The notes under the pieces: model-generated
Databases searched by the model: none
What the model was told of the DNA's origin: nothing
The model's input: the letters and a program-made list of their open reading frames with translations, nothing else
Shown here: positions 1-64,000 of the stretch, piece after piece
Layout of the letters: each line of letters begins with the position of its first letter
Numbering within the stretch: position 1 is the first letter of the stretch
Made by a program: the position numbers and the translations under genes
DNA from: Flexibacter flexilis DSM 6793
GTDB taxonomy: Bacteria; Bacteroidota; Bacteroidia; Cytophagales; Flexibacteraceae
NCBI RefSeq assembly: GCF_900112255.1
Contig: NZ_FOLE01000002.1
Span: 1 to 64,000 of the forward strand
DNA length: 64,000 bases
Direction of reading: 5' to 3'

Positions 1-264
1 GATTATCATAACAATATCATTGGACGCAATTCGCTCTACTGGACAGGAGAGCATGGTTTGTATGAAAAGATGTACAAGGAATGGTTAGGCTTTCGAGCCA
101 CCACCAAGCCCGTTACTTTTCAGGCACGCATCGAACCCTATCATTTGGCAAGATTGCAGTTTGGCAAAGCTATACGGATTAGAGGTGTGCGTTACCTTAT
201 CGGGCAGGTACGAATTACTTTGCCCATCAAGAAGACAGCCGAAATAAAACTATATAAACTGTAA
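1..264 (+). CDS. C-terminal end of a possible phage-like structural protein (partial)
   Basis: An open frame enters from the left edge and runs 87 codons to a TAA, so only the C-terminus is present. It contains the segment EHGLYEKMYKEW followed by a short beta-rich tail ending in IKLYKL. I do not recognise the family with certainty. The pattern of a GLY-x-x-x-aromatic segment followed by a sentence-like run of beta strands about a prescribed RIRGVRYLIGQV segment resembles the ends of virion or tail-like proteins in Bacteroidota prophages, and the tyrosine recombinase 1 kb downstream fits a mobile element. A strong hairpin with a T-run follows the stop by about 35 bp. Calling it phage-derived is inference; the upstream part would decide. 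Confidence 0.5.
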   Translation, partial: DYHNNIIGRNSLYWTGEHGLYEKMYKEWLGFRATTKPVTFQARIEPYHLARLQFGKAIRIRGVRYLIGQVRITLPIKKTAEIKLYKL

Positions 265-300
265 ATCAATTGTTTATCTCTTACTTAAACTAATACTTTA

Positions 301-346
301 AGTCCGCAATTGCGGATTTTTGCGGACAATTGCGGACTTTTTTTAT
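301..346 (+). terminator. Strong Rho-independent terminator
   Basis: A perfect 12-bp stem (AGTCCGCAATTG paired with CAATTGCGGACT) is followed by seven T. It ends the gene at 1-264. The core CCGCAATTGCGG is itself palindromic and is nearly repeated inside the loop. The convergent nucleotidyltransferase gene stops within the T-run. Confidence 0.8.
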
Positions 347-843
347 TGGTCGGGAGAATGTAAGCGCAGTTGTGCAATATCTTCCTCGTCTTTTTTTCGT
401 GCTGTAACTTCTTTGCTTTTAATCAGGTCGTCTTTAGACAAAATATGAATTTCTATCTCCCTTACTATCGTTGTAATTCGGTGGGGGTAACTGCTATAAA
501 ATCGTTCAAGACCCAAGACTTCAGGCAAAAAATCAATTTTGAAGTAATCAAACTCATGCGTAAAAAATGACTTTTTGGGATTGATTACTTTTTCTTTTCG
601 GAATCGGGCTACATTTAATCCCAATGCCTCCAGTGCTTGCAGCAGTCTAAAATAATTTTCAAAGGTGGGATTATACCAAAAATCAAAATCATGTTTATCT
701 GATGGTTGGCCATCGGGGAGCGTTGTTGGGCGATAATGCCCGTGAAAGGCCAATGCTGTACCTCCGACAATCATATATTCAACCTTATGTGTTTGCAAAA
801 TCTGACAAACGCGAAGAATATTCTCTACAAAATTACCTTGCAT
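343..843 (-). CDS. Nucleotidyltransferase-fold protein (AbiEii/DUF6036-like)
   Basis: This 166-residue protein has the hallmarks of the DNA polymerase beta-type nucleotidyltransferase fold. A glycine pair lies in MIVGGTALAFHG (about residues 24-35), the paired acids are D52 and D54 in HDFDFW, and a third acid is D103 in KIDFLP. The helix starting ILSKDDLIKSK is typical of small standalone nucleotidyltransferases found in accessory DNA. Some relatives act as toxins or in phage defence by modifying tRNA or protein, but the substrate here cannot be told from sequence. Its ATG lies inside the end of the upstream small gene (11-bp overlap), so the two are translated together. It sits on a probable mobile element between a phage-like gene and an integrase. 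Confidence 0.75.
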   Translation of the reverse strand: MQGNFVENILRVCQILQTHKVEYMIVGGTALAFHGHYRPTTLPDGQPSDKHDFDFWYNPTFENYFRLLQALEALGLNVARFRKEKVINPKKSFFTHEFDYFKIDFLPEVLGLERFYSSYPHRITTIVREIEIHILSKDDLIKSKEVTARKKDEEDIAQLRLHSPDQ

Positions 844-1030
844 TTTTAATTGGATTCACGGCTGAAAGGTTGCGGCTGGGTATCGCCGTAGATGGTTGCG
901 TAGGAACAACGGAGGCTTTCAATAAGTCTATAAAATTGATAACATCTGTGTCTTTGGCAGAAACGGAGCTAACTGGCTCAACCGAAGTAGAACGCTCTTT
1001 TAATTTGGAAAAGCTATTGTATCGTTCCAT
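833..1030 (-). CDS. Small protein co-transcribed with the nucleotidyltransferase
   Basis: The protein is 65 residues from the ATG at 1030; a GTG at 1084 would give 83. The ATG is preferred because a good TAnnTTTG promoter box (TACCTTTG on the minus strand) lies at 1058-1065, inside the longer form. The protein begins MERYNSFSKLKERS and continues with a Ser/Val-rich stretch and a helix DVINFIDLLKASVV. It has no recognisable domain. It overlaps the nucleotidyltransferase by 11 bp, so it may be its partner or antitoxin, but this rests on gene arrangement only. Confidence 0.6.
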   Translation of the reverse strand: MERYNSFSKLKERSTSVEPVSSVSAKDTDVINFIDLLKASVVPTQPSTAIPSRNLSAVNPIKNAR

Positions 1031-1057
1031 ATACGCATTTTTTACGTGATTATTACG

Positions 1058-1065
1058 CAAAGGTA
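1058..1065 (-). promoter_or_regulatory. Candidate Bacteroidota -7 box
   Basis: On the minus strand the sequence reads TACCTTTG, an exact fit to TAnnTTTG, with a TTG about 18 nt upstream as a possible -33 element. It is placed to drive the small gene at 833-1030 and the nucleotidyltransferase. Confidence 0.5.
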
Positions 1066-1106
1066 CAGATTTCCGAACATACACAATAGCTCTTTTTTTC
1101 TTTCTT

Positions 1107-1204
1107 GGGCGTTGCCACCCGAAAAAGGGTGGCCGCTCCCTTGCAGACTCCGCTTACGCTTCGGCCTCTTCGCGGCTGCTTCGCATCTTTCAGGCAGCTA
1201 ACGC
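1107..1204. repeat. GC-rich structured intergenic element
   Basis: About 98 bp begins GGGCGTTGCCACCC and ends GGCAGCTAACGC. It has a stable hairpin (GCCACCC-GAAAAA-GGGTGGC, 1114-1133) and further GC-rich short stems around GCTTCGG and CGCGGC. It is much richer in GC than the flanks and not coding. The GGGCGTT...TAACGC frame resembles interspersed repeats I recall from other Bacteroidota genomes. A structured RNA is the alternative. Confidence 0.45.
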
Positions 1205-1215
1205 ATTAAAAAAAT

Positions 1216-1248
1216 AAAAGGCCGCCCCCATATTGGGACGGCCTTTTG
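1216..1248 (-). terminator. Terminator of the integrase gene
   Basis: The hairpin pairs AAAAGGCCG with CGGCCTTTT (loop-side CCCCCA/TGGGA). On the minus strand it is followed by a long T-rich run, so it ends transcription of the recombinase gene. Confidence 0.75.
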
Positions 1249-1306
1249 CTTTAAAGGAACAGATACTTAAATAATCGCACCGATGGCAACGACGACCAGT
1301 AGTGTT

Positions 1307-2524
1307 TTATAGAATATCTGTATCCATTTGAGAGGTATTCTTCTGCGGTTTTTCATAAATGTCTGGAGATAATTTATCCATTAATTGCAATTGCTTATCC
1401 AGTGCGGCTAAATCAAATTCGGCATAGTGTTTTCGCGAAGTAGTTTCGTTGTTGCCAAGTGCCGCAGCGACTACCTGCATTGAGCCGCCCCGAATATTCA
1501 GCAGCTCATACGCTTTAGTATGTCTGGCTTTGTGGAATGTGATATGCTTGTTGATGCCAGTTTGCATTAAGGCTTTTTTTAAAACTTGGTCAGCTACCTG
1601 AGGATATTTTGTCAAGCCCGAGAAATCATAATTATATTTAGCCCAAATACTTTCAGCTAAAGGCAATAATTCCGTGAAAATATTTTGGTTTGTTTTGCCT
1701 CGTTTCATAACGATATAACGTCTGCCATTAAATTCTTTAATATTCTGCTGTTTTACGGTCCTATTGTCATTATAGGTTAGTCCCGTCAGGCAAGCAAAGA
1801 CAAACATATCCAAATACTTTTTTTCGGCTTTATTATAAGTGCCGTTATGTATTGCCATTACTTCCTCTGGTGTTAAATACGTGATAGGTAGTTTTTCTAC
1901 AACAGGCTTAGCCACTCGTTTCAACGCATTTTTTGCGACGTAGCCTTCCTCAAGACTAAATCTAATGACCGACTTAAGGCCAGTGTAATAATTTAATGCT
2001 GTTGATGTTTTTGTAATCGACCGTAGCCATACTTTGAGGAGTTCTGTGCAGGTGTTGGCCGAAATGCTCAAAGTGGGATTTAAGTTGCTGACTTTTTTTA
2101 GGCTTTTTTCAGCGTACTTGACACTGTTGTAGCCAAATTCCGATTCAAGTCTATATTTTTCAAACAGGTCGAATATGGTTAATTCTTGCACCTGATTTAT
2201 TTGCTTAGACTCAATGGTTTTGACTTCCCTGATTACTGTTTTTTTGCCTTTTTTTCGCTTGATATACTCGTTTTTTACATCGTTGGCAGTTATTCCCCTA
2301 ACTCCATGAGCCATGCACAAATACGTGTAGATTTGATGTAGCGTTTGCTCTATCAAGGCTTTTTGCCCAGCAATAATTGGACTTGTGGCTAATGCTTCTT
2401 GCGTGCAGATAAGCCCCGCAGCAAAATCACCGCTTTTAGTATCTCCGACTCTGATATACACCCAGATAGGAGATTCTCCGTTTTTGTTCGTTTGGTTTAA
2501 ACGATGCCAAAAATGAATTGTCAT
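1307..2524 (-). CDS. Tyrosine recombinase / site-specific integrase
   Basis: This 405-residue protein has the layout of Bacteroidota phage and conjugative-transposon integrases. An N-terminal arm-binding domain (about 1-85) opens with IHFWHRLNQTNKNGESPI. A SAM-like core-binding domain spans about 115-205, and the catalytic domain about 215-375. Visible catalytic residues are K277 in KRGKT, H331 and R334 in HKARHT, and the nucleophile Y367 in RKHYAEF. The first catalytic Arg of the usual TGLR motif is replaced by Thr (TGLTYND, residue 250), as is common in IntDOT-type enzymes. Asn358 stands where His or Trp is usual. It marks one end of a mobile element; no attachment site could be assigned. 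Confidence 0.93.
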   Translation of the reverse strand: MTIHFWHRLNQTNKNGESPIWVYIRVGDTKSGDFAAGLICTQEALATSPIIAGQKALIEQTLHQIYTYLCMAHGVRGITANDVKNEYIKRKKGKKTVIREVKTIESKQINQVQELTIFDLFEKYRLESEFGYNSVKYAEKSLKKVSNLNPTLSISANTCTELLKVWLRSITKTSTALNYYTGLKSVIRFSLEEGYVAKNALKRVAKPVVEKLPITYLTPEEVMAIHNGTYNKAEKKYLDMFVFACLTGLTYNDNRTVKQQNIKEFNGRRYIVMKRGKTNQNIFTELLPLAESIWAKYNYDFSGLTKYPQVADQVLKKALMQTGINKHITFHKARHTKAYELLNIRGGSMQVVAAALGNNETTSRKHYAEFDLAALDKQLQLMDKLSPDIYEKPQKNTSQMDTDIL

Positions 2525-2734
2525 TTTTTAGGGATTCGATATACATACTATATTGTGTTATAATGATTAATTATTTAAAACGCAATAGTAAGTAATATTA
2601 GCAAGTAAAACAAAATAGACTGGTTATCAGTTAGTTATACAGTGATGCAATGTTTTGAATTACTGTCAATAGCTTGATTATCAACTGTTTAATTTTTCCT
2701 TGCTTTTTTTGCAGGCCACAAAGGTATAAATATA

Positions 2735-2767
2735 ATTAAAAAGCACCAGCCTTGCGGACTGATGCTT
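2735..2767 (-). terminator. Terminator of the DUF1232-like gene
   Basis: On the minus strand an AAGCA..CAG / CTG..TGCTT hairpin is followed by TTTTTAATT, 25 bp past the stop of the small membrane protein gene. Confidence 0.6.
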
Positions 2768-2791
2768 GTATATTTTGTGGAATAAAAACGT

Positions 2792-2998
2792 TTATTTTTT
2801 GAGCCGTCGGCCAAACGGATTGGGCAGATTGAAGCCAAAATAATTGAGGCTCTCGATCAGAAAAAATGCGGCAGTGGCCTCGTCCAGATTGCCCACAAAG
2901 GGAATATTATCGGGGATTAGCTCAAAAATGCCCGCCGTAGGGTTGATGAGATACAACGTAGAAAGCAAACCCGCCACAAAAACAAAAATGGATTTCAT
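2792..2998 (-). CDS. Small DUF1232-like membrane protein
   Basis: The protein has 68 residues when started at the second Met (MKSIFVFVAG); the longer form from 3019 adds seven residues. One hydrophobic segment (about 2-20) is followed by the motif LIPDNIPFVGNLDEATAAF, which matches the core of the DUF1232 (YkvA-like) family, where a DxIPxxGxxDD pattern is usual. A second hydrophobic stretch and a basic tail (GRRLKK) end the protein. Its function is unknown. It is monocistronic, between the integrase and a GNAT gene, and has its own terminator. Confidence 0.75.
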   Translation of the reverse strand: MKSIFVFVAGLLSTLYLINPTAGIFELIPDNIPFVGNLDEATAAFFLIESLNYFGFNLPNPFGRRLKK

Positions 2999-3289
2999 AG
3001 AGAAAATATAAGTAATCAATTGGCACCTAATTTCTGTATAATTTCTTAAAACATCAATTATTTATTCCTAAAGTTGTTTAGCGTTATGGAGCAATATGGG
3101 TATAATAATTTGGGGGATATTTTAAATTGCCACTCAATTATGAGTTTGCTAAATATCAAAGCATCATTTTCAGATAGATTTTATCTTATCGGATCAAAAC
3201 ATATCACTCCATATCCCAACTAATAACAATAATCTTTCGTTTATTGCTCAGAGCAATTTTTACACAATAATTACACAACCCATCATCTT

Positions 3290-3802
3290 ATGACACAAAT
3301 AATATCTAACCTCGAATTTAAACAAGTCAGCAACCCCGAAGATTTGGCCGTAATACACCAACTCGCCGCCCAAACTTGGCCAGCCACTTACGCCAACATT
3401 ATCAGCCAAGCGCAAATAGATTTTATGTTTGAGAAAATGTATGCGTTGCCTGCACTGGCCGCGCAACTGACCGAAGGGCATACATTTTGGATTGTGTGGC
3501 GCGATGGCCAAGCCGTTGGCTTTGTGTCATATATCCTCTCCAATGCGGCGGCGCAAGTCTGGAAAATACAGAAGTTGTATTGTTTGCCACAAAAACAAAA
3601 GTCAGGGCTTGGCCGTGCCACCATTGATTTTGTACGCGAACAAATCCGCCAGCAAGGCGCAAAAACCTTGATTTTGAACGTAAATCGCTACAATTCTGCA
3701 CTACATTTTTACCAAAAATACGGCTTTGAAATTGCCCAAACCGTTGATATTCCGTACTACGATTATGTGCTAAACGATTATGTGATGCAGATTGCCGTGT
3801 AA
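3290..3802 (+). CDS. GNAT family N-acetyltransferase
   Basis: This 170-residue protein shows the GNAT fold. It has a strand ending KIQKLYCLP, an acetyl-CoA pyrophosphate loop QKSGLGRA, a helix, then the strand LILNVNRYN with the conserved Asn and a terminal FYQKYGFEIAQTVDI segment. It would transfer an acetyl group from acetyl-CoA to an amine. The length and the YYDYVLNDYVM ending are typical of small Bacteroidota members annotated only to family level, so the substrate is unknown. It stands alone, with a hairpin about 70 bp after the stop. Confidence 0.9.
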   Translation: MTQIISNLEFKQVSNPEDLAVIHQLAAQTWPATYANIISQAQIDFMFEKMYALPALAAQLTEGHTFWIVWRDGQAVGFVSYILSNAAAQVWKIQKLYCLPQKQKSGLGRATIDFVREQIRQQGAKTLILNVNRYNSALHFYQKYGFEIAQTVDIPYYDYVLNDYVMQIAV

Positions 3803-3810
3803 ATAACAAT

Positions 3811-3977
3811 GTAGATGCCACACCTACGGCGTTAGATATTATTTAGATTTCTTTTTCTACAAAGAGGCCAAGCCTAAAGGCTTTTTTTATTGGCAAATGG
3901 CCTAAACCCGTTAGGGTTTAAACATTGATAGAAAATTGATATTCAGTTATTTAAAACGCCGTAGGCGTGACATCTGG
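3811..3977. repeat. Inverted-repeat-bounded intergenic element
   Basis: The arm at 3811-3833 and the arm at 3955-3977 are inverted copies sharing AACGCCGTAGG and CATCT; 19 of the 21 outer positions match. Inside lie a terminator-like hairpin (3870-3889) and the palindrome TAAACCC-GTTA-GGGTTTA (3903-3920). No target duplication is seen. It could be a small non-autonomous repeat or paired regulatory hairpins. Confidence 0.5.
3870..3889 (+). terminator. Terminator-like hairpin after the GNAT gene
   Basis: AAGCCT-AA-AGGCTT is followed by seven T. It is short but well placed, 68 bp past the stop of the GNAT gene. Confidence 0.55.
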
Positions 3978-4020
3978 GGCTTAAACCTTATGGTTTTAAA
4001 AATCTATAAGGTTTGGGGTA

Positions 4021-5298
4021 TTACTTTTTTTCGGCCAAATAATCGTGATACCAATGCAACACTTTGGCTGTCGCACCAACTTTACTTTTTACATAATTCC
4101 GCGATTTTGCGGCGATAGCCTCGCGCGTAGTTGTGTCGGTAAGCAATGTTTTTAGCTTGGTTTCAAACGCCGCGGCATCGGCGGCCACAGGCGCAGCGAT
4201 TCCTTCAGCCACAAGGTCGAGGGCTTCTTGGAATTTTGTATAATTTTTATTTCCAAAAAAAATCGGCATGCCAAAAGTGGCCGCTTCCAGTGTGTTATGT
4301 AAACCTTTGCCATACGCGCCACCAATCCACGCTATTTCCGCGTACTGATACAATGCCGAAAGCATTCCTACATTGTCAATAATAAGCATATCATATTCAC
4401 TTACAACCACTTGATCCGACACTTGAGAATATCGTATGCTTTTGCCTTGATAGATTTGCTCCCAATTTTTCATATTTTGGGCTTCAATTTCGTGCGGTGC
4501 TACCATTACTTTCAGACGGATATTTTCGGCTTGCAACTTATTCAAAACGGGCAAAATAATGTCCATATCTTGCGGCCACGCGCTGCCCACAATCAACAAT
4601 AATTCATTGTTTTTGAACAACTTAGCCATTTGTATTTCGGGGGCTGTATCTGGCAAAACTGCCACGCGGTCGAAGCGCGTATCTCCGCCGAGTTGCTGAC
4701 GTGTAATGCCTATGCCTTCCAATAACTTAGCCGAACTTTCATTTTGTACAAAAATCATATTCAGGCGGCGCAAAATTTGCCGATGAAATTCGCCGTAAGG
4801 CTTAAAAAAAATCTGGTTTGGGCGAAAAATGGCAGAAAAAGACACGACAGGCACATTATTTTCTTCCATCACCTGAATGTAATGATGCCAGAACTCGTAT
4901 TTGACAAAAAAAGCTACCGACGGTTCTACGGTCAGAAACCACTGTTCGGCGTTTTGACGCGTGTCGGCGGGCAAATAAAAAATATAGTCCGCCCCAGCGT
5001 AATTTTTGCGGATTTCGTAACCCGACGGCGAGAAAAACGTTAGCAAAATTTTATGTTCGGGAAAAGCAATCCGAAAAGCCTCTATCACAGGGCGGCCTTG
5101 CTCAAACTCACCCAACGAAGCACAATGAAACCACGCCAGCGGCTGGCCTTTGTGCGTATTGAGCAAATCTTGTAGGCGTGGCCGCCAATCTTTTCGCCCA
5201 TTTACCCAGTGTTTGGCTTTGGTACTACGCCATGCGGCCAAGTGAACGGCAGCCGTGTAAAGAGAAATCCCCGCATCATAAAAAAATCGGCCTAACAT
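4021..5298 (-). CDS. waaA: 3-deoxy-D-manno-octulosonic acid (Kdo) transferase
   Basis: WaaA moves Kdo from CMP-Kdo onto the lipid A precursor at the inner face of the inner membrane. The chosen start (MLGRFFYDAG) gives 425 residues, the normal length; an upstream start at 5349 would add a basic extension. The N-terminal glycosyltransferase domain carries HCASLGEFEQGRP, with the catalytic base expected at E64. The C-terminal Rossmann domain has LLIVGSAWPQD, MVAPHEI and the late GGAYGKGLHNTLEAA motif that binds the CMP moiety. A hydrophobic N-terminus (about 5-22) fits membrane anchoring. It is a single gene, divergent from accD. Confidence 0.95.
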   Translation of the reverse strand: MLGRFFYDAGISLYTAAVHLAAWRSTKAKHWVNGRKDWRPRLQDLLNTHKGQPLAWFHCASLGEFEQGRPVIEAFRIAFPEHKILLTFFSPSGYEIRKNYAGADYIFYLPADTRQNAEQWFLTVEPSVAFFVKYEFWHHYIQVMEENNVPVVSFSAIFRPNQIFFKPYGEFHRQILRRLNMIFVQNESSAKLLEGIGITRQQLGGDTRFDRVAVLPDTAPEIQMAKLFKNNELLLIVGSAWPQDMDIILPVLNKLQAENIRLKVMVAPHEIEAQNMKNWEQIYQGKSIRYSQVSDQVVVSEYDMLIIDNVGMLSALYQYAEIAWIGGAYGKGLHNTLEAATFGMPIFFGNKNYTKFQEALDLVAEGIAAPVAADAAAFETKLKTLLTDTTTREAIAAKSRNYVKSKVGATAKVLHWYHDYLAEKK

Positions 5299-5408
5299 AT
5301 TTTGTATTGTGTTTTTAAAAAATAAAACGAAACCTCTGCAAATACCCAAAACAGTATGGCGGTGCGAAAATAAATGATAAAGTCGGAATCATAATTTAAT
5401 ATTAGCAC

Positions 5409-5416
5409 TATATTTG
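5409..5416 (+). promoter_or_regulatory. Candidate -7 box for accD
   Basis: TATATTTG fits TAnnTTTG exactly and is followed by GCGAC, 40 bp before the accD ATG. No clear -33 TTTG is visible. Confidence 0.5.
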
Positions 5417-5456
5417 CGACCTTAAAAATGCTTTACCAACACCAATCATTTGCAAA

Positions 5457-6299
5457 ATGGCATGGTTTAACAGACAACAAAAGGGGATTGTAACGCCCAC
5501 AGAACTAAAACGCGAAGCTCCAGACGGTCTTTGGTACAAGTGTCCCGAATGTAAAACGGTAACACTTTCCAGAGCACACCGCGACAATGCTTATACGTGT
5601 GTTTCTTGTAACTATCATACAAAAATTGGTTCTGCCGAATACTTTGAAATTGTATTTGATAACAATACGTTTACGGAGATGGACGAGAACATGATTTCTG
5701 CCGATCCTCTCAATTTCGTGGACACCAAGGCTTACCCAGACCGCACCAAAGCCACTATCAGCAAAACAGGCCTGAAAGATGCAGTTCGCACAGCGCACGG
5801 CAAAATAAATGGCTTGGACATCGTGGTAGCTTGTATGGATTTTGAATTTATCGGCGGCTCGATGGGCTCGGTGGTAGGCGAAAAAATCGCGCGTGCCATT
5901 GACTATGCCCTCAAAAACCGTGTTCCGTTCCTGATGGTTTCCAAATCTGGCGGTGCGCGTATGATGGAGGCAGGCTTTTCGCTGATGCAAATGGCCAAAA
6001 CATCGGCCAAATTAGCATTGCTAGCCGAAGCCAAAGTACCTTACGTTTCGTTGCTAACCGACCCGACTACGGGTGGCGTAACAGCTTCGTTTGCGATGCT
6101 TGGCGACTTTAATATTTCTGAACCAAAAGCACTCATTGGCTTTGCTGGCCCTCGCGTTATTCGCGAAACGATTGGCAAGGACTTGCCAGCAGGTTTCCAA
6201 AGCGCAGAGTTTTTGCAGGAACATGGTTTCTTGGATTTTATCGTGGATAGAAAAAGCCTTAAACCAATGCTTACAGATTTATTGCATTTGATAAAATAG
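5457..6299 (+). CDS. accD: Acetyl-CoA carboxylase carboxyltransferase subunit beta
   Basis: AccD pairs with AccA to move carboxyl from biotin to acetyl-CoA, giving malonyl-CoA for fatty acid synthesis. The 280-residue length is normal. A zinc ribbon is formed by C29, C32, C48 and C51 (CPEC and CVSC). The crotonase-like carboxyltransferase core follows, with [29 protein letters not shown] and [13 protein letters not shown]. It is monocistronic, starts 40 bp after a TATATTTG box and is closed by a hairpin at 6325-6360. There are no unusual features. Confidence 0.97.
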
Positions 6300-6324
6300 C
6301 ATAAATTTGCCATAATCACTATTT

Positions 6325-6360
6325 AGCCCACACACCTAATGCGTGTTGTGGGCTTTATTT
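6325..6360 (+). terminator. Terminator of accD
   Basis: AGCCCACA pairs with TGTGGGCT across a 14-nt loop and is followed by TTATTTTTAT. Confidence 0.65.
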
Positions 6361-6462
6361 TTATAAACTTTATCATAAAAACTAACAAGGCATTCGCTTT
6401 GCTTAGTCTTGTATATTAAATGAATTATATGCAAATTTGTACACATTTTTCATACAAGCAAC

Positions 6463-7821
6463 ATGACTTATACGAGAATTATCAGAACTATATTTATAAT
6501 CCTTTCCATTGGGTGGGGTTCTGATAATTATTGTTTTGGGCAAAAAAATGCAAAAACGGTACAATCAATACAAAAGCCATCTTCTGGTACAAAAAAAACA
6601 ATCAAAACCAGTATAAGAAATACAACATTAGCCAAAAAGGCTCCCAATAAATTGGTCAAACCAAAAGTTTTGCACAGTTACCAAACTTATACAATCAAAA
6701 ACAAAGGGCAAGGAAAAATACAACCACTCAAAATAATAAAAAAAACACCGCCTCCCCCACCGCCAGCACCCGAACCAACAACACCACACACCCCAGGAGA
6801 AGTGCAGCTTGATCCCTTAGAACAAACCCAAATTAACGTACCACCTACCGTACCGACAGCCAAAATCGACCCCAAAGCCCTGAAAGACGAGAGCATCTCT
6901 ATTTTGCCAGATGCCATTGCAGGTGCTACCAGCGTAACAGGAAAGGGACTTATTAAGGTTTTTCATCACCTCAATACTTCTTATCACGAAACGCACCCCG
7001 TTTTTTCGCCCGACGGGCAAACATTATTTTTTGCACGTGGCCATTGCCCCGAAAATACTGGCGGCAACGACGACCCTCAAGACATTTATTTTTCCAAACA
7101 AAATCCTGATGGCTCTTGGGCTTTGCCTCAAAATATGGAGGAACTGAACAATAATGGGGCAAATGGTGTTGCTTGTATTTCGGCAGATAGCAAGCAAATG
7201 CTTCTGATACATTCGTATGGTGGAATGTATGGCTTTCATTCGGAAATTGCTTTTACCGAAAAAAAAGACGATGGTACATGGAAAAAGCCCAAACCTTTAC
7301 GCATGATAAACTATTACAATTTAAGTAGTTATGCGGATTTTATTTGGACGCCAGACCAAAAAGCCATTATCATGGCCTTGCACCGCGACGACTCGGTAGG
7401 TGGCATGGACTTGTTTGTGAGCGAAAAAATGCCCAACGGAATGTGGGGGATTCCTAAAAATCTGGGGACGCGCGTCAATACGACAGAAGATGAGTTTGCA
7501 CCCTATATGTCTGCCGATGGCCGAACACTCTACTTTTCGTCTGAAGGACACAAAGGCTATGGGCAATCTGATATTTTTAAGGTTACTCGGCTGTCGGATA
7601 CGAGTTGGACACAATGGTCTGCCCCCGAAAACTTAGGCAGCCACATCAATACAGACAAATGGGAGGCTTATTTTACCGTTTCCACGAGTACTGGCAATAT
7701 TTGTTTTGTTAGAGCGGAAGACCCCGCCAAACAACGAAACTCTGATCTTATTCAAATTTCATTTACCAACCAAGAACTCAATGAAGTCTTCAAAGAAGCC
7801 AATACAAATTTACCTAAGTAA
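6463..7821 (+). CDS. Secreted PD40 (TolB-like beta-propeller) protein
   Basis: This 452-residue protein starts with a signal peptide (about 1-26, ending in CFGQ). A long basic Lys/Thr-rich linker and a poly-proline stretch (PPPPPPAPEP, near residues 97-106) follow. Residues about 165-440 hold at least four PD40 repeats, recognisable from HPVFSPDGQTLFFARG, DFIWTPDQKAII, APYMSADGRTLYFSSEG and GQSDIFKV. Such propellers occur in TolB and in many Bacteroidota periplasmic proteins, often fused to OmpA; no OmpA domain is present here. The linker could let the propeller cross the peptidoglycan layer. Function is unknown. It precedes the multi-PAS gene by 72 bp on the same strand and may be co-transcribed with it. 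Confidence 0.85.
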   Translation: MTYTRIIRTIFIILSIGWGSDNYCFGQKNAKTVQSIQKPSSGTKKTIKTSIRNTTLAKKAPNKLVKPKVLHSYQTYTIKNKGQGKIQPLKIIKKTPPPPPPAPEPTTPHTPGEVQLDPLEQTQINVPPTVPTAKIDPKALKDESISILPDAIAGATSVTGKGLIKVFHHLNTSYHETHPVFSPDGQTLFFARGHCPENTGGNDDPQDIYFSKQNPDGSWALPQNMEELNNNGANGVACISADSKQMLLIHSYGGMYGFHSEIAFTEKKDDGTWKKPKPLRMINYYNLSSYADFIWTPDQKAIIMALHRDDSVGGMDLFVSEKMPNGMWGIPKNLGTRVNTTEDEFAPYMSADGRTLYFSSEGHKGYGQSDIFKVTRLSDTSWTQWSAPENLGSHINTDKWEAYFTVSTSTGNICFVRAEDPAKQRNSDLIQISFTNQELNEVFKEANTNLPK

Positions 7822-7893
7822 CACACAAACTAATTGAGACGTTTCTTATTACACACGTAAAAAAACAAAAACGCGCATTGCAAATCTTTAGCT

Positions 7894-10800
7894 ATGTTTA
7901 AAAATCCATTTTCGTTAGATGGCCGTATCCGTCGAAAAGAATACGGTATTACGCTGCTATTCAGCATAATATCCGCCTGTATTCTTCACTTGATTTTATC
8001 AAAATACAGCCTACCTTTTGTAGAAATTATTCTTATGCTTCCGCTGGTTTGGCTCGCACTTACGCAAGGCTCAAAACGTTGCCATGATTTGGGGGTGAGT
8101 GGCTGGTTTCAATTTATTCCGTTTTACCCTTTTGTCATGCTTTATGTGGACGGGCAAAAACGTGAAAATGATTATGGCCTTTCTCCCAAATACGAAAACG
8201 TAGCCGAAGCCAACATTAAAGAAGAAACGCAAGCCCGCATTGAAATCATGACGGCATTTGCGGAAAATATCGGTACAGGTAACTTTGATGTGGAACTAAC
8301 CAGTACCAATGACGACGACAAACTTACGTTGGCATTGGTGGGAATGCGCGACAAACTGCGTGATGTAAATATGCGCGACCAACAACGCCGCTATGTGAAT
8401 GATGGCCTCGCCCAATTGGTAGAGATTATGCGTTCGGGAGAAGAATCCGAACAACTGTATCACCATGTATTATCGTTCATTATCAAATATTTAGATGCTA
8501 ATCAAGGCGGTCTTTTCTTGCTCGAAACCGATAGTTCAGGCAAAGAATATCTGGAAATGGTGGCGTGCTATGCTTTCAACAAACGAAAACATTTGCACAA
8601 AAGATTAGAAAAAAATGAAGGCTTAGTGGGCCAGTGTATTATCGAAAAAGATATTATTTACATGACCAAAGTGCCGCAAAATTATGTGCAAATTCGTTCG
8701 GGACTCGGCGGCAGTACGCCAAGTTGTTTGCTTATCGTACCGCTCAAATACAACGACAAAATTTATGGCGCATTAGAAATTGCAGCTTTTAAGCCTTTTG
8801 AGCAATATCGTATTCATTTTGTGGAGCGTTTGGCCGAAAGTTTGGCCTCTACGGTGTCTGGTCGCAAAACCAATGAGCAAACGCTGAATTTATTAAATGA
8901 TGCGCAAATGCAAGCCGAGCAAATGCGTGCGCAAGAAGAAGAAATGCGCCAAAATATGGAAGAGTTGCAGGCCACACAAGAAGAAATGGAACGCAAAGAA
9001 CGCGAGCATTTGCAAGAAATAGAACGCCTTCAACAACTCCACGAAGACAACATGACGCAAGTACAGGCGCAAAATGACCGCATAGCCGAAAGCGAAAAAC
9101 AACTCAAAAAAATGAGTGCGGAAATGCAAAGCCAGTTGGAGGCTATCGAAAATTCGATGCTTGTGGTGGAATTTGACATGAACCGTACATTCGTACGTGC
9201 CAATGACCAATTCCTAAAACTTTTTGGCTATACCCCAACCGAAATGCATGGTATGTACCACAAAAATTTACTCCCAGCACAGGGAACAGATTTTGGTGAA
9301 TATGAAAAGCTTTGGGAAACGCTTTGGGAAGGCAAATCCGTACGCAATACCTTCCGCCGCAGGGCCAAAGACGGCAGCGACGTTTGGCTGGAAGGGGTTT
9401 ACACGCCTATCAAAGACGAACAAGGCCGCATAATAAAAATATTGAAGTTGGCTGTAGATGTTACCAAAAATAAACAATTGGAGGCCGCCGAACGCGAACA
9501 TATCGAAGAGTTGCGTGCGCATGAAGAAGAGTTACGCCAAAATATGGAGGAAATGAAAGCCATTCAGGAAAATCTGAACAAGAAAAACATTGAATCCCTG
9601 CAACTCATGGCCGAGCTTAATGCTCGTATTGAAATAGTAAGCAAAGCTGCTATCCTTTCGGAGTCAGATACTTACGGAAACATCACACTCGTCAACGAAA
9701 AAATGCTGCAAATAACAGGCTATACACGTGAAGAACTGATAGGCAAACCACACAGCATTTTGCGCCACCCCGAAACGCCCAAAGAAGTGTTTAAGGAAAT
9801 GTGGGCAACCATCAAAGCAGGCAAAGTATTCCAAGGAATTTACCGTAATCGTCGCAAAGATGGCTCTACTTATTGGGTAGATGCCACTATCGCGCCTGTA
9901 ATGGGCTTAGACGGCAAACCAGAGAAGTATATTAGCGTACGATTCGATATTACGCAAGCCAAAGAAGCCGAAATCGCTATGACGGAACTACTCAACGATG
10001 CGCAAGAACGTACGATCCAAATAATGAAAAGCGAAGCCGAACTCGAAGCACGTATAGCCGCCCTCAACGAAACGGCTATTCTTTCGGAAGCTGATATTTA
10101 CGGCAATATTACATTTGTCAATAAAAAACTCTTAGAAATTACTGGCTATACAGAAGAAGAGCTAATCGGCAAACCGCACAACATTTTGCGCCACCCCGAA
10201 ACACCAAAAGAAGTGTTTAAGGAAATGTGGGCGACCATCAAAGCAGGCAAAATATTTAGGGGAAAATATGCGAATCGCAAAAAAGACGGTTCGGCTTATT
10301 GGGTAGATGCTACCATCGCGCCAGTGCTTGACATGGGCGGCAATCCAGAAAAATACATTGGTATTCGCTTCGACATGACCGAGTCTGTAAAAGCAAACCA
10401 AGAAATACGACAGCTTTTTGAAGAGTCGCAGCAAAAAACGGAAGAATTGTTGGCCACCGAAGAAGAAATCCGCCAAAACATGGAGGAAATGAAAGCGATT
10501 CAGGAATCAGTAGCCAATAGCGAAGCAAAACTCAAAAGTGTGCTGGATTCAGCCAATTTCATTATCATGACCGTACAGCTCGACGGAATTATTAGCTACC
10601 TGAACCCTGTTGCGGAAAAAGCCTTAGGCTACAAGGCCAGCGAATTGGTAGGCAAACAAACCCCTGCCATCTTCCACGACCCAGCAGAAGTAATTCAAGC
10701 GGCCAAAGAAATGAGTAAAGAATTAGGTCGCGAAATAACTCCAATGGAACTGTTTGTTATCAAACCTTCACAAGGTCAGGTTTTTGAAAAAGATTGGACT

Positions 10801-10920
10801 TTTATAAGTAAAAACAAAAAGAAATTCCCTGTACATTTGAGCCTTTCGGGCATCAAAGATGGGAAAGGTAACTTTGTTGGTTTTGTAGGAATTGGGTCGC
10901 TACTTAAATCAAAAAAATAA
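7894..10920 (+). CDS. DUF805-HAMP-GAF-PAS(x4) membrane signalling protein without kinase
   Basis: The order in this 1008-residue protein is: a DUF805 membrane domain (1-100, opening MFKNPFSLDGR, with three hydrophobic segments and GSKRCHDLGVSGW); a HAMP-like segment (about 112-165, IGTGNFDVEL then DDDKLTLALVGM); a GAF domain (about 168-330, with GLVGQCI and LIVPLKYNDKIYGALEIA); a coiled coil rich in EEMRQNMEELQA; PAS1 (about 418-530); a coiled coil; PAS2 (about 577-690) and PAS3 (about 721-835), near-identical and both with GYTxEELIGKPHxILRHPETP; a coiled coil; PAS4 (about 880-1005). No histidine kinase, GGDEF, methyl-accepting or DNA-binding domain follows, and the stop comes just after PAS4. 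The GKPHxILRHPxxP motif is typical of Aer-type, redox-sensing PAS domains. It probably senses a signal and passes it to a separate partner, which is inference. Confidence 0.9.
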   Translation: MFKNPFSLDGRIRRKEYGITLLFSIISACILHLILSKYSLPFVEIILMLPLVWLALTQGSKRCHDLGVSGWFQFIPFYPFVMLYVDGQKRENDYGLSPKYENVAEANIKEETQARIEIMTAFAENIGTGNFDVELTSTNDDDKLTLALVGMRDKLRDVNMRDQQRRYVNDGLAQLVEIMRSGEESEQLYHHVLSFIIKYLDANQGGLFLLETDSSGKEYLEMVACYAFNKRKHLHKRLEKNEGLVGQCIIEKDIIYMTKVPQNYVQIRSGLGGSTPSCLLIVPLKYNDKIYGALEIAAFKPFEQYRIHFVERLAESLASTVSGRKTNEQTLNLLNDAQMQAEQMRAQEEEMRQNMEELQATQEEMERKEREHLQEIERLQQLHEDNMTQVQAQNDRIAESEKQLKKMSAEMQSQLEAIENSMLVVEFDMNRTFVRANDQFLKLFGYTPTEMHGMYHKNLLPAQGTDFGEYEKLWETLWEGKSVRNTFRRRAKDGSDVWLEGVYTPIKDEQGRIIKILKLAVDVTKNKQLEAAEREHIEELRAHEEELRQNMEEMKAIQENLNKKNIESLQLMAELNARIEIVSKAAILSESDTYGNITLVNEKMLQITGYTREELIGKPHSILRHPETPKEVFKEMWATIKAGKVFQGIYRNRRKDGSTYWVDATIAPVMGLDGKPEKYISVRFDITQAKEAEIAMTELLNDAQERTIQIMKSEAELEARIAALNETAILSEADIYGNITFVNKKLLEITGYTEEELIGKPHNILRHPETPKEVFKEMWATIKAGKIFRGKYANRKKDGSAYWVDATIAPVLDMGGNPEKYIGIRFDMTESVKANQEIRQLFEESQQKTEELLATEEEIRQNMEEMKAIQESVANSEAKLKSVLDSANFIIMTVQLDGIISYLNPVAEKALGYKASELVGKQTPAIFHDPAEVIQAAKEMSKELGREITPMELFVIKPSQGQVFEKDWTFISKNKKKFPVHLSLSGIKDGKGNFVGFVGIGSLLKSKK

Positions 10921-10926
10921 AAGCGT

Positions 10927-10964
10927 AAAAAAGCGTTCGGATGTCAATATCTGAACGCTTTTTT
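10927..10964. terminator. Bidirectional terminator
   Basis: AAAAAAGCGTTC pairs with GAACGCTTTTTT. It lies between the multi-PAS gene and the convergent Lrp-type gene and has A/T runs on both sides. Confidence 0.8.
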
Positions 10965-10966
10965 AT

Positions 10967-11449
10967 TTATAAAACTACTTTATAAGCCGTAGCACGTTTT
11001 ACTTCTTTCATTACAAAATTACTGTGATATTGCCCTACATTCGGGATATTTGCAATCACATTTACAATAAAATCATTGTAATCAGAAATATTTTTGGCCA
11101 CAATTTTGAGCATATAATCATACGTTCCCGAAATACTAATTACTTCCAATATTTCAGGGCGTGCCGCTACTGCTGCTTCAAAATTCATTAGCGAAGTTTT
11201 TGACTGCTCTTTCAGAACAATATTACAATAAACAGCCAATTCTAAACCCACCAATTCACGGTCTATAATGGCCACATAACTCTGAATTATTTTATTTTCT
11301 TCCATGTATTTAATACGCTCATACGTTGGCGTAAAAGATAGCTTAATGCGGGAAGCAATTTCTTTGACCGAAATCGTAGAATCTTCTTGCAAAATATTGA
11401 TTATATCAACGTCTATTTGGTCGAGTTCAATGCCTTTTTTGTTCTTCAT
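10967..11449 (-). CDS. Lrp/AsnC family transcriptional regulator
   Basis: The protein is 160 residues from the ATG at 11449; the extended frame would need a TTG. An N-terminal winged HTH (about residues 10-60, with ILQEDSTISVKEIASRI and TPTYERIKYMEENKII) is followed by an Lrp-type ligand-binding RAM domain (about 68-150), with the GxxDYMLKIV segment and a terminal EVKRATAYKVVL. Members bind amino acids and regulate amino acid metabolism as multimers. It lies 106 bp after argH on the same strand but behind a hairpin terminator, so it is probably its own unit. Control of the adjacent arginine operon or of itself is plausible but not shown. Confidence 0.92.
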   Translation of the reverse strand: MKNKKGIELDQIDVDIINILQEDSTISVKEIASRIKLSFTPTYERIKYMEENKIIQSYVAIIDRELVGLELAVYCNIVLKEQSKTSLMNFEAAVAARPEILEVISISGTYDYMLKIVAKNISDYNDFIVNVIANIPNVGQYHSNFVMKEVKRATAYKVVL

Positions 11450-11504
11450 TTGGTGTATCAATTTTAGTTTGTATAAAAAACTAATGGGACAAAAATATAC
11501 TAAA

Positions 11505-11533
11505 ATTCCCCTCCAAAAGTTGAGAGGGGAATC
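11505..11533 (-). terminator. Terminator of the arginine operon
   Basis: ATTCCCCTC pairs with GAGGGGAAT. On the minus strand it is followed by TTTTAG. It lies between argH and the Lrp gene. Confidence 0.6.
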
Positions 11534-11567
11534 TGGTTATTAGGTGTGCCCACAGACAAATATACAC

Positions 11568-12884
11568 TTATTTTCGTACAATTTGCTCAAAAACCTGTGC
11601 AAAAGCCTTTCCAATAGCCTCATTTTGTAAGTTCCCGATGCTGCCCGCGTGTGTGTGATGCACGTTTCGGTCAGCTACAAACGTTTTATTTTCGATTTGT
11701 TTTCCAATTTTTTGGTAAGCGTCCCGAAACGGCAAACCTTTTAGCACTTCCGCATTGACGGCTTCCACGCTAAACAAATCGTTGTATTTATCATCAGCTA
11801 AAATATTGTCTTTCACACGGATATGTTCCAACATGAAAGCCGTAATTTGCAAACAACTTTGCAGTGTTTCGATGGCTGGGAACAAACATTCTTTCGTAAG
11901 TTGGCCGTCGCGGTGATAGCCCGAAGGCAAATTATTCGTAAGCAATGTTAGTTCGTTGGGCACGGCCTGAATGCGGTTACATTTGGCACGCACCAACTCA
12001 AAAACATCTGGATTTTTTTTGTGGGGCATAATGCTACTGCCCGTCGTCAGCTCGTCAGGAAATGAGATAAATCCAAAATTCTGATTCATATACAAACATA
12101 CGTCGTAGGCAAATTTGGAAAGCGTAGCGGCAATATTAGCCAGAGCCTGCGCCACTATTTTTTCGGTTTTGCCGCGCGTCATTTGCGCATAAACTACGTT
12201 GTAATTCAAGCTATCAAAACCCAATAATTCGGTTGTAAATTCTCTGTCCAGTGGGAACGAAGAACCATAACCAGCACCCGAACCAAGCGGGTTTTTATTA
12301 CACACTTTATAGGCTGCCAAAAGCGTTTCCAAATCGTCGGTAAGCGACTCGGCATAAGCCCCAAACCAAAGCCCAAAAGAAGACGGCATCGCAATTTGAA
12401 AATGCGTATAACCCGCCAATAATTTATCTTGATGCGCCTGACTTAATTCTAATAATTTAGCAAAAAGAACGCGTGTATCTTCGGCTATTTCCTGAATTTT
12501 GGCACGCAAAAAAAGTTTAATATCCAACAAAACTTGGTCGTTGCGAGAGCGGCCTGTATGTATTTTTTTTCCAGCATCACCAATCTTTTGGGTAAGCATA
12601 AATTCTACTTGCGAATGTACATCTTCTACCCCATCGGCAATGCTAAAATTTCCCGCACGAATTTGCGCCAAAATATGATTTAATTCTTGCTCAACTAATG
12701 TCCATTCTTCGGCAGAAAGAATATTGATTTTGTGTAACATTTGCGCGTGCGCCAACGAGCCAATTACATCGTATTCGGCCAACAAAATATCAAAATCTTT
12801 GTCATTTCCTACCGTAAATTTCTCCACGATTTGCTGATAATTATTCGACGAACCAGCCTCTTTTTGCCAAAGTTTTGTAATCAT
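11568..12884 (-). CDS. argH: Argininosuccinate lyase
   Basis: It splits argininosuccinate into arginine and fumarate, the last step of the pathway. At 438 residues the length is close to the family norm. The fumarase/ASL signature GSSIMPHKKNPD is at 282-293 with the catalytic Ser in it. The general acid/base His is H161 in YTHFQIAMPSS, and KIHTGRSRNDQ is at about 107-117. It is the last gene of the operon, 6 bp after argE. Confidence 0.97.
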   Translation of the reverse strand: MITKLWQKEAGSSNNYQQIVEKFTVGNDKDFDILLAEYDVIGSLAHAQMLHKINILSAEEWTLVEQELNHILAQIRAGNFSIADGVEDVHSQVEFMLTQKIGDAGKKIHTGRSRNDQVLLDIKLFLRAKIQEIAEDTRVLFAKLLELSQAHQDKLLAGYTHFQIAMPSSFGLWFGAYAESLTDDLETLLAAYKVCNKNPLGSGAGYGSSFPLDREFTTELLGFDSLNYNVVYAQMTRGKTEKIVAQALANIAATLSKFAYDVCLYMNQNFGFISFPDELTTGSSIMPHKKNPDVFELVRAKCNRIQAVPNELTLLTNNLPSGYHRDGQLTKECLFPAIETLQSCLQITAFMLEHIRVKDNILADDKYNDLFSVEAVNAEVLKGLPFRDAYQKIGKQIENKTFVADRNVHHTHAGSIGNLQNEAIGKAFAQVFEQIVRK

Positions 12885-12890
12885 TTTTTT

Positions 12891-13970
12891 TTATAAAATA
12901 GAAGATAATAATTTGCAATAAATTTCGATTCCTTCGCGGATTTCATCCACAAAAATAAATTCGTCGCTGCTGTGCGAGCGCAACGAGTTGCCCGGCCCAA
13001 GTTTCACGGTCGGGAAGTTCATGAGTGCTTGGTCGGAGGTGGTCGGCGAGCCATAAATTTTTCTGCCCAAAGCCAAACCCGCCTTTACAAATGGGTGTTC
13101 GGGACTAATCGCCGACGAGTTGAGACGCAACGAACGCGCCGTTACTTCACTGCTAACATGCTGTTTTACAACCGCTAACACATCTGCATTGCGGTATTTA
13201 TCATTGGTTCGGATGTCCACCGTAAACTCGCATTTATCCGAAATAACATTGTGTTGCGAACCCGCCTTAATGATAGTAACCGTCATTTTCACATCGCCCA
13301 AAATCTCTGATTTTTCGGGAAAATGATACGTTCTGAACCATTCAATATCGGCCAACGCCTTGTAAAGTGCATTGTTGTTGTTTTCGTGTGCCGCGTGCGA
13401 AGCCGTGCCATGCGAAACACAATCAAGTACCAAAAGTCCCTTCTCGGCAATAGCCAAGTGCATTTCGGTTGGCTCGCCCACGATGCCCAAATATATTTCA
13501 CCCAACTCATTGGCTATAAGCTCAATACCGCCAGTTCCCGAAACTTCTTCTTCGGCAGTTGCCGCAAAAATTACGTTATAATTGAGCGAAGGCTTATCGT
13601 AATAATACAAAAAAGCGGCCATCAGACTAACCAATGCACCGCCCGCGTCATTGCTTCCCAAACCATATAATTTACCATCTTTTTCTATCGCCTCAAACGG
13701 ATTCAGCGTGTAACCTTTGTTAGGTTTTACCGTATCGTGGTGCGAGTTGAGCAGAACGGAAGGCTTGGCCGCATCGAAATACAAATTTTTAGCCCAAACA
13801 TTATTGCCTTTTCGCTCAAAAGCAATGCCCAATGAGGCGAGCGTATTTTGTAGCAAATCAGCGGTTTTGTCTTCTTGTCGGCTAAACGATTCTATTTCAA
13901 TTAGTTGCTTGAGCGTACTGAGTGCCAAATCGGCTAATTGCGTGGTGCTATTTTGTAAGTGTAGTTCCAT
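12891..13970 (-). CDS. argE: ArgE-type M20 deacylase (N-acyl-citrulline/ornithine)
   Basis: This 359-residue member of the M20 metallopeptidase family has metal and catalytic motifs NSHHDTVKP (about 75-83), YGLGSNDAGGALVSL (about 98-112, metal-bridging Asp) and ATAEEEVSGTGG (catalytic Glu), and an ending FPTVKLGPGNSLRSHSSDEFI that supplies a metal His. In Bacteroidota and Xanthomonas operons with an acyl-ornithine carbamoyltransferase, this enzyme removes the acyl group from N-acyl-citrulline. If the carbamoyltransferase here uses N-succinyl-ornithine, this should be a desuccinylase. Its start overlaps the end of argB by 23 bp. Confidence 0.93.
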   Translation of the reverse strand: MELHLQNSTTQLADLALSTLKQLIEIESFSRQEDKTADLLQNTLASLGIAFERKGNNVWAKNLYFDAAKPSVLLNSHHDTVKPNKGYTLNPFEAIEKDGKLYGLGSNDAGGALVSLMAAFLYYYDKPSLNYNVIFAATAEEEVSGTGGIELIANELGEIYLGIVGEPTEMHLAIAEKGLLVLDCVSHGTASHAAHENNNNALYKALADIEWFRTYHFPEKSEILGDVKMTVTIIKAGSQHNVISDKCEFTVDIRTNDKYRNADVLAVVKQHVSSEVTARSLRLNSSAISPEHPFVKAGLALGRKIYGSPTTSDQALMNFPTVKLGPGNSLRSHSSDEFIFVDEIREGIEIYCKLLSSIL

Positions 13971-14748
13971 AATCGGGAGCGTTTTCGAGTATTTCTACAA
14001 TGTCGTTATCGTTGCAAATCGTGACGGCCTGCACGCCTTTGGCTATGGCCGCAAATGCGTTTTCGAGCTTGGGAATCATGCCGTCGGCTACGATGCCATC
14101 GGCCAAAAGTTGCGTATATTTTTCGGGATTAATGCTGGTAATAAGCGAGTTATCGTCGTTTATATCCGCCAAAACGCCTTTTTTCTCAAAGCAATAAACC
14201 AAGCGTACAGGCTGCGTGGCAGCCAATGCCGTCGCTACCGTCGAGGCGATAGTGTCCGCGTTGGTATTGAGCAACTGGCCTTGCGCGTTGTGCGTAATTG
14301 AGCAAAACACGGGCGTAATTCCTGCCGAAAGTAATTGATTGATTAGCAACGTATTAATTTCTTTAACATCGCCTACCCAACCAAAATCAATTTCACCAAC
14401 GGGGCGTTTTTGGGCTAAAATGCTGTTGCCGTCCGCGCCCGAAAGTCCGATAGCATTACAGCCGTTGGCCTGCAAAGTCGCTACTATTTTTTTATTAATA
14501 AGCCCCGCGTAAATCATCGCCGTTAGTTCCAGCGTTTCGGTGTCCGTAATGCGGCGGCCATTGACCATTTGTTGTACAATTCCGAGTTTATCGGCCAACT
14601 GATTTACTAATTTTCCGCCTCCATGTACTACTATTTTACGGCCTTTGGTACTGGCCACTTTCGCAAGGAAAGCAGCCAGTTTTTCGGGGTCGTTGATAAC
14701 ATTTCCGCCAATTTTAATGACGTAAATTTTCTCTAAGTCCTTAGACAT
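13948..14748 (-). CDS. argB: Acetylglutamate (N-acylglutamate) kinase
   Basis: It phosphorylates N-acylglutamate, step two of arginine synthesis. The protein has 266 residues. The N-terminal IKIGGNVIND carries the ATP-binding Lys, and VVHGGGKLVNQL (about residues 40-51) is the glycine loop for the acyl-amino acid. Late motifs GMIPKLENAFAAI and NTNADTIASTVATAL are also typical. It follows argF' by 10 bp. There is no N-terminal extension of the arginine-inhibited type, so feedback inhibition may be weak or act elsewhere. Confidence 0.95.
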   Translation of the reverse strand: MSKDLEKIYVIKIGGNVINDPEKLAAFLAKVASTKGRKIVVHGGGKLVNQLADKLGIVQQMVNGRRITDTETLELTAMIYAGLINKKIVATLQANGCNAIGLSGADGNSILAQKRPVGEIDFGWVGDVKEINTLLINQLLSAGITPVFCSITHNAQGQLLNTNADTIASTVATALAATQPVRLVYCFEKKGVLADINDDNSLITSINPEKYTQLLADGIVADGMIPKLENAFAAIAKGVQAVTICNDNDIVEILENAPDYGTTLTK

Positions 14749-14758
14749 AAATATTTTA

Positions 14759-15715
14759 TCAAAAAAAGTTTGTTTCCAAAATCTCCTTCAACACAGCTTG
14801 CGCGGCGTAAAGTCGGTTATCGGCTTGTTGCAAAATCAGGGAGTTTTCGCCGTCGAGTAGCGAGTCACTCACTTCCAAATTGCGGCGCACTGGCAAGCAG
14901 TGCATCACTTTGGCGTTGTTGGTAATTTGCATTCTTTCGGGAGTGAGCAACCAATCACCCGACACGGCAGGCGTTTGGCCATAGTCCTCAAACGACGACC
15001 AATTTTTCACATACACGAAATCCGCACCTCGCAACGCCTCATCCTGATTGTGCGTAACTTTCACGCCTTGCGTAAATTCTGTACTCAATTCGTAGCCCTC
15101 AGGGTGCGTAACCACAAAATCAACGTCCGCATTGCGCATCCATTCCGTAAAAGAATTGGCCACCGACTGCGGCAACGGTTTAATATGATGTCCCCACGAA
15201 AGCACCACTTTGGGCTTACTTGGTTTATTCCAATTTTCGGTAATCGTAATAAGGTCGGCAAAGCTCTGCAACGGGTGGCGTGTAGCCGACTCCAGCGACA
15301 CGACAGGCACGCGACAATATTTTATAAACTGGTTGATAACCTTTTCGTTATAATCGTCTTCGCGGCTGGTAAGCGACGGAAAACAGCGAATCCCAATCAC
15401 ATCGCAATACTGCCCCATAACAGCGGCTGCATCTTTGATATGTTCAACTTTTGCGCCATTCATCACCACATTATCATCAAACTCCCAAGTCCAACTTTCT
15501 TGGCCAACATTGAGCGCAATCACGTTCATTCCCAAATTGTTACCCGCTTTTTGGGTGCTTAGGCGCGTGCGCAAACTTTGATTGAGAAACACCAACCCCA
15601 AAGTTTTGCCTTTACCCAAATGTTGGAAACCCAACGGATTTTTTTTGAGAGCCAATGCGTCCTGAAGCATTTGCTCCACACTTTTTACATCGTGTACCGA
15701 AGTGAAATATTTCAT
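14759..15715 (-). CDS. argF': N-acyl-L-ornithine carbamoyltransferase (probably N-succinylornithine-specific)
   Basis: This 318-residue transcarbamylase has the carbamoyl phosphate motif SLRTRLST (47-54), RHPLQSFADL (about 146-155) and the late HCLPVRR. The whole layout, including an aromatic strand QESWTWEF and the AEWMRNADVD-like Trp region, follows the acyl-ornithine group (AOTCase/SOTCase) rather than ordinary ArgF. The residue that sets specificity (Glu92 in Xanthomonas AOTCase, Pro90 in Bacteroides fragilis SOTCase) falls in MNGAKVEHIKD and is Val90 here. In published mutants, Glu92 to Val turned the Xanthomonas enzyme into a succinylornithine enzyme, so succinyl specificity is predicted. 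It sits between argD and argB in the operon. Confidence 0.95.
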   Translation of the reverse strand: MKYFTSVHDVKSVEQMLQDALALKKNPLGFQHLGKGKTLGLVFLNQSLRTRLSTQKAGNNLGMNVIALNVGQESWTWEFDDNVVMNGAKVEHIKDAAAVMGQYCDVIGIRCFPSLTSREDDYNEKVINQFIKYCRVPVVSLESATRHPLQSFADLITITENWNKPSKPKVVLSWGHHIKPLPQSVANSFTEWMRNADVDFVVTHPEGYELSTEFTQGVKVTHNQDEALRGADFVYVKNWSSFEDYGQTPAVSGDWLLTPERMQITNNAKVMHCLPVRRNLEVSDSLLDGENSLILQQADNRLYAAQAVLKEILETNFF

Positions 15716-15742
15716 TGATTTTGTTGAATATAATTAATTGAG

Positions 15743-16882
15743 TTAGTGTTCAAATTCTGTAATCATTACTTGTTTAAATGCCTCCACGAAAATATCTATT
15801 TCGGCAGTCGTAACATTGAGCGCGGGCAAAATTCTAAGCGTATTTTTGTTAGAAGCCGAACCCGTAAAAATAAAATGTTCTTTGAGCAAAGTATTACGCA
15901 CATTCGCGCAAGGTGTATCCAATTCAATGCCCACCATTAGCCCCAAAGCACGAATTTCTTTAATGCCCTCAATGCCTTGCAATTGGCTTACCAAATAGTC
16001 GCCAATTTTCGCTGCATTTTCCACTAAATTTTCGGATTTTATGACTTCCAAAACGGCAATTGCAGCGGCCACAGCCAAATAATTTCCGCCAAAAGTAGTG
16101 CCTAACATGCTATGTTTTGCCTTAATTTCTGGGCTAATTAGCACGCCCGCCACAGGAAAACCATTGCCCATTCCTTTGGCCGTTGTGATAATATCGGGGC
16201 GAACATTGGCGAATTGATGTGCAAAAAATTTGCCCGAGCGTCCGTAGCCTGATTGTATTTCATCGCAAATCATTATTGCGCCAAATTGTTGGCACAATTG
16301 CTTTATTTTTTGCAAAAATGACTCGGTCGGAATATTAACGCCACCAACGCCTTGTATGCCTTCAATTATGACGGCTGCTATTTGCTCATCAAAGGCATTT
16401 TCTAAGGCTTTTTCATCGTTAAAAGGCAAGAAAATAATATTTTCTGTTTCGTTTACGGGTGCAACAATACTTTTGTCGTCGGTTGCTGCTACGGCCATCG
16501 AAGTACGACCATGAAACGATTTAGAAAACGAAATAATTTTCTTTTTTCCTGTGTGAAATGATGCTAATTTAATAGCATTTTCGTTTGCTTCTGCGCCCGA
16601 ATTACACAAAAATAAATTATAATCATCGTAGCCACTTGCCTGCCCCAAAAGCGTAGCTAATTGCTGTTGCATCGGGATTTGAACGGAATTAGAATAAAAA
16701 CCAATTTCGTTGAGTTGATTCGTAAGTTTTGCTACATAATGTGGATGACTATGACCAATAGAAATAACAGCGTGTCCGCCGTACAAATCCAAATATTTTT
16801 GGCCTTTTTCGTCCCACAAATAACTACCTTTTGCCTTTACTGGCGTGATGTTGAATAACGGATATACGTCAAACAGTTTCAT
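15743..16882 (-). CDS. argD: N-acylornithine aminotransferase
   Basis: This PLP-dependent class III aminotransferase (379 residues) makes N-acylornithine from its semialdehyde with glutamate as amino donor. The PLP Lys is K236 in ITTAKGMGNGFP. The Asp that holds the pyridine nitrogen is D207 in ICDEIQSGYGRSG. NSGAEANENAIKLA (95-108) and SFHGRTSMA are also typical. The gene is 12 bp after argC. The acyl preference (acetyl or succinyl) cannot be read directly and should follow that of the carbamoyltransferase. Confidence 0.95.
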   Translation of the reverse strand: MKLFDVYPLFNITPVKAKGSYLWDEKGQKYLDLYGGHAVISIGHSHPHYVAKLTNQLNEIGFYSNSVQIPMQQQLATLLGQASGYDDYNLFLCNSGAEANENAIKLASFHTGKKKIISFSKSFHGRTSMAVAATDDKSIVAPVNETENIIFLPFNDEKALENAFDEQIAAVIIEGIQGVGGVNIPTESFLQKIKQLCQQFGAIMICDEIQSGYGRSGKFFAHQFANVRPDIITTAKGMGNGFPVAGVLISPEIKAKHSMLGTTFGGNYLAVAAAIAVLEVIKSENLVENAAKIGDYLVSQLQGIEGIKEIRALGLMVGIELDTPCANVRNTLLKEHFIFTGSASNKNTLRILPALNVTTAEIDIFVEAFKQVMITEFEH

Positions 16883-16894
16883 TTATTTTCTGTT

Positions 16895-17863
16895 TTAATA
16901 TACAATTGATTTTAGTTTCAAACCTGCTGTTTCTTCTATTCCAAACATCAAATTCATGTTCTGAATGGCTTGGCCAGAAGCACCTTTTAGCAAGTTGTCT
17001 ATTGCCGTATGAATTACTAATTTATCGCCTTCTTTTTCCAACGAAATAACGCACTTATTCGTATTTACTACTTGTTTTAAATCGATGTTTTTATCCAAAA
17101 CAAAAGTAAAAGCAGATTCGGCATAATATTCTTTGTACAAATGATAAATTTCTTTCAAATCATGCGTAATTGTAAGCATGGAACTTGTAAAAATTCCGCG
17201 TGCAAAATCGCCGCGCCAAGGCGTAAAATAAATATTTTTACCAAAATTTGGTTGCAAAGAAACCAGCGTTTTTTGCATTTCGTCCAAGTGCTGATGCGTC
17301 AGCGTTTTGTATGGCGAAATGTTGTTGAGTCGCCAGCTAAAATGCGAAGTTTCTTGCAATTTTTGGCCTGCGCCTGTGCTACCTGTAACGCCCGTAGTAT
17401 AAACTTCGGAGAGCAAACCTTGTTGCGCCAAAGGCAAAAGACCAAGCTGAATGGCTGTGGCAAAACAACCTGGGTTAGCGATATTTTGCGACATTCTGAT
17501 TACATCTCGCTGATATTCAACCAATCCGTACACAAACTCGCGGTCTCCGCATTGGCCGTCCAGACGAAAATCGTTGCCCATGTCTATCACAAACGTATTG
17601 GCATCGAGTGTATTTTCCGACAACCAAACGCGACTTTCGCCATGCGACAAACACAGAAACAACACATCTACTTTGGGCGTGTCGTCACAAAAACGCAATT
17701 GTGTTTCGCCGACCAAATCTCTGTGAATTTCGTACAAATATTTGCCTGCTTGACTCTTGCTATTGGCAAAAATCAATTCGGCAAAAGGGTGACCAAGCAA
17801 AAGGCGAATTGTTTCGCCTCCCGTGTAGCCTGCTGCCCCAATGATACCCGCTTTTATTTTCAT
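16895..17863 (-). CDS. argC: N-acylglutamyl-phosphate reductase
   Basis: This 322-residue protein carries out the NADPH-dependent reduction of N-acylglutamyl phosphate. The Rossmann motif GAAGYTGGETIRLL is near the N-terminus. The catalytic Cys is C133 in NPGCFATAIQL. STGAGQKLQETSHF and a late HQHLDEM segment fit the family. The start codon abuts the argG stop with no gap, so translation is likely coupled. Confidence 0.96.
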   Translation of the reverse strand: MKIKAGIIGAAGYTGGETIRLLLGHPFAELIFANSKSQAGKYLYEIHRDLVGETQLRFCDDTPKVDVLFLCLSHGESRVWLSENTLDANTFVIDMGNDFRLDGQCGDREFVYGLVEYQRDVIRMSQNIANPGCFATAIQLGLLPLAQQGLLSEVYTTGVTGSTGAGQKLQETSHFSWRLNNISPYKTLTHQHLDEMQKTLVSLQPNFGKNIYFTPWRGDFARGIFTSSMLTITHDLKEIYHLYKEYYAESAFTFVLDKNIDLKQVVNTNKCVISLEKEGDKLVIHTAIDNLLKGASGQAIQNMNLMFGIEETAGLKLKSIVY

Positions 17864-19063
17864 TTATTCAGCAGAAAAAGTATTATTTACTTGATGGAAA
17901 ATGGCAACATTATTCCCAAATATTTTTGAAAATCCTTTTACATCTTCACCGCTCCAAGTATTATTCATTTCGCCGTAACTTCCGAACTTAGCAGACATCA
18001 AATCATTCTCCGACTCAATGCCATTGAGAACAAAGCGATACGGCAATAAAGTTACAAATACTTTTCCGTTTACAGTTTCTTGTGTTTGGCCTAAAAAGGC
18101 TTCAATATTGCGCATTGCAGGTTCAAAAAATTGTCCTTCGTGCAACCAAGAACCGTAATAAGCAGACAATTGTTCTTTCAAAAACAGTTGCCATTTGCTA
18201 AGCGTATGTTTTTCGAGCAAATGATGCGCTTTAATTGTAATAATTGGAGCGGAAGCCTCAAAACCAACGCGTCCTTTAATGCCAATAATCGTATCACCTA
18301 CGTGAATATCGCGACCAATTCCGAACGGTGCAGCTATTTCCTGCAAACGTTGAATAGCATTCACGGGGCTTGCAAATGTTTCTTCATTAATGCCCACTAA
18401 TTCTCCTTTTTCAAAAATTAAAGTCAAATTTTCTGGAGCATTTTTAGTTAGTTGTGTCGGGAACGATTCTTCGGGCAAATAACCGTGTGAAGTAAGCGTT
18501 TCTTTTCCGCCCACAGACGTACCCCAAAGGCCTTTATTGATAGAATATTTTGCTTTTTCAAAATTCATTTCAACGCCATGTTCTTTGAGAAAATCTATTT
18601 CGGCCTCACGCGACAATTTCAGGTCACGAATTGGCGTAATTATCTCAATTTTTGGAGCTAAAATATTAAAAATCATATCAAAACGAACTTGGTCGTTTCC
18701 TGCGCCAGTGCTACCATGTGCAATGTATTCTGCACCCAATTTTTTGGCATAATTGGCAATAGAAGTAGCCTGATAAACGCGTTCTGCACTGACAGAAAGC
18801 GGATAAGTATTATTTTTGAGAATATTACCAAAAATCAAATATTTGATACAGTTTTGATAATAATTATCTGTTTCGTCCAGACAAACAAAAGATTTTGCAC
18901 CAAGAGACAAGGCTTTTGCTTCGATTTCTTGGATTTCTTCGGTAGAAAAACCGCCCGTATTTACGGTTACGGCATGAACTTCTAAGTTTTTGACCTTAGA
19001 CAAATAAATAGCACAAAAAGAGGTGTCCAAACCACCACTAAAAGCAAGAACTACTTTTTTCAT
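17864..19063 (-). CDS. argG: Argininosuccinate synthase
   Basis: It joins citrulline and aspartate with ATP to give argininosuccinate. The protein is 399 residues with the P-loop-like AFSGGLDTSFCAIYLSK at about 8-24, the AHGSTGAGNDQVRFD citrulline/aspartate site, and SINKGLWGTSVGG. It is the second gene of the operon, 9 bp after the GNAT gene. The order argG before argC is usual for this phylum. Confidence 0.97.
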   Translation of the reverse strand: MKKVVLAFSGGLDTSFCAIYLSKVKNLEVHAVTVNTGGFSTEEIQEIEAKALSLGAKSFVCLDETDNYYQNCIKYLIFGNILKNNTYPLSVSAERVYQATSIANYAKKLGAEYIAHGSTGAGNDQVRFDMIFNILAPKIEIITPIRDLKLSREAEIDFLKEHGVEMNFEKAKYSINKGLWGTSVGGKETLTSHGYLPEESFPTQLTKNAPENLTLIFEKGELVGINEETFASPVNAIQRLQEIAAPFGIGRDIHVGDTIIGIKGRVGFEASAPIITIKAHHLLEKHTLSKWQLFLKEQLSAYYGSWLHEGQFFEPAMRNIEAFLGQTQETVNGKVFVTLLPYRFVLNGIESENDLMSAKFGSYGEMNNTWSGEDVKGFSKIFGNNVAIFHQVNNTFSAE

Positions 19064-19072
19064 TTTAATTGA

Positions 19073-19705
19073 TTATACGAAGAATAAAATATTTTTTACT
19101 AATTGTTTTTTGATGCGGAGCAAACGCTCATACACTTTGCTTTTTTGCTTGAAATGCAAGGCGGTTTCGGCGGGTGTATAGTGGTCTTTAGGGTCGTAGA
19201 GCATGGCAGTACACAAGCAATTTTTGCGGTCTTTGCTGGTGAGAATATCATAATTCACGCAGCTTTTGCAGCTTGCCCAAAAGGTCTCGTCGGTGGTCAG
19301 CTCCGAGTAAGTAACGGGTTCGTAACCCAAATCGCTATTGATTTTCATGACGGCAAGCCCCGTAGTAAGGCCAAAAATTTTGGCGTTGGGGTATTTGCTG
19401 CGCGAAAGTTCAAATATTTTTTGCTTAATGCCTTTGGCTACGCCATGTTTGCGGTAGTCAGGAGACACGATAAGGCCAGAATTGGCCACAAACTCACCGT
19501 GTTGCCACGTTTCGATATAACAAAAGCCCGCCCATTTTTCGCCATCCAGAGCTATCACGGCTTCACCTTGTTCCAATTTTTTGGCGACATATTCAGGACT
19601 TCTCTTAGCAATACCCGTTCCACGCGCTTTGGCAGAAGCGGCCATTTCCTCGCAAATTTGCTCGGCATAAATGGTATGAGTGCTATTAGAAACAGTAATT
19701 ATCAT
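19073..19705 (-). CDS. GNAT acyltransferase at the head of the arginine operon
   Basis: The protein has 210 residues. A GNAT domain spans about 15-125, with GLIVSPDYRKHGVAKGIKQ as the acyl-CoA loop (RKHGVAKG) and a preceding substrate strand. The N-terminal pattern RSPEYVAKKLEQGEAVIA resembles the GNAT part of ArgA-type N-acetylglutamate synthases. The C-terminus is unlike ordinary GNATs: it has a CxxC-x13-CxC cluster (SCKSC and CLC) that could bind a metal. No argA or argJ is visible in the window. As first gene of the operon it is the best candidate for the first step, acylation of glutamate (by acetyl-CoA, or by succinyl-CoA if the pathway is succinylated). Function is inferred from position. 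Confidence 0.85.
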   Translation of the reverse strand: MIITVSNSTHTIYAEQICEEMAASAKARGTGIAKRSPEYVAKKLEQGEAVIALDGEKWAGFCYIETWQHGEFVANSGLIVSPDYRKHGVAKGIKQKIFELSRSKYPNAKIFGLTTGLAVMKINSDLGYEPVTYSELTTDETFWASCKSCVNYDILTSKDRKNCLCTAMLYDPKDHYTPAETALHFKQKSKVYERLLRIKKQLVKNILFFV

Positions 19706-19737
19706 TGCTAAACTATATTATTGGTCGTTTTGTATCG

Positions 19738-19745
19738 CAAATGTA
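19738..19745 (-). promoter_or_regulatory. Candidate -7 box of the arginine operon
   Basis: The minus strand reads TACATTTG, an exact TAnnTTTG fit, 33 bp before the ATG of the first gene. No good -33 TTTG is found at 19-21 nt; a TTTG lies 25 nt upstream. Confidence 0.45.
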
Positions 19746-19773
19746 GATACTTTATCTATTAAAATAAAAACAA

Positions 19774-19790
19774 AAAGATAAAATATCTTT
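19774..19790. promoter_or_regulatory. Inverted repeat upstream of the arginine operon
   Basis: AAAGATA-AAA-TATCTTT is a perfect 7-3-7 inverted repeat, about 30 bp upstream of the TACATTTG box on the minus strand. It is a possible operator. It does not match the E. coli ARG box. Confidence 0.35.
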
Positions 19791-19898
19791 CATGTTAGCG
19801 AGATTACAGAAAAAATATGCTTGGTAATACTGCCATAACAAGAAATTGCAAAGGATTCCGTAATTTGCGGCCATTTGTAATACCAAAAGTTTTCAGAC

Positions 19899-21995
19899 GT
19901 GCTAAAAAAATTTATACCTACTATATTGTTAGGGTGTGTAATTTCGACAAACTACGCCCAAACATTACAAGAAAAACAAACCAGTGCTTCTAATATCGCC
20001 ATGACTATCAACAACTTGGGCATGATAGGCAACGCGTTCAAGGGAAGTTATTATACAGGCTCACCTTCGTGTCAGTTCCCTGCCAAATCGGGCGTAGAAC
20101 ATTTGTTTCAAGGCGGCCTTTGGGTTGGCGGCAAAAACAGCAACGGTGAAATTTCCGTTACGACAGGTGCATTTGAGTCGTCGGCGGGCTATTCGGCGGG
20201 TTCTCCCAACTTTGAAATGACAGCCCCTGTTGGTGCAACTTTGGGCGAACGCTCTTCATTATTCAATAGTCCTTTGTATAATCCAAATGCTATTTCGCAC
20301 CAAGATTTTTATGCCGACTTTACGGACAGAAATTTGGTAGTACCGGGCACGTCCAAGCCCGTAACCCAAACAGCTACAGGAACTACTATTCCACACAAAC
20401 CATTGGGTTTGGATGTGCATTTTGAGAGCTACAACTGGAACTTTGTTTTTGCCAACTTCTTTGTAATCTTAAACTACGAAATCACCAATAACAGCACACA
20501 AGATATTGATAGTGTGTATTTTGCAACATGGGCAGACGGCGTAATTCGTAACGTAAACCGTACGGCACCAGGCGGAACAGCCTTTTTCAACAAAGGCGGT
20601 AACGGCTACGTGGATTCTTTGTATTTGGGTTATGAATTTGATGCGGCAGGCGATGTGGGCTTTACAGAAAGTTTCTTTGCCCTCAAATATTTGGGCGCGT
20701 CCGATGTGGATGGCACCAACAAAGACCCTCGTTTTAGTCCAAATTTCAAAGTACATTATAATACATGGGAATTTGGCTCAGTTGGTTTGTATGCAGCACC
20801 TCAATCTGATTTGGAACGCTATGTAAAAATGACTGACGGCCTTAACTACCGCAGCGATTGGAATACCATCCAAACACAAATCAGCCAACCAAGCAACCGT
20901 TCTACGCTTATCACAGCTGGGCCTTTCAAAAAAATAAGAAGCGGCGAAAAAGTAACTGTTTCGTTTGCTGTAATTTGTGCTAAAAAAGTAGATGACGGGT
21001 TGCCAAACACAGCCAACACCGTAGCACAAAAAGCCAATCTTTTGAAAAATACAAGCTGGGCACAAACAGCCTACAACGGCGAAGACGTAAACGCTAACGG
21101 TATTTTGGACGAAGGCGAAGACGTGGACGAAAACGGCAAAATTACACGCTTTGTATTGCCATCACCTCCAAACATTCCGCCAACAAAAGTAATTGCTCGC
21201 GATAACGCTATTGATATTTATTGGACAAAATTTGCCGAAGAATCCGTTGATCCAATTTCGCGTAAAAAAGATTTTGAAGGATATAAAATCTACAAAAGCA
21301 AGCTCGGTTATGATGTACAAAGTACCATCGATGTGGCATCTAACTTAGAACTGGTGGCTACTTACGATAAACCAGGCGACAAAATTGGTTATGACAATGG
21401 TTTTGAGCCGATTACATTAGCCAAACCTGTAACATTTGGCGAAGATACAACAACGAAATATTACTATAAATATACACTAAACAATATCCAAAACGGCTGG
21501 CAATATGTAGTGGCGGTTACGGCCTTCGACCAAGGCGACGAAGTTAACAACCTTGACATTTTGGAAAGTGCGCCACTGGCCAACGTGTATCATGTGTTTG
21601 CAGGCAAACCAGCCAACGGCAACATCAAATCAACCGACCCATTTGTTTACCCGAATCCGTATTACGCGGGAGCTTCGTGGGAAGGCCCAAGTACACGCGC
21701 CGAAGACAAAAAACTGATGTTTGCCAACTTACCAAAGCGTGCGCGTGTGCGTATTTTCTCGTTGGCGGGTGATTTGATAGACTCTTTTGAGCATAACCAG
21801 TCGTACAAAGGCGAAGATGCTGGCTGGTATTCCACTTATTCAAGCGTTTCTAACACGGTATTTTCGGGTGGCGAACACGCTTGGGATTTGCTCTCGGCCA
21901 ACAGCCAAATCATTGCCAGAGGCTTGTATTTGTACTCGGTAGAGGATTTGGACAACAACAAAGTATTTCAAGGCAAATTTGCCGTAATCAAATAA
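19899..21995 (+). CDS. Secreted protein with type IX secretion-like C-terminal domain
   Basis: The protein has 698 residues with a GTG start. The signal peptide is about residues 1-20 (ending NYAQ). The middle part is beta-rich and unassigned, apart from an EF-hand/dockerin-like calcium loop DVNANGILDEGED (about 396-408) and a fibronectin-like segment starting NIPPTKVIARDNAIDIYW. Near residue 582 comes DPFVYPNPYY, the usual opening of the C-terminal part of Bacteroidota secreted proteins. A FlgD-like/type IX sorting domain follows, with NLPKRARVRIFSLAGDLI and the end ARGLYLYSVEDL...GKFAVIK. It is probably exported to the surface; its activity is unknown. A terminator follows at 22018. Confidence 0.85.
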   Translation: MLKKFIPTILLGCVISTNYAQTLQEKQTSASNIAMTINNLGMIGNAFKGSYYTGSPSCQFPAKSGVEHLFQGGLWVGGKNSNGEISVTTGAFESSAGYSAGSPNFEMTAPVGATLGERSSLFNSPLYNPNAISHQDFYADFTDRNLVVPGTSKPVTQTATGTTIPHKPLGLDVHFESYNWNFVFANFFVILNYEITNNSTQDIDSVYFATWADGVIRNVNRTAPGGTAFFNKGGNGYVDSLYLGYEFDAAGDVGFTESFFALKYLGASDVDGTNKDPRFSPNFKVHYNTWEFGSVGLYAAPQSDLERYVKMTDGLNYRSDWNTIQTQISQPSNRSTLITAGPFKKIRSGEKVTVSFAVICAKKVDDGLPNTANTVAQKANLLKNTSWAQTAYNGEDVNANGILDEGEDVDENGKITRFVLPSPPNIPPTKVIARDNAIDIYWTKFAEESVDPISRKKDFEGYKIYKSKLGYDVQSTIDVASNLELVATYDKPGDKIGYDNGFEPITLAKPVTFGEDTTTKYYYKYTLNNIQNGWQYVVAVTAFDQGDEVNNLDILESAPLANVYHVFAGKPANGNIKSTDPFVYPNPYYAGASWEGPSTRAEDKKLMFANLPKRARVRIFSLAGDLIDSFEHNQSYKGEDAGWYSTYSSVSNTVFSGGEHAWDLLSANSQIIARGLYLYSVEDLDNNKVFQGKFAVIK

Positions 21996-22017
21996 GTTTT
22001 GCCTAAAGGCAAAAACC

Positions 22018-22055
22018 AAAACGCGCCGTCGGGGAACTGATGGTGCGTTTTTTTG
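22018..22055 (+). terminator. Terminator
   Basis: AAACGCGCC pairs with GGTGCGTTT (one G-T pair) and is followed by a run of T, 23 bp after the stop at 21995. Confidence 0.7.
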
Positions 22056-22097
22056 TTTATCTATTTGATTATCAATAAAAATTTATTAGATTTTTAT

Positions 22098-22105
22098 TAT
22101 TTTTG
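22098..22105 (+). promoter_or_regulatory. Candidate -7 box for the DUF1684 gene
   Basis: TATTTTTG fits TAnnTTTG, 77 bp before the ATG. The -33 element is not clear. Confidence 0.35.
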
Positions 22106-22181
22106 TAGAAAAATAATTCGATTAGGTCTTTTCTTATGAAAGCCAATCGTCGCAAACTAACCTTTTGATAAATAACATTGT

Positions 22182-22793
22182 ATGAAAAAAATAATTGCCT
22201 TTGCTGTGTTTGCGGTGGTCGGGCTGATGGCTTTGCAACTGTACGTTAATTCGCGCAATGCCAACCCCGACAACTATAAATTATCTATTGCGCAGTATCG
22301 CCAACAAAAAGACGAGCATTTTCGGACAGACGAAAACTCTCCTTTTGGCTCAACGGGGCGTTTCAAATCCTTGCGCTATTATGACGCAGCCCCCAAATAT
22401 AAAATTGAAACAACGCTAAAAGTGCTAAAAGATACCGCTACATTTTTGATGCGCATGAGCGACAAACAGCAAGAACGATTCCGCAAATATGGTTTTGCAC
22501 TAATTAGCATAGACCACGTAAAAGACACTTTGTATTTTTACCAAAAACAAGGTAACACCGAAGAAAATATGCTATTTGTGCCGTTCACGGATGCCACCAC
22601 AGGCCAAAGCACTTATGGCGCAGGTCGCTACTTGGACGTTCCCGTACAGCCGCAAGGACGTATCACGCTGGATTTTAATTTTGCATATAATCCCTATTGC
22701 GCTTATAACTACAATTATAGCTGCCCAATACCGCCGCGCGAAAACAGTTTGCGCATGGCCATAGAAGCGGGCGAAATGAAGTTTAAAAAATAG
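22182..22793 (+). CDS. DUF1684 family protein
   Basis: This 203-residue protein has an N-terminal hydrophobic anchor or signal (about 1-22). The body opens YKLSIAQYRQQKDEHFRTDENSPF and later shows FVPFTDATTGQSTYGAGRYLDV, LDFNFAYNPYCAYN and the closing CPIPPRENSLRMAIEAGE. This is the pattern of the DUF1684 family, which usually has a YNP-x-C motif and PP-x-x-N-x-L ending. The biochemical role is unknown. Its 3' end overlaps the convergent menC gene by 11 bp. Confidence 0.88.
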   Translation: MKKIIAFAVFAVVGLMALQLYVNSRNANPDNYKLSIAQYRQQKDEHFRTDENSPFGSTGRFKSLRYYDAAPKYKIETTLKVLKDTATFLMRMSDKQQERFRKYGFALISIDHVKDTLYFYQKQGNTEENMLFVPFTDATTGQSTYGAGRYLDVPVQPQGRITLDFNFAYNPYCAYNYNYSCPIPPRENSLRMAIEAGEMKFKK

Positions 22794-23886
22794 TACCCCA
22801 AGCCTCCGACGGCGCATAATGCAAAAATCCATCTTTGATTTGAAGCGGGGAATCGATGTTGTTATGATACAGTTGGCCAGTGCCTAAGCCTTGTGGCATG
22901 GCGGCAGTGTTGGGAAATTGGGCTGTAAACTGCGCAATGGCGTTAAGGCCTACATTAGATTCCAAAGCCGAAGTAATCCACCAACTAATATTATGATTAG
23001 CCGCCAACTCTATCCAGTCTTGGCAGGCCGCGAAGCCACCCAAAAGCGAGGGTTTGAGTATCAGATACGCAGGTTTGAGCACTTGCAACAGCGCGGCTCT
23101 TGCATCAAAATCCGTGCAGCGAATCAGCTCTTCGTCGAGGGCAATGGGAACGGGAGAAATACGACAAAGCTCGGCCATTGCTTGTGTTTGGCCTGCGGCA
23201 ATGGGCTGTTCGATAGAATGAATTTGCAAATCGGCCAAAATCTGTAAAATTTCGGGGGCTTGGTGCGGCAAAAAAGCACCATTGGCATCTACGCGCAAGG
23301 TGAGTTGGTCGGCACTGAAACGCTGGCGCAACATCTGCAAAATCGCCAATTCTTCTTTCCAGCCAATTGCTCCAATCTTCATTTTCAGGCACTTATAACC
23401 CTGTTCGAGCTTTTGCTCTATTTGCGAAAGCATAAAATCGGGTTGCCCCATCCAAATAAGGCCGTTGATAGGAATCGCTTTTTTCCCTTTGTAAAAATCA
23501 TTTTTGAAAATAAGCCGTCTGCCACCATTGAGGCGGTCGTAGAGGGCAGTTTCTATCCCAAAACGAATAGATGGAAATGTTTCGGGAACAAAATAGGTAC
23601 AAAATATATTGATAATTTCGCTTGAATTGGACCAAACATTGTTCACATCAAACGGCGAAGTGGATATTTTATGACAAATATGCGCCAGATGCGTTTCAAA
23701 ATCGGGGCGATCGTCCAGACTCAAACCCGAAAGCGCACCACATTCGCCCCAACCCGACAGGTTTGGGTGGCGATCGTCGTAAATACGAATAAAATACACG
23801 TCTCGTTCGCGCAACACACCTCTAGAAGTGCCCGCATCAAACTTAAATTGTAATGTGTGTTTTTGGTAGGTTGCTTTTAGTTGCAT
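22783..23886 (-). CDS. menC: o-Succinylbenzoate synthase (enolase superfamily)
   Basis: It dehydrates SHCHC to o-succinylbenzoate in menaquinone synthesis. The start MQLKATYQKH at 23886 gives 367 residues and fits the family; an earlier ATG at 23937 adds 17. The catalytic Lys pair is KMK (about K202-K204 from the long start, 185-187 from the short one). The metal ligands are expected in LRVDANGAF, IEQPI and ALDEEL, and the opposite Lys in LKPSLLGGF. Dipeptide epimerases share the fold, but TSRGVLRERDVYFIR and PINGLIWMG are typical of Bacteroidota MenC. No other men gene is in the window. Confidence 0.87.
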   Translation of the reverse strand: MQLKATYQKHTLQFKFDAGTSRGVLRERDVYFIRIYDDRHPNLSGWGECGALSGLSLDDRPDFETHLAHICHKISTSPFDVNNVWSNSSEIINIFCTYFVPETFPSIRFGIETALYDRLNGGRRLIFKNDFYKGKKAIPINGLIWMGQPDFMLSQIEQKLEQGYKCLKMKIGAIGWKEELAILQMLRQRFSADQLTLRVDANGAFLPHQAPEILQILADLQIHSIEQPIAAGQTQAMAELCRISPVPIALDEELIRCTDFDARAALLQVLKPAYLILKPSLLGGFAACQDWIELAANHNISWWITSALESNVGLNAIAQFTAQFPNTAAMPQGLGTGQLYHNNIDSPLQIKDGFLHYAPSEAWGTIF

Positions 23887-24090
23887 AGTATGAAATTCAA
23901 TAGCTTGGTTAAAATCAGGGACTTCAATTTGCATCAAGACAAATTACCACTTATTACGGCAATATTTTTGCGTTTGAAATACCAAATAACGCACTATGTA
24001 ATGAATTACACAATTTTTCACCTAATATAATTTAACAAATATTTGTTTAAAGAAATTGAATTTTTTTCATAACAATCCAAATTTAGGTTT

Positions 24091-24098
24091 TACTTTTG
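24091..24098 (+). promoter_or_regulatory. Candidate -7 box for the DUF5686 gene
   Basis: TACTTTTG fits TAnnTTTG, 31 bp before the ATG. No clear -33 TTTG is present. Confidence 0.4.
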
Positions 24099-24128
24099 GC
24101 TCAGCGATAAATCATCAAAAAATCTAGC

Positions 24129-26534
24129 ATGAAATTACGATATATTCAATTGTTTTTTGTATTAAATATATTCTGTATAGGAATTTCAAATAAAGTAGTA
24201 ATTGCCCAAGAAAGTCGCTATCAAGTACGCGGGCAAGTGCGCGAAACATTCAATAACCATGCTCCTATTCCTTTTGCACATGTCATTGTAAACGGACAAA
24301 TGCACTTTTTTGCAGACATTGAAGGCCAATATGACATTGCACTTTCCCAGCCTATCAAAACCTTAGACTTTGAGAGCCATTTGTTCAGGTCGGTGCGCGT
24401 AGCACCCCAAAACCCCAAGGCCGAAATAAATGTTACAATGAGCCGCTATTTGTTTTTTTATTTTGATGAAGAAACCAGCCCACAAGCTGAGCAATTGATC
24501 AATAAAGTATTAGCCGCCAAGCATACCAACAGCCCATTACTCCAAAAACCTTTTGATTATCAATCTTATACAAAACTTACTTTTAGTTCTGATAGCCTTG
24601 TAGCCGCCAAAAACAAAGCCAATAAATATTTAAAATGGTTTGGCGTGAGCCTACCCATGTCCGAAAAGACACATCATTTATTTGTAATGGAATCTTCCAC
24701 AAAACGTACTTACCAAAACGATTTGCGCCAGCAAGAAACCGTGCGAAGTAGCAATGTTTCGGGCGTAGAAAGTCGTTCTGCCCTAACTATGATGTCGCAA
24801 TGGCAACCTTTTTCAATCTACGAAGATTACATCAATATTGCGGGCGCAAACTACATCAGTCCGTTGGCAGGCAACCCGTTCAAGCGTTATATTTTTTCGG
24901 TAATAGACACGGCCTTAGTCGGAAAAGACACAGTTTACACACTCAAATTCAATCCGTTACACATTCGACAAGTAGCTGCTCTCAAAGGTTTTTTGTATAT
25001 AAATACCAACGGCTACGCCGTGCAACTCGCCGAAGCCACGCCAGCCCGCGAAACAGACACGCGTTTTGCTGTGTACCAGACTTACGCCCAAACGGGCAAA
25101 CATTGGTTTCCTGTCCAGACACAAACCAAACTCCTGACGCGTGCCAATGGTATTCCAATAGTTGGTACAAACAATACTTACATTTATAATCCTCGCTTCG
25201 GGCGCGGCTCTGGCAAAACGCCCAAAAGTGAAGTAGTGCTTGATTTTACGACAGGAATGCCCCAAGACACCGTGTTTTGGAACAGTGTGCGTCAAGAACC
25301 TTTTACCGAAAAAGACAACAATACGTTTGATTTTTATAAGCAAATGGGCAATTTCAAGGATTTTGACCGATTCTTGGGAATAGGCTCACGCATTGCACAA
25401 GGAGCTGTACCGCTGCGAAAAACCGATATTATTTTGCGTCGTTTTTTCAAAATCAATGAGTACGAAGGACTGCGGCTAGGCTTGGGATTGCAAACGAACC
25501 AACGCTTTTCCAAAATATTCCAAATGGGCGGCTATGGCGGTTTTGGCTTTAGGGATAAGCTTTGGAAATACAGTCTTTCAGGTCAAAGTATTTTGCACAA
25601 AGATTTGCAAATTGTAGTGGCGGCCACGCACACGCGCGAAATTACAGAACCAGGCAGCGTAACTTTTGCCTTTGATAAAACCATGTATCGTTCTGAAAAT
25701 CAGCGATTACTTCGAGTGCCACGCATGGATTTATACACGGCCAACACGGTAGCCCTTCGCGGTCATTTGCGCAACTACACATGGTTGCAGTTTAGTTTCA
25801 AACGCCAAAACACAGAGCCGCAATACGTTTATTCTTACGAAAAAAACAACGTGAACAGTTTCATTACCAACGAAATACAAGCTGCATTGCGCTATTCGTT
25901 GGGCGAAAAATTCGTAAAACTTGAAAACGAACGCATTTCTTTAGGGACAAAATATCCCGAAATTTGGGTGCAATACACGCGCGGCCTTACGGCTCTGAAC
26001 GGCGATTTTGCCTATCACAAATGGGACGCAAAGTTGCAGTACAAACGTAAGATTTTGGGGTTGGGAGAATTTGGTTTGCAGGCAGTGGCAGGCAAAGCCA
26101 CAGGCGCACTCCCCTACTCGCTTTTGTATAATGCCAAAGGCAGTTACAGCGAAATTTCGACTATCGCCCACAACAGTTTCGAGACCATGAAATACAACGA
26201 GTTTTTGTCCGACCGCTACGTGGCCATGTTCTTTTCGCACAATTTCGGCAAAATGTCTATTCCGCATTTTCCATTTTATCCATCTATTTCGATTTCTCAC
26301 AACATGGGTTATGGGGCTTTGGCGGATAACACGCAGCATGGCGGCCTGAAATTCAACACCATGAATAAAGGCTATATCGAATCGGGTATGTTCGTACACG
26401 ATTTGTTTGTACTCAAGCTCAGCAGCTTGAAAACGGGCATTGGTGCGGGGGCTTTCTTGCGACACGGCTACTACAAACTACCCAACGCCTCCGACAATAT
26501 TTTTTACAAATTCACGGTGTCGATTGGCGTTTAA
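24129..26534 (+). CDS. DUF5686 outer-membrane protein with carboxypeptidase-like N-terminal domain
   Basis: The protein has 801 residues. The signal peptide is about 1-27 (ending VVIAQ). Residues about 32-110 form a carboxypeptidase regulatory-like beta-sandwich, with RGQVRETFNNHAPIPFAHVIV. The rest is the DUF5686 region, a long series of amphipathic beta strands ending in FYKFTVSIGV, as in an outer-membrane barrel. Family members are restricted to Bacteroidota, and their function is not established. It is monocistronic with a terminator at 26563. Confidence 0.88.
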   Translation: MKLRYIQLFFVLNIFCIGISNKVVIAQESRYQVRGQVRETFNNHAPIPFAHVIVNGQMHFFADIEGQYDIALSQPIKTLDFESHLFRSVRVAPQNPKAEINVTMSRYLFFYFDEETSPQAEQLINKVLAAKHTNSPLLQKPFDYQSYTKLTFSSDSLVAAKNKANKYLKWFGVSLPMSEKTHHLFVMESSTKRTYQNDLRQQETVRSSNVSGVESRSALTMMSQWQPFSIYEDYINIAGANYISPLAGNPFKRYIFSVIDTALVGKDTVYTLKFNPLHIRQVAALKGFLYINTNGYAVQLAEATPARETDTRFAVYQTYAQTGKHWFPVQTQTKLLTRANGIPIVGTNNTYIYNPRFGRGSGKTPKSEVVLDFTTGMPQDTVFWNSVRQEPFTEKDNNTFDFYKQMGNFKDFDRFLGIGSRIAQGAVPLRKTDIILRRFFKINEYEGLRLGLGLQTNQRFSKIFQMGGYGGFGFRDKLWKYSLSGQSILHKDLQIVVAATHTREITEPGSVTFAFDKTMYRSENQRLLRVPRMDLYTANTVALRGHLRNYTWLQFSFKRQNTEPQYVYSYEKNNVNSFITNEIQAALRYSLGEKFVKLENERISLGTKYPEIWVQYTRGLTALNGDFAYHKWDAKLQYKRKILGLGEFGLQAVAGKATGALPYSLLYNAKGSYSEISTIAHNSFETMKYNEFLSDRYVAMFFSHNFGKMSIPHFPFYPSISISHNMGYGALADNTQHGGLKFNTMNKGYIESGMFVHDLFVLKLSSLKTGIGAGAFLRHGYYKLPNASDNIFYKFTVSIGV

Positions 26535-26562
26535 TTAAAATCAATTTATCGTTTCCTCGCGC

Positions 26563-26594
26563 GGCTTTATCCTGAAAGATAAGGCCGTTTTACT
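26563..26594 (+). terminator. Terminator of the DUF5686 gene
   Basis: CGGCTTTATC pairs with GATAAGGCCG (one wobble) and is followed by TTTTA. Confidence 0.65.
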
Positions 26595-26616
26595 TTTATT
26601 AATCAATTCTTTGGGT

Positions 26617-26624
26617 TAGATTTG
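26617..26624 (+). promoter_or_regulatory. Candidate -7 box for the thioesterase gene
   Basis: TAGATTTG fits TAnnTTTG, 43 bp before the ATG. Directly after it lies the small inverted repeat CCTAT...ATAGG. Confidence 0.4.
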
Positions 26625-26667
26625 CCTATCTATAAATAGGTAGAAATTTTTAACAAATTAACCAACA

Positions 26668-27159
26668 ATGGAAAACAAAAGAACACGTACTTTCAGTTGG
26701 GAAAACCCACTGGACGGCGCAAGCAAAGCCCGCAACATGTCAGGATTGGAATATTTGGAAGCCATGCGCGACGGACACATCGCACCGCCTCCGATTATGC
26801 ACACGTTGGATTTCAATGGATTTCGGGTAGAAAAAGGCTCGGTGAGCTTTACAATGAACCCAGAAGAGTTCCAGTACAATCCCATCGGAACGGTACACGG
26901 TGGCGTTATTTCTACGATTTTGGATTCGGCAATGGGCTGTACGGTGCAATCCGTTTTGCCGAAAGGTTCGGGCTACACGACACTGGAACTAAAAGTTAAT
27001 TTCTTGAAAGCCGTAACCACCAAAAGCGGCAAGATGACTGCCATAGGCAAACTCATACACGCAGGCAAAAGCACGGCTTTGGTGGAGGCTTCGCTCACCG
27101 ACGAAAACGGCAACGTATATGCGCATAGCGTATCTACGTGCCTGATCATGCAGTTTTAA
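26668..27159 (+). CDS. PaaI-type hotdog thioesterase
   Basis: This 163-residue protein is a single hotdog domain. The motif TVHGGVISTILDSAMGCTV (about 74-92) has the HGG and Asp typical of PaaI/YbgC-like acyl-CoA thioesterases. It is followed by TTLELKVNFLKAV and GKMTAIGKLIHAGKSTALVEASL. It probably hydrolyses aryl- or acyl-CoA esters in the cytoplasm. The substrate is unknown. It is the only gene of its transcript and ends at a 14-bp-stem hairpin. Confidence 0.92.
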   Translation: MENKRTRTFSWENPLDGASKARNMSGLEYLEAMRDGHIAPPPIMHTLDFNGFRVEKGSVSFTMNPEEFQYNPIGTVHGGVISTILDSAMGCTVQSVLPKGSGYTTLELKVNFLKAVTTKSGKMTAIGKLIHAGKSTALVEASLTDENGNVYAHSVSTCLIMQF

Positions 27160-27169
27160 TTTTTTCAAA

Positions 27170-27211
27170 AGTGGGTCGTTTGTATGATTAAAATAAGACA
27201 AACGACCCACT
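27170..27211. terminator. Bidirectional terminator with 14-bp stem
   Basis: AGTGGGTCGTTTGT pairs perfectly with ACAAACGACCCACT across 14 nt. It separates the convergent thioesterase and CHAT genes. Confidence 0.75.
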
Positions 27212-27217
27212 TCAACA

Positions 27218-30200
27218 TTACAATCCAATCAAAATAAACGAAGACCAATGGTAAGGAGAATTATACGGAGATGTGCGAATCAACTTTAATTTGGCTTGCT
27301 GCAAAGCCTCCGCATAACGAATCGGCTTGTTTAATTTGGACTGCGTAATGATGTATTCGTAGAAATAAGTCATCAACAAACGAGTTGGTTCGTCGGCCAC
27401 GCGCCACAACGAAACCGATAAATTAGAAGCTCCTGCGTACAAAAAACTTCGGCTTAATCCCACAAGGCCTTCTCCTTGTATCAGCTTCCCAAGCCCTGAT
27501 TCACAAGCAGATAAAACGACTAAATCCGCGTTAAGTCTCAAACCATAAATTTCAGAAGCATATAATTTTCCATCGTTATCAGAAAGCGAATCGCGCAAGA
27601 GCAGTAAACCCGAAAAATCAGGATTTTTATCGCTAATAATTCCGTGAGTAGCAAAATGTAAATACTTATACCTGAATAAATTTTGAGATTTTACGGCTAC
27701 TTCAGAGGCTTGAGTACGCAAATAAATTTTATTTCTTAGTTTATTACTGGCAAAAAGGCTATCTAGTTTTTTTACCTCAAGTTCTGTTGCAGGAAGTGGT
27801 TCCACATCCATCAAATTTTGTACATTACGGCCACCTCGAAGTGTTTGAGTAGGGTGCCATTGGTCTAGTTTTTGGCCAAAAACAGGAGCAAATGCCGCTA
27901 ATGAAGCATCCGAATTAGCTGTACTCGGATTTCTTTTTTCTGACCAAAGCGTCGCAGAATATTGATAAGCAATTGTATATTTATTCAACAAATATATCAG
28001 CTCCTTATCTTTTGATTTAATCAGTGCATCAAAAGGCAAATACAATAATGCTCCATCAGGAATAATAACGATATTATTTACATTATTATTTTCATTTAGA
28101 ATATCTTGTATAGGCTTCCATATTTCATTATATATTTTTTTACTTGTAGGAATAAAATCTTCATCCGATTTTACCATAATAGCTTGTCTAATATTTCTAA
28201 TTTTAGTTTCCAAACTATCTGCCAATGGCAACTTTATTAGTTTTGAATCATTGTTGCTAATTATAAATGCATAAGTAGCTGAATCACTCACTACATAAGA
28301 AATAATAACATCATTTAGCTGTGTTTTAGTTTGTAAATCATTCAAATAAATAGGTTGTTGACCTTTACTCAACTCAAAATATTTAGGGTATTTTACCATT
28401 GTTTGAGCTAGCCAATTTTCGTATTCTTTATATTTTTGTAGGTAATATATTTTTAAAGAATCTATAAAAATATTATCCTTATTTTTGGCTTCAAAAAAAT
28501 CCTTTTGCAATGATTTTAGTTCGTGTATTAGCGACTTTTCCTTTCTTTGTAAAGAATCTGGAAGTCCCGCTGCTTCTCTTAACTTACTTTCACTTATTGT
28601 TTGTAAAAGCACCTGCATTTTGTTTCTTTCTGCGAAAAAGAAGGCTTTATTTAAGTAGTTTTTATCGTTTAGTTTAGTATATCGTTTATAAGAAAGTCTC
28701 ACGCCTGCACTATGAATATCATGTACAAGAGAAACGTATGCCAATCTGTCTGCATCGTCATAGAAGTCTTTATTCATAGACAAAGCCACTGAATCACAAA
28801 GACTTATTATTTTGATTGCTTGTTCTTCTTTCTCATTTTTTTCGCAAATAAGTGCTTCCAAATAACTTTTTCTTAAATTAAACACACTACTTCCGTGTGT
28901 ATTTAAATATGTACTCGGTTCTATTTTACGAAAATATTCAGTGGCTTTATCTACTTTATTTTGAATAAGATATACTTCCGTTTTTGACAACAAAAAATAA
29001 TTTTTATCAAAAATATGTAGTGGATAAACATTTTTGGAGCAATGTACTAACCCTTTATCAAAGAAAAACATCGCCGAATCTAATATTTTATTAGACAAAT
29101 AAAGCTGGCCTATATTAAAATATATTTTTGCTGTTGATTCTTGATCTTGATATTTTTGGCTTACCTCTAAGGCACTCATACTATATTTTAGGGATAATTT
29201 ATACTTTCCTCTAAAATGATAGGTATTGGCTATATTATTATAAACAAGTATAAGATTATCTACGTTTTCTTCTGGTGAATTTGCACACAAATCCAATGCT
29301 TTTTTCTTATAAAAGAACGCCTGTTCATGCGCATCAATGGCATCATATGAACTGCCAATATTGCTATATAATCCAACAAGAAAATCTACATTATTATTAT
29401 GTTTTTCGGCGATTGAAGATGATAACAAGTAATAATCTATAGACTTTTGATATAAAGCTAAATAATAATATATAATACCTATTGATCTATAAATTTGCGC
29501 TAAATCAGGATCATCAATAGATTGCTTCTTCATTAATTCTACCGCTTTTTGGTAATAAAATAGTGCCTCTTTATGCGAATTTATTTTTATATAAAGAGCT
29601 CCTAAATCTTTATATACTCCAGATAATTTTGCAGTTTCATTTGCTTGGTGCTTAAAGATATATTGAGCCTGTTTTTCTTTATACAAAATAGCATTTTCAT
29701 AATCAATGACATATTCATATGCTTCTGATATTTTCTCATAAGCCTTAACATAAAAATCTGCATTATCCTCTTTAGTATTGCTTATAAACTCAAGAGACTT
29801 ATTGTGAAATTTAATAGACTCTTTGTGGTTATTTAGGTATTTATAACAAATACCCAAAGCCTTGCACACCTTTGCTTTTAGCATATATTCTTCTGGTATT
29901 TCTTCCAAATAAATATATGATTGAGTTAAATATTTTAGCGAAAAGACATAATTATTTCTTTTCCAATAAATATTCGCTATATCCTTGGCTATATTTGCCA
30001 AAGAAACACCGCGATAAATATGTAAACTATCTGCCCGATAAAGGGCATTTTCCCAAACAATAAGAGCCTTATCTTCTTTTTTATCATTAAAAAGAATCAA
30101 GCCTTTTTGATACTGTTTTGCGAAATAATCATCATCTGGGAGCGTAATCTTAGCTGCATTAGTGTCTATATCAAGCAGCAACAAAAAAGTACACAGAAAA

Positions 30201-30220
30201 AGAGTATATTTATATATCAT
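27218..30220 (-). CDS. TPR-CHAT (caspase-like) protein
   Basis: The ATG at 30220 gives 1000 residues with a signal peptide (MIYKYTLFLCTFLLLLDID); an ATG at 30349 and a start at 30364 would add a long hydrophobic leader. Residues about 30-480 are TPR repeats of the tetratricopeptide/NPHP type (for example ALFYYQKAVELM and QIYRSIGIIYYYLALYQ). A helical linker follows to about 660. The C-terminal CHAT domain carries the caspase-like dyad H858 (HFATHG) and C906 (SACESG), followed by the conserved GEGLVGLSRSFLYAGA and SLWRVADEPT. CHAT proteins are putative clan CD proteases, some active in stress or defence. The gene is clearly more AT-rich than its neighbours. The substrate is unknown and no protease target gene lies nearby. 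Confidence 0.93.
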   Translation of the reverse strand: MIYKYTLFLCTFLLLLDIDTNAAKITLPDDDYFAKQYQKGLILFNDKKEDKALIVWENALYRADSLHIYRGVSLANIAKDIANIYWKRNNYVFSLKYLTQSYIYLEEIPEEYMLKAKVCKALGICYKYLNNHKESIKFHNKSLEFISNTKEDNADFYVKAYEKISEAYEYVIDYENAILYKEKQAQYIFKHQANETAKLSGVYKDLGALYIKINSHKEALFYYQKAVELMKKQSIDDPDLAQIYRSIGIIYYYLALYQKSIDYYLLSSSIAEKHNNNVDFLVGLYSNIGSSYDAIDAHEQAFFYKKKALDLCANSPEENVDNLILVYNNIANTYHFRGKYKLSLKYSMSALEVSQKYQDQESTAKIYFNIGQLYLSNKILDSAMFFFDKGLVHCSKNVYPLHIFDKNYFLLSKTEVYLIQNKVDKATEYFRKIEPSTYLNTHGSSVFNLRKSYLEALICEKNEKEEQAIKIISLCDSVALSMNKDFYDDADRLAYVSLVHDIHSAGVRLSYKRYTKLNDKNYLNKAFFFAERNKMQVLLQTISESKLREAAGLPDSLQRKEKSLIHELKSLQKDFFEAKNKDNIFIDSLKIYYLQKYKEYENWLAQTMVKYPKYFELSKGQQPIYLNDLQTKTQLNDVIISYVVSDSATYAFIISNNDSKLIKLPLADSLETKIRNIRQAIMVKSDEDFIPTSKKIYNEIWKPIQDILNENNNVNNIVIIPDGALLYLPFDALIKSKDKELIYLLNKYTIAYQYSATLWSEKRNPSTANSDASLAAFAPVFGQKLDQWHPTQTLRGGRNVQNLMDVEPLPATELEVKKLDSLFASNKLRNKIYLRTQASEVAVKSQNLFRYKYLHFATHGIISDKNPDFSGLLLLRDSLSDNDGKLYASEIYGLRLNADLVVLSACESGLGKLIQGEGLVGLSRSFLYAGASNLSVSLWRVADEPTRLLMTYFYEYIITQSKLNKPIRYAEALQQAKLKLIRTSPYNSPYHWSSFILIGL

Positions 30221-30361
30221 ACAATAATACAAAATAACAAACAAGTAATGCTTTAAAATATAAAGCACACTTATTTTAAAGTTAGAGAAACACACACAAT
30301 ATAAAACACTATAAACAAGAAACTTAGCTATAAAATACCAAGAAATCATAGCTTCTTTTCC

Positions 30362-30369
30362 CAAAAATA
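30362..30369 (-). promoter_or_regulatory. Candidate -7 box for the CHAT gene
   Basis: The minus strand reads TATTTTTG, a TAnnTTTG fit. Transcription would begin near 30355, downstream of the longest possible start codon, which supports the ATG at 30220. Confidence 0.35.
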
Positions 30370-30499
30370 CGAGAAATAAAATATGCTACTTAATCATTGA
30401 TATAATTTTTGGCCTAATAATTGTAATTAGCTTTTTGGTAAACAAATATAATCGTAATTTGTACTTACATCTCACTAGACACAAAAGCATATCAATGTT

Positions 30500-32083
30500 A
30501 TGAAAAAATATTCTTTTTTTAGCCTTTTAGGAAGTTTGAGTTTGCTCACTAGCTTCGATGTGGCAGCCCAAACCAGCAACATAGACCCCAACGCCTATGG
30601 TTATTATCAAGACGCGCTTCGCTTTTCGCAAACCAAATTTGGTGGTAGTGCACGCACGCTCGGCGTGGCGGGTGCCGTCTCGGCCTTAGGTGCTGATATG
30701 GGTGCCACCGCAGCCAACCCCGCAGGGCTTGGGCTTTACAAAAAATCAGAATTTGCGGGAAGTTTGGGTGTAGGTTTTGCAGGTTCAGAAACCAACTACA
30801 ACAACCTGACTTTGCGCGACAACAAAGCCGCTGCCAATATTCCACAGTTGGGCATCGTATTTGCCAATCCCGTACGAGCCAGCGACCAACAACAAAGTGG
30901 TTGGCGTGGTGGTGCTTTTGCCATTACGCTTACGCGCATGAATAACTTCCAAAATCGCTACAGCTACGACGGTAACAGTCCGCTACAACAACAAAACGGC
31001 CAGTATGTCAACAATTCTGTCATGGACTATTACAATGACTTGATGGGAAAATATTCGGCCAGTGTTTTAAATATTGATGCCGAAAACCGCAACTACGAAC
31101 AAGATTTGCTCAACTCGGCCTACGACAGTTACATTGCAGATGTAGATACGGGCACTAACGAACTTTACCCGATTGTGCCGCGTGGCGATTTGCACCAGTT
31201 CGGCACAGTAACCACCACAGGCAACCAAAACCAATGGGATTTTGCTTACGGTGGCAATTTTGACGACCGCCTATACATTGGCGGAGCAATCGGCGTGGCA
31301 ACGTTGAGCTATCAGCGCGAAAGTGTTTACAACGAAACCATTACGAAAGTGGCCAACAACTCCTACAATGCTTTTAATGGTTTTACTTTTCAGGTAACTG
31401 ACAAACTAAAAGTTTCGGGAACAGGTATTAATTTCAAAGCTGGGCTTATTTTCCGCCCAACGGATTTTGTACGCATTGGAGCCAGCATCCAAAGTCCAAC
31501 TTTTTATGCCCTCAACGAAACTAGCCACACAGACATGAGTGCCAACTTCAACGGCCTACAATACGGCAGCACCACGCTGTACAACGAGTCGGCCAAAGGC
31601 ACAGAATTTAAGTACGATTATAGTCTCCGTACACCCATGAAAGCCACTGGTGGAATTGCATTTATTCTGGGAAAAGCGGGTTTTGTCTCATTCGATGCCG
31701 AATACATCAATTACAGCAATGCCAATTTGAGCGTGCGTAACAATACAGGTAGCAACATGGCCGCCGACAACCGTACCATCAACAACCTTTACAAATCCGT
31801 ACTTAATCTGCGTGGCGGCCTAGAATTGCGCTACAATGTTTGTCGTTTCCGTGCGGGAGCAGCCTATTATCCAGATCCTTATACTAATAGCACTTCTAAT
31901 CTCAAACGCGACCAACTTTTCATTACAGGCGGTTTTGGGGTGCGTATGCCAAACTATTATGTGGATATGGCTGTCATAACCAACAAATTTGAAAATAGTT
32001 TTCAGGCACACAAATACATGGATGCCATCAGCGTAAAAAACAATTATACCAACGTCGTTTTTACGGTCGGAACGTTCTTCTAA
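30500..32083 (+). CDS. OmpP1/FadL/TodX-type outer-membrane transport protein
   Basis: This 527-residue protein has a signal peptide at about 1-23 (ending DVAAQ). The segment GGSARTLGVAGAVSALGADMGATAANPAGLG (about 50-80, given in parts) is the family hallmark: aligned Ala/Gly followed by NPAGL. The remaining sequence is alternating beta strands of a barrel, including IGASIQSPTFYAL and the closing FTVGTFF. FadL-type proteins pass hydrophobic compounds such as fatty acids through the outer membrane. Many Bacteroidota homologues are annotated only as hypothetical, so the cargo is unknown. It has its own terminator. Confidence 0.88.
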   Translation: MKKYSFFSLLGSLSLLTSFDVAAQTSNIDPNAYGYYQDALRFSQTKFGGSARTLGVAGAVSALGADMGATAANPAGLGLYKKSEFAGSLGVGFAGSETNYNNLTLRDNKAAANIPQLGIVFANPVRASDQQQSGWRGGAFAITLTRMNNFQNRYSYDGNSPLQQQNGQYVNNSVMDYYNDLMGKYSASVLNIDAENRNYEQDLLNSAYDSYIADVDTGTNELYPIVPRGDLHQFGTVTTTGNQNQWDFAYGGNFDDRLYIGGAIGVATLSYQRESVYNETITKVANNSYNAFNGFTFQVTDKLKVSGTGINFKAGLIFRPTDFVRIGASIQSPTFYALNETSHTDMSANFNGLQYGSTTLYNESAKGTEFKYDYSLRTPMKATGGIAFILGKAGFVSFDAEYINYSNANLSVRNNTGSNMAADNRTINNLYKSVLNLRGGLELRYNVCRFRAGAAYYPDPYTNSTSNLKRDQLFITGGFGVRMPNYYVDMAVITNKFENSFQAHKYMDAISVKNNYTNVVFTVGTFF

Positions 32084-32135
32084 GATTTTATTGCAGACTA
32101 AATGATTTGCATTTGTTGATTACATAAAAACGGTA

Positions 32136-32170
32136 AAAAGCCTGTCGGTGCGTACTGACGGGCTTTTTTA
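32136..32170. terminator. Bidirectional terminator
   Basis: AAAAAGCC..GTC pairs with ..GACGGGCTTTTT. It lies between two convergent genes with T-runs on both strands. Confidence 0.7.
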
Positions 32171-32181
32171 TTGGGTAATTT

Positions 32182-32784
32182 TTAAATATCTATCTGCAAA
32201 TCGTCTATCGTTTTGATGGCAGCGCGTTGGGCGGCTTGCAGCTTGGCGCGTGTGTCGAGGTAGGCATTCCAATCGGCAAAAAGCGCAGGTAATTGCGAGG
32301 TGGCATTGTTTTCTGAAATAATAAGCCACTGATAACGAATGTTTTGCTGTTGTTCGGATAGTTGATTTTGTAAAGAATAACAAGTTTGCAAACTTATTTT
32401 TACGGGTTCGGCTACGCTGCTAATCGCGGGTTGTTCGGTCTGATAAATAGCCGTGTTCCAATACGGAAGCGCGTAAACCCAGTTGTTTTGTGGTTGATTG
32501 CGGATGTTTTCAAACAAAATATGGGCTTCGGCAGCCGACAGCGTTTGTATTTTCCAATGCATCGTATCGGGCGCGGGAAGACTGGCCAAAACTTGTTGGT
32601 TGTGTTTGATTTCGGAGCGAATCGCCAGCAATGCTTCGGCGGCTTGTTTGTTGGCCAAGCGATTGCGGCGCATATCGTTGAGCATCAGGCCGAGCAGAAT
32701 GGCCACGACCAACACCAACAACTGCAATGCCATCCGAACGGGCACATTGGAGCGTTTCGGACGCTTAGTAGGTTTGATACGCAT
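32182..32784 (-). CDS. Hypothetical single-pass membrane protein
   Basis: This 200-residue protein of unknown family has a basic N-terminus (MRIKPTKRPKR), one transmembrane helix at about 19-36 (LQLLVLVVAILLGLMLND), then a largely helical soluble part including EALLAIRSEIKHNQQVLASL and a Gln-rich segment. The topology places the body outside the cytoplasm. The layout of a short basic tail, one TM helix and a helical domain recalls the DUF6090 family, but the similarity is too weak to assign. It is probably transcribed with no neighbour. Confidence 0.75.
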   Translation of the reverse strand: MRIKPTKRPKRSNVPVRMALQLLVLVVAILLGLMLNDMRRNRLANKQAAEALLAIRSEIKHNQQVLASLPAPDTMHWKIQTLSAAEAHILFENIRNQPQNNWVYALPYWNTAIYQTEQPAISSVAEPVKISLQTCYSLQNQLSEQQQNIRYQWLIISENNATSQLPALFADWNAYLDTRAKLQAAQRAAIKTIDDLQIDI

Positions 32785-32877
32785 GAGAAGTTACAAAATT
32801 TGGTTTTACGTTTCTATAAAGTAATTGGGCTGCAAAATTAGAAAATGTAGCCTTACTATACGTTTTGCCACGCCAAA

Positions 32878-33381
32878 TTATTGCGCTAATTGTTGTTTGA
32901 GTGCGTCGGCGAGTTGTAAGTTATCGGGCGTAATCATGATTTTTTTGTCTTTTCGGGTCGTAATCAAAATGCGGTTTTTGTTTTGTGTGGCGTACATCAG
33001 AAACGTGCCGATAAGTCCCGAAGAAAAATAACCAAAGTACCCAAAAAAGCCGCCTACACCAAACACCCGAATCGCCAAAAGTTTCGTTTGGTCAGGAATA
33101 ACAGAAACCTCTTTAATGTCGGCCAACGCAATGGTTTTTGGGTTTAAAACGCCTTTTACCGTGAGCGTTTTTTTATCTAAAATATAGCCTTGCGGCGCGT
33201 AGAGCCACGTAACAAAAAACACGAAAATCAAAAAGAAGGTAATACCCAAAAGTGCCAATGCTTCCGAAACGGATTTGTTAACGAAAAACCAACCAACCAT
33301 TATGATGCTACTACCCAATACGACAAATACAACACCTGTCAGCCACTTGGCCAACGTGTCCATTGATGCCTTGTAAAACAT
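32878..33381 (-). CDS. Bacterial PH-domain-like membrane protein
   Basis: From the ATG at 33381 the protein has 167 residues; the longest frame begins with a TTG at 33426. Two transmembrane helices come first (about 14-36 and 43-64), followed by a beta-rich domain starting APQGYILDKKTLTVKG. Its strands LADIKEVSVIPD and RILITTRKDKKIMITPDN, and the final helix LADALKQQLAQ, are the typical make-up of bacterial PH (bPH) domains. A glycine/phenylalanine-rich loop (GVGGFFGYFGYFSSG) is common in this group. Role unknown. Confidence 0.8.
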   Translation of the reverse strand: MFYKASMDTLAKWLTGVVFVVLGSSIIMVGWFFVNKSVSEALALLGITFFLIFVFFVTWLYAPQGYILDKKTLTVKGVLNPKTIALADIKEVSVIPDQTKLLAIRVFGVGGFFGYFGYFSSGLIGTFLMYATQNKNRILITTRKDKKIMITPDNLQLADALKQQLAQ

Positions 33382-33654
33382 TGAAAATGAATTTATTTTT
33401 TTATGTGAAGTAAAACTCGAAAGCAAGAAATATTGCCTTCGTCTTTTGGCTTAAATTTAATCTAAATTCTTTTATTGAAAATATTTATCTCCAAAAAGAA
33501 ACAGGCGTTAAGTGCAAGAATACATACTCTTAAGTTTATTGTTCGGTACAAATACCAAAAAATACGTTTGAACAAATTTTTTTTGAAAAGCAATAGCATA
33601 TTATTGTGATTGCCAAACAACATAAGGTACGTTTTCACACTTTAGACTACTACA

Positions 33655-34551
33655 ATGAAAAACAACACTAAGTATGCGTATTTAACACAAAATCAAATTG
33701 TTATGCCCGATGAGGTTTTTTTTGCGGGGCTTAATGTTTCCGAAAATATGATTTTTGAGGATATAGAAACTTTTGGAGGGCATCATTTTCGTTCGGATTT
33801 TTTCTCGGTTATTTTAGTAACAGAAGGTCAAATTAATGCAACTATTAATTTGCAACCTTATAGTAATAAGGCCAATGATTTAATTGTTGTGCCGCCGAAT
33901 GGTATCAAACAATTGGTTTCTTGTTCGCCAGATGCCAAAGTAATGGCGGTTAGTTTTACGGTTTCCTTTCTGATAGAAGCGGGAATGCCTGCGCATACGC
34001 ATTCGGTGTTAGATTTTTTTATCACCAAAAGTAATCCTGTTTGGCAGTTGGAAGAAGAGGATTTGAGGACTATCAGAGACATGATGCAGGATTTGTACAA
34101 GCGTTGCAAGCTGGCTAACGTGCGGATGTGGGGCAAAGAGCAGCTTTTTCATACGTTTTTTTTGTTTTTGTATGAGTTGGGGATTCTCAGCCACAAATAT
34201 TCTTCGATTGGGATAGTCCAATACACGCGCAAAGAAGATTTGATTATTCGCTTTACGGAATTGGTAACATTGCATTGTATGCGCGAACGCAGCGTGCAGT
34301 ATTATGCTGACCAGCTTCATGTTACGGCCAAATATTTGACGGAAACGGTGAAAGAAATTAGCGGCCAAAACGCAGGCGAAGTGATAGACGACATTGTAAT
34401 TATGGAAGCTAAATTGCTGTTAGATAATCCGTTGTACAGTATCGGGCAAGTGGCCAGCCTCATGAATTTTAGCGACCAATCATTTTTTGGGAAATATTTT
34501 AAACGCCATACGGGCATTTCGCCCAAAAAATACAGAACAGCCATTTATTAA
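33655..34551 (+). CDS. AraC family transcriptional regulator
   Basis: This 298-residue protein has an N-terminal cupin-like sensing domain (about 35-105, with HFRSDFFSVILVTEG and NDLIVVPPNGIK) and an AraC-type double HTH at the C-terminus (about 200-298, with SVQYYADQLHVTAKYLTETV, the linker VIMEAKLLL, and IGQVASLMNFSDQSFFGKYF ending GISPKKYR). It lies 155 bp upstream of the RND efflux genes on the same strand and is the likely regulator of that operon. The linkage is positional. Confidence 0.94.
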   Translation: MKNNTKYAYLTQNQIVMPDEVFFAGLNVSENMIFEDIETFGGHHFRSDFFSVILVTEGQINATINLQPYSNKANDLIVVPPNGIKQLVSCSPDAKVMAVSFTVSFLIEAGMPAHTHSVLDFFITKSNPVWQLEEEDLRTIRDMMQDLYKRCKLANVRMWGKEQLFHTFFLFLYELGILSHKYSSIGIVQYTRKEDLIIRFTELVTLHCMRERSVQYYADQLHVTAKYLTETVKEISGQNAGEVIDDIVIMEAKLLLDNPLYSIGQVASLMNFSDQSFFGKYFKRHTGISPKKYRTAIY

Positions 34552-34588
34552 GCGTTCGCACCACGTTCCAAACCGACTTTTAGACCAA

Positions 34589-34620
34589 AAACCCCGAAAT
34601 CAAAGCCTTTTATGGGGTTT
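34589..34620 (+). terminator. Weak hairpin between regulator and efflux genes
   Basis: AAACCCC pairs with GGGGTTT across 18 nt, followed by CCTTTG with little T-run. It could attenuate rather than end transcription. Confidence 0.35.
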
Positions 34621-34706
34621 CCTTTGTCAAGACCTTTGTTCCCGCGATGCGGCCACTCAAAAGCCGCCAAAATCAGTCAAAAAAAACAAAGTTTAAATCA
34701 AGTTGT

Positions 34707-35729
34707 ATGAACAAAGGTCGGTTGTCAATCGTCTCTATGCTTGTTATGGTCTTAATAAGCAGTTGCCAAAAAGAAAGCCCCAAACATGTGGCCGCGCCTG
34801 TGAAGGTGAGCCTGTTAGAGATTAAAAATACCAAGCAGCAAAGAACACTTTCTTATTCGGGAACAATAGAAGCGGAAAATACCGCCAATATTGGCTTTGC
34901 CGTGCCCGGTGTTATTAACCGAATCGCTGCACAAGAAGGACAAAAAGTAAGTAAAGGCGAGTTGCTGGCCAGTGTGGACGATTTGGAATACCAAAACGCC
35001 TTGGCCATCGCAAACGCAGGCTTAGAGCAGGCCGAAGACATGTATAAGCGTTTGGATGATTTATACAAAAAAGGCAGCCTTCCCGAAAAAGATTACATTG
35101 ATATAAAAACCAAAGTAACACAAGCCAAAGCCAATCAGAAAATCAGTGCCAAACACATCCGCGACAGCCGTTTGGTTGCCCCGATGAGTGGCACGATTAC
35201 GGCCAAAATGATAGAGTTGGGTGCAATGGCCGCCCCTGGAGTTCCTGCTTTTTCTATCGTCAAGACAGACAAAGTATATGCGCGTATTGCCGTACCCGAA
35301 AGCGAAATAGGTTTGTTGCAAAAAGGCATGAAAGCCAGTGTTTACATCCCGACGATTAAAGAAACATTGAGCGGCACGATTGCCATTATTAACCCGTTGG
35401 CCGACGACATGTCCAAAACCTACACCATCAAAGTAATATTGGATAACCCGAAAGGCCGTGTGTTGCCCGGTATGCTGACCAACGTTTCGTTAGAGAATCA
35501 TCAGCAAGAAGAAATTATCGCCGTTCCCGTGAAGGCCATCGTACGCGATGCGGACAATATTTCGTATGTGTACACGAGCAATTCCCAGAAAAAAGCCACA
35601 CGTAAGCGTGTAGAAGTGGTGGGAATGTTGGGCAATAATGACGCGATAGTTTCGGGACTTCAGGGCGGCGAACAAGTCGTAGTAGCAGGGCAGACGCGCC
35701 TGAAAGACGGTACAAGTTTAGCCTTCTAA
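34707..35729 (+). CDS. RND efflux periplasmic adaptor (membrane fusion protein)
   Basis: The ATG at 34707 gives a 340-residue lipoprotein with the lipobox LISSC (Cys20); the longer frame from 34647 lacks a signal. It has barrel-sandwich hybrid halves (GFAVPGVINRIAAQEGQKVSKGELLASVDD and later RLVAPMSGTITAKMIELGAMAAPG, given in part), a helical hairpin between them (LEQAEDMYKRLDDLYKKGSL), a beta-barrel domain and a membrane-proximal end. It connects the RND pump at 35820 to a TolC channel. It is the first gene of the efflux operon. Confidence 0.93.
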   Translation: MNKGRLSIVSMLVMVLISSCQKESPKHVAAPVKVSLLEIKNTKQQRTLSYSGTIEAENTANIGFAVPGVINRIAAQEGQKVSKGELLASVDDLEYQNALAIANAGLEQAEDMYKRLDDLYKKGSLPEKDYIDIKTKVTQAKANQKISAKHIRDSRLVAPMSGTITAKMIELGAMAAPGVPAFSIVKTDKVYARIAVPESEIGLLQKGMKASVYIPTIKETLSGTIAIINPLADDMSKTYTIKVILDNPKGRVLPGMLTNVSLENHQQEEIIAVPVKAIVRDADNISYVYTSNSQKKATRKRVEVVGMLGNNDAIVSGLQGGEQVVVAGQTRLKDGTSLAF

Positions 35730-35819
35730 TTGCCAAGCCAGCAGTAAGGGAAATGATTGTTTGTAAGTGTGCCTTTTGGGGTTTACACGAGATAGCTCAT
35801 ACATAAAAAAATACAACAG

Positions 35820-38800
35820 ATGAAACATAAAATGAATCTCATCGAGGCGGCCATGAAGTATAAGCAAGTAACCTTGATGGTGGTGTTGCTGTTACTGGTG
35901 CTGGGAGTCAATGCGTTGGTGAATATGCCGCGTTCCGAAAATCCGAAAATAGATATGCCCGTTGCGATGGTATATGCTTTTTTTCCAGGGGCGGACGAAG
36001 TGCAAATGGAACAACAGGTTACCAACAAAATAGAGCAGTATTTATTTTCTTTTGAGGAAGTAGATAAAGAAAAAACAACGTCGCAGACCAAAGACGGACA
36101 GGTATTTATTACGGTGCATTTGCATACGGAAATCAAAGACAGAAAGAAGTTTTGGAGCACGTTGCAGCACGGTTTGAATAGTGCCATGGCGCAAGTGCTG
36201 CCACAAGGTGTGATTGGGCCGATTGTGAATAGCAATTTCGGCGATGTGACGGCGCAAATCATTACGGTATCTTCCGACCAACGTAGCTATGCCGAAATCG
36301 AAGATTACCTTGACAAAATCGAAGACGGCCTCAAAATTATTCCTGAAGTATCAAAAATCAATCGTTCGGGCGGTCAGCGTCAGCAATTGTATGTAACCGT
36401 GGACGATGCCAAAATGATGCAATACGGTTTTGATTTATCGACGGTGGTCAGAACCTTGCAGTCTCAGAACATTACGGGTTATTCGGGTGAAATGACCATC
36501 GCTTCTAACACGATTCCGATTTTCACCAACAGCCAATACAAAACGCAAGCCGACATTGCCAACCAAATTGTTTATACCAATCCGCAAGGCACGGTGGTAC
36601 GCCTGCGCGACATCGCGACCATCGAACGCCGCTACGAAGAACCTTCGTCTTTTATTCGGATAGGAGAAGATAAAGTAATGATGTTGGCTATCGAGATGCA
36701 ACCTGGCAACAATATCGTGCAGTTTGGCCATACGGTAGAACAAAAATTAGACGACATCAAAAGCGCGTTCCCGCAAGATGTGAAAGTGAATATTATCGTT
36801 AATCAGCCCGAAGTGGTGGGCGAAAGTATCGTTCACTTCATGAAAGAATTTGGCATTGCCATTGGTGCGGTAATTTTAGTCGTGATTTTGTTATTGCCGT
36901 TTCGGGTGGCGATTGTGGCTTCTGTGGCCGCGCCAATTTCAATCCTGATTACGTTCGGGCTTATCAACCTGATGGGCGTTGAGTTGCACCAAGTAACCTT
37001 GGCCGCGCTGATTATCGTGTTGGGCATGGTGGTAGATAACGCCATTGTGGTCGTGGACAATTATATTGAGAAATTAGATGAAGGCATCACGCCTTGGACG
37101 GCCTCTTGGCAAGCGGCGCAACAATTGTCTTTGCCGATTTTCACGGCCACTTTAGCCATTATCTTTGCTTTTGCTCCTTTGGCTTTTTTCATGGAAGGCA
37201 TTGGCAAAGATTTTATTGCAGCCTTACCGACTACCGTAGCCGTGGCACTTTTTGTCTCGATGCTTATCGCCTTGTTTGTAACACCTCTAACGTGTTACAT
37301 CTATATCAAAAAAGGCCTCAAACATCAGGTAGGAGACCGCCAGCCCCGCAAAAGTATGCTTGATTATTTGCAACATGCTTTTAATGTGGGCATTGAGGCG
37401 GCTTTCCGCTGGCCAAAGCTGACGGTATTCGCGGCTGTGATTTCGGTGGTAATGGCCATCTTTTTGGCAGGAAAAGTTTCGCAAGAATTTTTCCCAATTA
37501 GCGAAAGCAAACAATTTAATGCCGAAATCTGGATGCCGAACGGCACTTCCTTAGAAGAAACCGAAAAGGTGGTAAAACGCGTAGAAGCCGAACTCAAGAA
37601 AGACAAACGCGTACTGGATATTGCCAGTTTTGTGGGAACAAGTTCGCCCCGCTTCAACATCACTTACGCGCCCGAAATGCCTCGCCGCAACTTTGCCCAA
37701 ATCTTCATTACGACAGAAAGTGCCGATGCCACCAACGACATCGTACAAGAATATTTGCCGCGTTTTGAGGGCTTTGTACCAGACGGTTATGTGCGTTTGC
37801 GTCAGCTCAGTATGCAGGAAGGTTCGCCGATTGCCATTCGCGTAATTGGCGAAGATTTGGCCAACCAGAAAAAAGTAGCCGCACAAGTAGCCGAAATTTT
37901 GGCACAAGCCGACGGCACAAACTGGGTACGTTCGGACTACGAAGATGATTATGTGGGCTTGAGTATCAATATCAAAGAAGATGTGGCGGCTCGTTTGGGC
38001 GTTCCGCATCAGGCCATTACCCAGACGTTGGGCGCGGGGCTAAAAGGCTTTGCCGTGTCGCAACTCTGGGAAGGTGATAAACCCGTTGATATTTTCATCA
38101 GACTGGACTCAACAAGCAGACGCGACATCAATGACCTTCAGAATTTGCACCTGACCAGCCTCTACGGTAAAAAAGTAGCCTTGAAAGAGGTTGCCGAAAT
38201 CAAACCCTCGTGGCATACGGGCGTAATCGCGCACCGCAACGGCTTGCGTACGCTTACCGTGTTGTCCGAAGCGCAGTTAGGCATCAAAGCCTCTGATATT
38301 CTCAAACAAGTAGATGCCAAAATACAAGCCATTCCATTGCCCGACGATACGCGCATTGTCTATGGTGGCGATGCCGAATCTTCACAGGAAAATGCGCCAG
38401 GCATGGGCAAAGCCTTGCTTACAAGTTTGATTCTGATTCTGGTTACGCTTTTGTTCCAATTCAAGAAAGTGGGCAAAACGCTTATCATTCTGGCCACTTT
38501 CCCGCTCAGTTTGTTGGGTGCGTTTTTGGGATTGTATGTAACCAACAACCCAATGGGCTTTACGGCTTTCATGGGCATCATTAGCTTGATTGGGATTGTG
38601 GTGCGCAACGGAATTATTTTGGTGGACTACGCCGACGAGTTGGTACACGACCACCAATACAGCATCAAAGCTGCCGCTTTGGCTACCGCCAAACGACGGA
38701 TGCGCCCTATCTTTTTGACTTCTGCCGCCGCCGCTGTGGGCGTTGTGCCGATGATTGTGGGCAAATCGCCGCTATGGGCTCCGCTGGGTAGTGTGTTGGC

Positions 38801-38948
38801 TCTTGGGCTTATCGTTTCGATGGTGCTTACGCTTTTCGTAATTCCTGTTTTGTATTTCTTATTCATAAAGCCAGAACCCGAAACAGAGGCGCAGGTAGCT
38901 GATGCAGACGTTGCCATTCAGTACAAACCCTCGCATCACGAAGGATAA
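35820..38948 (+). CDS. RND family efflux pump permease (AcrB-like)
   Basis: This 1042-residue inner-membrane protein has the full RND layout: TM1 (about 13-32), a first periplasmic loop, TM2-TM6, TM7, a second loop, TM8-TM12. The proton-relay signature is in TM4 (GMVVDNAIVVVDNYIEKLDEG). The helix FPLSLLGAFLGLYVT and GIVVRNGIILVDYADEL in the second half mirror it. The protein is proton-driven and exports lipophilic drugs, bile-like compounds or similar. The exact substrate is unknown. It follows the adaptor by 90 bp and precedes TolC by 42 bp. Confidence 0.95.
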   Translation: MKHKMNLIEAAMKYKQVTLMVVLLLLVLGVNALVNMPRSENPKIDMPVAMVYAFFPGADEVQMEQQVTNKIEQYLFSFEEVDKEKTTSQTKDGQVFITVHLHTEIKDRKKFWSTLQHGLNSAMAQVLPQGVIGPIVNSNFGDVTAQIITVSSDQRSYAEIEDYLDKIEDGLKIIPEVSKINRSGGQRQQLYVTVDDAKMMQYGFDLSTVVRTLQSQNITGYSGEMTIASNTIPIFTNSQYKTQADIANQIVYTNPQGTVVRLRDIATIERRYEEPSSFIRIGEDKVMMLAIEMQPGNNIVQFGHTVEQKLDDIKSAFPQDVKVNIIVNQPEVVGESIVHFMKEFGIAIGAVILVVILLLPFRVAIVASVAAPISILITFGLINLMGVELHQVTLAALIIVLGMVVDNAIVVVDNYIEKLDEGITPWTASWQAAQQLSLPIFTATLAIIFAFAPLAFFMEGIGKDFIAALPTTVAVALFVSMLIALFVTPLTCYIYIKKGLKHQVGDRQPRKSMLDYLQHAFNVGIEAAFRWPKLTVFAAVISVVMAIFLAGKVSQEFFPISESKQFNAEIWMPNGTSLEETEKVVKRVEAELKKDKRVLDIASFVGTSSPRFNITYAPEMPRRNFAQIFITTESADATNDIVQEYLPRFEGFVPDGYVRLRQLSMQEGSPIAIRVIGEDLANQKKVAAQVAEILAQADGTNWVRSDYEDDYVGLSINIKEDVAARLGVPHQAITQTLGAGLKGFAVSQLWEGDKPVDIFIRLDSTSRRDINDLQNLHLTSLYGKKVALKEVAEIKPSWHTGVIAHRNGLRTLTVLSEAQLGIKASDILKQVDAKIQAIPLPDDTRIVYGGDAESSQENAPGMGKALLTSLILILVTLLFQFKKVGKTLIILATFPLSLLGAFLGLYVTNNPMGFTAFMGIISLIGIVVRNGIILVDYADELVHDHQYSIKAAALATAKRRMRPIFLTSAAAAVGVVPMIVGKSPLWAPLGSVLALGLIVSMVLTLFVIPVLYFLFIKPEPETEAQVADADVAIQYKPSHHEG

Positions 38949-38990
38949 TTGATATCAAAACGCTAAATGGAGTTTTTCCCAAGAAAAGAA

Positions 38991-40298
38991 ATGATGAAAA
39001 ATTTAAAATATAAGATGTTAGGCCTTGTGTTGCTTTGGACTGTGCTGGCTGGCCAAGCAAAGGCGCAAGAGGCTGCCAAACGCTATTCGCTGCAAGAATG
39101 TAAGCAAATGGCTTTGGAGAATAACAAAAAAATCAAAAGTGCCAAGTTGGAAGAAGACGCGGCTTTGATGGCGCAAAAATCTGCCGAACTTAACGCGTAC
39201 CCGACTTTAGACGGCTCTGTGTTGGGGCTGCATCTGGGCAAACCGCTCGGCGGCGCAATGGGCGGCCTTATTCCCAAAAATATGGTGGATGGTTCACTTA
39301 CAGCCACACAACCCATTTATGTGGGCGGAAAAATTCGCTACGGAAAAGAAGCTACTGCCAAAGCCGTAGCCATTCGCCAAGAACAAAAAGCCATGACCGA
39401 AGCCGACGTGTTGTTGGAGGTAGAAAAAGCCTATTGGCAAGTGATACAAGTCCAAGAAAAATTGGTCATGGCCAATAAGTTTAAGGAGATGTTGCAGGCT
39501 TTGCGCACCGACCTCAAAAATGCCTACGACGCAGGCATGATTTACAAAAATGACTTGTTGCGCGTGGAAGTTAGCCTCAACGAAGCCGAGCTTGGCATTA
39601 CGCAGGCGCAAGACGGTTTGGTAATGTCCAAACTCAATTTGGCGCAAATCATGGGGCAAGCAGGTGAAACTTCTTTTGCTTTGGCCGATTCGGTCGCAGG
39701 AAATTTTACCGCTACCGCCCAACTCGTAGAAGCCGCCGCCAACAACCGCCCAGAACTGCGTTTGCTCCAAAAAAGTATTGAAATTGAGGAGATTCAGAAC
39801 AAAATCTTGCAAGCAGACCGCCTCCCAACTTTCGGCGTAAGCCTGAGCGGTTCGGCTGCTGTGGGCAAAGGTGTGAATATCCAAGACGGCAGCAATTTTA
39901 TGAAAACCTATTACGGCGTGGCCAGTTTGTCGATTCCTATTTTTGATTGGGGAAAGCGTGCCAGCAAAGTAAAAGAGCAGTCCTACAAGGTAACTATCCA
40001 AAAACATCAGCTCGAACAAACCCGCGAACTCATCAATTTGGAAGTACAAAATGCCTATTTGCAAATGCGTCAGTCGGTCAAAAAAATTGAGTTGTCGAGC
40101 ATTTCGCTTCAGCAAGCCGAAGAAAATTTGAAGCTCACCCAAAACCGTTTCAAAGCGGGCACGGTGGTGGGCAAAGACGTACAAGAAGCCCAAGCCATTT
40201 GGCAACAGGCTTACAGCAAGCTCATTGATGCCAAAATCGACTTTAAAATCAATGAAGTTTCGTACAAGAAATCTATTGGAGAGCTTCGGCCTCAATAG
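38991..40298 (+). CDS. TolC family outer-membrane efflux protein (first copy)
   Basis: The start is at the ATG pair MMKNLKYK (38991), giving a clean signal peptide that ends GQAKAQ; an ATG at 38967 would add eight residues. The protein has about 435 residues with the TolC repeat pattern: helices LVMANKFKEMLQALRTDLKNAYDAG and LEQTRELINLEVQNAYLQMRQS (in part), and paired strands such as TQPIYVGGKIRYG and SIPIFDWGKRASK. It forms the outer-membrane duct of the RND system upstream. The operon ends at a terminator (40361). Confidence 0.95.
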   Translation: MMKNLKYKMLGLVLLWTVLAGQAKAQEAAKRYSLQECKQMALENNKKIKSAKLEEDAALMAQKSAELNAYPTLDGSVLGLHLGKPLGGAMGGLIPKNMVDGSLTATQPIYVGGKIRYGKEATAKAVAIRQEQKAMTEADVLLEVEKAYWQVIQVQEKLVMANKFKEMLQALRTDLKNAYDAGMIYKNDLLRVEVSLNEAELGITQAQDGLVMSKLNLAQIMGQAGETSFALADSVAGNFTATAQLVEAAANNRPELRLLQKSIEIEEIQNKILQADRLPTFGVSLSGSAAVGKGVNIQDGSNFMKTYYGVASLSIPIFDWGKRASKVKEQSYKVTIQKHQLEQTRELINLEVQNAYLQMRQSVKKIELSSISLQQAEENLKLTQNRFKAGTVVGKDVQEAQAIWQQAYSKLIDAKIDFKINEVSYKKSIGELRPQ

Positions 40299-40360
40299 TG
40301 TTTAGATTACCTGATGATATACATTATTTTTTATTTTAAGTGTGTTTGTAGTGTTAGCAA

Positions 40361-40393
40361 AAAGTGCCGAGAGTTTCTCTTGGTGCTTTTTTG
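40361..40393 (+). terminator. Terminator of the efflux operon
   Basis: AAAGTGCCGAGAG pairs throughout with CTCTTGGTGCTTT (with G-T wobbles), closed by a TTT loop and followed by six T. Confidence 0.75.
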
Positions 40394-40507
40394 TTGAAAG
40401 GGGATTGAGTAGCTGGCCAATAACGCTTTCCATCAAAACCTTTCAAAGCCATTCATCGGGAATATAGGCATAAGTCTTCGGATAAATAGCTCCTTACTTT
40501 TACCTTC

Positions 40508-40570
40508 GAACGAATAATTTTTATATTCGCACGAGTTATTTTTATGTTAGAACGGATAATTTTTATGTTA
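40508..40570. repeat. Three 21-bp tandem repeats upstream of the second tolC
   Basis: Units are at 40508-40528, 40529-40549 and 40550-40570, with consensus GAACGRATAATTTTTATGTTA. The third matches the first at 18 and the second at 17 of 21 positions. A degenerate fourth unit (12 of 21) may precede at 40487-40507. They start 227 bp before the second tolC gene and after the efflux-operon terminator. Two helical turns per unit suits a regulator bound on one face; a drifting minisatellite is the alternative. The rest of the gap (40394-40734) shows no supported gene. Confidence 0.7.
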
Positions 40571-40734
40571 ACACGAGATGAAGAACCGATGAGGAGCAAT
40601 GATTTTATTAAAAGAGGGGATACATCTCTTCTTGCCATGAATAAAGAAGCAAAGCCACATGATCGTAAGAACTTTTTGGGTAATGGCGGCGTTAATAGCT
40701 TTGTTTTTCTATCTATCAACAATTTAGCTATCGA

Positions 40735-42045
40735 ATGAAATATTTACCCAAAATACTTGTGTCGGCGGCATTGGCTTTAGCGACAACGCACGCGGCACAA
40801 GCCCAAGACAGTTTGCAACTTCCTGACGCTGTGGCCGAAGCCATCGAGAAAAATTATGGCGTAGTGTTGGCCACCAACGAAGCGAAAGTTTCGGCTATCA
40901 ACAACAATTGGGGAAATGCGGGTCTTTGGCCAACGATCGGGTTTTCGGGCGCATACAATTATTCCAACACCAATCTTAATCAGGAACTTACCAACGGCAC
41001 AACCATCAAGCGCAACGGCGTAAATAACCAGTCGCTTACAGGCTCGGTGGCGTTGGCTTGGACGGTTTTTGATGGAATGAAAATGTTTGCCACCAAAGAC
41101 CGCCTCACGGAGCTGGAAAAAACAGGCCAAACGCAATTGCGCAAACAGATGTTGCAAACCACTTATACCGTGATGATTGCTTATTACAATGCCGTGCGTT
41201 ATCAGCAACAAATCGCCAATACACAAGAATTTATCGCTTTGCTGACCGAACGCGAAAAAATCGCAAATCGAGCTTTTCAAATAGGCAGCTCGGCCAAAAC
41301 CGATCTGTTGCAGTCTCGTCTGGATTTGCAAACCCAACAAATAGCCCTCACGCAACAACAAACCGCCCTGCAGAAAGCCAAAGCCGAACTAAACCGTTTG
41401 CTTACGCGTAGGCCCGATGCACCAATGGCCGTTCGTAATCGTTTTGATGTGGGGGCTGCGCCAGATTTTGCGGCATTAGAATCCAAAATGTTGAGCCAAA
41501 ATGCCGACTGGCTCATTACGCAACACGCCATCGCGACGGCCACTTTTACCCAAAAAGAGATAGATTCCCAAAAATGGCCGACACTACAAGTATTGTCGGG
41601 TTATAACCTGTCCAATTCGCGCAGCGATGCGGGTTTTACCCTCGTAAACCAAAATTATGGGCCTTATGCGGGCTTGAGTTTGCGCATTCCGATTCTGAGC
41701 GGCAACACGATTCGCAACCAAAAACAAGTGGCCGCCGTGCAGCAAAAAAGCCGTAGCATAGAAGCAGAAAGCCTCAAAAATGATTTGCAAAATTATTTTT
41801 ATACGGCACGCTTGGACTACCAAAACGCCCAACAAATCATGTCGCAACGCGCTGGAAACATGGAACTTGCCAAAGAAAATGCAGATATTGCGCTGCAACA
41901 ATTCAAACAAAAGCAAATAGACATCATCTCGCTGCGCCAAGTGCAACTCAACTATCAAGAAGCCTTTACCTTATGGCTCGATGCGCAATATCAGCTCAAA
42001 GCCGCCGAAGCGTATTTGCGCCTGTTGGCTGCTGATTTTAACTAA
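40735..42045 (+). CDS. TolC family outer-membrane efflux protein (second copy)
   Basis: This 436-residue protein has a signal peptide at about 1-23 (ending HAAQAQ). It has TolC-type alternating helices (AFQIGSSAKTDLLQSRLDLQ, ALQQFKQKQIDIISLRQVQL) and beta segments (ALAWTVFDGMKMF and LSLRIPILSGNTIRNQ). It differs considerably from the first TolC, so this is not a recent duplication. It sits 436 bp beyond it, has its own upstream region with tandem repeats, and no pump gene follows. It may serve the same RND pump or another exporter. Its end overlaps the convergent gene by 8 bp. Confidence 0.94.
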   Translation: MKYLPKILVSAALALATTHAAQAQDSLQLPDAVAEAIEKNYGVVLATNEAKVSAINNNWGNAGLWPTIGFSGAYNYSNTNLNQELTNGTTIKRNGVNNQSLTGSVALAWTVFDGMKMFATKDRLTELEKTGQTQLRKQMLQTTYTVMIAYYNAVRYQQQIANTQEFIALLTEREKIANRAFQIGSSAKTDLLQSRLDLQTQQIALTQQQTALQKAKAELNRLLTRRPDAPMAVRNRFDVGAAPDFAALESKMLSQNADWLITQHAIATATFTQKEIDSQKWPTLQVLSGYNLSNSRSDAGFTLVNQNYGPYAGLSLRIPILSGNTIRNQKQVAAVQQKSRSIEAESLKNDLQNYFYTARLDYQNAQQIMSQRAGNMELAKENADIALQQFKQKQIDIISLRQVQLNYQEAFTLWLDAQYQLKAAEAYLRLLAADFN

Positions 42046-43357
42046 CAGCCGCCGCGACCATGTCTTTATAAAACTTAACCCAGCCGCGCCATACGCCGTA
42101 TTCGCTCAGGCTTTCGTTATGAAAAAGCGAGCAAAACATTCCGCCCACAGCTTTTACTTCTTGGATAATAGCTTTGGTTTGGGTCAGTGCTTCGGCTGGG
42201 CTAAGTTGCATATATTGCTGCATGGTTACGTCCATGACGGCAAACGGATAGATTTTTAGCGGTGTAATACGTTCGTTTTCAATGTCATACCACAAAAAAG
42301 GCGTACATAGACTTGCCCTAAATCCAATTTGCGAACTATACCCCATCGTAAAATCGGCTTGTATGCCTTCGGCCATAAGTTGGCGGTAGGTTTCGGGAAT
42401 CTGCAAGCGCAAATAATGCTGCCTAGAATGTATAATAGTTTGATTAACAATTTCCTCTAAACGTTTTTTTTCTTCTTTCAGCACATTTGTTCTTTCGCTG
42501 GAAAAATAAGACGGGTGAATCCCTGAAATATGCTGATGCGCAATGCGCCGTATAAGTTCCTGAAAATCTTTATTTAAGTAATTGATGTTTTTATCAAACT
42601 TAGAATAATTGGCCAACAGCCAGAAAAAAATTGGCTTGGGCGAATACGATTCGTGTATTTGTTCGATAAGTTCATAAGTATCGAAGGGGTCATTCCCGTC
42701 CCAAAGCAGCGTTTGCCAGCGTTGTAAGTTATTGTTCTGCCGCTTGTTGAGCAGGTCCGAAGCAGAAGCCAATAGGGTACGGCGCGTACCTTTTAATCTA
42801 AAAGCATAGGCACTGTCTATGTCGAAAGTAGGCAAAAACCAGTATTGTTGTTCTGTGAAAGAGGCGTGCGGGAAAATGCCACACACTATCTTTTTGAGCT
42901 GGTTCGCCCAGATATTAACCATTGGTTTTTGCAAAAAGTGATGCTTAAAAGCCGTGCTGTCTTCGGCGCGGTAGCGGCCATGCTCATCGGGTTTGTGTGG
43001 CCAATATTCTTCGTAGCGAGTCGCCAAAAAAAAGCAAGCCGCCGCCACATCAAATGGCAGTTCTGCATTTTTTTGTTCGACTTCAAAAAGCGTCAGACAG
43101 TTCTCGTAAGTACCAATAGAAATATCCAATTGCTGTACGCCTTTTTGCCAAAGTAAAGGCGTAGCTCGCAAGTATGGAAAAGGGGTATTACTGCGGTGTT
43201 TTTCGCCGCCATACTGAAGTTTAATATCCGTGTCATTGATAAATAAAACTTTATCAGTGGTGAAACGTAACGGATGTGTGTAGCCAAGTATCTGTCTGAA
43301 TATCAAGTCAAAAGTATACTGTACACGGGCTGTGTGTTGTTGTACCCAGATGAGCAT
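42038..43357 (-). CDS. DUF7033/polysaccharide deacetylase-like protein
   Basis: This 439-residue protein has an N-terminal domain typical of Bacteroidota deacetylase relatives (opening MLIWVQQHTARVQYTFDLIF, with a WP-H-KPDEHGRYR region). It is followed by a carbohydrate esterase 4-like barrel that can be followed from FLPTFDIDSAYAFR (metal-binding Asp) to ISGIHPSYFSS and CSLFHNESLSEYG. The normal HxxxH zinc pair is not evident; only HPSYFSS is seen, so activity may be altered. Such proteins are often annotated as polysaccharide deacetylase family. It is divergent from the S74 gene and overlaps the end of tolC2. Confidence 0.8.
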   Translation of the reverse strand: MLIWVQQHTARVQYTFDLIFRQILGYTHPLRFTTDKVLFINDTDIKLQYGGEKHRSNTPFPYLRATPLLWQKGVQQLDISIGTYENCLTLFEVEQKNAELPFDVAAACFFLATRYEEYWPHKPDEHGRYRAEDSTAFKHHFLQKPMVNIWANQLKKIVCGIFPHASFTEQQYWFLPTFDIDSAYAFRLKGTRRTLLASASDLLNKRQNNNLQRWQTLLWDGNDPFDTYELIEQIHESYSPKPIFFWLLANYSKFDKNINYLNKDFQELIRRIAHQHISGIHPSYFSSERTNVLKEEKKRLEEIVNQTIIHSRQHYLRLQIPETYRQLMAEGIQADFTMGYSSQIGFRASLCTPFLWYDIENERITPLKIYPFAVMDVTMQQYMQLSPAEALTQTKAIIQEVKAVGGMFCSLFHNESLSEYGVWRGWVKFYKDMVAAAVS

Positions 43358-43407
43358 AGAGAAGTCTTAGATATTTTTTGGGTTAGTGTATGTAAACAAT
43401 TAAGGCT

Positions 43408-43489
43408 AAGGTAAGTAAAAAGTTTAATCAAGAAAGATTTTACCTTTTTTATTTTTAGAATATAAATAATTAAACTTTTTGTTTACCTT
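43408..43489. repeat. 21-bp inverted repeat in a divergent promoter region
   Basis: AAGGTAAGTAAAAAGTTTAAT (43408-43428, one unit) is inverted at 43469-43489, with 19 of 21 positions complementary and a 40-bp spacer. It lies between two divergent genes (42038-43357 and 43591-46638). It could be an operator pair, a hairpin or a repeat remnant. Confidence 0.55.
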
Positions 43490-43590
43490 TTGTGGGCATT
43501 CATTATTCATGTAAGAATTTTATTAAAAAATATGACTAATACACAAACACTCCCTCCTATTTCAAAGTTTTTATCATAGCTATCCGCATA

Positions 43591-46500
43591 ATGAAATTAC
43601 GTCTATCTTCTCATTGGTCAAGGTATTACTTTTTATTATTGGGCTTTGGTGGTTTGTTTAGTATCAAAGCCTCAGCCCAAAACTCCGTTGGGATTGGTAC
43701 TAGCAATCCAAATGCAAATGCCGTTTTAGAACTTAAACCATTGGGCAAACAAGGCTTTATAATGCCTCGTCTTAATGCCTCTGATACACTTAGCTGGACA
43801 CTTAGTCCCAAAGAAAAAGGATTAGTCTTTTTCGATACAACTTCCACACGATTTTTTGTGTATGATGGTGCTTATTGGAAAGCCGTCGGCAGTGGTGCGG
43901 CGGCCACGGGTAGCGGCTGGGAATTGAATAGTGGGGTATTGTACCCGCAGGATTTGGCCAATGTGGTAAGTGTTGGCTCAAGTACAACAGATAATGACAC
44001 AAGGCTTTATGCCCGTAATGATGATGGTTTAGGCATTGCTTTATACGGCGATTCGCGGGCTACATTGCCAGGCACAACCGACCGAATTGGTGTGCGTGGC
44101 AATGCTCAAACAGATGATTTGACTTTCAGTAATGTATATGGTGCCAAGTTTACCGCCAGATCTACGAATAGCAGCCCAACAGTAGTGGGTGCGTACATGA
44201 GTGCGCGAGGCTCCACTGGGAGTGCGAGTTATGGTGGATTTTCTGAAATAGAATCTTCCAATTCTTTGGTCAATTATGGCTTCCGTACCAATGTACAAAG
44301 CTCAAGCCTTTTTAGCTCAAACTATGGTATGTATGCGAATATTTCGGGCGATGGCACAAACTATGGCATTTATTCGGCTGTTTCGGGTACGGGTGCTAAT
44401 TATGCTGGTGCATTTGTGGGCGGTGGTGTTGGTATTGGTACGAGTACACCACGCAGACTTTTGCACGTGGCTGGCGGCGTACAAATAGACACCTTGGCAG
44501 GCGTTGGCGTGCGAATGGTGGTAGCGGATGCCGATGGTAGTTTGTTTACACAAGAAATCCCTTCGGGTGGCGGTGGCTCTGCTTGGAGCTTGGACGGGAA
44601 TACGGGCATAGACCAAGATACTAATTTTATTGGGACAATAGATAAAAAACGCCTGAATTTCAGAACCAATAATGCGCCTCGCCTAACGATTGATCCCAAT
44701 GATGGCGCAGTTTCTATTCTACAAAATGGCGCAGATGCTACAGATTTAAGTACCCAATCACCAAGTGCGGAACTGCGTTTGGAGGGTTCGTATTGGAACA
44801 GCGACGCAGGTGCAGAACAAAAAGATGTGTTTAGAATTCAAAATATTCCTGATGCTGACGAGGATAATTCGGGTTGGTTACAATTTCGGTCAAATAATAA
44901 TCAGCACTTAATGAGCTTGCATAAAAATGGCGGAATGCTGATTGGGCATGATTTGGCCGCTAATTTTCCGCCGTTCAATGGTTTGGCTGTAGAAGGCTAT
45001 GTGGGCATAGGAACCACAACTCCAAGTCATCATTTGGAAATTTATAGTACTTATAATCCTACTGTAAAAGTTTTTAATGCAGATGCATGGCAAGCAGCAA
45101 GCCTTACAGCAAGTGGCTACGAAAGCATTTTAGAGTTTAAGAATAAGCTTATTTTGATGTCTAATTCCAGTGCAAGTGATGTTGGTAATGGCTCTGGTAA
45201 TGGGGTGATGCGTGTTAGTAATAATGGAATAGTGATTGCCCCAGATGAATCTTCCGTTTCTGCTTCGGCATGGCTTCATGTTAATTCTGATGGAGAAGGT
45301 ATAACGACACGCATAGAAAACACCAGTACTTCGGGTTCGCCTATTGCCTTAGACGTAGATGCTAGCGCAGAGGGAAGTAGTGGTATTGCTGCGCGGTTTT
45401 GGGGTGGATATAAAGGCATTGAGGCTTCGGCTCAAAATGAAGACGGAACAGGTGGCTGGTTTAAAGGTGGAGCTACAGGTGTAAGAGGTTATGCCGATGG
45501 CAATGGCTCTGAAAGCGGCAATACAGGGCTTATTGGCATGGCCGAAAATAATACAAATGGCAATATTGGGGCGAGCGGCTGGGCTTACGGCAACAGTGGT
45601 ACGATCATTGGCTTGAAAGGCATCGGCAACGGAAATCCTTACAACTCTTATGGTGTATGGGCAGGCACAAGTGCAGACGGTGGTATTGCGGGTAGCTTTA
45701 TTGCCGATGGCTCAGCTGACGTAATCGGTGTGTATGGCAAGGCCCCCAGCGATGCCAATAACTGGGCTGGTAAATTTGATGGAAAAGTACACGTAACCAA
45801 TGGGTTGTTGGTGGGTACTGAAGATGGTTCAGACGCTTTTAGTGTGAATGGTAAATTAAAAATAAATCCTTATGACGGGGACATGAATTTTAATGAGCAA
45901 ACGAGTAGCATCATTTTCCCTACTTTGCTTACCGATACCGAAGAGCCAATGATTTATATGTACAATACTGGTGATATTGGCAACAACAAAGGCCGTTACT
46001 TATTTTCTTATTCTCAGGATAACAAGAAAACAGGTTTGGCGTATGATGCAAGTTCCTTGCGTAGCGTATTCCGATTTGTGGATAATTCTACCGAAACACT
46101 TTATAATGTGCTGAATGTTAGCTTGCATAATCACAATGTAGGGATAAATGTAGATGACCCGTCTCATGCCTTACACGTATCTGGAGACGGCAAAATAGAA
46201 GGCGATTTTTATGTAACTGGCAATGCAGAGGCTTATAGTTTTATCTCCAGTTCCGACCGCCGTTACAAAAAAGATATTCGTAAGCTTTCGGGTGCGCTGA
46301 CCACCATCAAGCAACTGCGCGGCGTGAATTATTTGTGGCGCAAAGACGAGTTTAAAGACAAAAAGTTCGATGACCGTCTGCAAGTGGGTTTCATTGCGCA
46401 GGAAGTGGAAGCCATTGTACCAGAGCTTGTTCATACCGATTCGAAAGGTTTTAAAGCCGTGAATTACGCGCAATTTACCCCGATTCTGGTGGAAGCACTC

Positions 46501-46638
46501 AAAGAACAACAAGCTCTCATCGAGTCGCAAGCCCAACAAATACAGCAACTCAAAGCCGATTTGGGTATTTTGCGCAGCCTGCAAGAAGACGTGGCACACC
46601 TCAAAGCCGAATGGGCGGGCAGCACAGCCAAGAAATAA
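43591..46638 (+). CDS. Large secreted protein with C-terminal S74 autoprocessing chaperone
   Basis: This 1015-residue protein has a signal peptide at about 1-29. The middle is a Gly/Ser/Asn-rich beta repeat region with recurring VGIGTxxPxxxLxV units (NSVGIGTSNP near 31, GVGIGTSTP near 285, YVGIGTTTP near 470, VGINVDDPSHALHV near 850). The C-terminal S74 intramolecular chaperone has the Ser-Lys dyad S888 and K893 in SSDRRYKKD, then VGFIAQEVEAIVPEL, VNYAQFTPILVEALKEQQ and a closing coiled coil. In phage tail fibres this domain guides trimer folding and cuts itself off. Here the signal peptide points to a cell-surface fibre or adhesin; the receptor is unknown. Confidence 0.92.
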   Translation: MKLRLSSHWSRYYFLLLGFGGLFSIKASAQNSVGIGTSNPNANAVLELKPLGKQGFIMPRLNASDTLSWTLSPKEKGLVFFDTTSTRFFVYDGAYWKAVGSGAAATGSGWELNSGVLYPQDLANVVSVGSSTTDNDTRLYARNDDGLGIALYGDSRATLPGTTDRIGVRGNAQTDDLTFSNVYGAKFTARSTNSSPTVVGAYMSARGSTGSASYGGFSEIESSNSLVNYGFRTNVQSSSLFSSNYGMYANISGDGTNYGIYSAVSGTGANYAGAFVGGGVGIGTSTPRRLLHVAGGVQIDTLAGVGVRMVVADADGSLFTQEIPSGGGGSAWSLDGNTGIDQDTNFIGTIDKKRLNFRTNNAPRLTIDPNDGAVSILQNGADATDLSTQSPSAELRLEGSYWNSDAGAEQKDVFRIQNIPDADEDNSGWLQFRSNNNQHLMSLHKNGGMLIGHDLAANFPPFNGLAVEGYVGIGTTTPSHHLEIYSTYNPTVKVFNADAWQAASLTASGYESILEFKNKLILMSNSSASDVGNGSGNGVMRVSNNGIVIAPDESSVSASAWLHVNSDGEGITTRIENTSTSGSPIALDVDASAEGSSGIAARFWGGYKGIEASAQNEDGTGGWFKGGATGVRGYADGNGSESGNTGLIGMAENNTNGNIGASGWAYGNSGTIIGLKGIGNGNPYNSYGVWAGTSADGGIAGSFIADGSADVIGVYGKAPSDANNWAGKFDGKVHVTNGLLVGTEDGSDAFSVNGKLKINPYDGDMNFNEQTSSIIFPTLLTDTEEPMIYMYNTGDIGNNKGRYLFSYSQDNKKTGLAYDASSLRSVFRFVDNSTETLYNVLNVSLHNHNVGINVDDPSHALHVSGDGKIEGDFYVTGNAEAYSFISSSDRRYKKDIRKLSGALTTIKQLRGVNYLWRKDEFKDKKFDDRLQVGFIAQEVEAIVPELVHTDSKGFKAVNYAQFTPILVEALKEQQALIESQAQQIQQLKADLGILRSLQEDVAHLKAEWAGSTAKK

Positions 46639-46668
46639 TATTCAATCATAACATCACTATACAAATGA

Positions 46669-46695
46669 GCCTTTGCCGCGTGCAAGGGCTTTTTT
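46669..46695 (+). terminator. Terminator of the S74 gene
   Basis: GCCTTTGC pairs with GCAAGGGC (one wobble) and is followed by six T. Confidence 0.65.
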
Positions 46696-46796
46696 GATAA
46701 TAGATTGAATGTTTTTCAGCGAATTATTTGGCGATTATCTTTCGGAAATATGTTAATTTTGCCATTCTAAAAGGTATTTTCATAACCAATCGCACT

Positions 46797-48203
46797 ATGA
46801 GTTTAACTGCAACCAAGCCCTCTTTGGCCGAAATGGTAGAGGCATTAGGCCAAATTGTTGGGAAAGAATTTGTTTTTGTAGATAACGAAACGCTCGAAAA
46901 CTATTCGCACGACGAAACCGAAGACCTACATTTTTTGCCAGACGTGGTCATCAAACCCGCTAACACTGAGCAAGTAAGCCAAGTAATGCGCTATTGCAAC
47001 GAGCACTTGATTCCCGTAACGGCACGCGGCGCAGGTACTGGCCTGAGTGGTGCGGCATTGCCTGTGCGCAAAGGCGTGTTGATGTCGATGGAGCGTTTTA
47101 ACAAAATCCTGAACATAGACGAAAGAAACCATCAGGCAACCGTAGAACCTGGCGTAGTAACCGAATTTTTGCAAGAAGCCGTTAAAGAAAAAGGCTTGTT
47201 CTATCCCGTGGACCCAGCCAGCAAAGGCAGTTGCTTTATTGGCGGCAATGTGTCGCAGTCGTCGGGCGGCCCAAGAGCCGTAAAATATGGCACTACGCGC
47301 GATTATATCCTGAATTTGGAAGTAGTGTTACCGTCGGGAGACGTGATTTGGACGGGTGCAAACGTGCTGAAATATTCTACGGGCTACAACCTGACGCAAC
47401 TCATGGTGGGCAGCGAAGGAACATTAGGGATTATCACCAAAATCGTCGTGAAGTTGCGCACTTACCCAAAAAATAACTTGGTGTTGCTGGTGCCTTTTGC
47501 TTCGGCGGAACAGGCTTGCGAGGCGGTTTCTGCGATTTTTATGGCGGGGCTTGTGCCTTCGTGTCTGGAATTTATGGAACGCGATGCCATAGACTGGGCG
47601 ATTGATTATACAGGTTCGTCGGTGGTCGTGCCTGCGCATATTCAGGCGCATTTGCTCATTGAGCTGGACGGCAACGAAATGGATTTGCTTTACCAAGATG
47701 CCGAACGTTTGTACGGTGTGCTGGAGCAATACGAAGTAGGCGATATTTTGCTGGGTGAGTCGGCACAACAAAAAGAAGAACTTTGGTTGTTGCGTCGCAA
47801 AGCTCCGTATGCAGTGCGTCATAATTCTGTTTATAAAGAAGAAGATACGGTAGTTCCGCGTGCGCATTTGCCGCAACTGCTGAAGGGCGTAAAAGACATC
47901 GGCAACCGTTACGGCTTCAAATCAGTGTGTTATGGCCACGCAGGGGACGGAAACTTGCACGTAAATATTATCAAGGCGGGACTTTCGGAGGAAGATTGGC
48001 ATTCGCAATTACCGAAAGCAATTACCGAAATTTTTGAATTGTGTGTGAGCTTAGGCGGTACGATTTCGGGCGAGCATGGCATCGGATTTGTTCAAAAACC
48101 GTATATCGGCATCGCGGTCAGTGATTTGCAACTGGAAATTATGCGCGGTATTAAGCGCGTTTTTGACCCCAACAATATATTGAATCCTGATAAGATTTTC
48201 TAA
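46797..48203 (+). CDS. FAD-linked oxidase, GlcD/D-lactate dehydrogenase type
   Basis: The ATG at 46797 (MSLTATKPS) gives 468 residues; a start at 46728 adds 23 residues of doubtful sequence. The N-terminal FAD-binding domain (type 4) has RGAGTGLSGAALP, PGVVTEFLQEAV and GGNVSQSSGGPRAVKYGTTRDY. The C-terminal oxidase domain has the metal/substrate His motifs CYGHAGDGNLHVNI and SGEHGIGF. It oxidises a 2-hydroxyacid (glycolate or D-lactate); sequence alone does not decide between them. It is monocistronic with a terminator at 48289. Confidence 0.93.
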   Translation: MSLTATKPSLAEMVEALGQIVGKEFVFVDNETLENYSHDETEDLHFLPDVVIKPANTEQVSQVMRYCNEHLIPVTARGAGTGLSGAALPVRKGVLMSMERFNKILNIDERNHQATVEPGVVTEFLQEAVKEKGLFYPVDPASKGSCFIGGNVSQSSGGPRAVKYGTTRDYILNLEVVLPSGDVIWTGANVLKYSTGYNLTQLMVGSEGTLGIITKIVVKLRTYPKNNLVLLVPFASAEQACEAVSAIFMAGLVPSCLEFMERDAIDWAIDYTGSSVVVPAHIQAHLLIELDGNEMDLLYQDAERLYGVLEQYEVGDILLGESAQQKEELWLLRRKAPYAVRHNSVYKEEDTVVPRAHLPQLLKGVKDIGNRYGFKSVCYGHAGDGNLHVNIIKAGLSEEDWHSQLPKAITEIFELCVSLGGTISGEHGIGFVQKPYIGIAVSDLQLEIMRGIKRVFDPNNILNPDKIF

Positions 48204-48288
48204 TTAATGAAAACGATACATCATACGCAATAGGTTTGTTATCAATAAAACCTAACATGATACTGTTTTTGTGATAATAAAAAGTTGG

Positions 48289-48326
48289 AAAGCACACCAA
48301 GAACTTTGTATCTTGGTGTGCTTTTT
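48289..48326 (+). terminator. Terminator of the FAD oxidase gene
   Basis: AAAGCACACCAAG pairs perfectly with CTTGGTGTGCTTT and is followed by TT. Confidence 0.8.
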
Positions 48327-48370
48327 ATGTTATATACAGCCCCATTTACACACTTAACCTATAACACAGT

Positions 48371-49135
48371 ATGAAAACCATCTTTGGTATTGTGCTTGCT
48401 GGCTTGCTCCTTGGCATTGTTTTTACAGGTATAACGCTACTATCCGAAATTTTTGGTCTGAGCCGTATTTCTGATTATTTCAGCACTTACTCAGGTAGTA
48501 TGTCGTATAAGTATTATAAAATCACGTTTCGGCCAATCGCTAAGCAATCGGTGGAAGATATTAGCTTTCCAAACCTGAAATATGGTTATGAATTGGATGA
48601 TAACAAGTTACTAAAAGTCAATGTTTTACAGTCAGAAATTCCATATCAAAACATTGAGTACATCTTTTATAATACCAAAAATATAAGCGCAACTTTCAGC
48701 CCAGACAGTATTTATTTGGCTTGGGTGGGCATACGCGGCAATTATTTTTCTTTCCCATTTCGGGACAAATACGGTTTTCAGATTACACAAGTGTCGGCTT
48801 ATGTCGGTGCGGACGAAGAAGTTTCTATTTACCCGACACTAGAAGCCAATTGGGCAAATGGCTTGAAGCTATACGCTTGGGTTTCGATTTTTTTGGAAAC
48901 ACTGTTTTTGATGGCATTGGTTAGCCTCCTGAACATGGACGAACCCAATCGTTACGCCCGATTTTTCCCTATTTTGTTTATTGTGTTGTTTGGGGCGGCT
49001 GGTTTGTATGTAGATTATGTGGACTACGAGGCAATGGGTTGGCCTATTTTTCGCCCAATCTTAATTTTGCTGCTGATTGGCTGGTATTTGTACACTTTAT
49101 TTTTTCCAGAGGAGGAATTAGAAAAAACAGCGTAA
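48371..49135 (+). CDS. Hypothetical membrane protein with four TM helices
   Basis: The protein has 254 residues. One N-terminal helix (about 5-24) is followed by an extracytoplasmic domain of about 140 residues that includes KYYKITFRPIAK and NIEYIFYNTKN. Three helices follow at about 174-190, 198-216 and 225-242, and the tail is acidic. No family is recognised. It ends before a terminator shared with the convergent receptor gene, and no partner gene is obvious. Confidence 0.8.
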   Translation: MKTIFGIVLAGLLLGIVFTGITLLSEIFGLSRISDYFSTYSGSMSYKYYKITFRPIAKQSVEDISFPNLKYGYELDDNKLLKVNVLQSEIPYQNIEYIFYNTKNISATFSPDSIYLAWVGIRGNYFSFPFRDKYGFQITQVSAYVGADEEVSIYPTLEANWANGLKLYAWVSIFLETLFLMALVSLLNMDEPNRYARFFPILFIVLFGAAGLYVDYVDYEAMGWPIFRPILILLLIGWYLYTLFFPEEELEKTA

Positions 49136-49150
49136 CATTCTCCAAACATA

Positions 49151-49186
49151 AAAAAGCCCTTCACAATCATGCGAAGGGCTTTTTAT
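49151..49186. terminator. Bidirectional terminator
   Basis: AAAAAGCCCTTC pairs with GAAGGGCTTTTT. It lies between two convergent genes. Confidence 0.8.
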
Positions 49187-49213
49187 TGAAAAATAGTCTT
49201 ATGGAAGACTTAA

Positions 49214-51997
49214 TTAGAATTTATAGCTGAAAGCCAATGAAATGCTGCTTCCCATGCGTGTTTCAAACAATACGTTGTCTTTGTCGCGGTTCAGTTTGCC
49301 GTTTTTGTCGTTGTCTTGGTACAACAACAGACGTTGCGCCAACAAGTCGCCACAGTTTACTTTGATTTCCATTTTGTTGGTAAATGATTTGCTAAACTGC
49401 ATATCTACAACAGTGCGCGGATTTTCCCACAAAGAAGCATAATCGGCATTACCTACGTTATTGATGCGGCGGCCTACACGGTTCACACTCAAGTTCACGT
49501 CAAACAAATGTTCTTCGTCGGAGTAGTTAATGCCAGCGTTGATGATGTATGAAGATTGGCCTTGCATTGGGCGGCTGCTTTCGCCCATTTGCGTTTTTAG
49601 ATTACCTAAATCCACCGACGATTTGATGAGCGATAAGTTGCCGAATACGGTTAGGCGTTCAAATATTTTAACGGTTGGGTCTATGCGAACCAAGTTTTGG
49701 CGTACATCAAATTCTAGACCGTAGTTTACAGCCGTCGGAACATTGACAAAGCTACTCAAACGGAAGCTGCCCGCAGGTGTAAGTGTTTTTTCGATAGGGT
49801 TGTCAAAATGCTTGTAGAACACCGAAGCCGATAGCACTTGACCAGCACCAGGGTAATATTCGTAACGCAAATCAACGTTGTTCACTTTCGTGCGTTTGAT
49901 GTCTGGGTTACCTGCAATCATCATTACATCATTGAAATCATAGAATTGGAATGGGGCAAGTTCTCTAAACTCAGGGCGTGAAACCGTTTGGGAAACCGAT
50001 GCACGCAAGTTGCTTTTTTGCGTTAGAGAATACACTACGTTAAGCGATGGCAGCACGTCAGTAATTGTGTTATCCAAATTTACTGATGGTGCTAAATCGG
50101 GGTTACTGTCGCCAGTTTTGTACGACACAAATGTTTGGTTGTAGCTTTCCATACGCACGCCACCAATGAAACGGAACTTGCCTACTGTGGCATCGCTCAT
50201 CAAGAAAGCAGCTTTAAGCGTAGAAGTTGCGTCATAATGGTCGGCCAATGTAGTAGATTCGCTAATCGTGATGCCTTTGTTTTGTACGTTTTTATTGGCA
50301 AAAATAGAATCTATTGCATAGCCCAAATATTTTTCAGAATACGCATCGCCTTGGATGTAACCCAATTGGCGAGCATCAAATTTACGTGTACGAGCTTGGC
50401 GATACACACCCGCTTTTACGTTAATGTTTTGGTAAACAGGCATACTAAAGTCCACGGCTTGGCTCCACGAAGACTCGTTGAGTTTAGAATAAAAACGACC
50501 GCCGAAGTCAGCTTGTGCGCTATTGCTCAAACTCATTTTAAGGGCTTCTGTTGGATTGTCGATTGCGCGTTGGTACGTGATGCGGCGCAAATCGGGTACG
50601 TTACGACGGCTGTCGTTATAGCCTACGTTCCAATTGGCTTTTATTTTGGTAGCAGGGAAATAATGTTCGCCTGTAAGTTGGTTGCTCAACAATTGATTTT
50701 GTGTGTACCAGAACATCGTACTTTCCTGATAGTTGCCATTTTCGTAGCTATTGCCTTTACGCATGGTCGTTTGGTCGGAAGTATTGATGTTATAAAGATT
50801 TTTGAGGCTAATCTTGTTGTTGTCATCTACTTTATAAGACAAGTTCCAAAGTACACCCGCCAAGATAGTACGTGTATATTGGTCGTTGGTATAATCTACG
50901 AGTTGGTCGGTGTTGGCGTAATCTCTGCGTTTGATTTGGCGATAGCGGTAGTTGTCGTAATACGATATTGAAGCCATGCTTCCGAACTTTCCAATTTGAT
51001 GTCCTGCCGAAAACTGAAACGAACTACCAGGGCGCATGGCCGAATATTTAGTAGGTTTCCAAGTGTTTTGAAATTTTTGTGCCAATGCGTTAATATCATC
51101 GTTTTTCCAATTGTCCACCAATTTTCTAAACTCTGCCGTAGAAGGCATTCCTTTTGGCATGGCGCGTGTGTTATCGTCGAGGCCGAGCCAATCGGTTTTG
51201 CCGCGTTGGCTACCATAAAAAGGCTTAAAAGTCGTTTGACTGTGGAAGTTTGCACCCACAGAAACCGAATAAAAATTTTCGTCAGGAATATCTTTTGTTT
51301 TTACCTGAATCGCGCCACCTGCAAAATCAGCTGGCAAATCTGGTGTAGCCGTCTTGGCAATTACTACGCTTTCGATAAGGTTGGCAGGAAAAATATCAAA
51401 CGCGAAGGCTTTGCGGTCTGGTTCTGTGCTCAAAAGCGGTGCGCCATTGAGGTACGCCGAGTTGTAGCGTTCGTTTAGGCCGCGAATAATCGCGAATTTG
51501 TTATCTTGGATACTTGCTCCACTCACGCGGCGCAACACATCGCTGGTGCTACGGTCTGGCGTTTTGCGAATAAGTTCTGCCGACACACCGTCAGAGATAA
51601 CTGCACTTTTGCGGCGTTCTAATACTAAAGCGTCGTGCGATTCGCGTTTGAAAGTAGCCACGATTTCTACTTCCTGTAAACTGTTAGAGGCTTCCTCCAA
51701 CACTACATTGAGCGTTGTGGTTTTACCTTCATCTACTTTCACCCCTTCTATTTTTTGGGTGTTGTACGAAATAAAACTCACTTGCAGCGCGTAAGTGCCC
51801 GCCGCGACATTAATACTATAATGTCCGTCAAGGTCAGTGGCTGCGCCAGTAGTCGTACCTGCAATCACCACGTTTACGCCGATAAGCGGCTCGCCCGTAG
51901 TTTTGTCAATTACTTTCCCCGCGATTTTGCCGTTACCAGCCAAAACCGCAACACTCATCACAACTTGAATCAAAAGCAATAGTAATAGCTTTTTCAT
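49214..51997 (-). CDS. TonB-dependent receptor with carboxypeptidase-like N-terminal domain
   Basis: This 927-residue protein has a signal peptide at about 1-20. A carboxypeptidase-like domain follows (about 24-108, GKIAGKVIDKTTGEPLIGV). Next come the plug (about 120-255, with SDVLRRVSGASIQDNKFAIIRG and GAIQVKTKD) and a barrel ending in SISLAFSYKF with the terminal aromatic residue expected for outer-membrane insertion. It imports a large ligand using energy from ExbB/ExbD/TonB. No SusD partner follows, so it is not a typical glycan pair; the ligand is unknown. Its upstream region is the long AT-rich stretch shared with the receptor at 52811. Confidence 0.94.
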   Translation of the reverse strand: MKKLLLLLLIQVVMSVAVLAGNGKIAGKVIDKTTGEPLIGVNVVIAGTTTGAATDLDGHYSINVAAGTYALQVSFISYNTQKIEGVKVDEGKTTTLNVVLEEASNSLQEVEIVATFKRESHDALVLERRKSAVISDGVSAELIRKTPDRSTSDVLRRVSGASIQDNKFAIIRGLNERYNSAYLNGAPLLSTEPDRKAFAFDIFPANLIESVVIAKTATPDLPADFAGGAIQVKTKDIPDENFYSVSVGANFHSQTTFKPFYGSQRGKTDWLGLDDNTRAMPKGMPSTAEFRKLVDNWKNDDINALAQKFQNTWKPTKYSAMRPGSSFQFSAGHQIGKFGSMASISYYDNYRYRQIKRRDYANTDQLVDYTNDQYTRTILAGVLWNLSYKVDDNNKISLKNLYNINTSDQTTMRKGNSYENGNYQESTMFWYTQNQLLSNQLTGEHYFPATKIKANWNVGYNDSRRNVPDLRRITYQRAIDNPTEALKMSLSNSAQADFGGRFYSKLNESSWSQAVDFSMPVYQNINVKAGVYRQARTRKFDARQLGYIQGDAYSEKYLGYAIDSIFANKNVQNKGITISESTTLADHYDATSTLKAAFLMSDATVGKFRFIGGVRMESYNQTFVSYKTGDSNPDLAPSVNLDNTITDVLPSLNVVYSLTQKSNLRASVSQTVSRPEFRELAPFQFYDFNDVMMIAGNPDIKRTKVNNVDLRYEYYPGAGQVLSASVFYKHFDNPIEKTLTPAGSFRLSSFVNVPTAVNYGLEFDVRQNLVRIDPTVKIFERLTVFGNLSLIKSSVDLGNLKTQMGESSRPMQGQSSYIINAGINYSDEEHLFDVNLSVNRVGRRINNVGNADYASLWENPRTVVDMQFSKSFTNKMEIKVNCGDLLAQRLLLYQDNDKNGKLNRDKDNVLFETRMGSSISLAFSYKF

Positions 51998-52313
51998 AAA
52001 ATAGTTTTTTAGTTTTTCTCTGAAATACAGAGGGTTACAGGTGAAACTTAGTCGTTCGAAATTTGATGCGAAAGTAGTCGGAGCAAAACAACCGTGAGTT
52101 ATGCACTTATTAAGGGTGCGTTATATTTAAAAAAGCCACTTTTAATTGAAAATCAGAGTTTTGTATCGTGTAACAAATGTTATTATTAACAAATACTTTA
52201 CAATTCCTGAACCAGTCGATAAAACAATGGAATAGTACTAAAGTATCTCTATTATACTAAAAATCAATTTATTAGCAAAGTTGTGCTGTGCAGCCTTCTA
52301 TCAAAGTAAGGCT

Positions 52314-52331
52314 TATTGAAATATTTCAATA
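52314..52331. promoter_or_regulatory. 18-bp perfect palindrome, candidate operator
   Basis: TATTGAAATATTTCAATA is fully palindromic and sits in an imperfect extension GGC(T)...AGCC. It lies about 480 bp from the plus-strand receptor gene and 315 bp from the minus-strand one. The sequence differs from the classical Fur box. Confidence 0.45.
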
Positions 52332-52685
52332 GCCAAACAGTTTGGAACGGCAGCCAAACATTTAAAAAAGCCTATTGATTAAAAAAAGGAGCGTTTGCGA
52401 TTAATATTCTCAACAGAAACAAAAGGGCAAAAAAGGTCATTACTTCATTTGCAAACGTTTGCGGCACGCATTTAAAACTATGTTAAATGCAACGAAACAC
52501 CCGTCTTATTCTTGGTTTTTGGAGAAGGATTTAGAGAAAAACAACATTATAACACTGCTTATCTGTTGTAATGTTATGATTTTCAATCTTTTTACTTAGC
52601 AGTTGAATAATGCTATTACTATGTAATGTTTTTGTTTTTATTACAAGTAATCATTTGGTTTTTATTGGACTAATTGCCAAAGAAT

Positions 52686-52699
52686 CTATTGAAATATTT
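52686..52699. promoter_or_regulatory. Partial second copy of the palindrome
   Basis: CTATTGAAATATTT repeats 14 nt of the reverse complement of the 52314 palindrome, 112-125 bp upstream of the receptor at 52811. Confidence 0.4.
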
Positions 52700-52810
52700 T
52701 ACTTTTCTCTGTTAAATAAAAAATATATTTTATACAAAGATTATTTTTCAGAATTAAAAACGGAATTATTCAATTAGTATGATTTTTTGCACCAAATCTA
52801 TATCAATGTT

Positions 52811-54982
52811 ATGAGAAACAAACTACTAATTACTTGCGCCTTAGGTGTTTTGGGTTATTTGAATCCACGCACCGTTTATGCGCAACAAACGGCAGCATCT
52901 GACACAGCCGATCTTTATAATTTATCCTTAGAAGATTTGATGAAAATAGAAGTGGTTACTGCTTCCAAATCTTCCGAACAACTCAATGACGCGCCAGCCG
53001 TCATTAGCGTAGTAAGCGAACAAGAAATAAAAGGCTATGGTGCCATGCATTTGTCCGAAATACTTGACCGCGTAACAGGCGTGTATTTTATGGGTACGTT
53101 TGCCCTCATTAATAATATGGCTTCTATTCGTGGCGACGTAACGAGCCACTGGAACAACCACGTGCTTATTTTATTAGATGGCCGCCCCGTGCGCGATAGT
53201 TACGCGGGGGGGAACTATGCCACATTATATATGTCTTTCCCTGTCGAACAAATTGACCACCTCGAAATTGTGCGCGGCCCAGGTTCGGTACTCTACGGTT
53301 CAGGGGCATATATGGGTGTGATTAATGTTATTACCAAAACACTAGAAAAACAAAAAAATACTGCTTATGCACGTACTGGTTCGTTTGGTACCAATCAGGC
53401 AGGACTTACTTTAGGTGCAAAAATTAAAAATGTAGAACTAACGGCAGGTTTGGTAACGGGCAGCTCAAATGGCTGGGAAAACACCGTGCGCGACGCTTCG
53501 GCCATGATTCGCAACAAAGCCAACACCGCCGACTCGCTTATTTTGCCAGCTCGTACGCTGAATATGCAGAAAAATTATTTGGGTGCGGATATTCATGCTA
53601 AATATAAAGGGTTAAAAGTCAATACTTTTATTTCCCACCAACACACGGCAGGTATGATAAACAATGGCTCTTGGTTAGTGCCTTCGGGAGCTGCGGCAGG
53701 CGCAAAACCATTGCCAACCTGGTACAATCACTTCACTGTTGCGGCAGATGCGGGCTATCAAACCAATATTTCCGAAAAATGGCAAACCAGTATTAATGCA
53801 ACTTATAATCATAATATGTTTGCCATTCACCGCGAAAACAACGCGGATGATGATCTCTATACCATCAATGACGACGTTCTTTTGGAATGGACCAATTACC
53901 TGAATCTGCACAAAAAGCTTAATTTGGTATTTGGAGGCGTGGTAAACAACATGAATGGTTACCAAAATCAACCGCCTAAAAATGCAGATGGAACTACTTA
54001 CACAAGCCTGACTATCAAGGAAAATAGTAATCCATTTAAATCTATTCCCCGATACAATACCACTTGGTACAGTGGCTATGTACAAGCGGCTTACACTCCT
54101 TTCGAGTTTATGAAGTTGGTGGCAGGTGCGCAGGCCAACAAAGTGCCAGATGTGGCTTTGGATATTTCGCCGCGCTTGGGACTAATCCTTAATTCTTCGT
54201 ATGGTTTGGGCGCAAAATTGTTGTATGGCGAAGCGTTTCGTGCGCCAATGCCTGGTTTGGAAAAAGCCATTTATATTCCAGGGGTAGTAATCGGTACAGC
54301 AACACTCAAACCTGAACGCGTAAGTACAGCCGAAGCCCAAGTTTCGTATCGATACAAATCATATGAGTTGGCAGCCACGTATTTTAGCAGTGAGCAAACT
54401 GATTTGATTGGCCGTACATTGGCTTCAGACCCTAACAATACAGTACCCAATACACCTCAAATGATAAATACGGGTAAACTTAGTTCATCAGGTTTTGAAT
54501 TAGAAGCTAAAGCCCTTATTTCTAAGGAATTGAGTATTAATGGGTCTTTTGCCTCTCAAACGTCCAAAACAGATAAAGGCCATAAAGATTATTACGGCAC
54601 GCCTCTGAATATGGTAAAATTAGGGATCAATTATAATGCAACGGCGCAAGGTTGGAGCATTGGTATCTGGAATAGCTATTTTGATAAAGGAGGAAACATC
54701 AAGGCAAAATATTCTTCGGACAATACACCTGCCAATTTTGAGGGAACCGCAGCCGATGCTAATCCAAAAGTGAAAGCATTTAACTATTTGACAGCCAATG
54801 TGATATTAAATCTTAATAAGCTAGTGGGCTTTAGGAGTGCACAAGAAATTAGCGTAGAGCTTTACGGAACAAATTTGCTGGATAGTAAAATCTATTATGC
54901 AGAGTACAGCCGCCGTGAACTCAACTCCATACAAGGTAGAGCAGGCCGCGCCCTTAACGGCACGGTACGCGTAACATTCTAA
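52811..54982 (+). CDS. TonB-dependent receptor (BtuB/siderophore-like)
   Basis: The ATG at 52811 gives 723 residues with a signal peptide (MRNKLLITCALGVLGYL, ending VYAQ); the longer frame starts with TTG. It has no carboxypeptidase-like domain. The TonB-box region is followed by LSLEDLMKIEVVTASKSSE, a plug opening APAVISVVSEQEIKGYG, the plug motif EIVRGPGSVLYGSGAYMGVINVITK, then a 22-strand-type barrel. It ends in VRVTF with a C-terminal Phe. Ligand could be a ferric siderophore, haem or cobalamin. It is divergent from the receptor at 49214 and separated from it by the palindrome region. Confidence 0.93.
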   Translation: MRNKLLITCALGVLGYLNPRTVYAQQTAASDTADLYNLSLEDLMKIEVVTASKSSEQLNDAPAVISVVSEQEIKGYGAMHLSEILDRVTGVYFMGTFALINNMASIRGDVTSHWNNHVLILLDGRPVRDSYAGGNYATLYMSFPVEQIDHLEIVRGPGSVLYGSGAYMGVINVITKTLEKQKNTAYARTGSFGTNQAGLTLGAKIKNVELTAGLVTGSSNGWENTVRDASAMIRNKANTADSLILPARTLNMQKNYLGADIHAKYKGLKVNTFISHQHTAGMINNGSWLVPSGAAAGAKPLPTWYNHFTVAADAGYQTNISEKWQTSINATYNHNMFAIHRENNADDDLYTINDDVLLEWTNYLNLHKKLNLVFGGVVNNMNGYQNQPPKNADGTTYTSLTIKENSNPFKSIPRYNTTWYSGYVQAAYTPFEFMKLVAGAQANKVPDVALDISPRLGLILNSSYGLGAKLLYGEAFRAPMPGLEKAIYIPGVVIGTATLKPERVSTAEAQVSYRYKSYELAATYFSSEQTDLIGRTLASDPNNTVPNTPQMINTGKLSSSGFELEAKALISKELSINGSFASQTSKTDKGHKDYYGTPLNMVKLGINYNATAQGWSIGIWNSYFDKGGNIKAKYSSDNTPANFEGTAADANPKVKAFNYLTANVILNLNKLVGFRSAQEISVELYGTNLLDSKIYYAEYSRRELNSIQGRAGRALNGTVRVTF

Positions 54983-55008
54983 TAATTGTAGTTTTTCGTA
55001 GTAATAGT

Positions 55009-55047
55009 AAAAATCCCTGCCATCAACTTGATAGCAGGGATTTTTTT
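55009..55047. terminator. Bidirectional terminator
   Basis: AAAAATCCCTGC pairs with GCAGGGATTTTT and is followed by more T. It separates the receptor from the convergent ABC gene. Confidence 0.8.
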
Positions 55048-55049
55048 AA

Positions 55050-55754
55050 TTATATCACCGAAAAATACGTTTCGAGCTCTTGCAAGACGGTTTCCGTATT
55101 CGGCATATCGCGCACGATGTGGCCTTTTTCTACCACTACGATGCGGTCGCACATTTCCGTTACGTGGTTGAGTTCGTGGCTGGAAATCAGCATCAGCGTA
55201 TTACGTTCTTCGCGCAAATCCTTGAACAATTTTTTCAGACGTGCCTGCGAGCTGGGGTCAAGATTGGCAAAAGGTTCGTCCAAAATAAGCACAGGCAGCT
55301 GTGGCAACATGGCCGCCGCAATGCCTACTTTTTTCTGGTTGCCTTTCGATAAATCGCGAATAAACTTGCCTTTTTGTCCCAAAATTTCGCCATTAAATAA
55401 GGTTTCAAAGGGCTGCAAACGCGCTTCAATGGTCTTTTTGTCGAGGCCGTAAAGCTGTCCGCAAAACGCGAAATATTCTTCGGGCGACAAATAATCTATC
55501 AAAAAACCTTCGTCCAGATACGAGGAAGTATAATCTTTCCACGTTTCCGAATCGGCTACGTTCAGGCCTTGAGAAAGCACCTGCCCTTGCGTGGGACGTA
55601 TCAGGTTGAGCAACAAACGGAAAAGCGTGGTTTTGCCTGCGCCATTATTGCCGACCAAGCCAATACATTCATTTTGCGAAAAAACAAGATTTTCTACGGA
55701 AAGAACCGTGTTGCCGTTATACGACTTTACTATATTGTTGAATTGGATTTCCAT
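55050..55754 (-). CDS. ABC transporter ATP-binding protein
   Basis: This 234-residue ATPase has Walker A GNNGAGKT (35-42), Q-loop region after SYLDEGF, signature DLSKGNQ (134-140; LSKGN replaces the common LSGGQ), Walker B LPVLILDEP (about 153-161) and switch His in LISSHEL (about 190-196). It pairs with the DUF5687 permease 30 bp upstream in the same operon, which has no separate substrate-binding protein, as in exporters of lipids or peptides. Confidence 0.93.
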   Translation of the reverse strand: MEIQFNNIVKSYNGNTVLSVENLVFSQNECIGLVGNNGAGKTTLFRLLLNLIRPTQGQVLSQGLNVADSETWKDYTSSYLDEGFLIDYLSPEEYFAFCGQLYGLDKKTIEARLQPFETLFNGEILGQKGKFIRDLSKGNQKKVGIAAAMLPQLPVLILDEPFANLDPSSQARLKKLFKDLREERNTLMLISSHELNHVTEMCDRIVVVEKGHIVRDMPNTETVLQELETYFSVI

Positions 55755-55784
55755 GATTTTCAGCTTTTTAAAAATAAAAAAATG

Positions 55785-57278
55785 TTATTGTTGGCGGAAG
55801 CCTTCGGCCATTTCGTAATGATTGGCTTTGAGGCGATTGGCTATGAGTTTGAGCCAAAGCGGGTGCGCTGCAAAGCCCAACAAGCCCGTAACCGCCAACG
55901 CGATATGGCTGGCATATTGATAGTCCGACAAAAATGCAAAGGGCGCAGCAATAAGCGTCGGTAACAAAAACATCGGGATAGACAAAAGCCATTGCGCCGC
56001 GCCCATGCCTTGCATATTCGTGGCATTGCCCTGCGAGAGTTGAATCCGTTTTTTATTGAAAGTAGAAGCAAACATCACTACAAACGCATTGATTCCCACA
56101 TTATAACAAAACATAGCCAAAATACTGACAACCATTTTTTGCCCAAAATAAGCCATCGGCGAAGACAACACCAGCGTAAGCACGGCCATGATGACAAACA
56201 AATAATACTTGGCCTTCAGAAAATCTAGTATCGAAAATTTGGCCGTCAGAAGTCTGTCCCAGTAGCTACTTTCCCACGCAAACAAATATTGACCATAGTT
56301 AATTATAAAACCGCCCGTCGTAAAAATAGCGGCAAATAAATACATATGGTCGTTTTTGATGCTCGGATTCATTACAAAAAAGATACCGTAATAACTAAAA
56401 AACAAAGCTGTAAAAAAAGTAGTACGCGTGCGTTTATTTCGCCATATCAATTTGATTTCCAGAGAAATAAATCGACCAATTTCGCCCCACTGCTCCACAA
56501 AATTCAGGCGCGTATCGGCTTGCGAATTGCTGGTTTGCTTGGCAGCTGGCAACTCGTCTAAGTAGAGTTTGGGTTTTAGTTTATGATGCGTGAACAAGTA
56601 CGCACCCACCGCCAAAACTGTCCAAAACAAAATAGCCAACAGCGAATAATCGACGGTCGGGTCGAAGAGCTTGGCCGAAACCGCCGTGATAGAAAAAACA
56701 TCGTAGTAGTTGAGTGCCACCAAAAAACCAACAAGGCCAGCCATCAACAGCAAAAATTTCTGAGGAGAATTAGCAAACAATTCTTTCAGGTTCACGACCG
56801 CCATAATGGTGAGCATATCCACGCACACATACACCCAAAACCACGCAAACAACGGAAAACCTGTATGTCCCTGAAACCACAGCTTTAGCACAAACGGCAA
56901 AACCATCAGCAAAAACGGCGCGAGGTTATAAAACGAACCCAGCAGCATCAGCAAACTAAGGTGAATCAGACTATTACGACTTACTTTGAGGTGCAAATAA
57001 GGTTGCAGGCGTAGCAGTGGCGAGGTTTGCATGGCATAACGCATCACCAGCGAAATGCCAAAATACGACAACAAATACAAGTTTGCCGTATAAAGTTCGT
57101 AGGTGTCGGGAGCGAGCTTGTGCATAATTTTGTCGGCCATCAGCCCCAAAAAGAGCATAATTCCGCCAAAATATAACGCCAAAAAACCCACCAAAATTTG
57201 GGAAGCCAAATTCCTACTCCACGTAAGCGACCGCCTCTCGGACAGATAATACTGTTTGAGTAATTGTAGGATAATCAT
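55785..57278 (-). CDS. DUF5687 family ABC permease
   Basis: This 497-residue protein has about ten hydrophobic helices (for example 27-47, 58-78, 107-130, 168-188, 300-330 and 380-440). Its N-terminal SRNLASQILVGFLALYFGG and NRLKANHYEMAEGFR ending match DUF5687, a Bacteroidota-specific family found next to single ABC ATPases. It forms the membrane half of an exporter with the downstream gene, presumably as a homodimer. The substrate is unknown. Confidence 0.88.
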   Translation of the reverse strand: MIILQLLKQYYLSERRSLTWSRNLASQILVGFLALYFGGIMLFLGLMADKIMHKLAPDTYELYTANLYLLSYFGISLVMRYAMQTSPLLRLQPYLHLKVSRNSLIHLSLLMLLGSFYNLAPFLLMVLPFVLKLWFQGHTGFPLFAWFWVYVCVDMLTIMAVVNLKELFANSPQKFLLLMAGLVGFLVALNYYDVFSITAVSAKLFDPTVDYSLLAILFWTVLAVGAYLFTHHKLKPKLYLDELPAAKQTSNSQADTRLNFVEQWGEIGRFISLEIKLIWRNKRTRTTFFTALFFSYYGIFFVMNPSIKNDHMYLFAAIFTTGGFIINYGQYLFAWESSYWDRLLTAKFSILDFLKAKYYLFVIMAVLTLVLSSPMAYFGQKMVVSILAMFCYNVGINAFVVMFASTFNKKRIQLSQGNATNMQGMGAAQWLLSIPMFLLPTLIAAPFAFLSDYQYASHIALAVTGLLGFAAHPLWLKLIANRLKANHYEMAEGFRQQ

Positions 57279-57608
57279 AAAAAGGAAAGGATAAGTTGTT
57301 GTGTTATGATAAAAGATTGAACCAAAAAAAACAGCTAATTGATATTTTAGCTTTAAAGATTATACAATAGACTAAAAATCAGTGATTTATACAAAAAAAT
57401 ACTACATTTTATAATCAGCTGGGTTACAAAAAACTGACAGACCGAAAGTAGCGGCTTGGCGCATATTCCCATAACAAAATAGTGTAAATGGTTGGCGGCT
57501 TGTATGAATGGAAAACAATTGGCCCAAATATTACACCCGCCAAACAAAAAGCAGGCTTTCGTGAAACCACAAAAGCCTGCTTACTGAAATATATCTAACT
57601 AATTAAAC
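57279..57608. other. Intergenic region without a supported gene
   Basis: This 330-bp AT-rich stretch holds the upstream region of the ABC operon and the terminator of pruA at 57542-57582. A short hydrophobic reading frame on the minus strand shows no conserved feature. Confidence 0.5.
57542..57582 (-). terminator. Terminator of pruA
   Basis: On the minus strand AAGCAGGCTT pairs with AAGCCTGCTT and is followed by TTTTTGTTTG, 27 bp past the pruA stop. Confidence 0.75.
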
Positions 57609-59240
57609 CTATTCTTCTGCTAAGAACGGATAGCGATAATCCGTCGGAGGGTTAAAGGTTTCCTTGATGGCGCGAGGCGATACCCAACGCAACAAGTTTA
57701 ACACTGAACCCGCCTTGTCGTTTGTTCCCGAAGCACGGCTACCACCGAACGGCTGCTGGCCAACAACTGCCCCCGTAGGTTTGTCGTTGATGTAGAAGTT
57801 GCCAGACGAATGGCGCAAAGCCGTCGTGGCCTGCTCCACCGCGTAGCGGTCTTGGGAGAAAATAGAACCCGTCAGGGCGTACGGCGAAGTAGTATCCACG
57901 AGCGTAAGTGCTTGCTCAAACTCGTTTTGCGGATACACATGAATCGTTAGCACTGGGCCAAAAATTTCTTCGCACATGGTCGTAGAACGCGGGTCTTTGC
58001 TCAAAAGTACAGTCGGTTCTACGAAATAACCTTTCGATTTATCATACTTCCCTCCTGCCACTACCTCAACCTGTGGGTTTTGGCGAGCATTTTCGATATA
58101 ACTAACGATTTTATCAAATGATTTTTCGTTAATTACAGCATTTACAAAGTTACTAAAATCTTCGACACCTCCCATTTTTATCGTGGCAAGGTCGGCCAAC
58201 ATATATTCTTTTACTTCAGGCCACAAATTATCTGGCACATAAGCTCTGGAAGCCGCCGAGCATTTTTGTCCTTGATACTCAAATGCACCACGCACCAAAG
58301 CCGTAGCCAACGCCTTCGCATCAGCGGAATGATGCGCCAACACAAAATCTTTACCGCCAGTTTCGCCCACAATGCGCGGATACGACTTATAGCGGTTGAT
58401 ATTTTGTCCTATTGTTTGCCAAATTTGTTGAAAAACGCCTGTGCTACCCGTGAAGTGAATGCCCGCAAAATCTGGGTGTTCGAAAATAACTTTGCCAGCC
58501 ACCGAACCTTCAGGATACACCAAGTTAATTACGCCATCGGGCAAGCCCGCTTCGCGGAAAAGCTCCATTAGGAAATGCGCCGAGTAAATTTGTGCTTCTG
58601 ATGGTTTCCAAACCACTACGTTGCCCATCATAGCCGCCGAAGTCGGCAAGTTGCCCGCAATGGCCGTAAAGTTGAAAGGCGTAAGCGCAAATACAAAACC
58701 TTCGAGCGGACGATATTCCACTCTGTTCCAAATACCCGCCGACGAAATCGGTTGTTGCGCGTAGATTTGCGTCATGTAAGCCACATTAAAACGCAAGAAA
58801 TCAATCAGTTCGCAAGCCGAGTCGATTTCTGCCTGATACGCGCTTTTGGATTGCGCGAGCATGGTCGCGGCGTTGGCTTTCGCACGGTATTTGGTTGCCA
58901 AAAGATCGGCAGCTTTCAAGAAAATAGCGGCACGTTGTTCCCAAGCCATATTTTCCCATTGCGGTTTGGCCGCCAAAGCAGCCTCAATCGCCTGCGTTAC
59001 GTGGCTGGCATCCGACTTGTAATAATACCCCAAAACGTGTTGGTGGTCGTGTGGTGGCGTAAGCGGCAATCTCGTATCGCTTTTCACTTGTTTGCCACCG
59101 ATATACATCGGCACTTCTATTTGTTTGGAACGCGCTTCGGCCAAAGCCGCCTTCAAAGCCTTACGCTCTGGGCTGTTGGGCGCAAAAGAAAGTACGGGTT
59201 CGTTCTGTGGAACGGGTACGTTGAAAAATCCTTTAAGCAT
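57609..59240 (-). CDS. pruA: L-glutamate gamma-semialdehyde (P5C) dehydrogenase
   Basis: This 543-residue member of the aldehyde dehydrogenase superfamily oxidises the proline and arginine breakdown intermediate to glutamate with NAD+. The catalytic Cys is C327 in GQKCSAASRAYVP. The catalytic Glu is in GETGGKDFVLAH. The NAD loop FTGSTGVFQQIW and the terminal FGGSRASGTNDKAG are all typical of PruA. The length matches single-domain Bacteroidota and eukaryotic ALDH4 forms, not the fused PutA. No proline dehydrogenase gene is in the window. Confidence 0.95.
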   Translation of the reverse strand: MLKGFFNVPVPQNEPVLSFAPNSPERKALKAALAEARSKQIEVPMYIGGKQVKSDTRLPLTPPHDHQHVLGYYYKSDASHVTQAIEAALAAKPQWENMAWEQRAAIFLKAADLLATKYRAKANAATMLAQSKSAYQAEIDSACELIDFLRFNVAYMTQIYAQQPISSAGIWNRVEYRPLEGFVFALTPFNFTAIAGNLPTSAAMMGNVVVWKPSEAQIYSAHFLMELFREAGLPDGVINLVYPEGSVAGKVIFEHPDFAGIHFTGSTGVFQQIWQTIGQNINRYKSYPRIVGETGGKDFVLAHHSADAKALATALVRGAFEYQGQKCSAASRAYVPDNLWPEVKEYMLADLATIKMGGVEDFSNFVNAVINEKSFDKIVSYIENARQNPQVEVVAGGKYDKSKGYFVEPTVLLSKDPRSTTMCEEIFGPVLTIHVYPQNEFEQALTLVDTTSPYALTGSIFSQDRYAVEQATTALRHSSGNFYINDKPTGAVVGQQPFGGSRASGTNDKAGSVLNLLRWVSPRAIKETFNPPTDYRYPFLAEE

Positions 59241-59352
59241 ACAGAAAATGTAAAAGTTTTTAGTTTTGTCTTGGTTGGTGAACTAATAAGTTTTGATATA
59301 AAAAATTGATTTACAATAACTAATTCAATTCTATAAAAATACCGCTTTTGGG

Positions 59353-59360
59353 CAAAGTTA
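59353..59360 (-). promoter_or_regulatory. Candidate -7 box for pruA
   Basis: The minus strand reads TAACTTTG, fitting TAnnTTTG, 113 bp upstream of the pruA start. No good -33 element is seen. Confidence 0.35.
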
Positions 59361-59420
59361 CAGCAAAAAATGAATGAAACTAACACCGTTATACAAACAG
59401 CCTAATGTCAATAATACTAA

Positions 59421-59464
59421 TAAAAAAAAACGGGTATTTACTTTTTATAGCAAACACCCGTTTT
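59421..59464 (-). terminator. Terminator of the exb-tonB cluster
   Basis: AAAACGGG pairs with CCCGTTTT. On the minus strand it is followed by a run of nine T, 33 bp past the tonB stop. Confidence 0.75.
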
Positions 59465-59496
59465 ATGAATTAAAATAATCTCTCAAGAAAGAGAAA

Positions 59497-60330
59497 TTAT
59501 TGCTTAAATGTAAAGTTGAATGGTAATGTGTATTTTACAGATACCGCGCGGCCGCCTTGTTTACCAGGATTCCAATTTGGCATTGATTTTACTACACGAA
59601 TTGCCTCTTCATCACAACCAAAACCCAAGCCACGTACTACTTGCACATCGCGGATAGTTCCGTCAGAACCAACTACAAATTGCACATATACTTTGCCTTG
59701 TACCTCAGCGCGTTGAGCAGCCGAAGGATATTTGGTGTTTTTAGACATAAAGCGCATCATTTCCTCCATACCACCAGGAAAAGCAGGCTGCTGTTCTACT
59801 ACCGTAAAAACTTCTTCGGCAGCAGGAGCAGCAATCACACCATCACCATCACCATGTGTAGGCACATCAATTACCTCATTAGGGTCAGCATTAGGGTCGC
59901 CAACTTCTGTTGTTGTGCTGGTTTGTACGTTTTTCAACTCGTCTTGTTTTGGAGGGTCTTTTTCTGTTACCTCCTCATCATGCGAAACTTCAGGTGGCAC
60001 AAAACGAACGGTAGAAACCGAAGGTTTTGGCGCACTTGGCATTTCAATTTTTGGTGGTGGTGGAATTTTTGGATCCAATGGTGGTGGTTGCTCAATTTTT
60101 TTAAGCTCAATTGGTACCACTTTTTCTTCTACAATTACTTCTTCAGGTTTGAGCGCATTGTAGATTTTGGGCCCACCTACCGCCAAGCCAAACAACAATA
60201 CCGAAAGGCCTAAGGCTTTCAGGACGGTATCGTCGTATATCTTACGAAGCACATACGCTCCATAAGCCTTATTACGATATTCAAAAACAATATCGTCTAA
60301 GGTTACTTTAGGTGAATTATAATCTTCCAT
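59497..60330 (-). CDS. tonB: Energy transducer TonB
   Basis: The protein has 277 residues. A cytoplasmic N-terminus (about 35 residues) precedes one transmembrane helix (about 37-55, LGLSVLLFGLAVGG). A proline-rich linker spans about 78-130, with PPPLDPKIPPPPK. The C-terminal TonB domain is at about 190-277, with GKVYVQFVVGSDGTIRDV and WNPGKQGGRAVSVKY. It transmits proton-motive energy from ExbB/ExbD to outer-membrane receptors. It is the last gene of the cluster, 18 bp after the second exbD. Confidence 0.95.
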   Translation of the reverse strand: MEDYNSPKVTLDDIVFEYRNKAYGAYVLRKIYDDTVLKALGLSVLLFGLAVGGPKIYNALKPEEVIVEEKVVPIELKKIEQPPPLDPKIPPPPKIEMPSAPKPSVSTVRFVPPEVSHDEEVTEKDPPKQDELKNVQTSTTTEVGDPNADPNEVIDVPTHGDGDGVIAAPAAEEVFTVVEQQPAFPGGMEEMMRFMSKNTKYPSAAQRAEVQGKVYVQFVVGSDGTIRDVQVVRGLGFGCDEEAIRVVKSMPNWNPGKQGGRAVSVKYTLPFNFTFKQ

Positions 60331-60348
60331 GTGTTGCGAACTGTTTTG

Positions 60349-60882
60349 TTATTGTCCCGCTTCTTTAGCTTTGATAAGGTCTAACTCTTCTGGAGTTACA
60401 TCTACGATTGCATAGATTTTGATACCCGTAATCGGCATCTCGTCAAGCAAGTCCACTAAGTTTTTGTACTTAGCATCGTCTTTTGCTTTCATAATCACGA
60501 TGATGTCCTTGCCCAGCGAAGCCATTACTTCTTTTTTCTTCGTAAGCAATACTTTACGGATACCTTCTGCCGAGAAATCAGTTACTTCAACTGGTGGCTT
60601 ATCCGCAGGAACACCTTGGAAATAATAAATTTTATCTTTTTCACCGACAATAACCGTTAAGGTCTGCGACTCCTTTACCTTTTCTTTGTTTTTGGTAGGG
60701 TCGTCATTCTTGTCTGGCATATTCACTTCCATCGTCTTTGGCTTATTGAAAGAGGAGGTAAGCATGAAGAACGTAATCAACAAGAAAGCCAAATCCACGA
60801 AGGGAGTCATGTCAATCTTGGTGGAGACTTTTTTGGGTCCTTTCTTCTTACCATCACCCCCGCCGCTATCTATTTCTGCCAT
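60349..60882 (-). CDS. exbD: ExbD biopolymer transporter (second)
   Basis: This 177-residue protein has a short basic N-terminus (MAEIDSGGGDGKKKG), one TM helix (about 30-46) with the essential Asp at D30 in FVDLAFLLITFF, then a periplasmic domain ending DEMPITGIKIYAIVDVTPEE. Together with ExbB it forms the proton channel. It lies between the first exbD and tonB. Confidence 0.92.
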   Translation of the reverse strand: MAEIDSGGGDGKKKGPKKVSTKIDMTPFVDLAFLLITFFMLTSSFNKPKTMEVNMPDKNDDPTKNKEKVKESQTLTVIVGEKDKIYYFQGVPADKPPVEVTDFSAEGIRKVLLTKKKEVMASLGKDIIVIMKAKDDAKYKNLVDLLDEMPITGIKIYAIVDVTPEELDLIKAKEAGQ

Positions 60883-60963
60883 TGTTATATGGGTTTTAAG
60901 GGGAGTTGAACCATGCGAGCGGCCAATTTTTGACCAAGCTCTATTTTTTTAATTAGTTTAAAA

Positions 60964-61578
60964 TTATTCCGTAATCTTCGGACGAGCCTCAGCCCCCGTA
61001 ATGAGGTTGATACGGTTATAATTTTGGTCTTGCAGGGTAGCAATTACCGTTTTTGCCACACTGAAATTGGCATCGCGGTCGCCTTTGATGGCTACACGCA
61101 AACCTTTAGGGTGGCTATAACGTGCATAAGCAATCCAGTCACGTAGCTCATTGGCAGCCGAGTCGCAAGGAATACCTGGTTGTGTACCTGGTTTGTTGCG
61201 TTCTGAGCCGTCCATTGTCAACAACTGTTTTAGTTGCGCAACAGGTACACCCACCGAAGGCAAAAGCGAGAATTTTTGTTGCTCAGCTTCTGTGAATGCG
61301 ATGCCATAGCGGTCGCCAATAGCTTGGAGCATTTTCACGCGCGTTGGTTGCGCATCTACCCCAAAGAATACCTCCCCTTTTTTGCCAATACTGATAGTCA
61401 TGATGTCCGAATCAGGAATCGGAATATCAGAAATGGACGAAGGCGTATCCACTACCACTGGTTCTTCTGGCTTAAACTGCGAGGTAAGAATGAAGAACGT
61501 AAGGAGCAAAAAAGCCATATCCGACATGGCTGTCATGTCAAGGGATATACTTTTTCTTGGAATTTTTACTTTGGCCAT
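60964..61578 (-). CDS. exbD: ExbD biopolymer transporter (first)
   Basis: The protein has 204 residues. The TM helix is at about 20-36, with the essential Asp at D20 in MSDMAFLLLTFFIL. The periplasmic part is longer than in the second ExbD (an insert near residues 95-150 rich in Gln, Pro and Ser, including DGSERNKPGTQPG) and ends TLQDQNYNRINLITGAEARP. Two non-identical ExbD proteins in one cluster are usual in Bacteroidota and may form a mixed pair in the channel. Confidence 0.92.
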   Translation of the reverse strand: MAKVKIPRKSISLDMTAMSDMAFLLLTFFILTSQFKPEEPVVVDTPSSISDIPIPDSDIMTISIGKKGEVFFGVDAQPTRVKMLQAIGDRYGIAFTEAEQQKFSLLPSVGVPVAQLKQLLTMDGSERNKPGTQPGIPCDSAANELRDWIAYARYSHPKGLRVAIKGDRDANFSVAKTVIATLQDQNYNRINLITGAEARPKITE

Positions 61579-61648
61579 TTGTTTTTTTTAGTAAAATTTT
61601 GAAAAGAGTTAAAAAAAACGGGGACAACTGTCTTTTATTTTTGAGGAG

Positions 61649-61675
61649 AAAAGCCCCACAAGCAGCGAGGCTTTT
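61649..61675 (-). terminator. Hairpin between exbB and exbD
   Basis: AAAAGCC pairs with GGCTTTT across 13 nt. On the minus strand it is followed by TTTTCTCC. It lies in the 146-bp gap after exbB and may reduce read-through, giving more ExbB than ExbD. Confidence 0.45.
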
Positions 61676-61724
61676 TCCTGATAAAATGATAGATAGAAGA
61701 CAGCAATCTCCTTATAAATGGCTA

Positions 61725-62540
61725 TTACTTGTTTTTAGCAGCAAAGTTTTGCATGATGCTGAAACCTACTTCGTCGATGCTGTAAGTCAAAACGTCAATT
61801 TTGCTTGTAAAGATGTTATAGAACACAATCGCAAATGCCGAAGTACCGATACCCAACGCCGTGTTGATAAGGGCTTCAGAGATACCAGTAGAAAGAGCTG
61901 CTGTATCAGGAGCACCAGAGTTTGCAAGGGCCGAGAAGGCTTTAATCATACCGAATACCGTACCCAAAAGACCTGTAAGGGTTGCAACCGATGCAAGTGT
62001 CGCTACGATAGTCAAGTTTTTCTCCAACATAGGAAGTTCCAAAGCTGTCGAATCTTCCAATTCTTTTTGAATAGCCAATACTTTTTGGTCTTTAGTCATA
62101 GAAGTTTCTTTTTCCATGTCTTGGTATTTGTTCAACACAGCATTTACTACGTTACCTACCGAACCTTTTTGGCGGTCACATTCTGCCAATGCTTCGCTTA
62201 CCGAACCAGCAGCCAAATGTGATTTAATTTTGCGAACAAACGCATCAATCGAACCTGTACCTGCTGCTTTAGAGATAGTGATAGCACGCTCAATAGAGAA
62301 AGTGATTACCATCAAGAAAAACGACATCAACACTGGCACGATTGGACCACCTTTGTAAACTGTACCTAACCATTTGCCGAAACCTTCTTTAATTGGGTGA
62401 TTGTTAGGATCGCCACCTTCAAAGTTGCTTGGGTTGCCCAATACGAAAAGGTAAATACAAATAGCTACCACAAAGATGATTACGATAACGATAGTCGCAA
62501 AAAACGATTTTAATGGATTGGGTTGTGCTGTCTTGCTCAT
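61725..62540 (-). CDS. exbB: MotA/TolQ/ExbB proton channel protein
   Basis: This 271-residue protein has hydrophobic helices at about 14-34, 65-85, 167-190 and 210-232. The third and fourth carry ATLASVATLTGLLGTVFGMI and LINTALGIGTSAFAIVFYN, the conserved channel segments of ExbB. Compared with E. coli ExbB it has an N-terminal extra TM and a loop EGGDPNNHPIKEGF, common in this phylum. It is the first gene of the exb-tonB cluster. Confidence 0.93.
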   Translation of the reverse strand: MSKTAQPNPLKSFFATIVIVIIFVVAICIYLFVLGNPSNFEGGDPNNHPIKEGFGKWLGTVYKGGPIVPVLMSFFLMVITFSIERAITISKAAGTGSIDAFVRKIKSHLAAGSVSEALAECDRQKGSVGNVVNAVLNKYQDMEKETSMTKDQKVLAIQKELEDSTALELPMLEKNLTIVATLASVATLTGLLGTVFGMIKAFSALANSGAPDTAALSTGISEALINTALGIGTSAFAIVFYNIFTSKIDVLTYSIDEVGFSIMQNFAAKNK

Positions 62541-62837
62541 TTCTGAAATGAATTTGGGTTTTAAAAATATAAGAAAAGATAGAATTGATTTGTTAAAACT
62601 TTTATTTGTTACAATAGTGGTTTAAATAAGCGGCAATAATATTAAATTATTCTGCAAGCCCAAACCGCCAAACATGATTTTACACTAATTTAACATAGCG
62701 AAATGGGCTTGTCGGTAGATTAACGCTACAATAATGAGATTATTTTAAGCTAAATCCTTTGGGTTTGCCGCTAAAGCGTGATTTTGTTTGGCTCAAAACG
62801 CAAATTAATTGTTTAAAAGTATCAGACTTTCAAAAAA

Positions 62838-63479
62838 TTATTTTTTGCCTTGTGCCTTATAACGCTCATTCAAGCCTTCAACTACTGATTTGGTAATGTC
62901 CAACTGCGGTGTGGCATACAATAAACCTCCGCCTTTGCTATAACCAAATACATAATCTGCGCCTGTTTGTTTGCTATATTCTTCCAAATAATTGGTAATA
63001 TTATCGTTAAGCAATTTGGTAAGGTCTTGCTCCTCTTTGGCCAGTTTTTGCAACTGTTCATCTTTATAAGCATACAAATTCTCTTCTTTTTGGCGCAAAC
63101 GCATGGCTACTTCTTGCATTTGTTGTTCGGTCATGCCGCCTGCTTGGGCTTTACGTTGAGCACTTTCCATGTCGTACTGCAAAGTTTGTGTACGGCTGGC
63201 AATGTCTTTTTCTATGCGGCGACCTTTGGCTTCGAGTTCCGCTTTTTTCTTGGTATAAAAATCATAGTTTTCCAAAAGGCTATCGCTATTGACAAACATG
63301 ACTTTACTTTTAGGAGCTTGCGCAACAGCTTTCGGGTCTATGACCACAGGCGCAGGCTGTGTTACTGGTTTTCCTTCAGGCACGGCAGCCACAGGAGCTG
63401 GCGTAGAAAAATGCAAGTAATACAACACGGCTACTGCTACGGCCAACACGGCATTAAGAATAAGAGATACGTACTTCAC
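62838..63479 (-). CDS. OmpH/Skp-like periplasmic protein
   Basis: The 213-residue protein has an N-terminal membrane anchor (about 4-24), a Pro/Ala/Val-rich linker (PVTQPAPVVIDP) and a Skp-like OmpH domain. This starts VMFVNSDSLLENYDFYTKKKAELEAKG and is followed by a long helical hairpin of two antiparallel arms (RIEKDIASRTQTLQYDMESAQ and EENLYAYKDEQLQKLAKEE). It closes with YVFGYSKGGGLLYATPQLDIT. It would act as a chaperone for outer-membrane proteins. It lies 298 bp upstream of exbB and may be separately transcribed. Confidence 0.88.
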   Translation of the reverse strand: MKYVSLILNAVLAVAVAVLYYLHFSTPAPVAAVPEGKPVTQPAPVVIDPKAVAQAPKSKVMFVNSDSLLENYDFYTKKKAELEAKGRRIEKDIASRTQTLQYDMESAQRKAQAGGMTEQQMQEVAMRLRQKEENLYAYKDEQLQKLAKEEQDLTKLLNDNITNYLEEYSKQTGADYVFGYSKGGGLLYATPQLDITKSVVEGLNERYKAQGKK

Positions 63480-63959
63480 GGTCTAATCTATTTTTATTGG
63501 AAGGCCAAAATAAGGTAAAAAAAACGAATGTTGTATAATGTCGAAACCGGATTTGCCGAACTTGTTTGTCATTTCAATTATCACAGGATTGCCCTTCTGT
63601 CTGTTATTTTCGATACTATTATTTTTAATTAAAAATAAAAACGCTGAATATCAGCTAATTACATTTAAGACAAATTCAAAACCTACTATTTTACTAATTA
63701 TATAGTGCCGCTCACTATTTTTTGTGTTTCGATACACAATAGAACCGCCACATATTTTTACTTCATAGAGACCAATACAATGTTATTTATTTTTTGCTTT
63801 AAAGAATATTATTTCACTATACACAACAACGCGTTGTTTATACTTCTTAACATATTGTGTTAGAAGGATTTTTATTATAAAATTCAGGAATCAAAGAGCC
63901 TGCCTTAAAGAATAAATAGCTACCCCAAAACAGGCTCTTTTTGTCATTCACATTATACT
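63480..63959. other. AT-rich region without a supported gene
   Basis: This 480-bp stretch holds the upstream region of the OmpH-like gene, the 14-bp palindrome AACAACGCGTTGTT (63825-63838), a bulged hairpin (CTTCTT...AGAAG, around 63843-63866) and the terminator at 63893-63943. No reading frame is convincing. Confidence 0.45.
63893..63943. terminator. Terminator at the right edge
   Basis: AAAGAGCCTG pairs with CAGGCTCTTT across 28 nt, followed by TT on the plus strand. It lies just beyond the stop of the partial minus-strand gene at 63960. Confidence 0.55.
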
Positions 63960-64000
63960 TTATTCTGCAATGACCGTTTTGGTTTGTTTCATGTATGCAG
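63960..64000 (-). CDS. C-terminal end of an unidentified protein (partial)
   Basis: Read on the minus strand, the last codons give AYMKQTKTVIAE and a TAA at 63960-63962. The QTKTVIAE ending resembles the last strand of a type IX secretion sorting domain, but 12 residues are too few to be sure. A terminator follows. Confidence 0.4.
   Translation of the reverse strand, partial: AYMKQTKTVIAE

Follow-up and report, generated by a model that had tools for sequence, protein, structure and literature searches.

The first 64,000 nucleotides of a Flexibacter flexilis DSM 6793 contig (the window) carry a complete arginine operon, and we conclude with high confidence that it works through succinylated intermediates and that its carbamoyltransferase (TC) is an N-succinyl-L-ornithine carbamoyltransferase. 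The evidence lies in the residues of TC, in the operon and its gene set, and in a genome where neither ArgJ nor a further ornithine-type carbamoyltransferase was detected. In the proposed pathway a GNAT acyltransferase would place a succinyl group onto glutamate, ArgB, ArgC and ArgD would convert N-succinylglutamate to N-succinylornithine, and TC would turn this into N-succinylcitrulline. An M20 hydrolase would then remove the succinyl group to yield citrulline, from which ArgG and ArgH would produce arginine; at every step the acyl group is assigned by analogy with published relatives.

Results

Specificity residues of the carbamoyltransferase

The TC ORF is read on the minus strand from an ATG at 15715 to 14759 and encodes 318 aa, while stop codons interrupt the plus-strand reading of the same interval. 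Its translation confirms the Val that the first-pass annotation had reported at residue 90, within the motif MNGAKVEHIKD. When TC was compared with PDB sequences using phmmer, the best match was the B. fragilis SOTCase 1js1 (347.6 bits), with X. campestris AOTCase rows at 183-187 bits. V90 stands opposite Pro of 1js1 and opposite Glu of the X. campestris AOTCase row; the PDB also has an X. campestris row with Val in this column (3l06). A separate MAFFT alignment gave the same columns, setting V90 against B. fragilis Pro90 and X. campestris Glu92, and TC is 50% identical to the B. fragilis enzyme versus 34% to that of X. campestris. Both methods thus agree with the annotation's pairing of Glu in the Xanthomonas AOTCase with Pro in the B. 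fragilis SOTCase, and alignment with the two enzymes puts Val, not Glu, at the specificity position.

A review of transcarbamylases (PMC4581275) distinguishes AOTCases, with Glu92/Asn185/Lys302, from SOTCases, with A/S/P/V/Q, P and V/I/E at these places, and GapMind (PMC7311316) links succinyl preference to a position 90 occupied by S, P, A or V. In both accounts this single residue switches the preference, and as they present it, the rule given in the first-pass annotation, that replacing Glu with Pro, Ser, Val or Ala gives succinyl specificity, holds. The AOTCase signature is absent from TC, which in the alignment reads V90, P182 (at the Asn185 position) and E281 (at the Lys302 position). 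All three published markers read succinyl, which supports the assignment of TC, on its sequence, to the SOTCase type.

Among the contacts of the succinyl group in B. fragilis SOTCase the review gives Arg178. Six of the seven substrate contacts checked are kept in TC (W75, F112, E142, H177, K237 and R277), and the single altered one is this arginine, which is Lys179 in TC and is also Lys in X. campestris AOTCase. The B. fragilis succinyl contacts H176, R178 and R278 are accordingly represented by H177, K179 and R277. The proline-rich loop of the knotted carbamoyltransferases is present in the TC sequence alignment (HIKPLPQSV versus HPRPLPQAV). Specificity mutants were reportedly measured by Shi et al. 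in 2007, as relayed by the review and by GapMind, and to our knowledge the evidence for Val comes only from the X. campestris mutant. Among the papers listed in literature searches by pathway name, not by residue, none was seen to assay an enzyme that naturally carries Val90.

Organization of the operon

TC lies within a run of eight genes on the minus strand, from 19705 to 11568, in the order GNAT-argG-argC-argD-TC-argB-argE-argH (Table 1). Adjacent genes are separated by 0 to 27 bases, except for a 23-base overlap of argB with argE, and the run is therefore very likely a single transcript. The argG product scores slightly below the NCBIfam cut-offs (264.7 against 268.2 bits for TIGR00032 and 290.7 against 334 for PRK00509) and matches Pfam Arginosuc_synth. 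The hairpin that follows argH is possibly the end of the operon, judged solely by its stem length and place; the pattern scan returned 12 terminator-like sites, against 12.0 expected in shuffles. Rfam gave no match at gathering thresholds over 10000-21000.

Table 1. Features of the arginine operon, in window coordinates.
Feature	Position	Strand	Evidence
GNAT acyltransferase, 210 aa, probable N-succinylglutamate synthase (ArgA2/BT3761 type)	19073..19705	-	Pfam, relatives, literature
argG, argininosuccinate synthase	17864..19063	-	NCBIfam TIGR00032, PRK00509; Pfam Arginosuc_synth
argC, N-acyl-gamma-glutamyl-phosphate reductase	16895..17863	-	TIGR01850 276.3 bits, over cut-off 233.6
argD, N-acylornithine aminotransferase	15743..16882	-	TIGR00707 361.6 bits, below cut-off 410
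TC, predicted N-succinylornithine carbamoyltransferase (SOTCase type), Val90/Lys179/Pro182/Glu281	14759..15715	-	phmmer vs PDB and three marker residues
argB, probable N-succinylglutamate kinase	13948..14748	-	TIGR00761 210.2 bits, over cut-off 151.3
argE-like M20 hydrolase, probable N-succinylcitrulline desuccinylase	12891..13970	-	PDB 3ct9 390.6 bits
argH, argininosuccinate lyase	11568..12884	-	TIGR00838 346.4 bits, over cut-off 279.5
terminator-like hairpin, 12 pairs, directly after argH	11503..11534	-	pattern scan

This gene order, with all eight genes on a single strand, recurs in 48 of the 80 loci taken from named records (the best 80 of at least 594 pattern matches), and in 44 of the 61 among these that extend more than 6 kb before and more than 5 kb after TC. 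The remaining named loci have at least one gene without a match within the locus.

Beyond the hairpin, on the same strand as argH, lies a gene for an Lrp/AsnC-type regulator (11461-10967), whose product is a candidate arginine regulator. A relative of it was found within 20 of the 80 named loci (again the best 80 of at least 594), mostly in Chryseobacterium- and Flavobacterium-type records, and on the strand opposite to TC in 18 of the 20. Further along, 7894-10920 encodes a 1008-aa protein with DUF805, GAF and several PAS domains, in which a Pfam scan shows no kinase domain. On the other side, a 698-aa ORF with a GTG start (19899-21995) adjoins the operon on the opposite strand and has no Pfam match at E 0.001.

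Addition and removal of the acyl group

The GNAT protein scores slightly above the cut-offs of Pfam Acetyltransf_1 and Acetyltransf_7, and a relative is encoded near TC on the same strand in 64 of the 80 named loci (best 80 of at least 594). Three genomes of the same class as that of the window have a TC that shares 92% (L116), 91% (L115) and 86% (L114) identity with B. fragilis SOTCase, and each contains one strong relative of GNAT (52-58% identity), one of the M20 hydrolase (52-55%) and one of ArgB (49-50%). An enzyme of this GNAT type has been named ArgA2 and predicted to be an N-succinylglutamate synthase (PMC9026213), a role that PMC7311316 also supports. The discoverers of a Caldithrix relative, Cabys_1732, described it as an N-acetylglutamate synthase on the basis of unpublished results (PMC5317091), which makes the donor used in the first step the weakest link of the chain. 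By analogy with the B. fragilis ArgB discussed in PMC7311316, the argB product is probably an N-succinylglutamate kinase.

The M20 hydrolase has one outstanding match in the PDB, 3ct9, at 390.6 bits, the next entry scoring 64 bits. This structure, which we take to be B. thetaiotaomicron BT3549, is labelled an acetylornithine deacetylase; the protein of the window is probably an N-succinylcitrulline desuccinylase.

Search for other routes in the genome

The genome is 99.84% complete and was found to encode two OTCace-domain proteins, TC and PyrB. The latter matches PRK00856 at 403.7 bits, over a cut-off of 263, and a second, ordinary ornithine carbamoyltransferase was rejected, PyrB being the only other candidate. 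An acetyl-type first step was likewise rejected: ArgJ had no match in the genome in a search that was positive in 10 of 14 control genomes, and nothing exceeded the cut-off of the model for classical ArgA, a weak control that passes in only one of the 14; its matches, both below cut-off, were argB (63.2 bits) and a GNAT protein encoded elsewhere in the genome (25.2 bits). The genome thus combines an ArgA2-type GNAT with no detected ArgJ or classical ArgA, the latter judged by that weak model. Taken together, the marker residues, the content of the operon and the alternatives sought and not found in the genome support the earlier proposal that the whole operon acts on succinylated substrates, the acyl group of the steps other than TC being assigned by analogy.

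Variation among relatives

We compared TC with 175 relatives. Of these, 18 belong to its order and 80 are those from named records; 28 were among the top scorers in a phylum search over 395 genomes, 20 came from regions fetched from the same search, and 29 represent families of the phylum that are more distant. The named-record loci are, judged by title, mostly from Bacteroidota and, as the best 80 of at least 594 pattern matches, skewed to close relatives; L069 (Beijerinckiaceae), L092 (labelled 'bacterium') and L093 (Chlorobiota) are the non-Bacteroidota or unlabelled ones. The phylum search gave many strong matches that had no locus in the survey, of which the 20 were fetched, and genomes of the phylum whose matches were all weak (about 1e-20 to 1e-47) fell outside the survey. 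One gene, from genome G037, was entered twice (L012 and L117). For combinations of residues a set of 126 relatives was used, from which ten weak matches (L022-L028 and L030-L032) and the query itself (L113) had been dropped and L029 is absent.

Among the 175 relatives (which include the best 80 of at least 594, as do the other counts of relatives below), Val is the commonest residue at position 90, with 71 V, 64 A, 10 P and 10 S. The rarer residues, 9 T, 7 Q, 2 I and 2 G, account for 20 of the 175; Q is in the review's SOTCase list (PMC4581275), and all four are outside the S/P/A/V set of GapMind (PMC7311316). Glu was found at this position in none of the 175, a sample that leans towards close relatives. 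A quick tree of the relatives, the query and two references, in which 53 of 172 inner branches are poorly supported, requires at least 26 changes at position 90. The position therefore varies freely, yet it is never Glu among the relatives read.

At the position of B. fragilis Arg178, 130 of the 175 have Lys and 42 have Arg; Lys being the commonest residue there, Lys179 does not set TC apart. Indeed, Val90/Lys179/Glu281 is the commonest combination near TC (62 of the 126 relatives). Glu281 is carried by 67 of the 71 sequences with Val90, and functional coupling of the two was considered on nine independent pairs of the tree, of which two changed the same way, none the opposite way and seven were unchanged (sign test, p 0.5). 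These pairs are too few to tell, and we do not claim coupling.

Five of the 175 (L005, L011, L012 and others) combine Ala90 with the Lys kept at the place of X. campestris Lys302, a mixture that the published markers do not cover. Within the order, only 19 of 39 genomes (the window's own included) have a strong TC match, as do 4 of 11 in its own family; the order's other genomes may belong to arginine auxotrophs or may use another carbamoyltransferase.

Discussion

The points that run counter to a succinyl pathway are Lys179 at the Arg178 position, the acetyl call for Cabys_1732, the T, Q, I or G at position 90 in 20 relatives of the survey, and the argG and argD scores below NCBIfam cut-offs. 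It is extremely unlikely, in our judgement, that the operon uses acetylated intermediates as in Xanthomonas and that the names N-acetylornithine carbamoyltransferase and acetylglutamate kinase are right. Such a pathway would fit the Lys that TC shares with X. campestris and the report of Cabys_1732 as an N-acetylglutamate synthase (PMC5317091), but V90, P182 and E281 all mark the succinyl type and the closest solved structure is the B. fragilis succinyl enzyme, by 347.6 versus 183-187 bits. The nearest NCBIfam model is indeed N-acetylornithine carbamoyltransferase, but its 284.8 bits fall below the model cut-off of 288.

The replacement of Arg by Lys at a succinyl contact also bears on how TC would treat its substrate. 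Enzymes with Val90/Lys179/Glu281 could, lacking Arg178, bind the succinyl group in another way than the B. fragilis enzyme does, or could take more than one kind of acyl group, which we regard as rather unlikely. Very unlikely is the specific case of a relaxed TC that takes both N-acetyl- and N-succinyl-L-ornithine and leaves the GNAT protein and the hydrolase to set the acyl group. That case would accommodate the Lys, and among the papers listed in the searches by pathway name no assay of a native enzyme with this combination turned up, but the review and GapMind describe a preference that is swapped by one residue.

The succinyl pathway has been described before. GapMind (PMC7311316, 2020) reports arginine synthesis via succinylated intermediates in most Bacteroidetes and uses the residue-90 argument; what the first-pass annotation predicted is therefore already published for this phylum and very probably right. 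In that account 70 of 106 Bacteroidetes genomes have a gap-free pathway, 69 of the 70 being of the Bacteroides type; 61 of these 69 carry S, P, A or V as residue 90, which GapMind takes as confirmation. Mutant fitness data accompany the succinyl route in B. thetaiotaomicron, Echinicola vietnamensis and Pedobacter. With the enzyme in print since 2006 and the phylum-wide pathway since 2020, the operon of the window is another member of a published pathway, and, the route being known for most of the phylum, an ordinary one. The assignment corrects the names suggested by family models (acetylglutamate kinase, N-acetylornithine carbamoyltransferase and acetylornithine deacetylase), and the survey adds that none of 175 relatives, including the best 80 of at least 594, has Glu at the specificity position.

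Compared with known enzymes, TC belongs to the same family as X. campestris AOTCase and shares with it the Lys at the Arg178 position, but differs in having V, P and E for Glu92, Asn185 and Lys302. It resembles B. fragilis SOTCase (1js1/2fg6/2fg7) more closely, in identity over nearly its whole length and in the three succinyl-type markers, while differing in Val for Pro90, Lys for Arg178 and Glu for Ile at the Lys302 position. Genomes with a TC close to that of B. fragilis share their class with the genome of the window; in one of these (G272, with 92% identity between its TC and the B. fragilis enzyme) about 26 kb separate TC from GNAT, whereas here the TC gene sits inside one full operon. 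The operon resembles the Bacteroidetes succinyl pathway as described by GapMind, with the same predicted steps and the same gene types.
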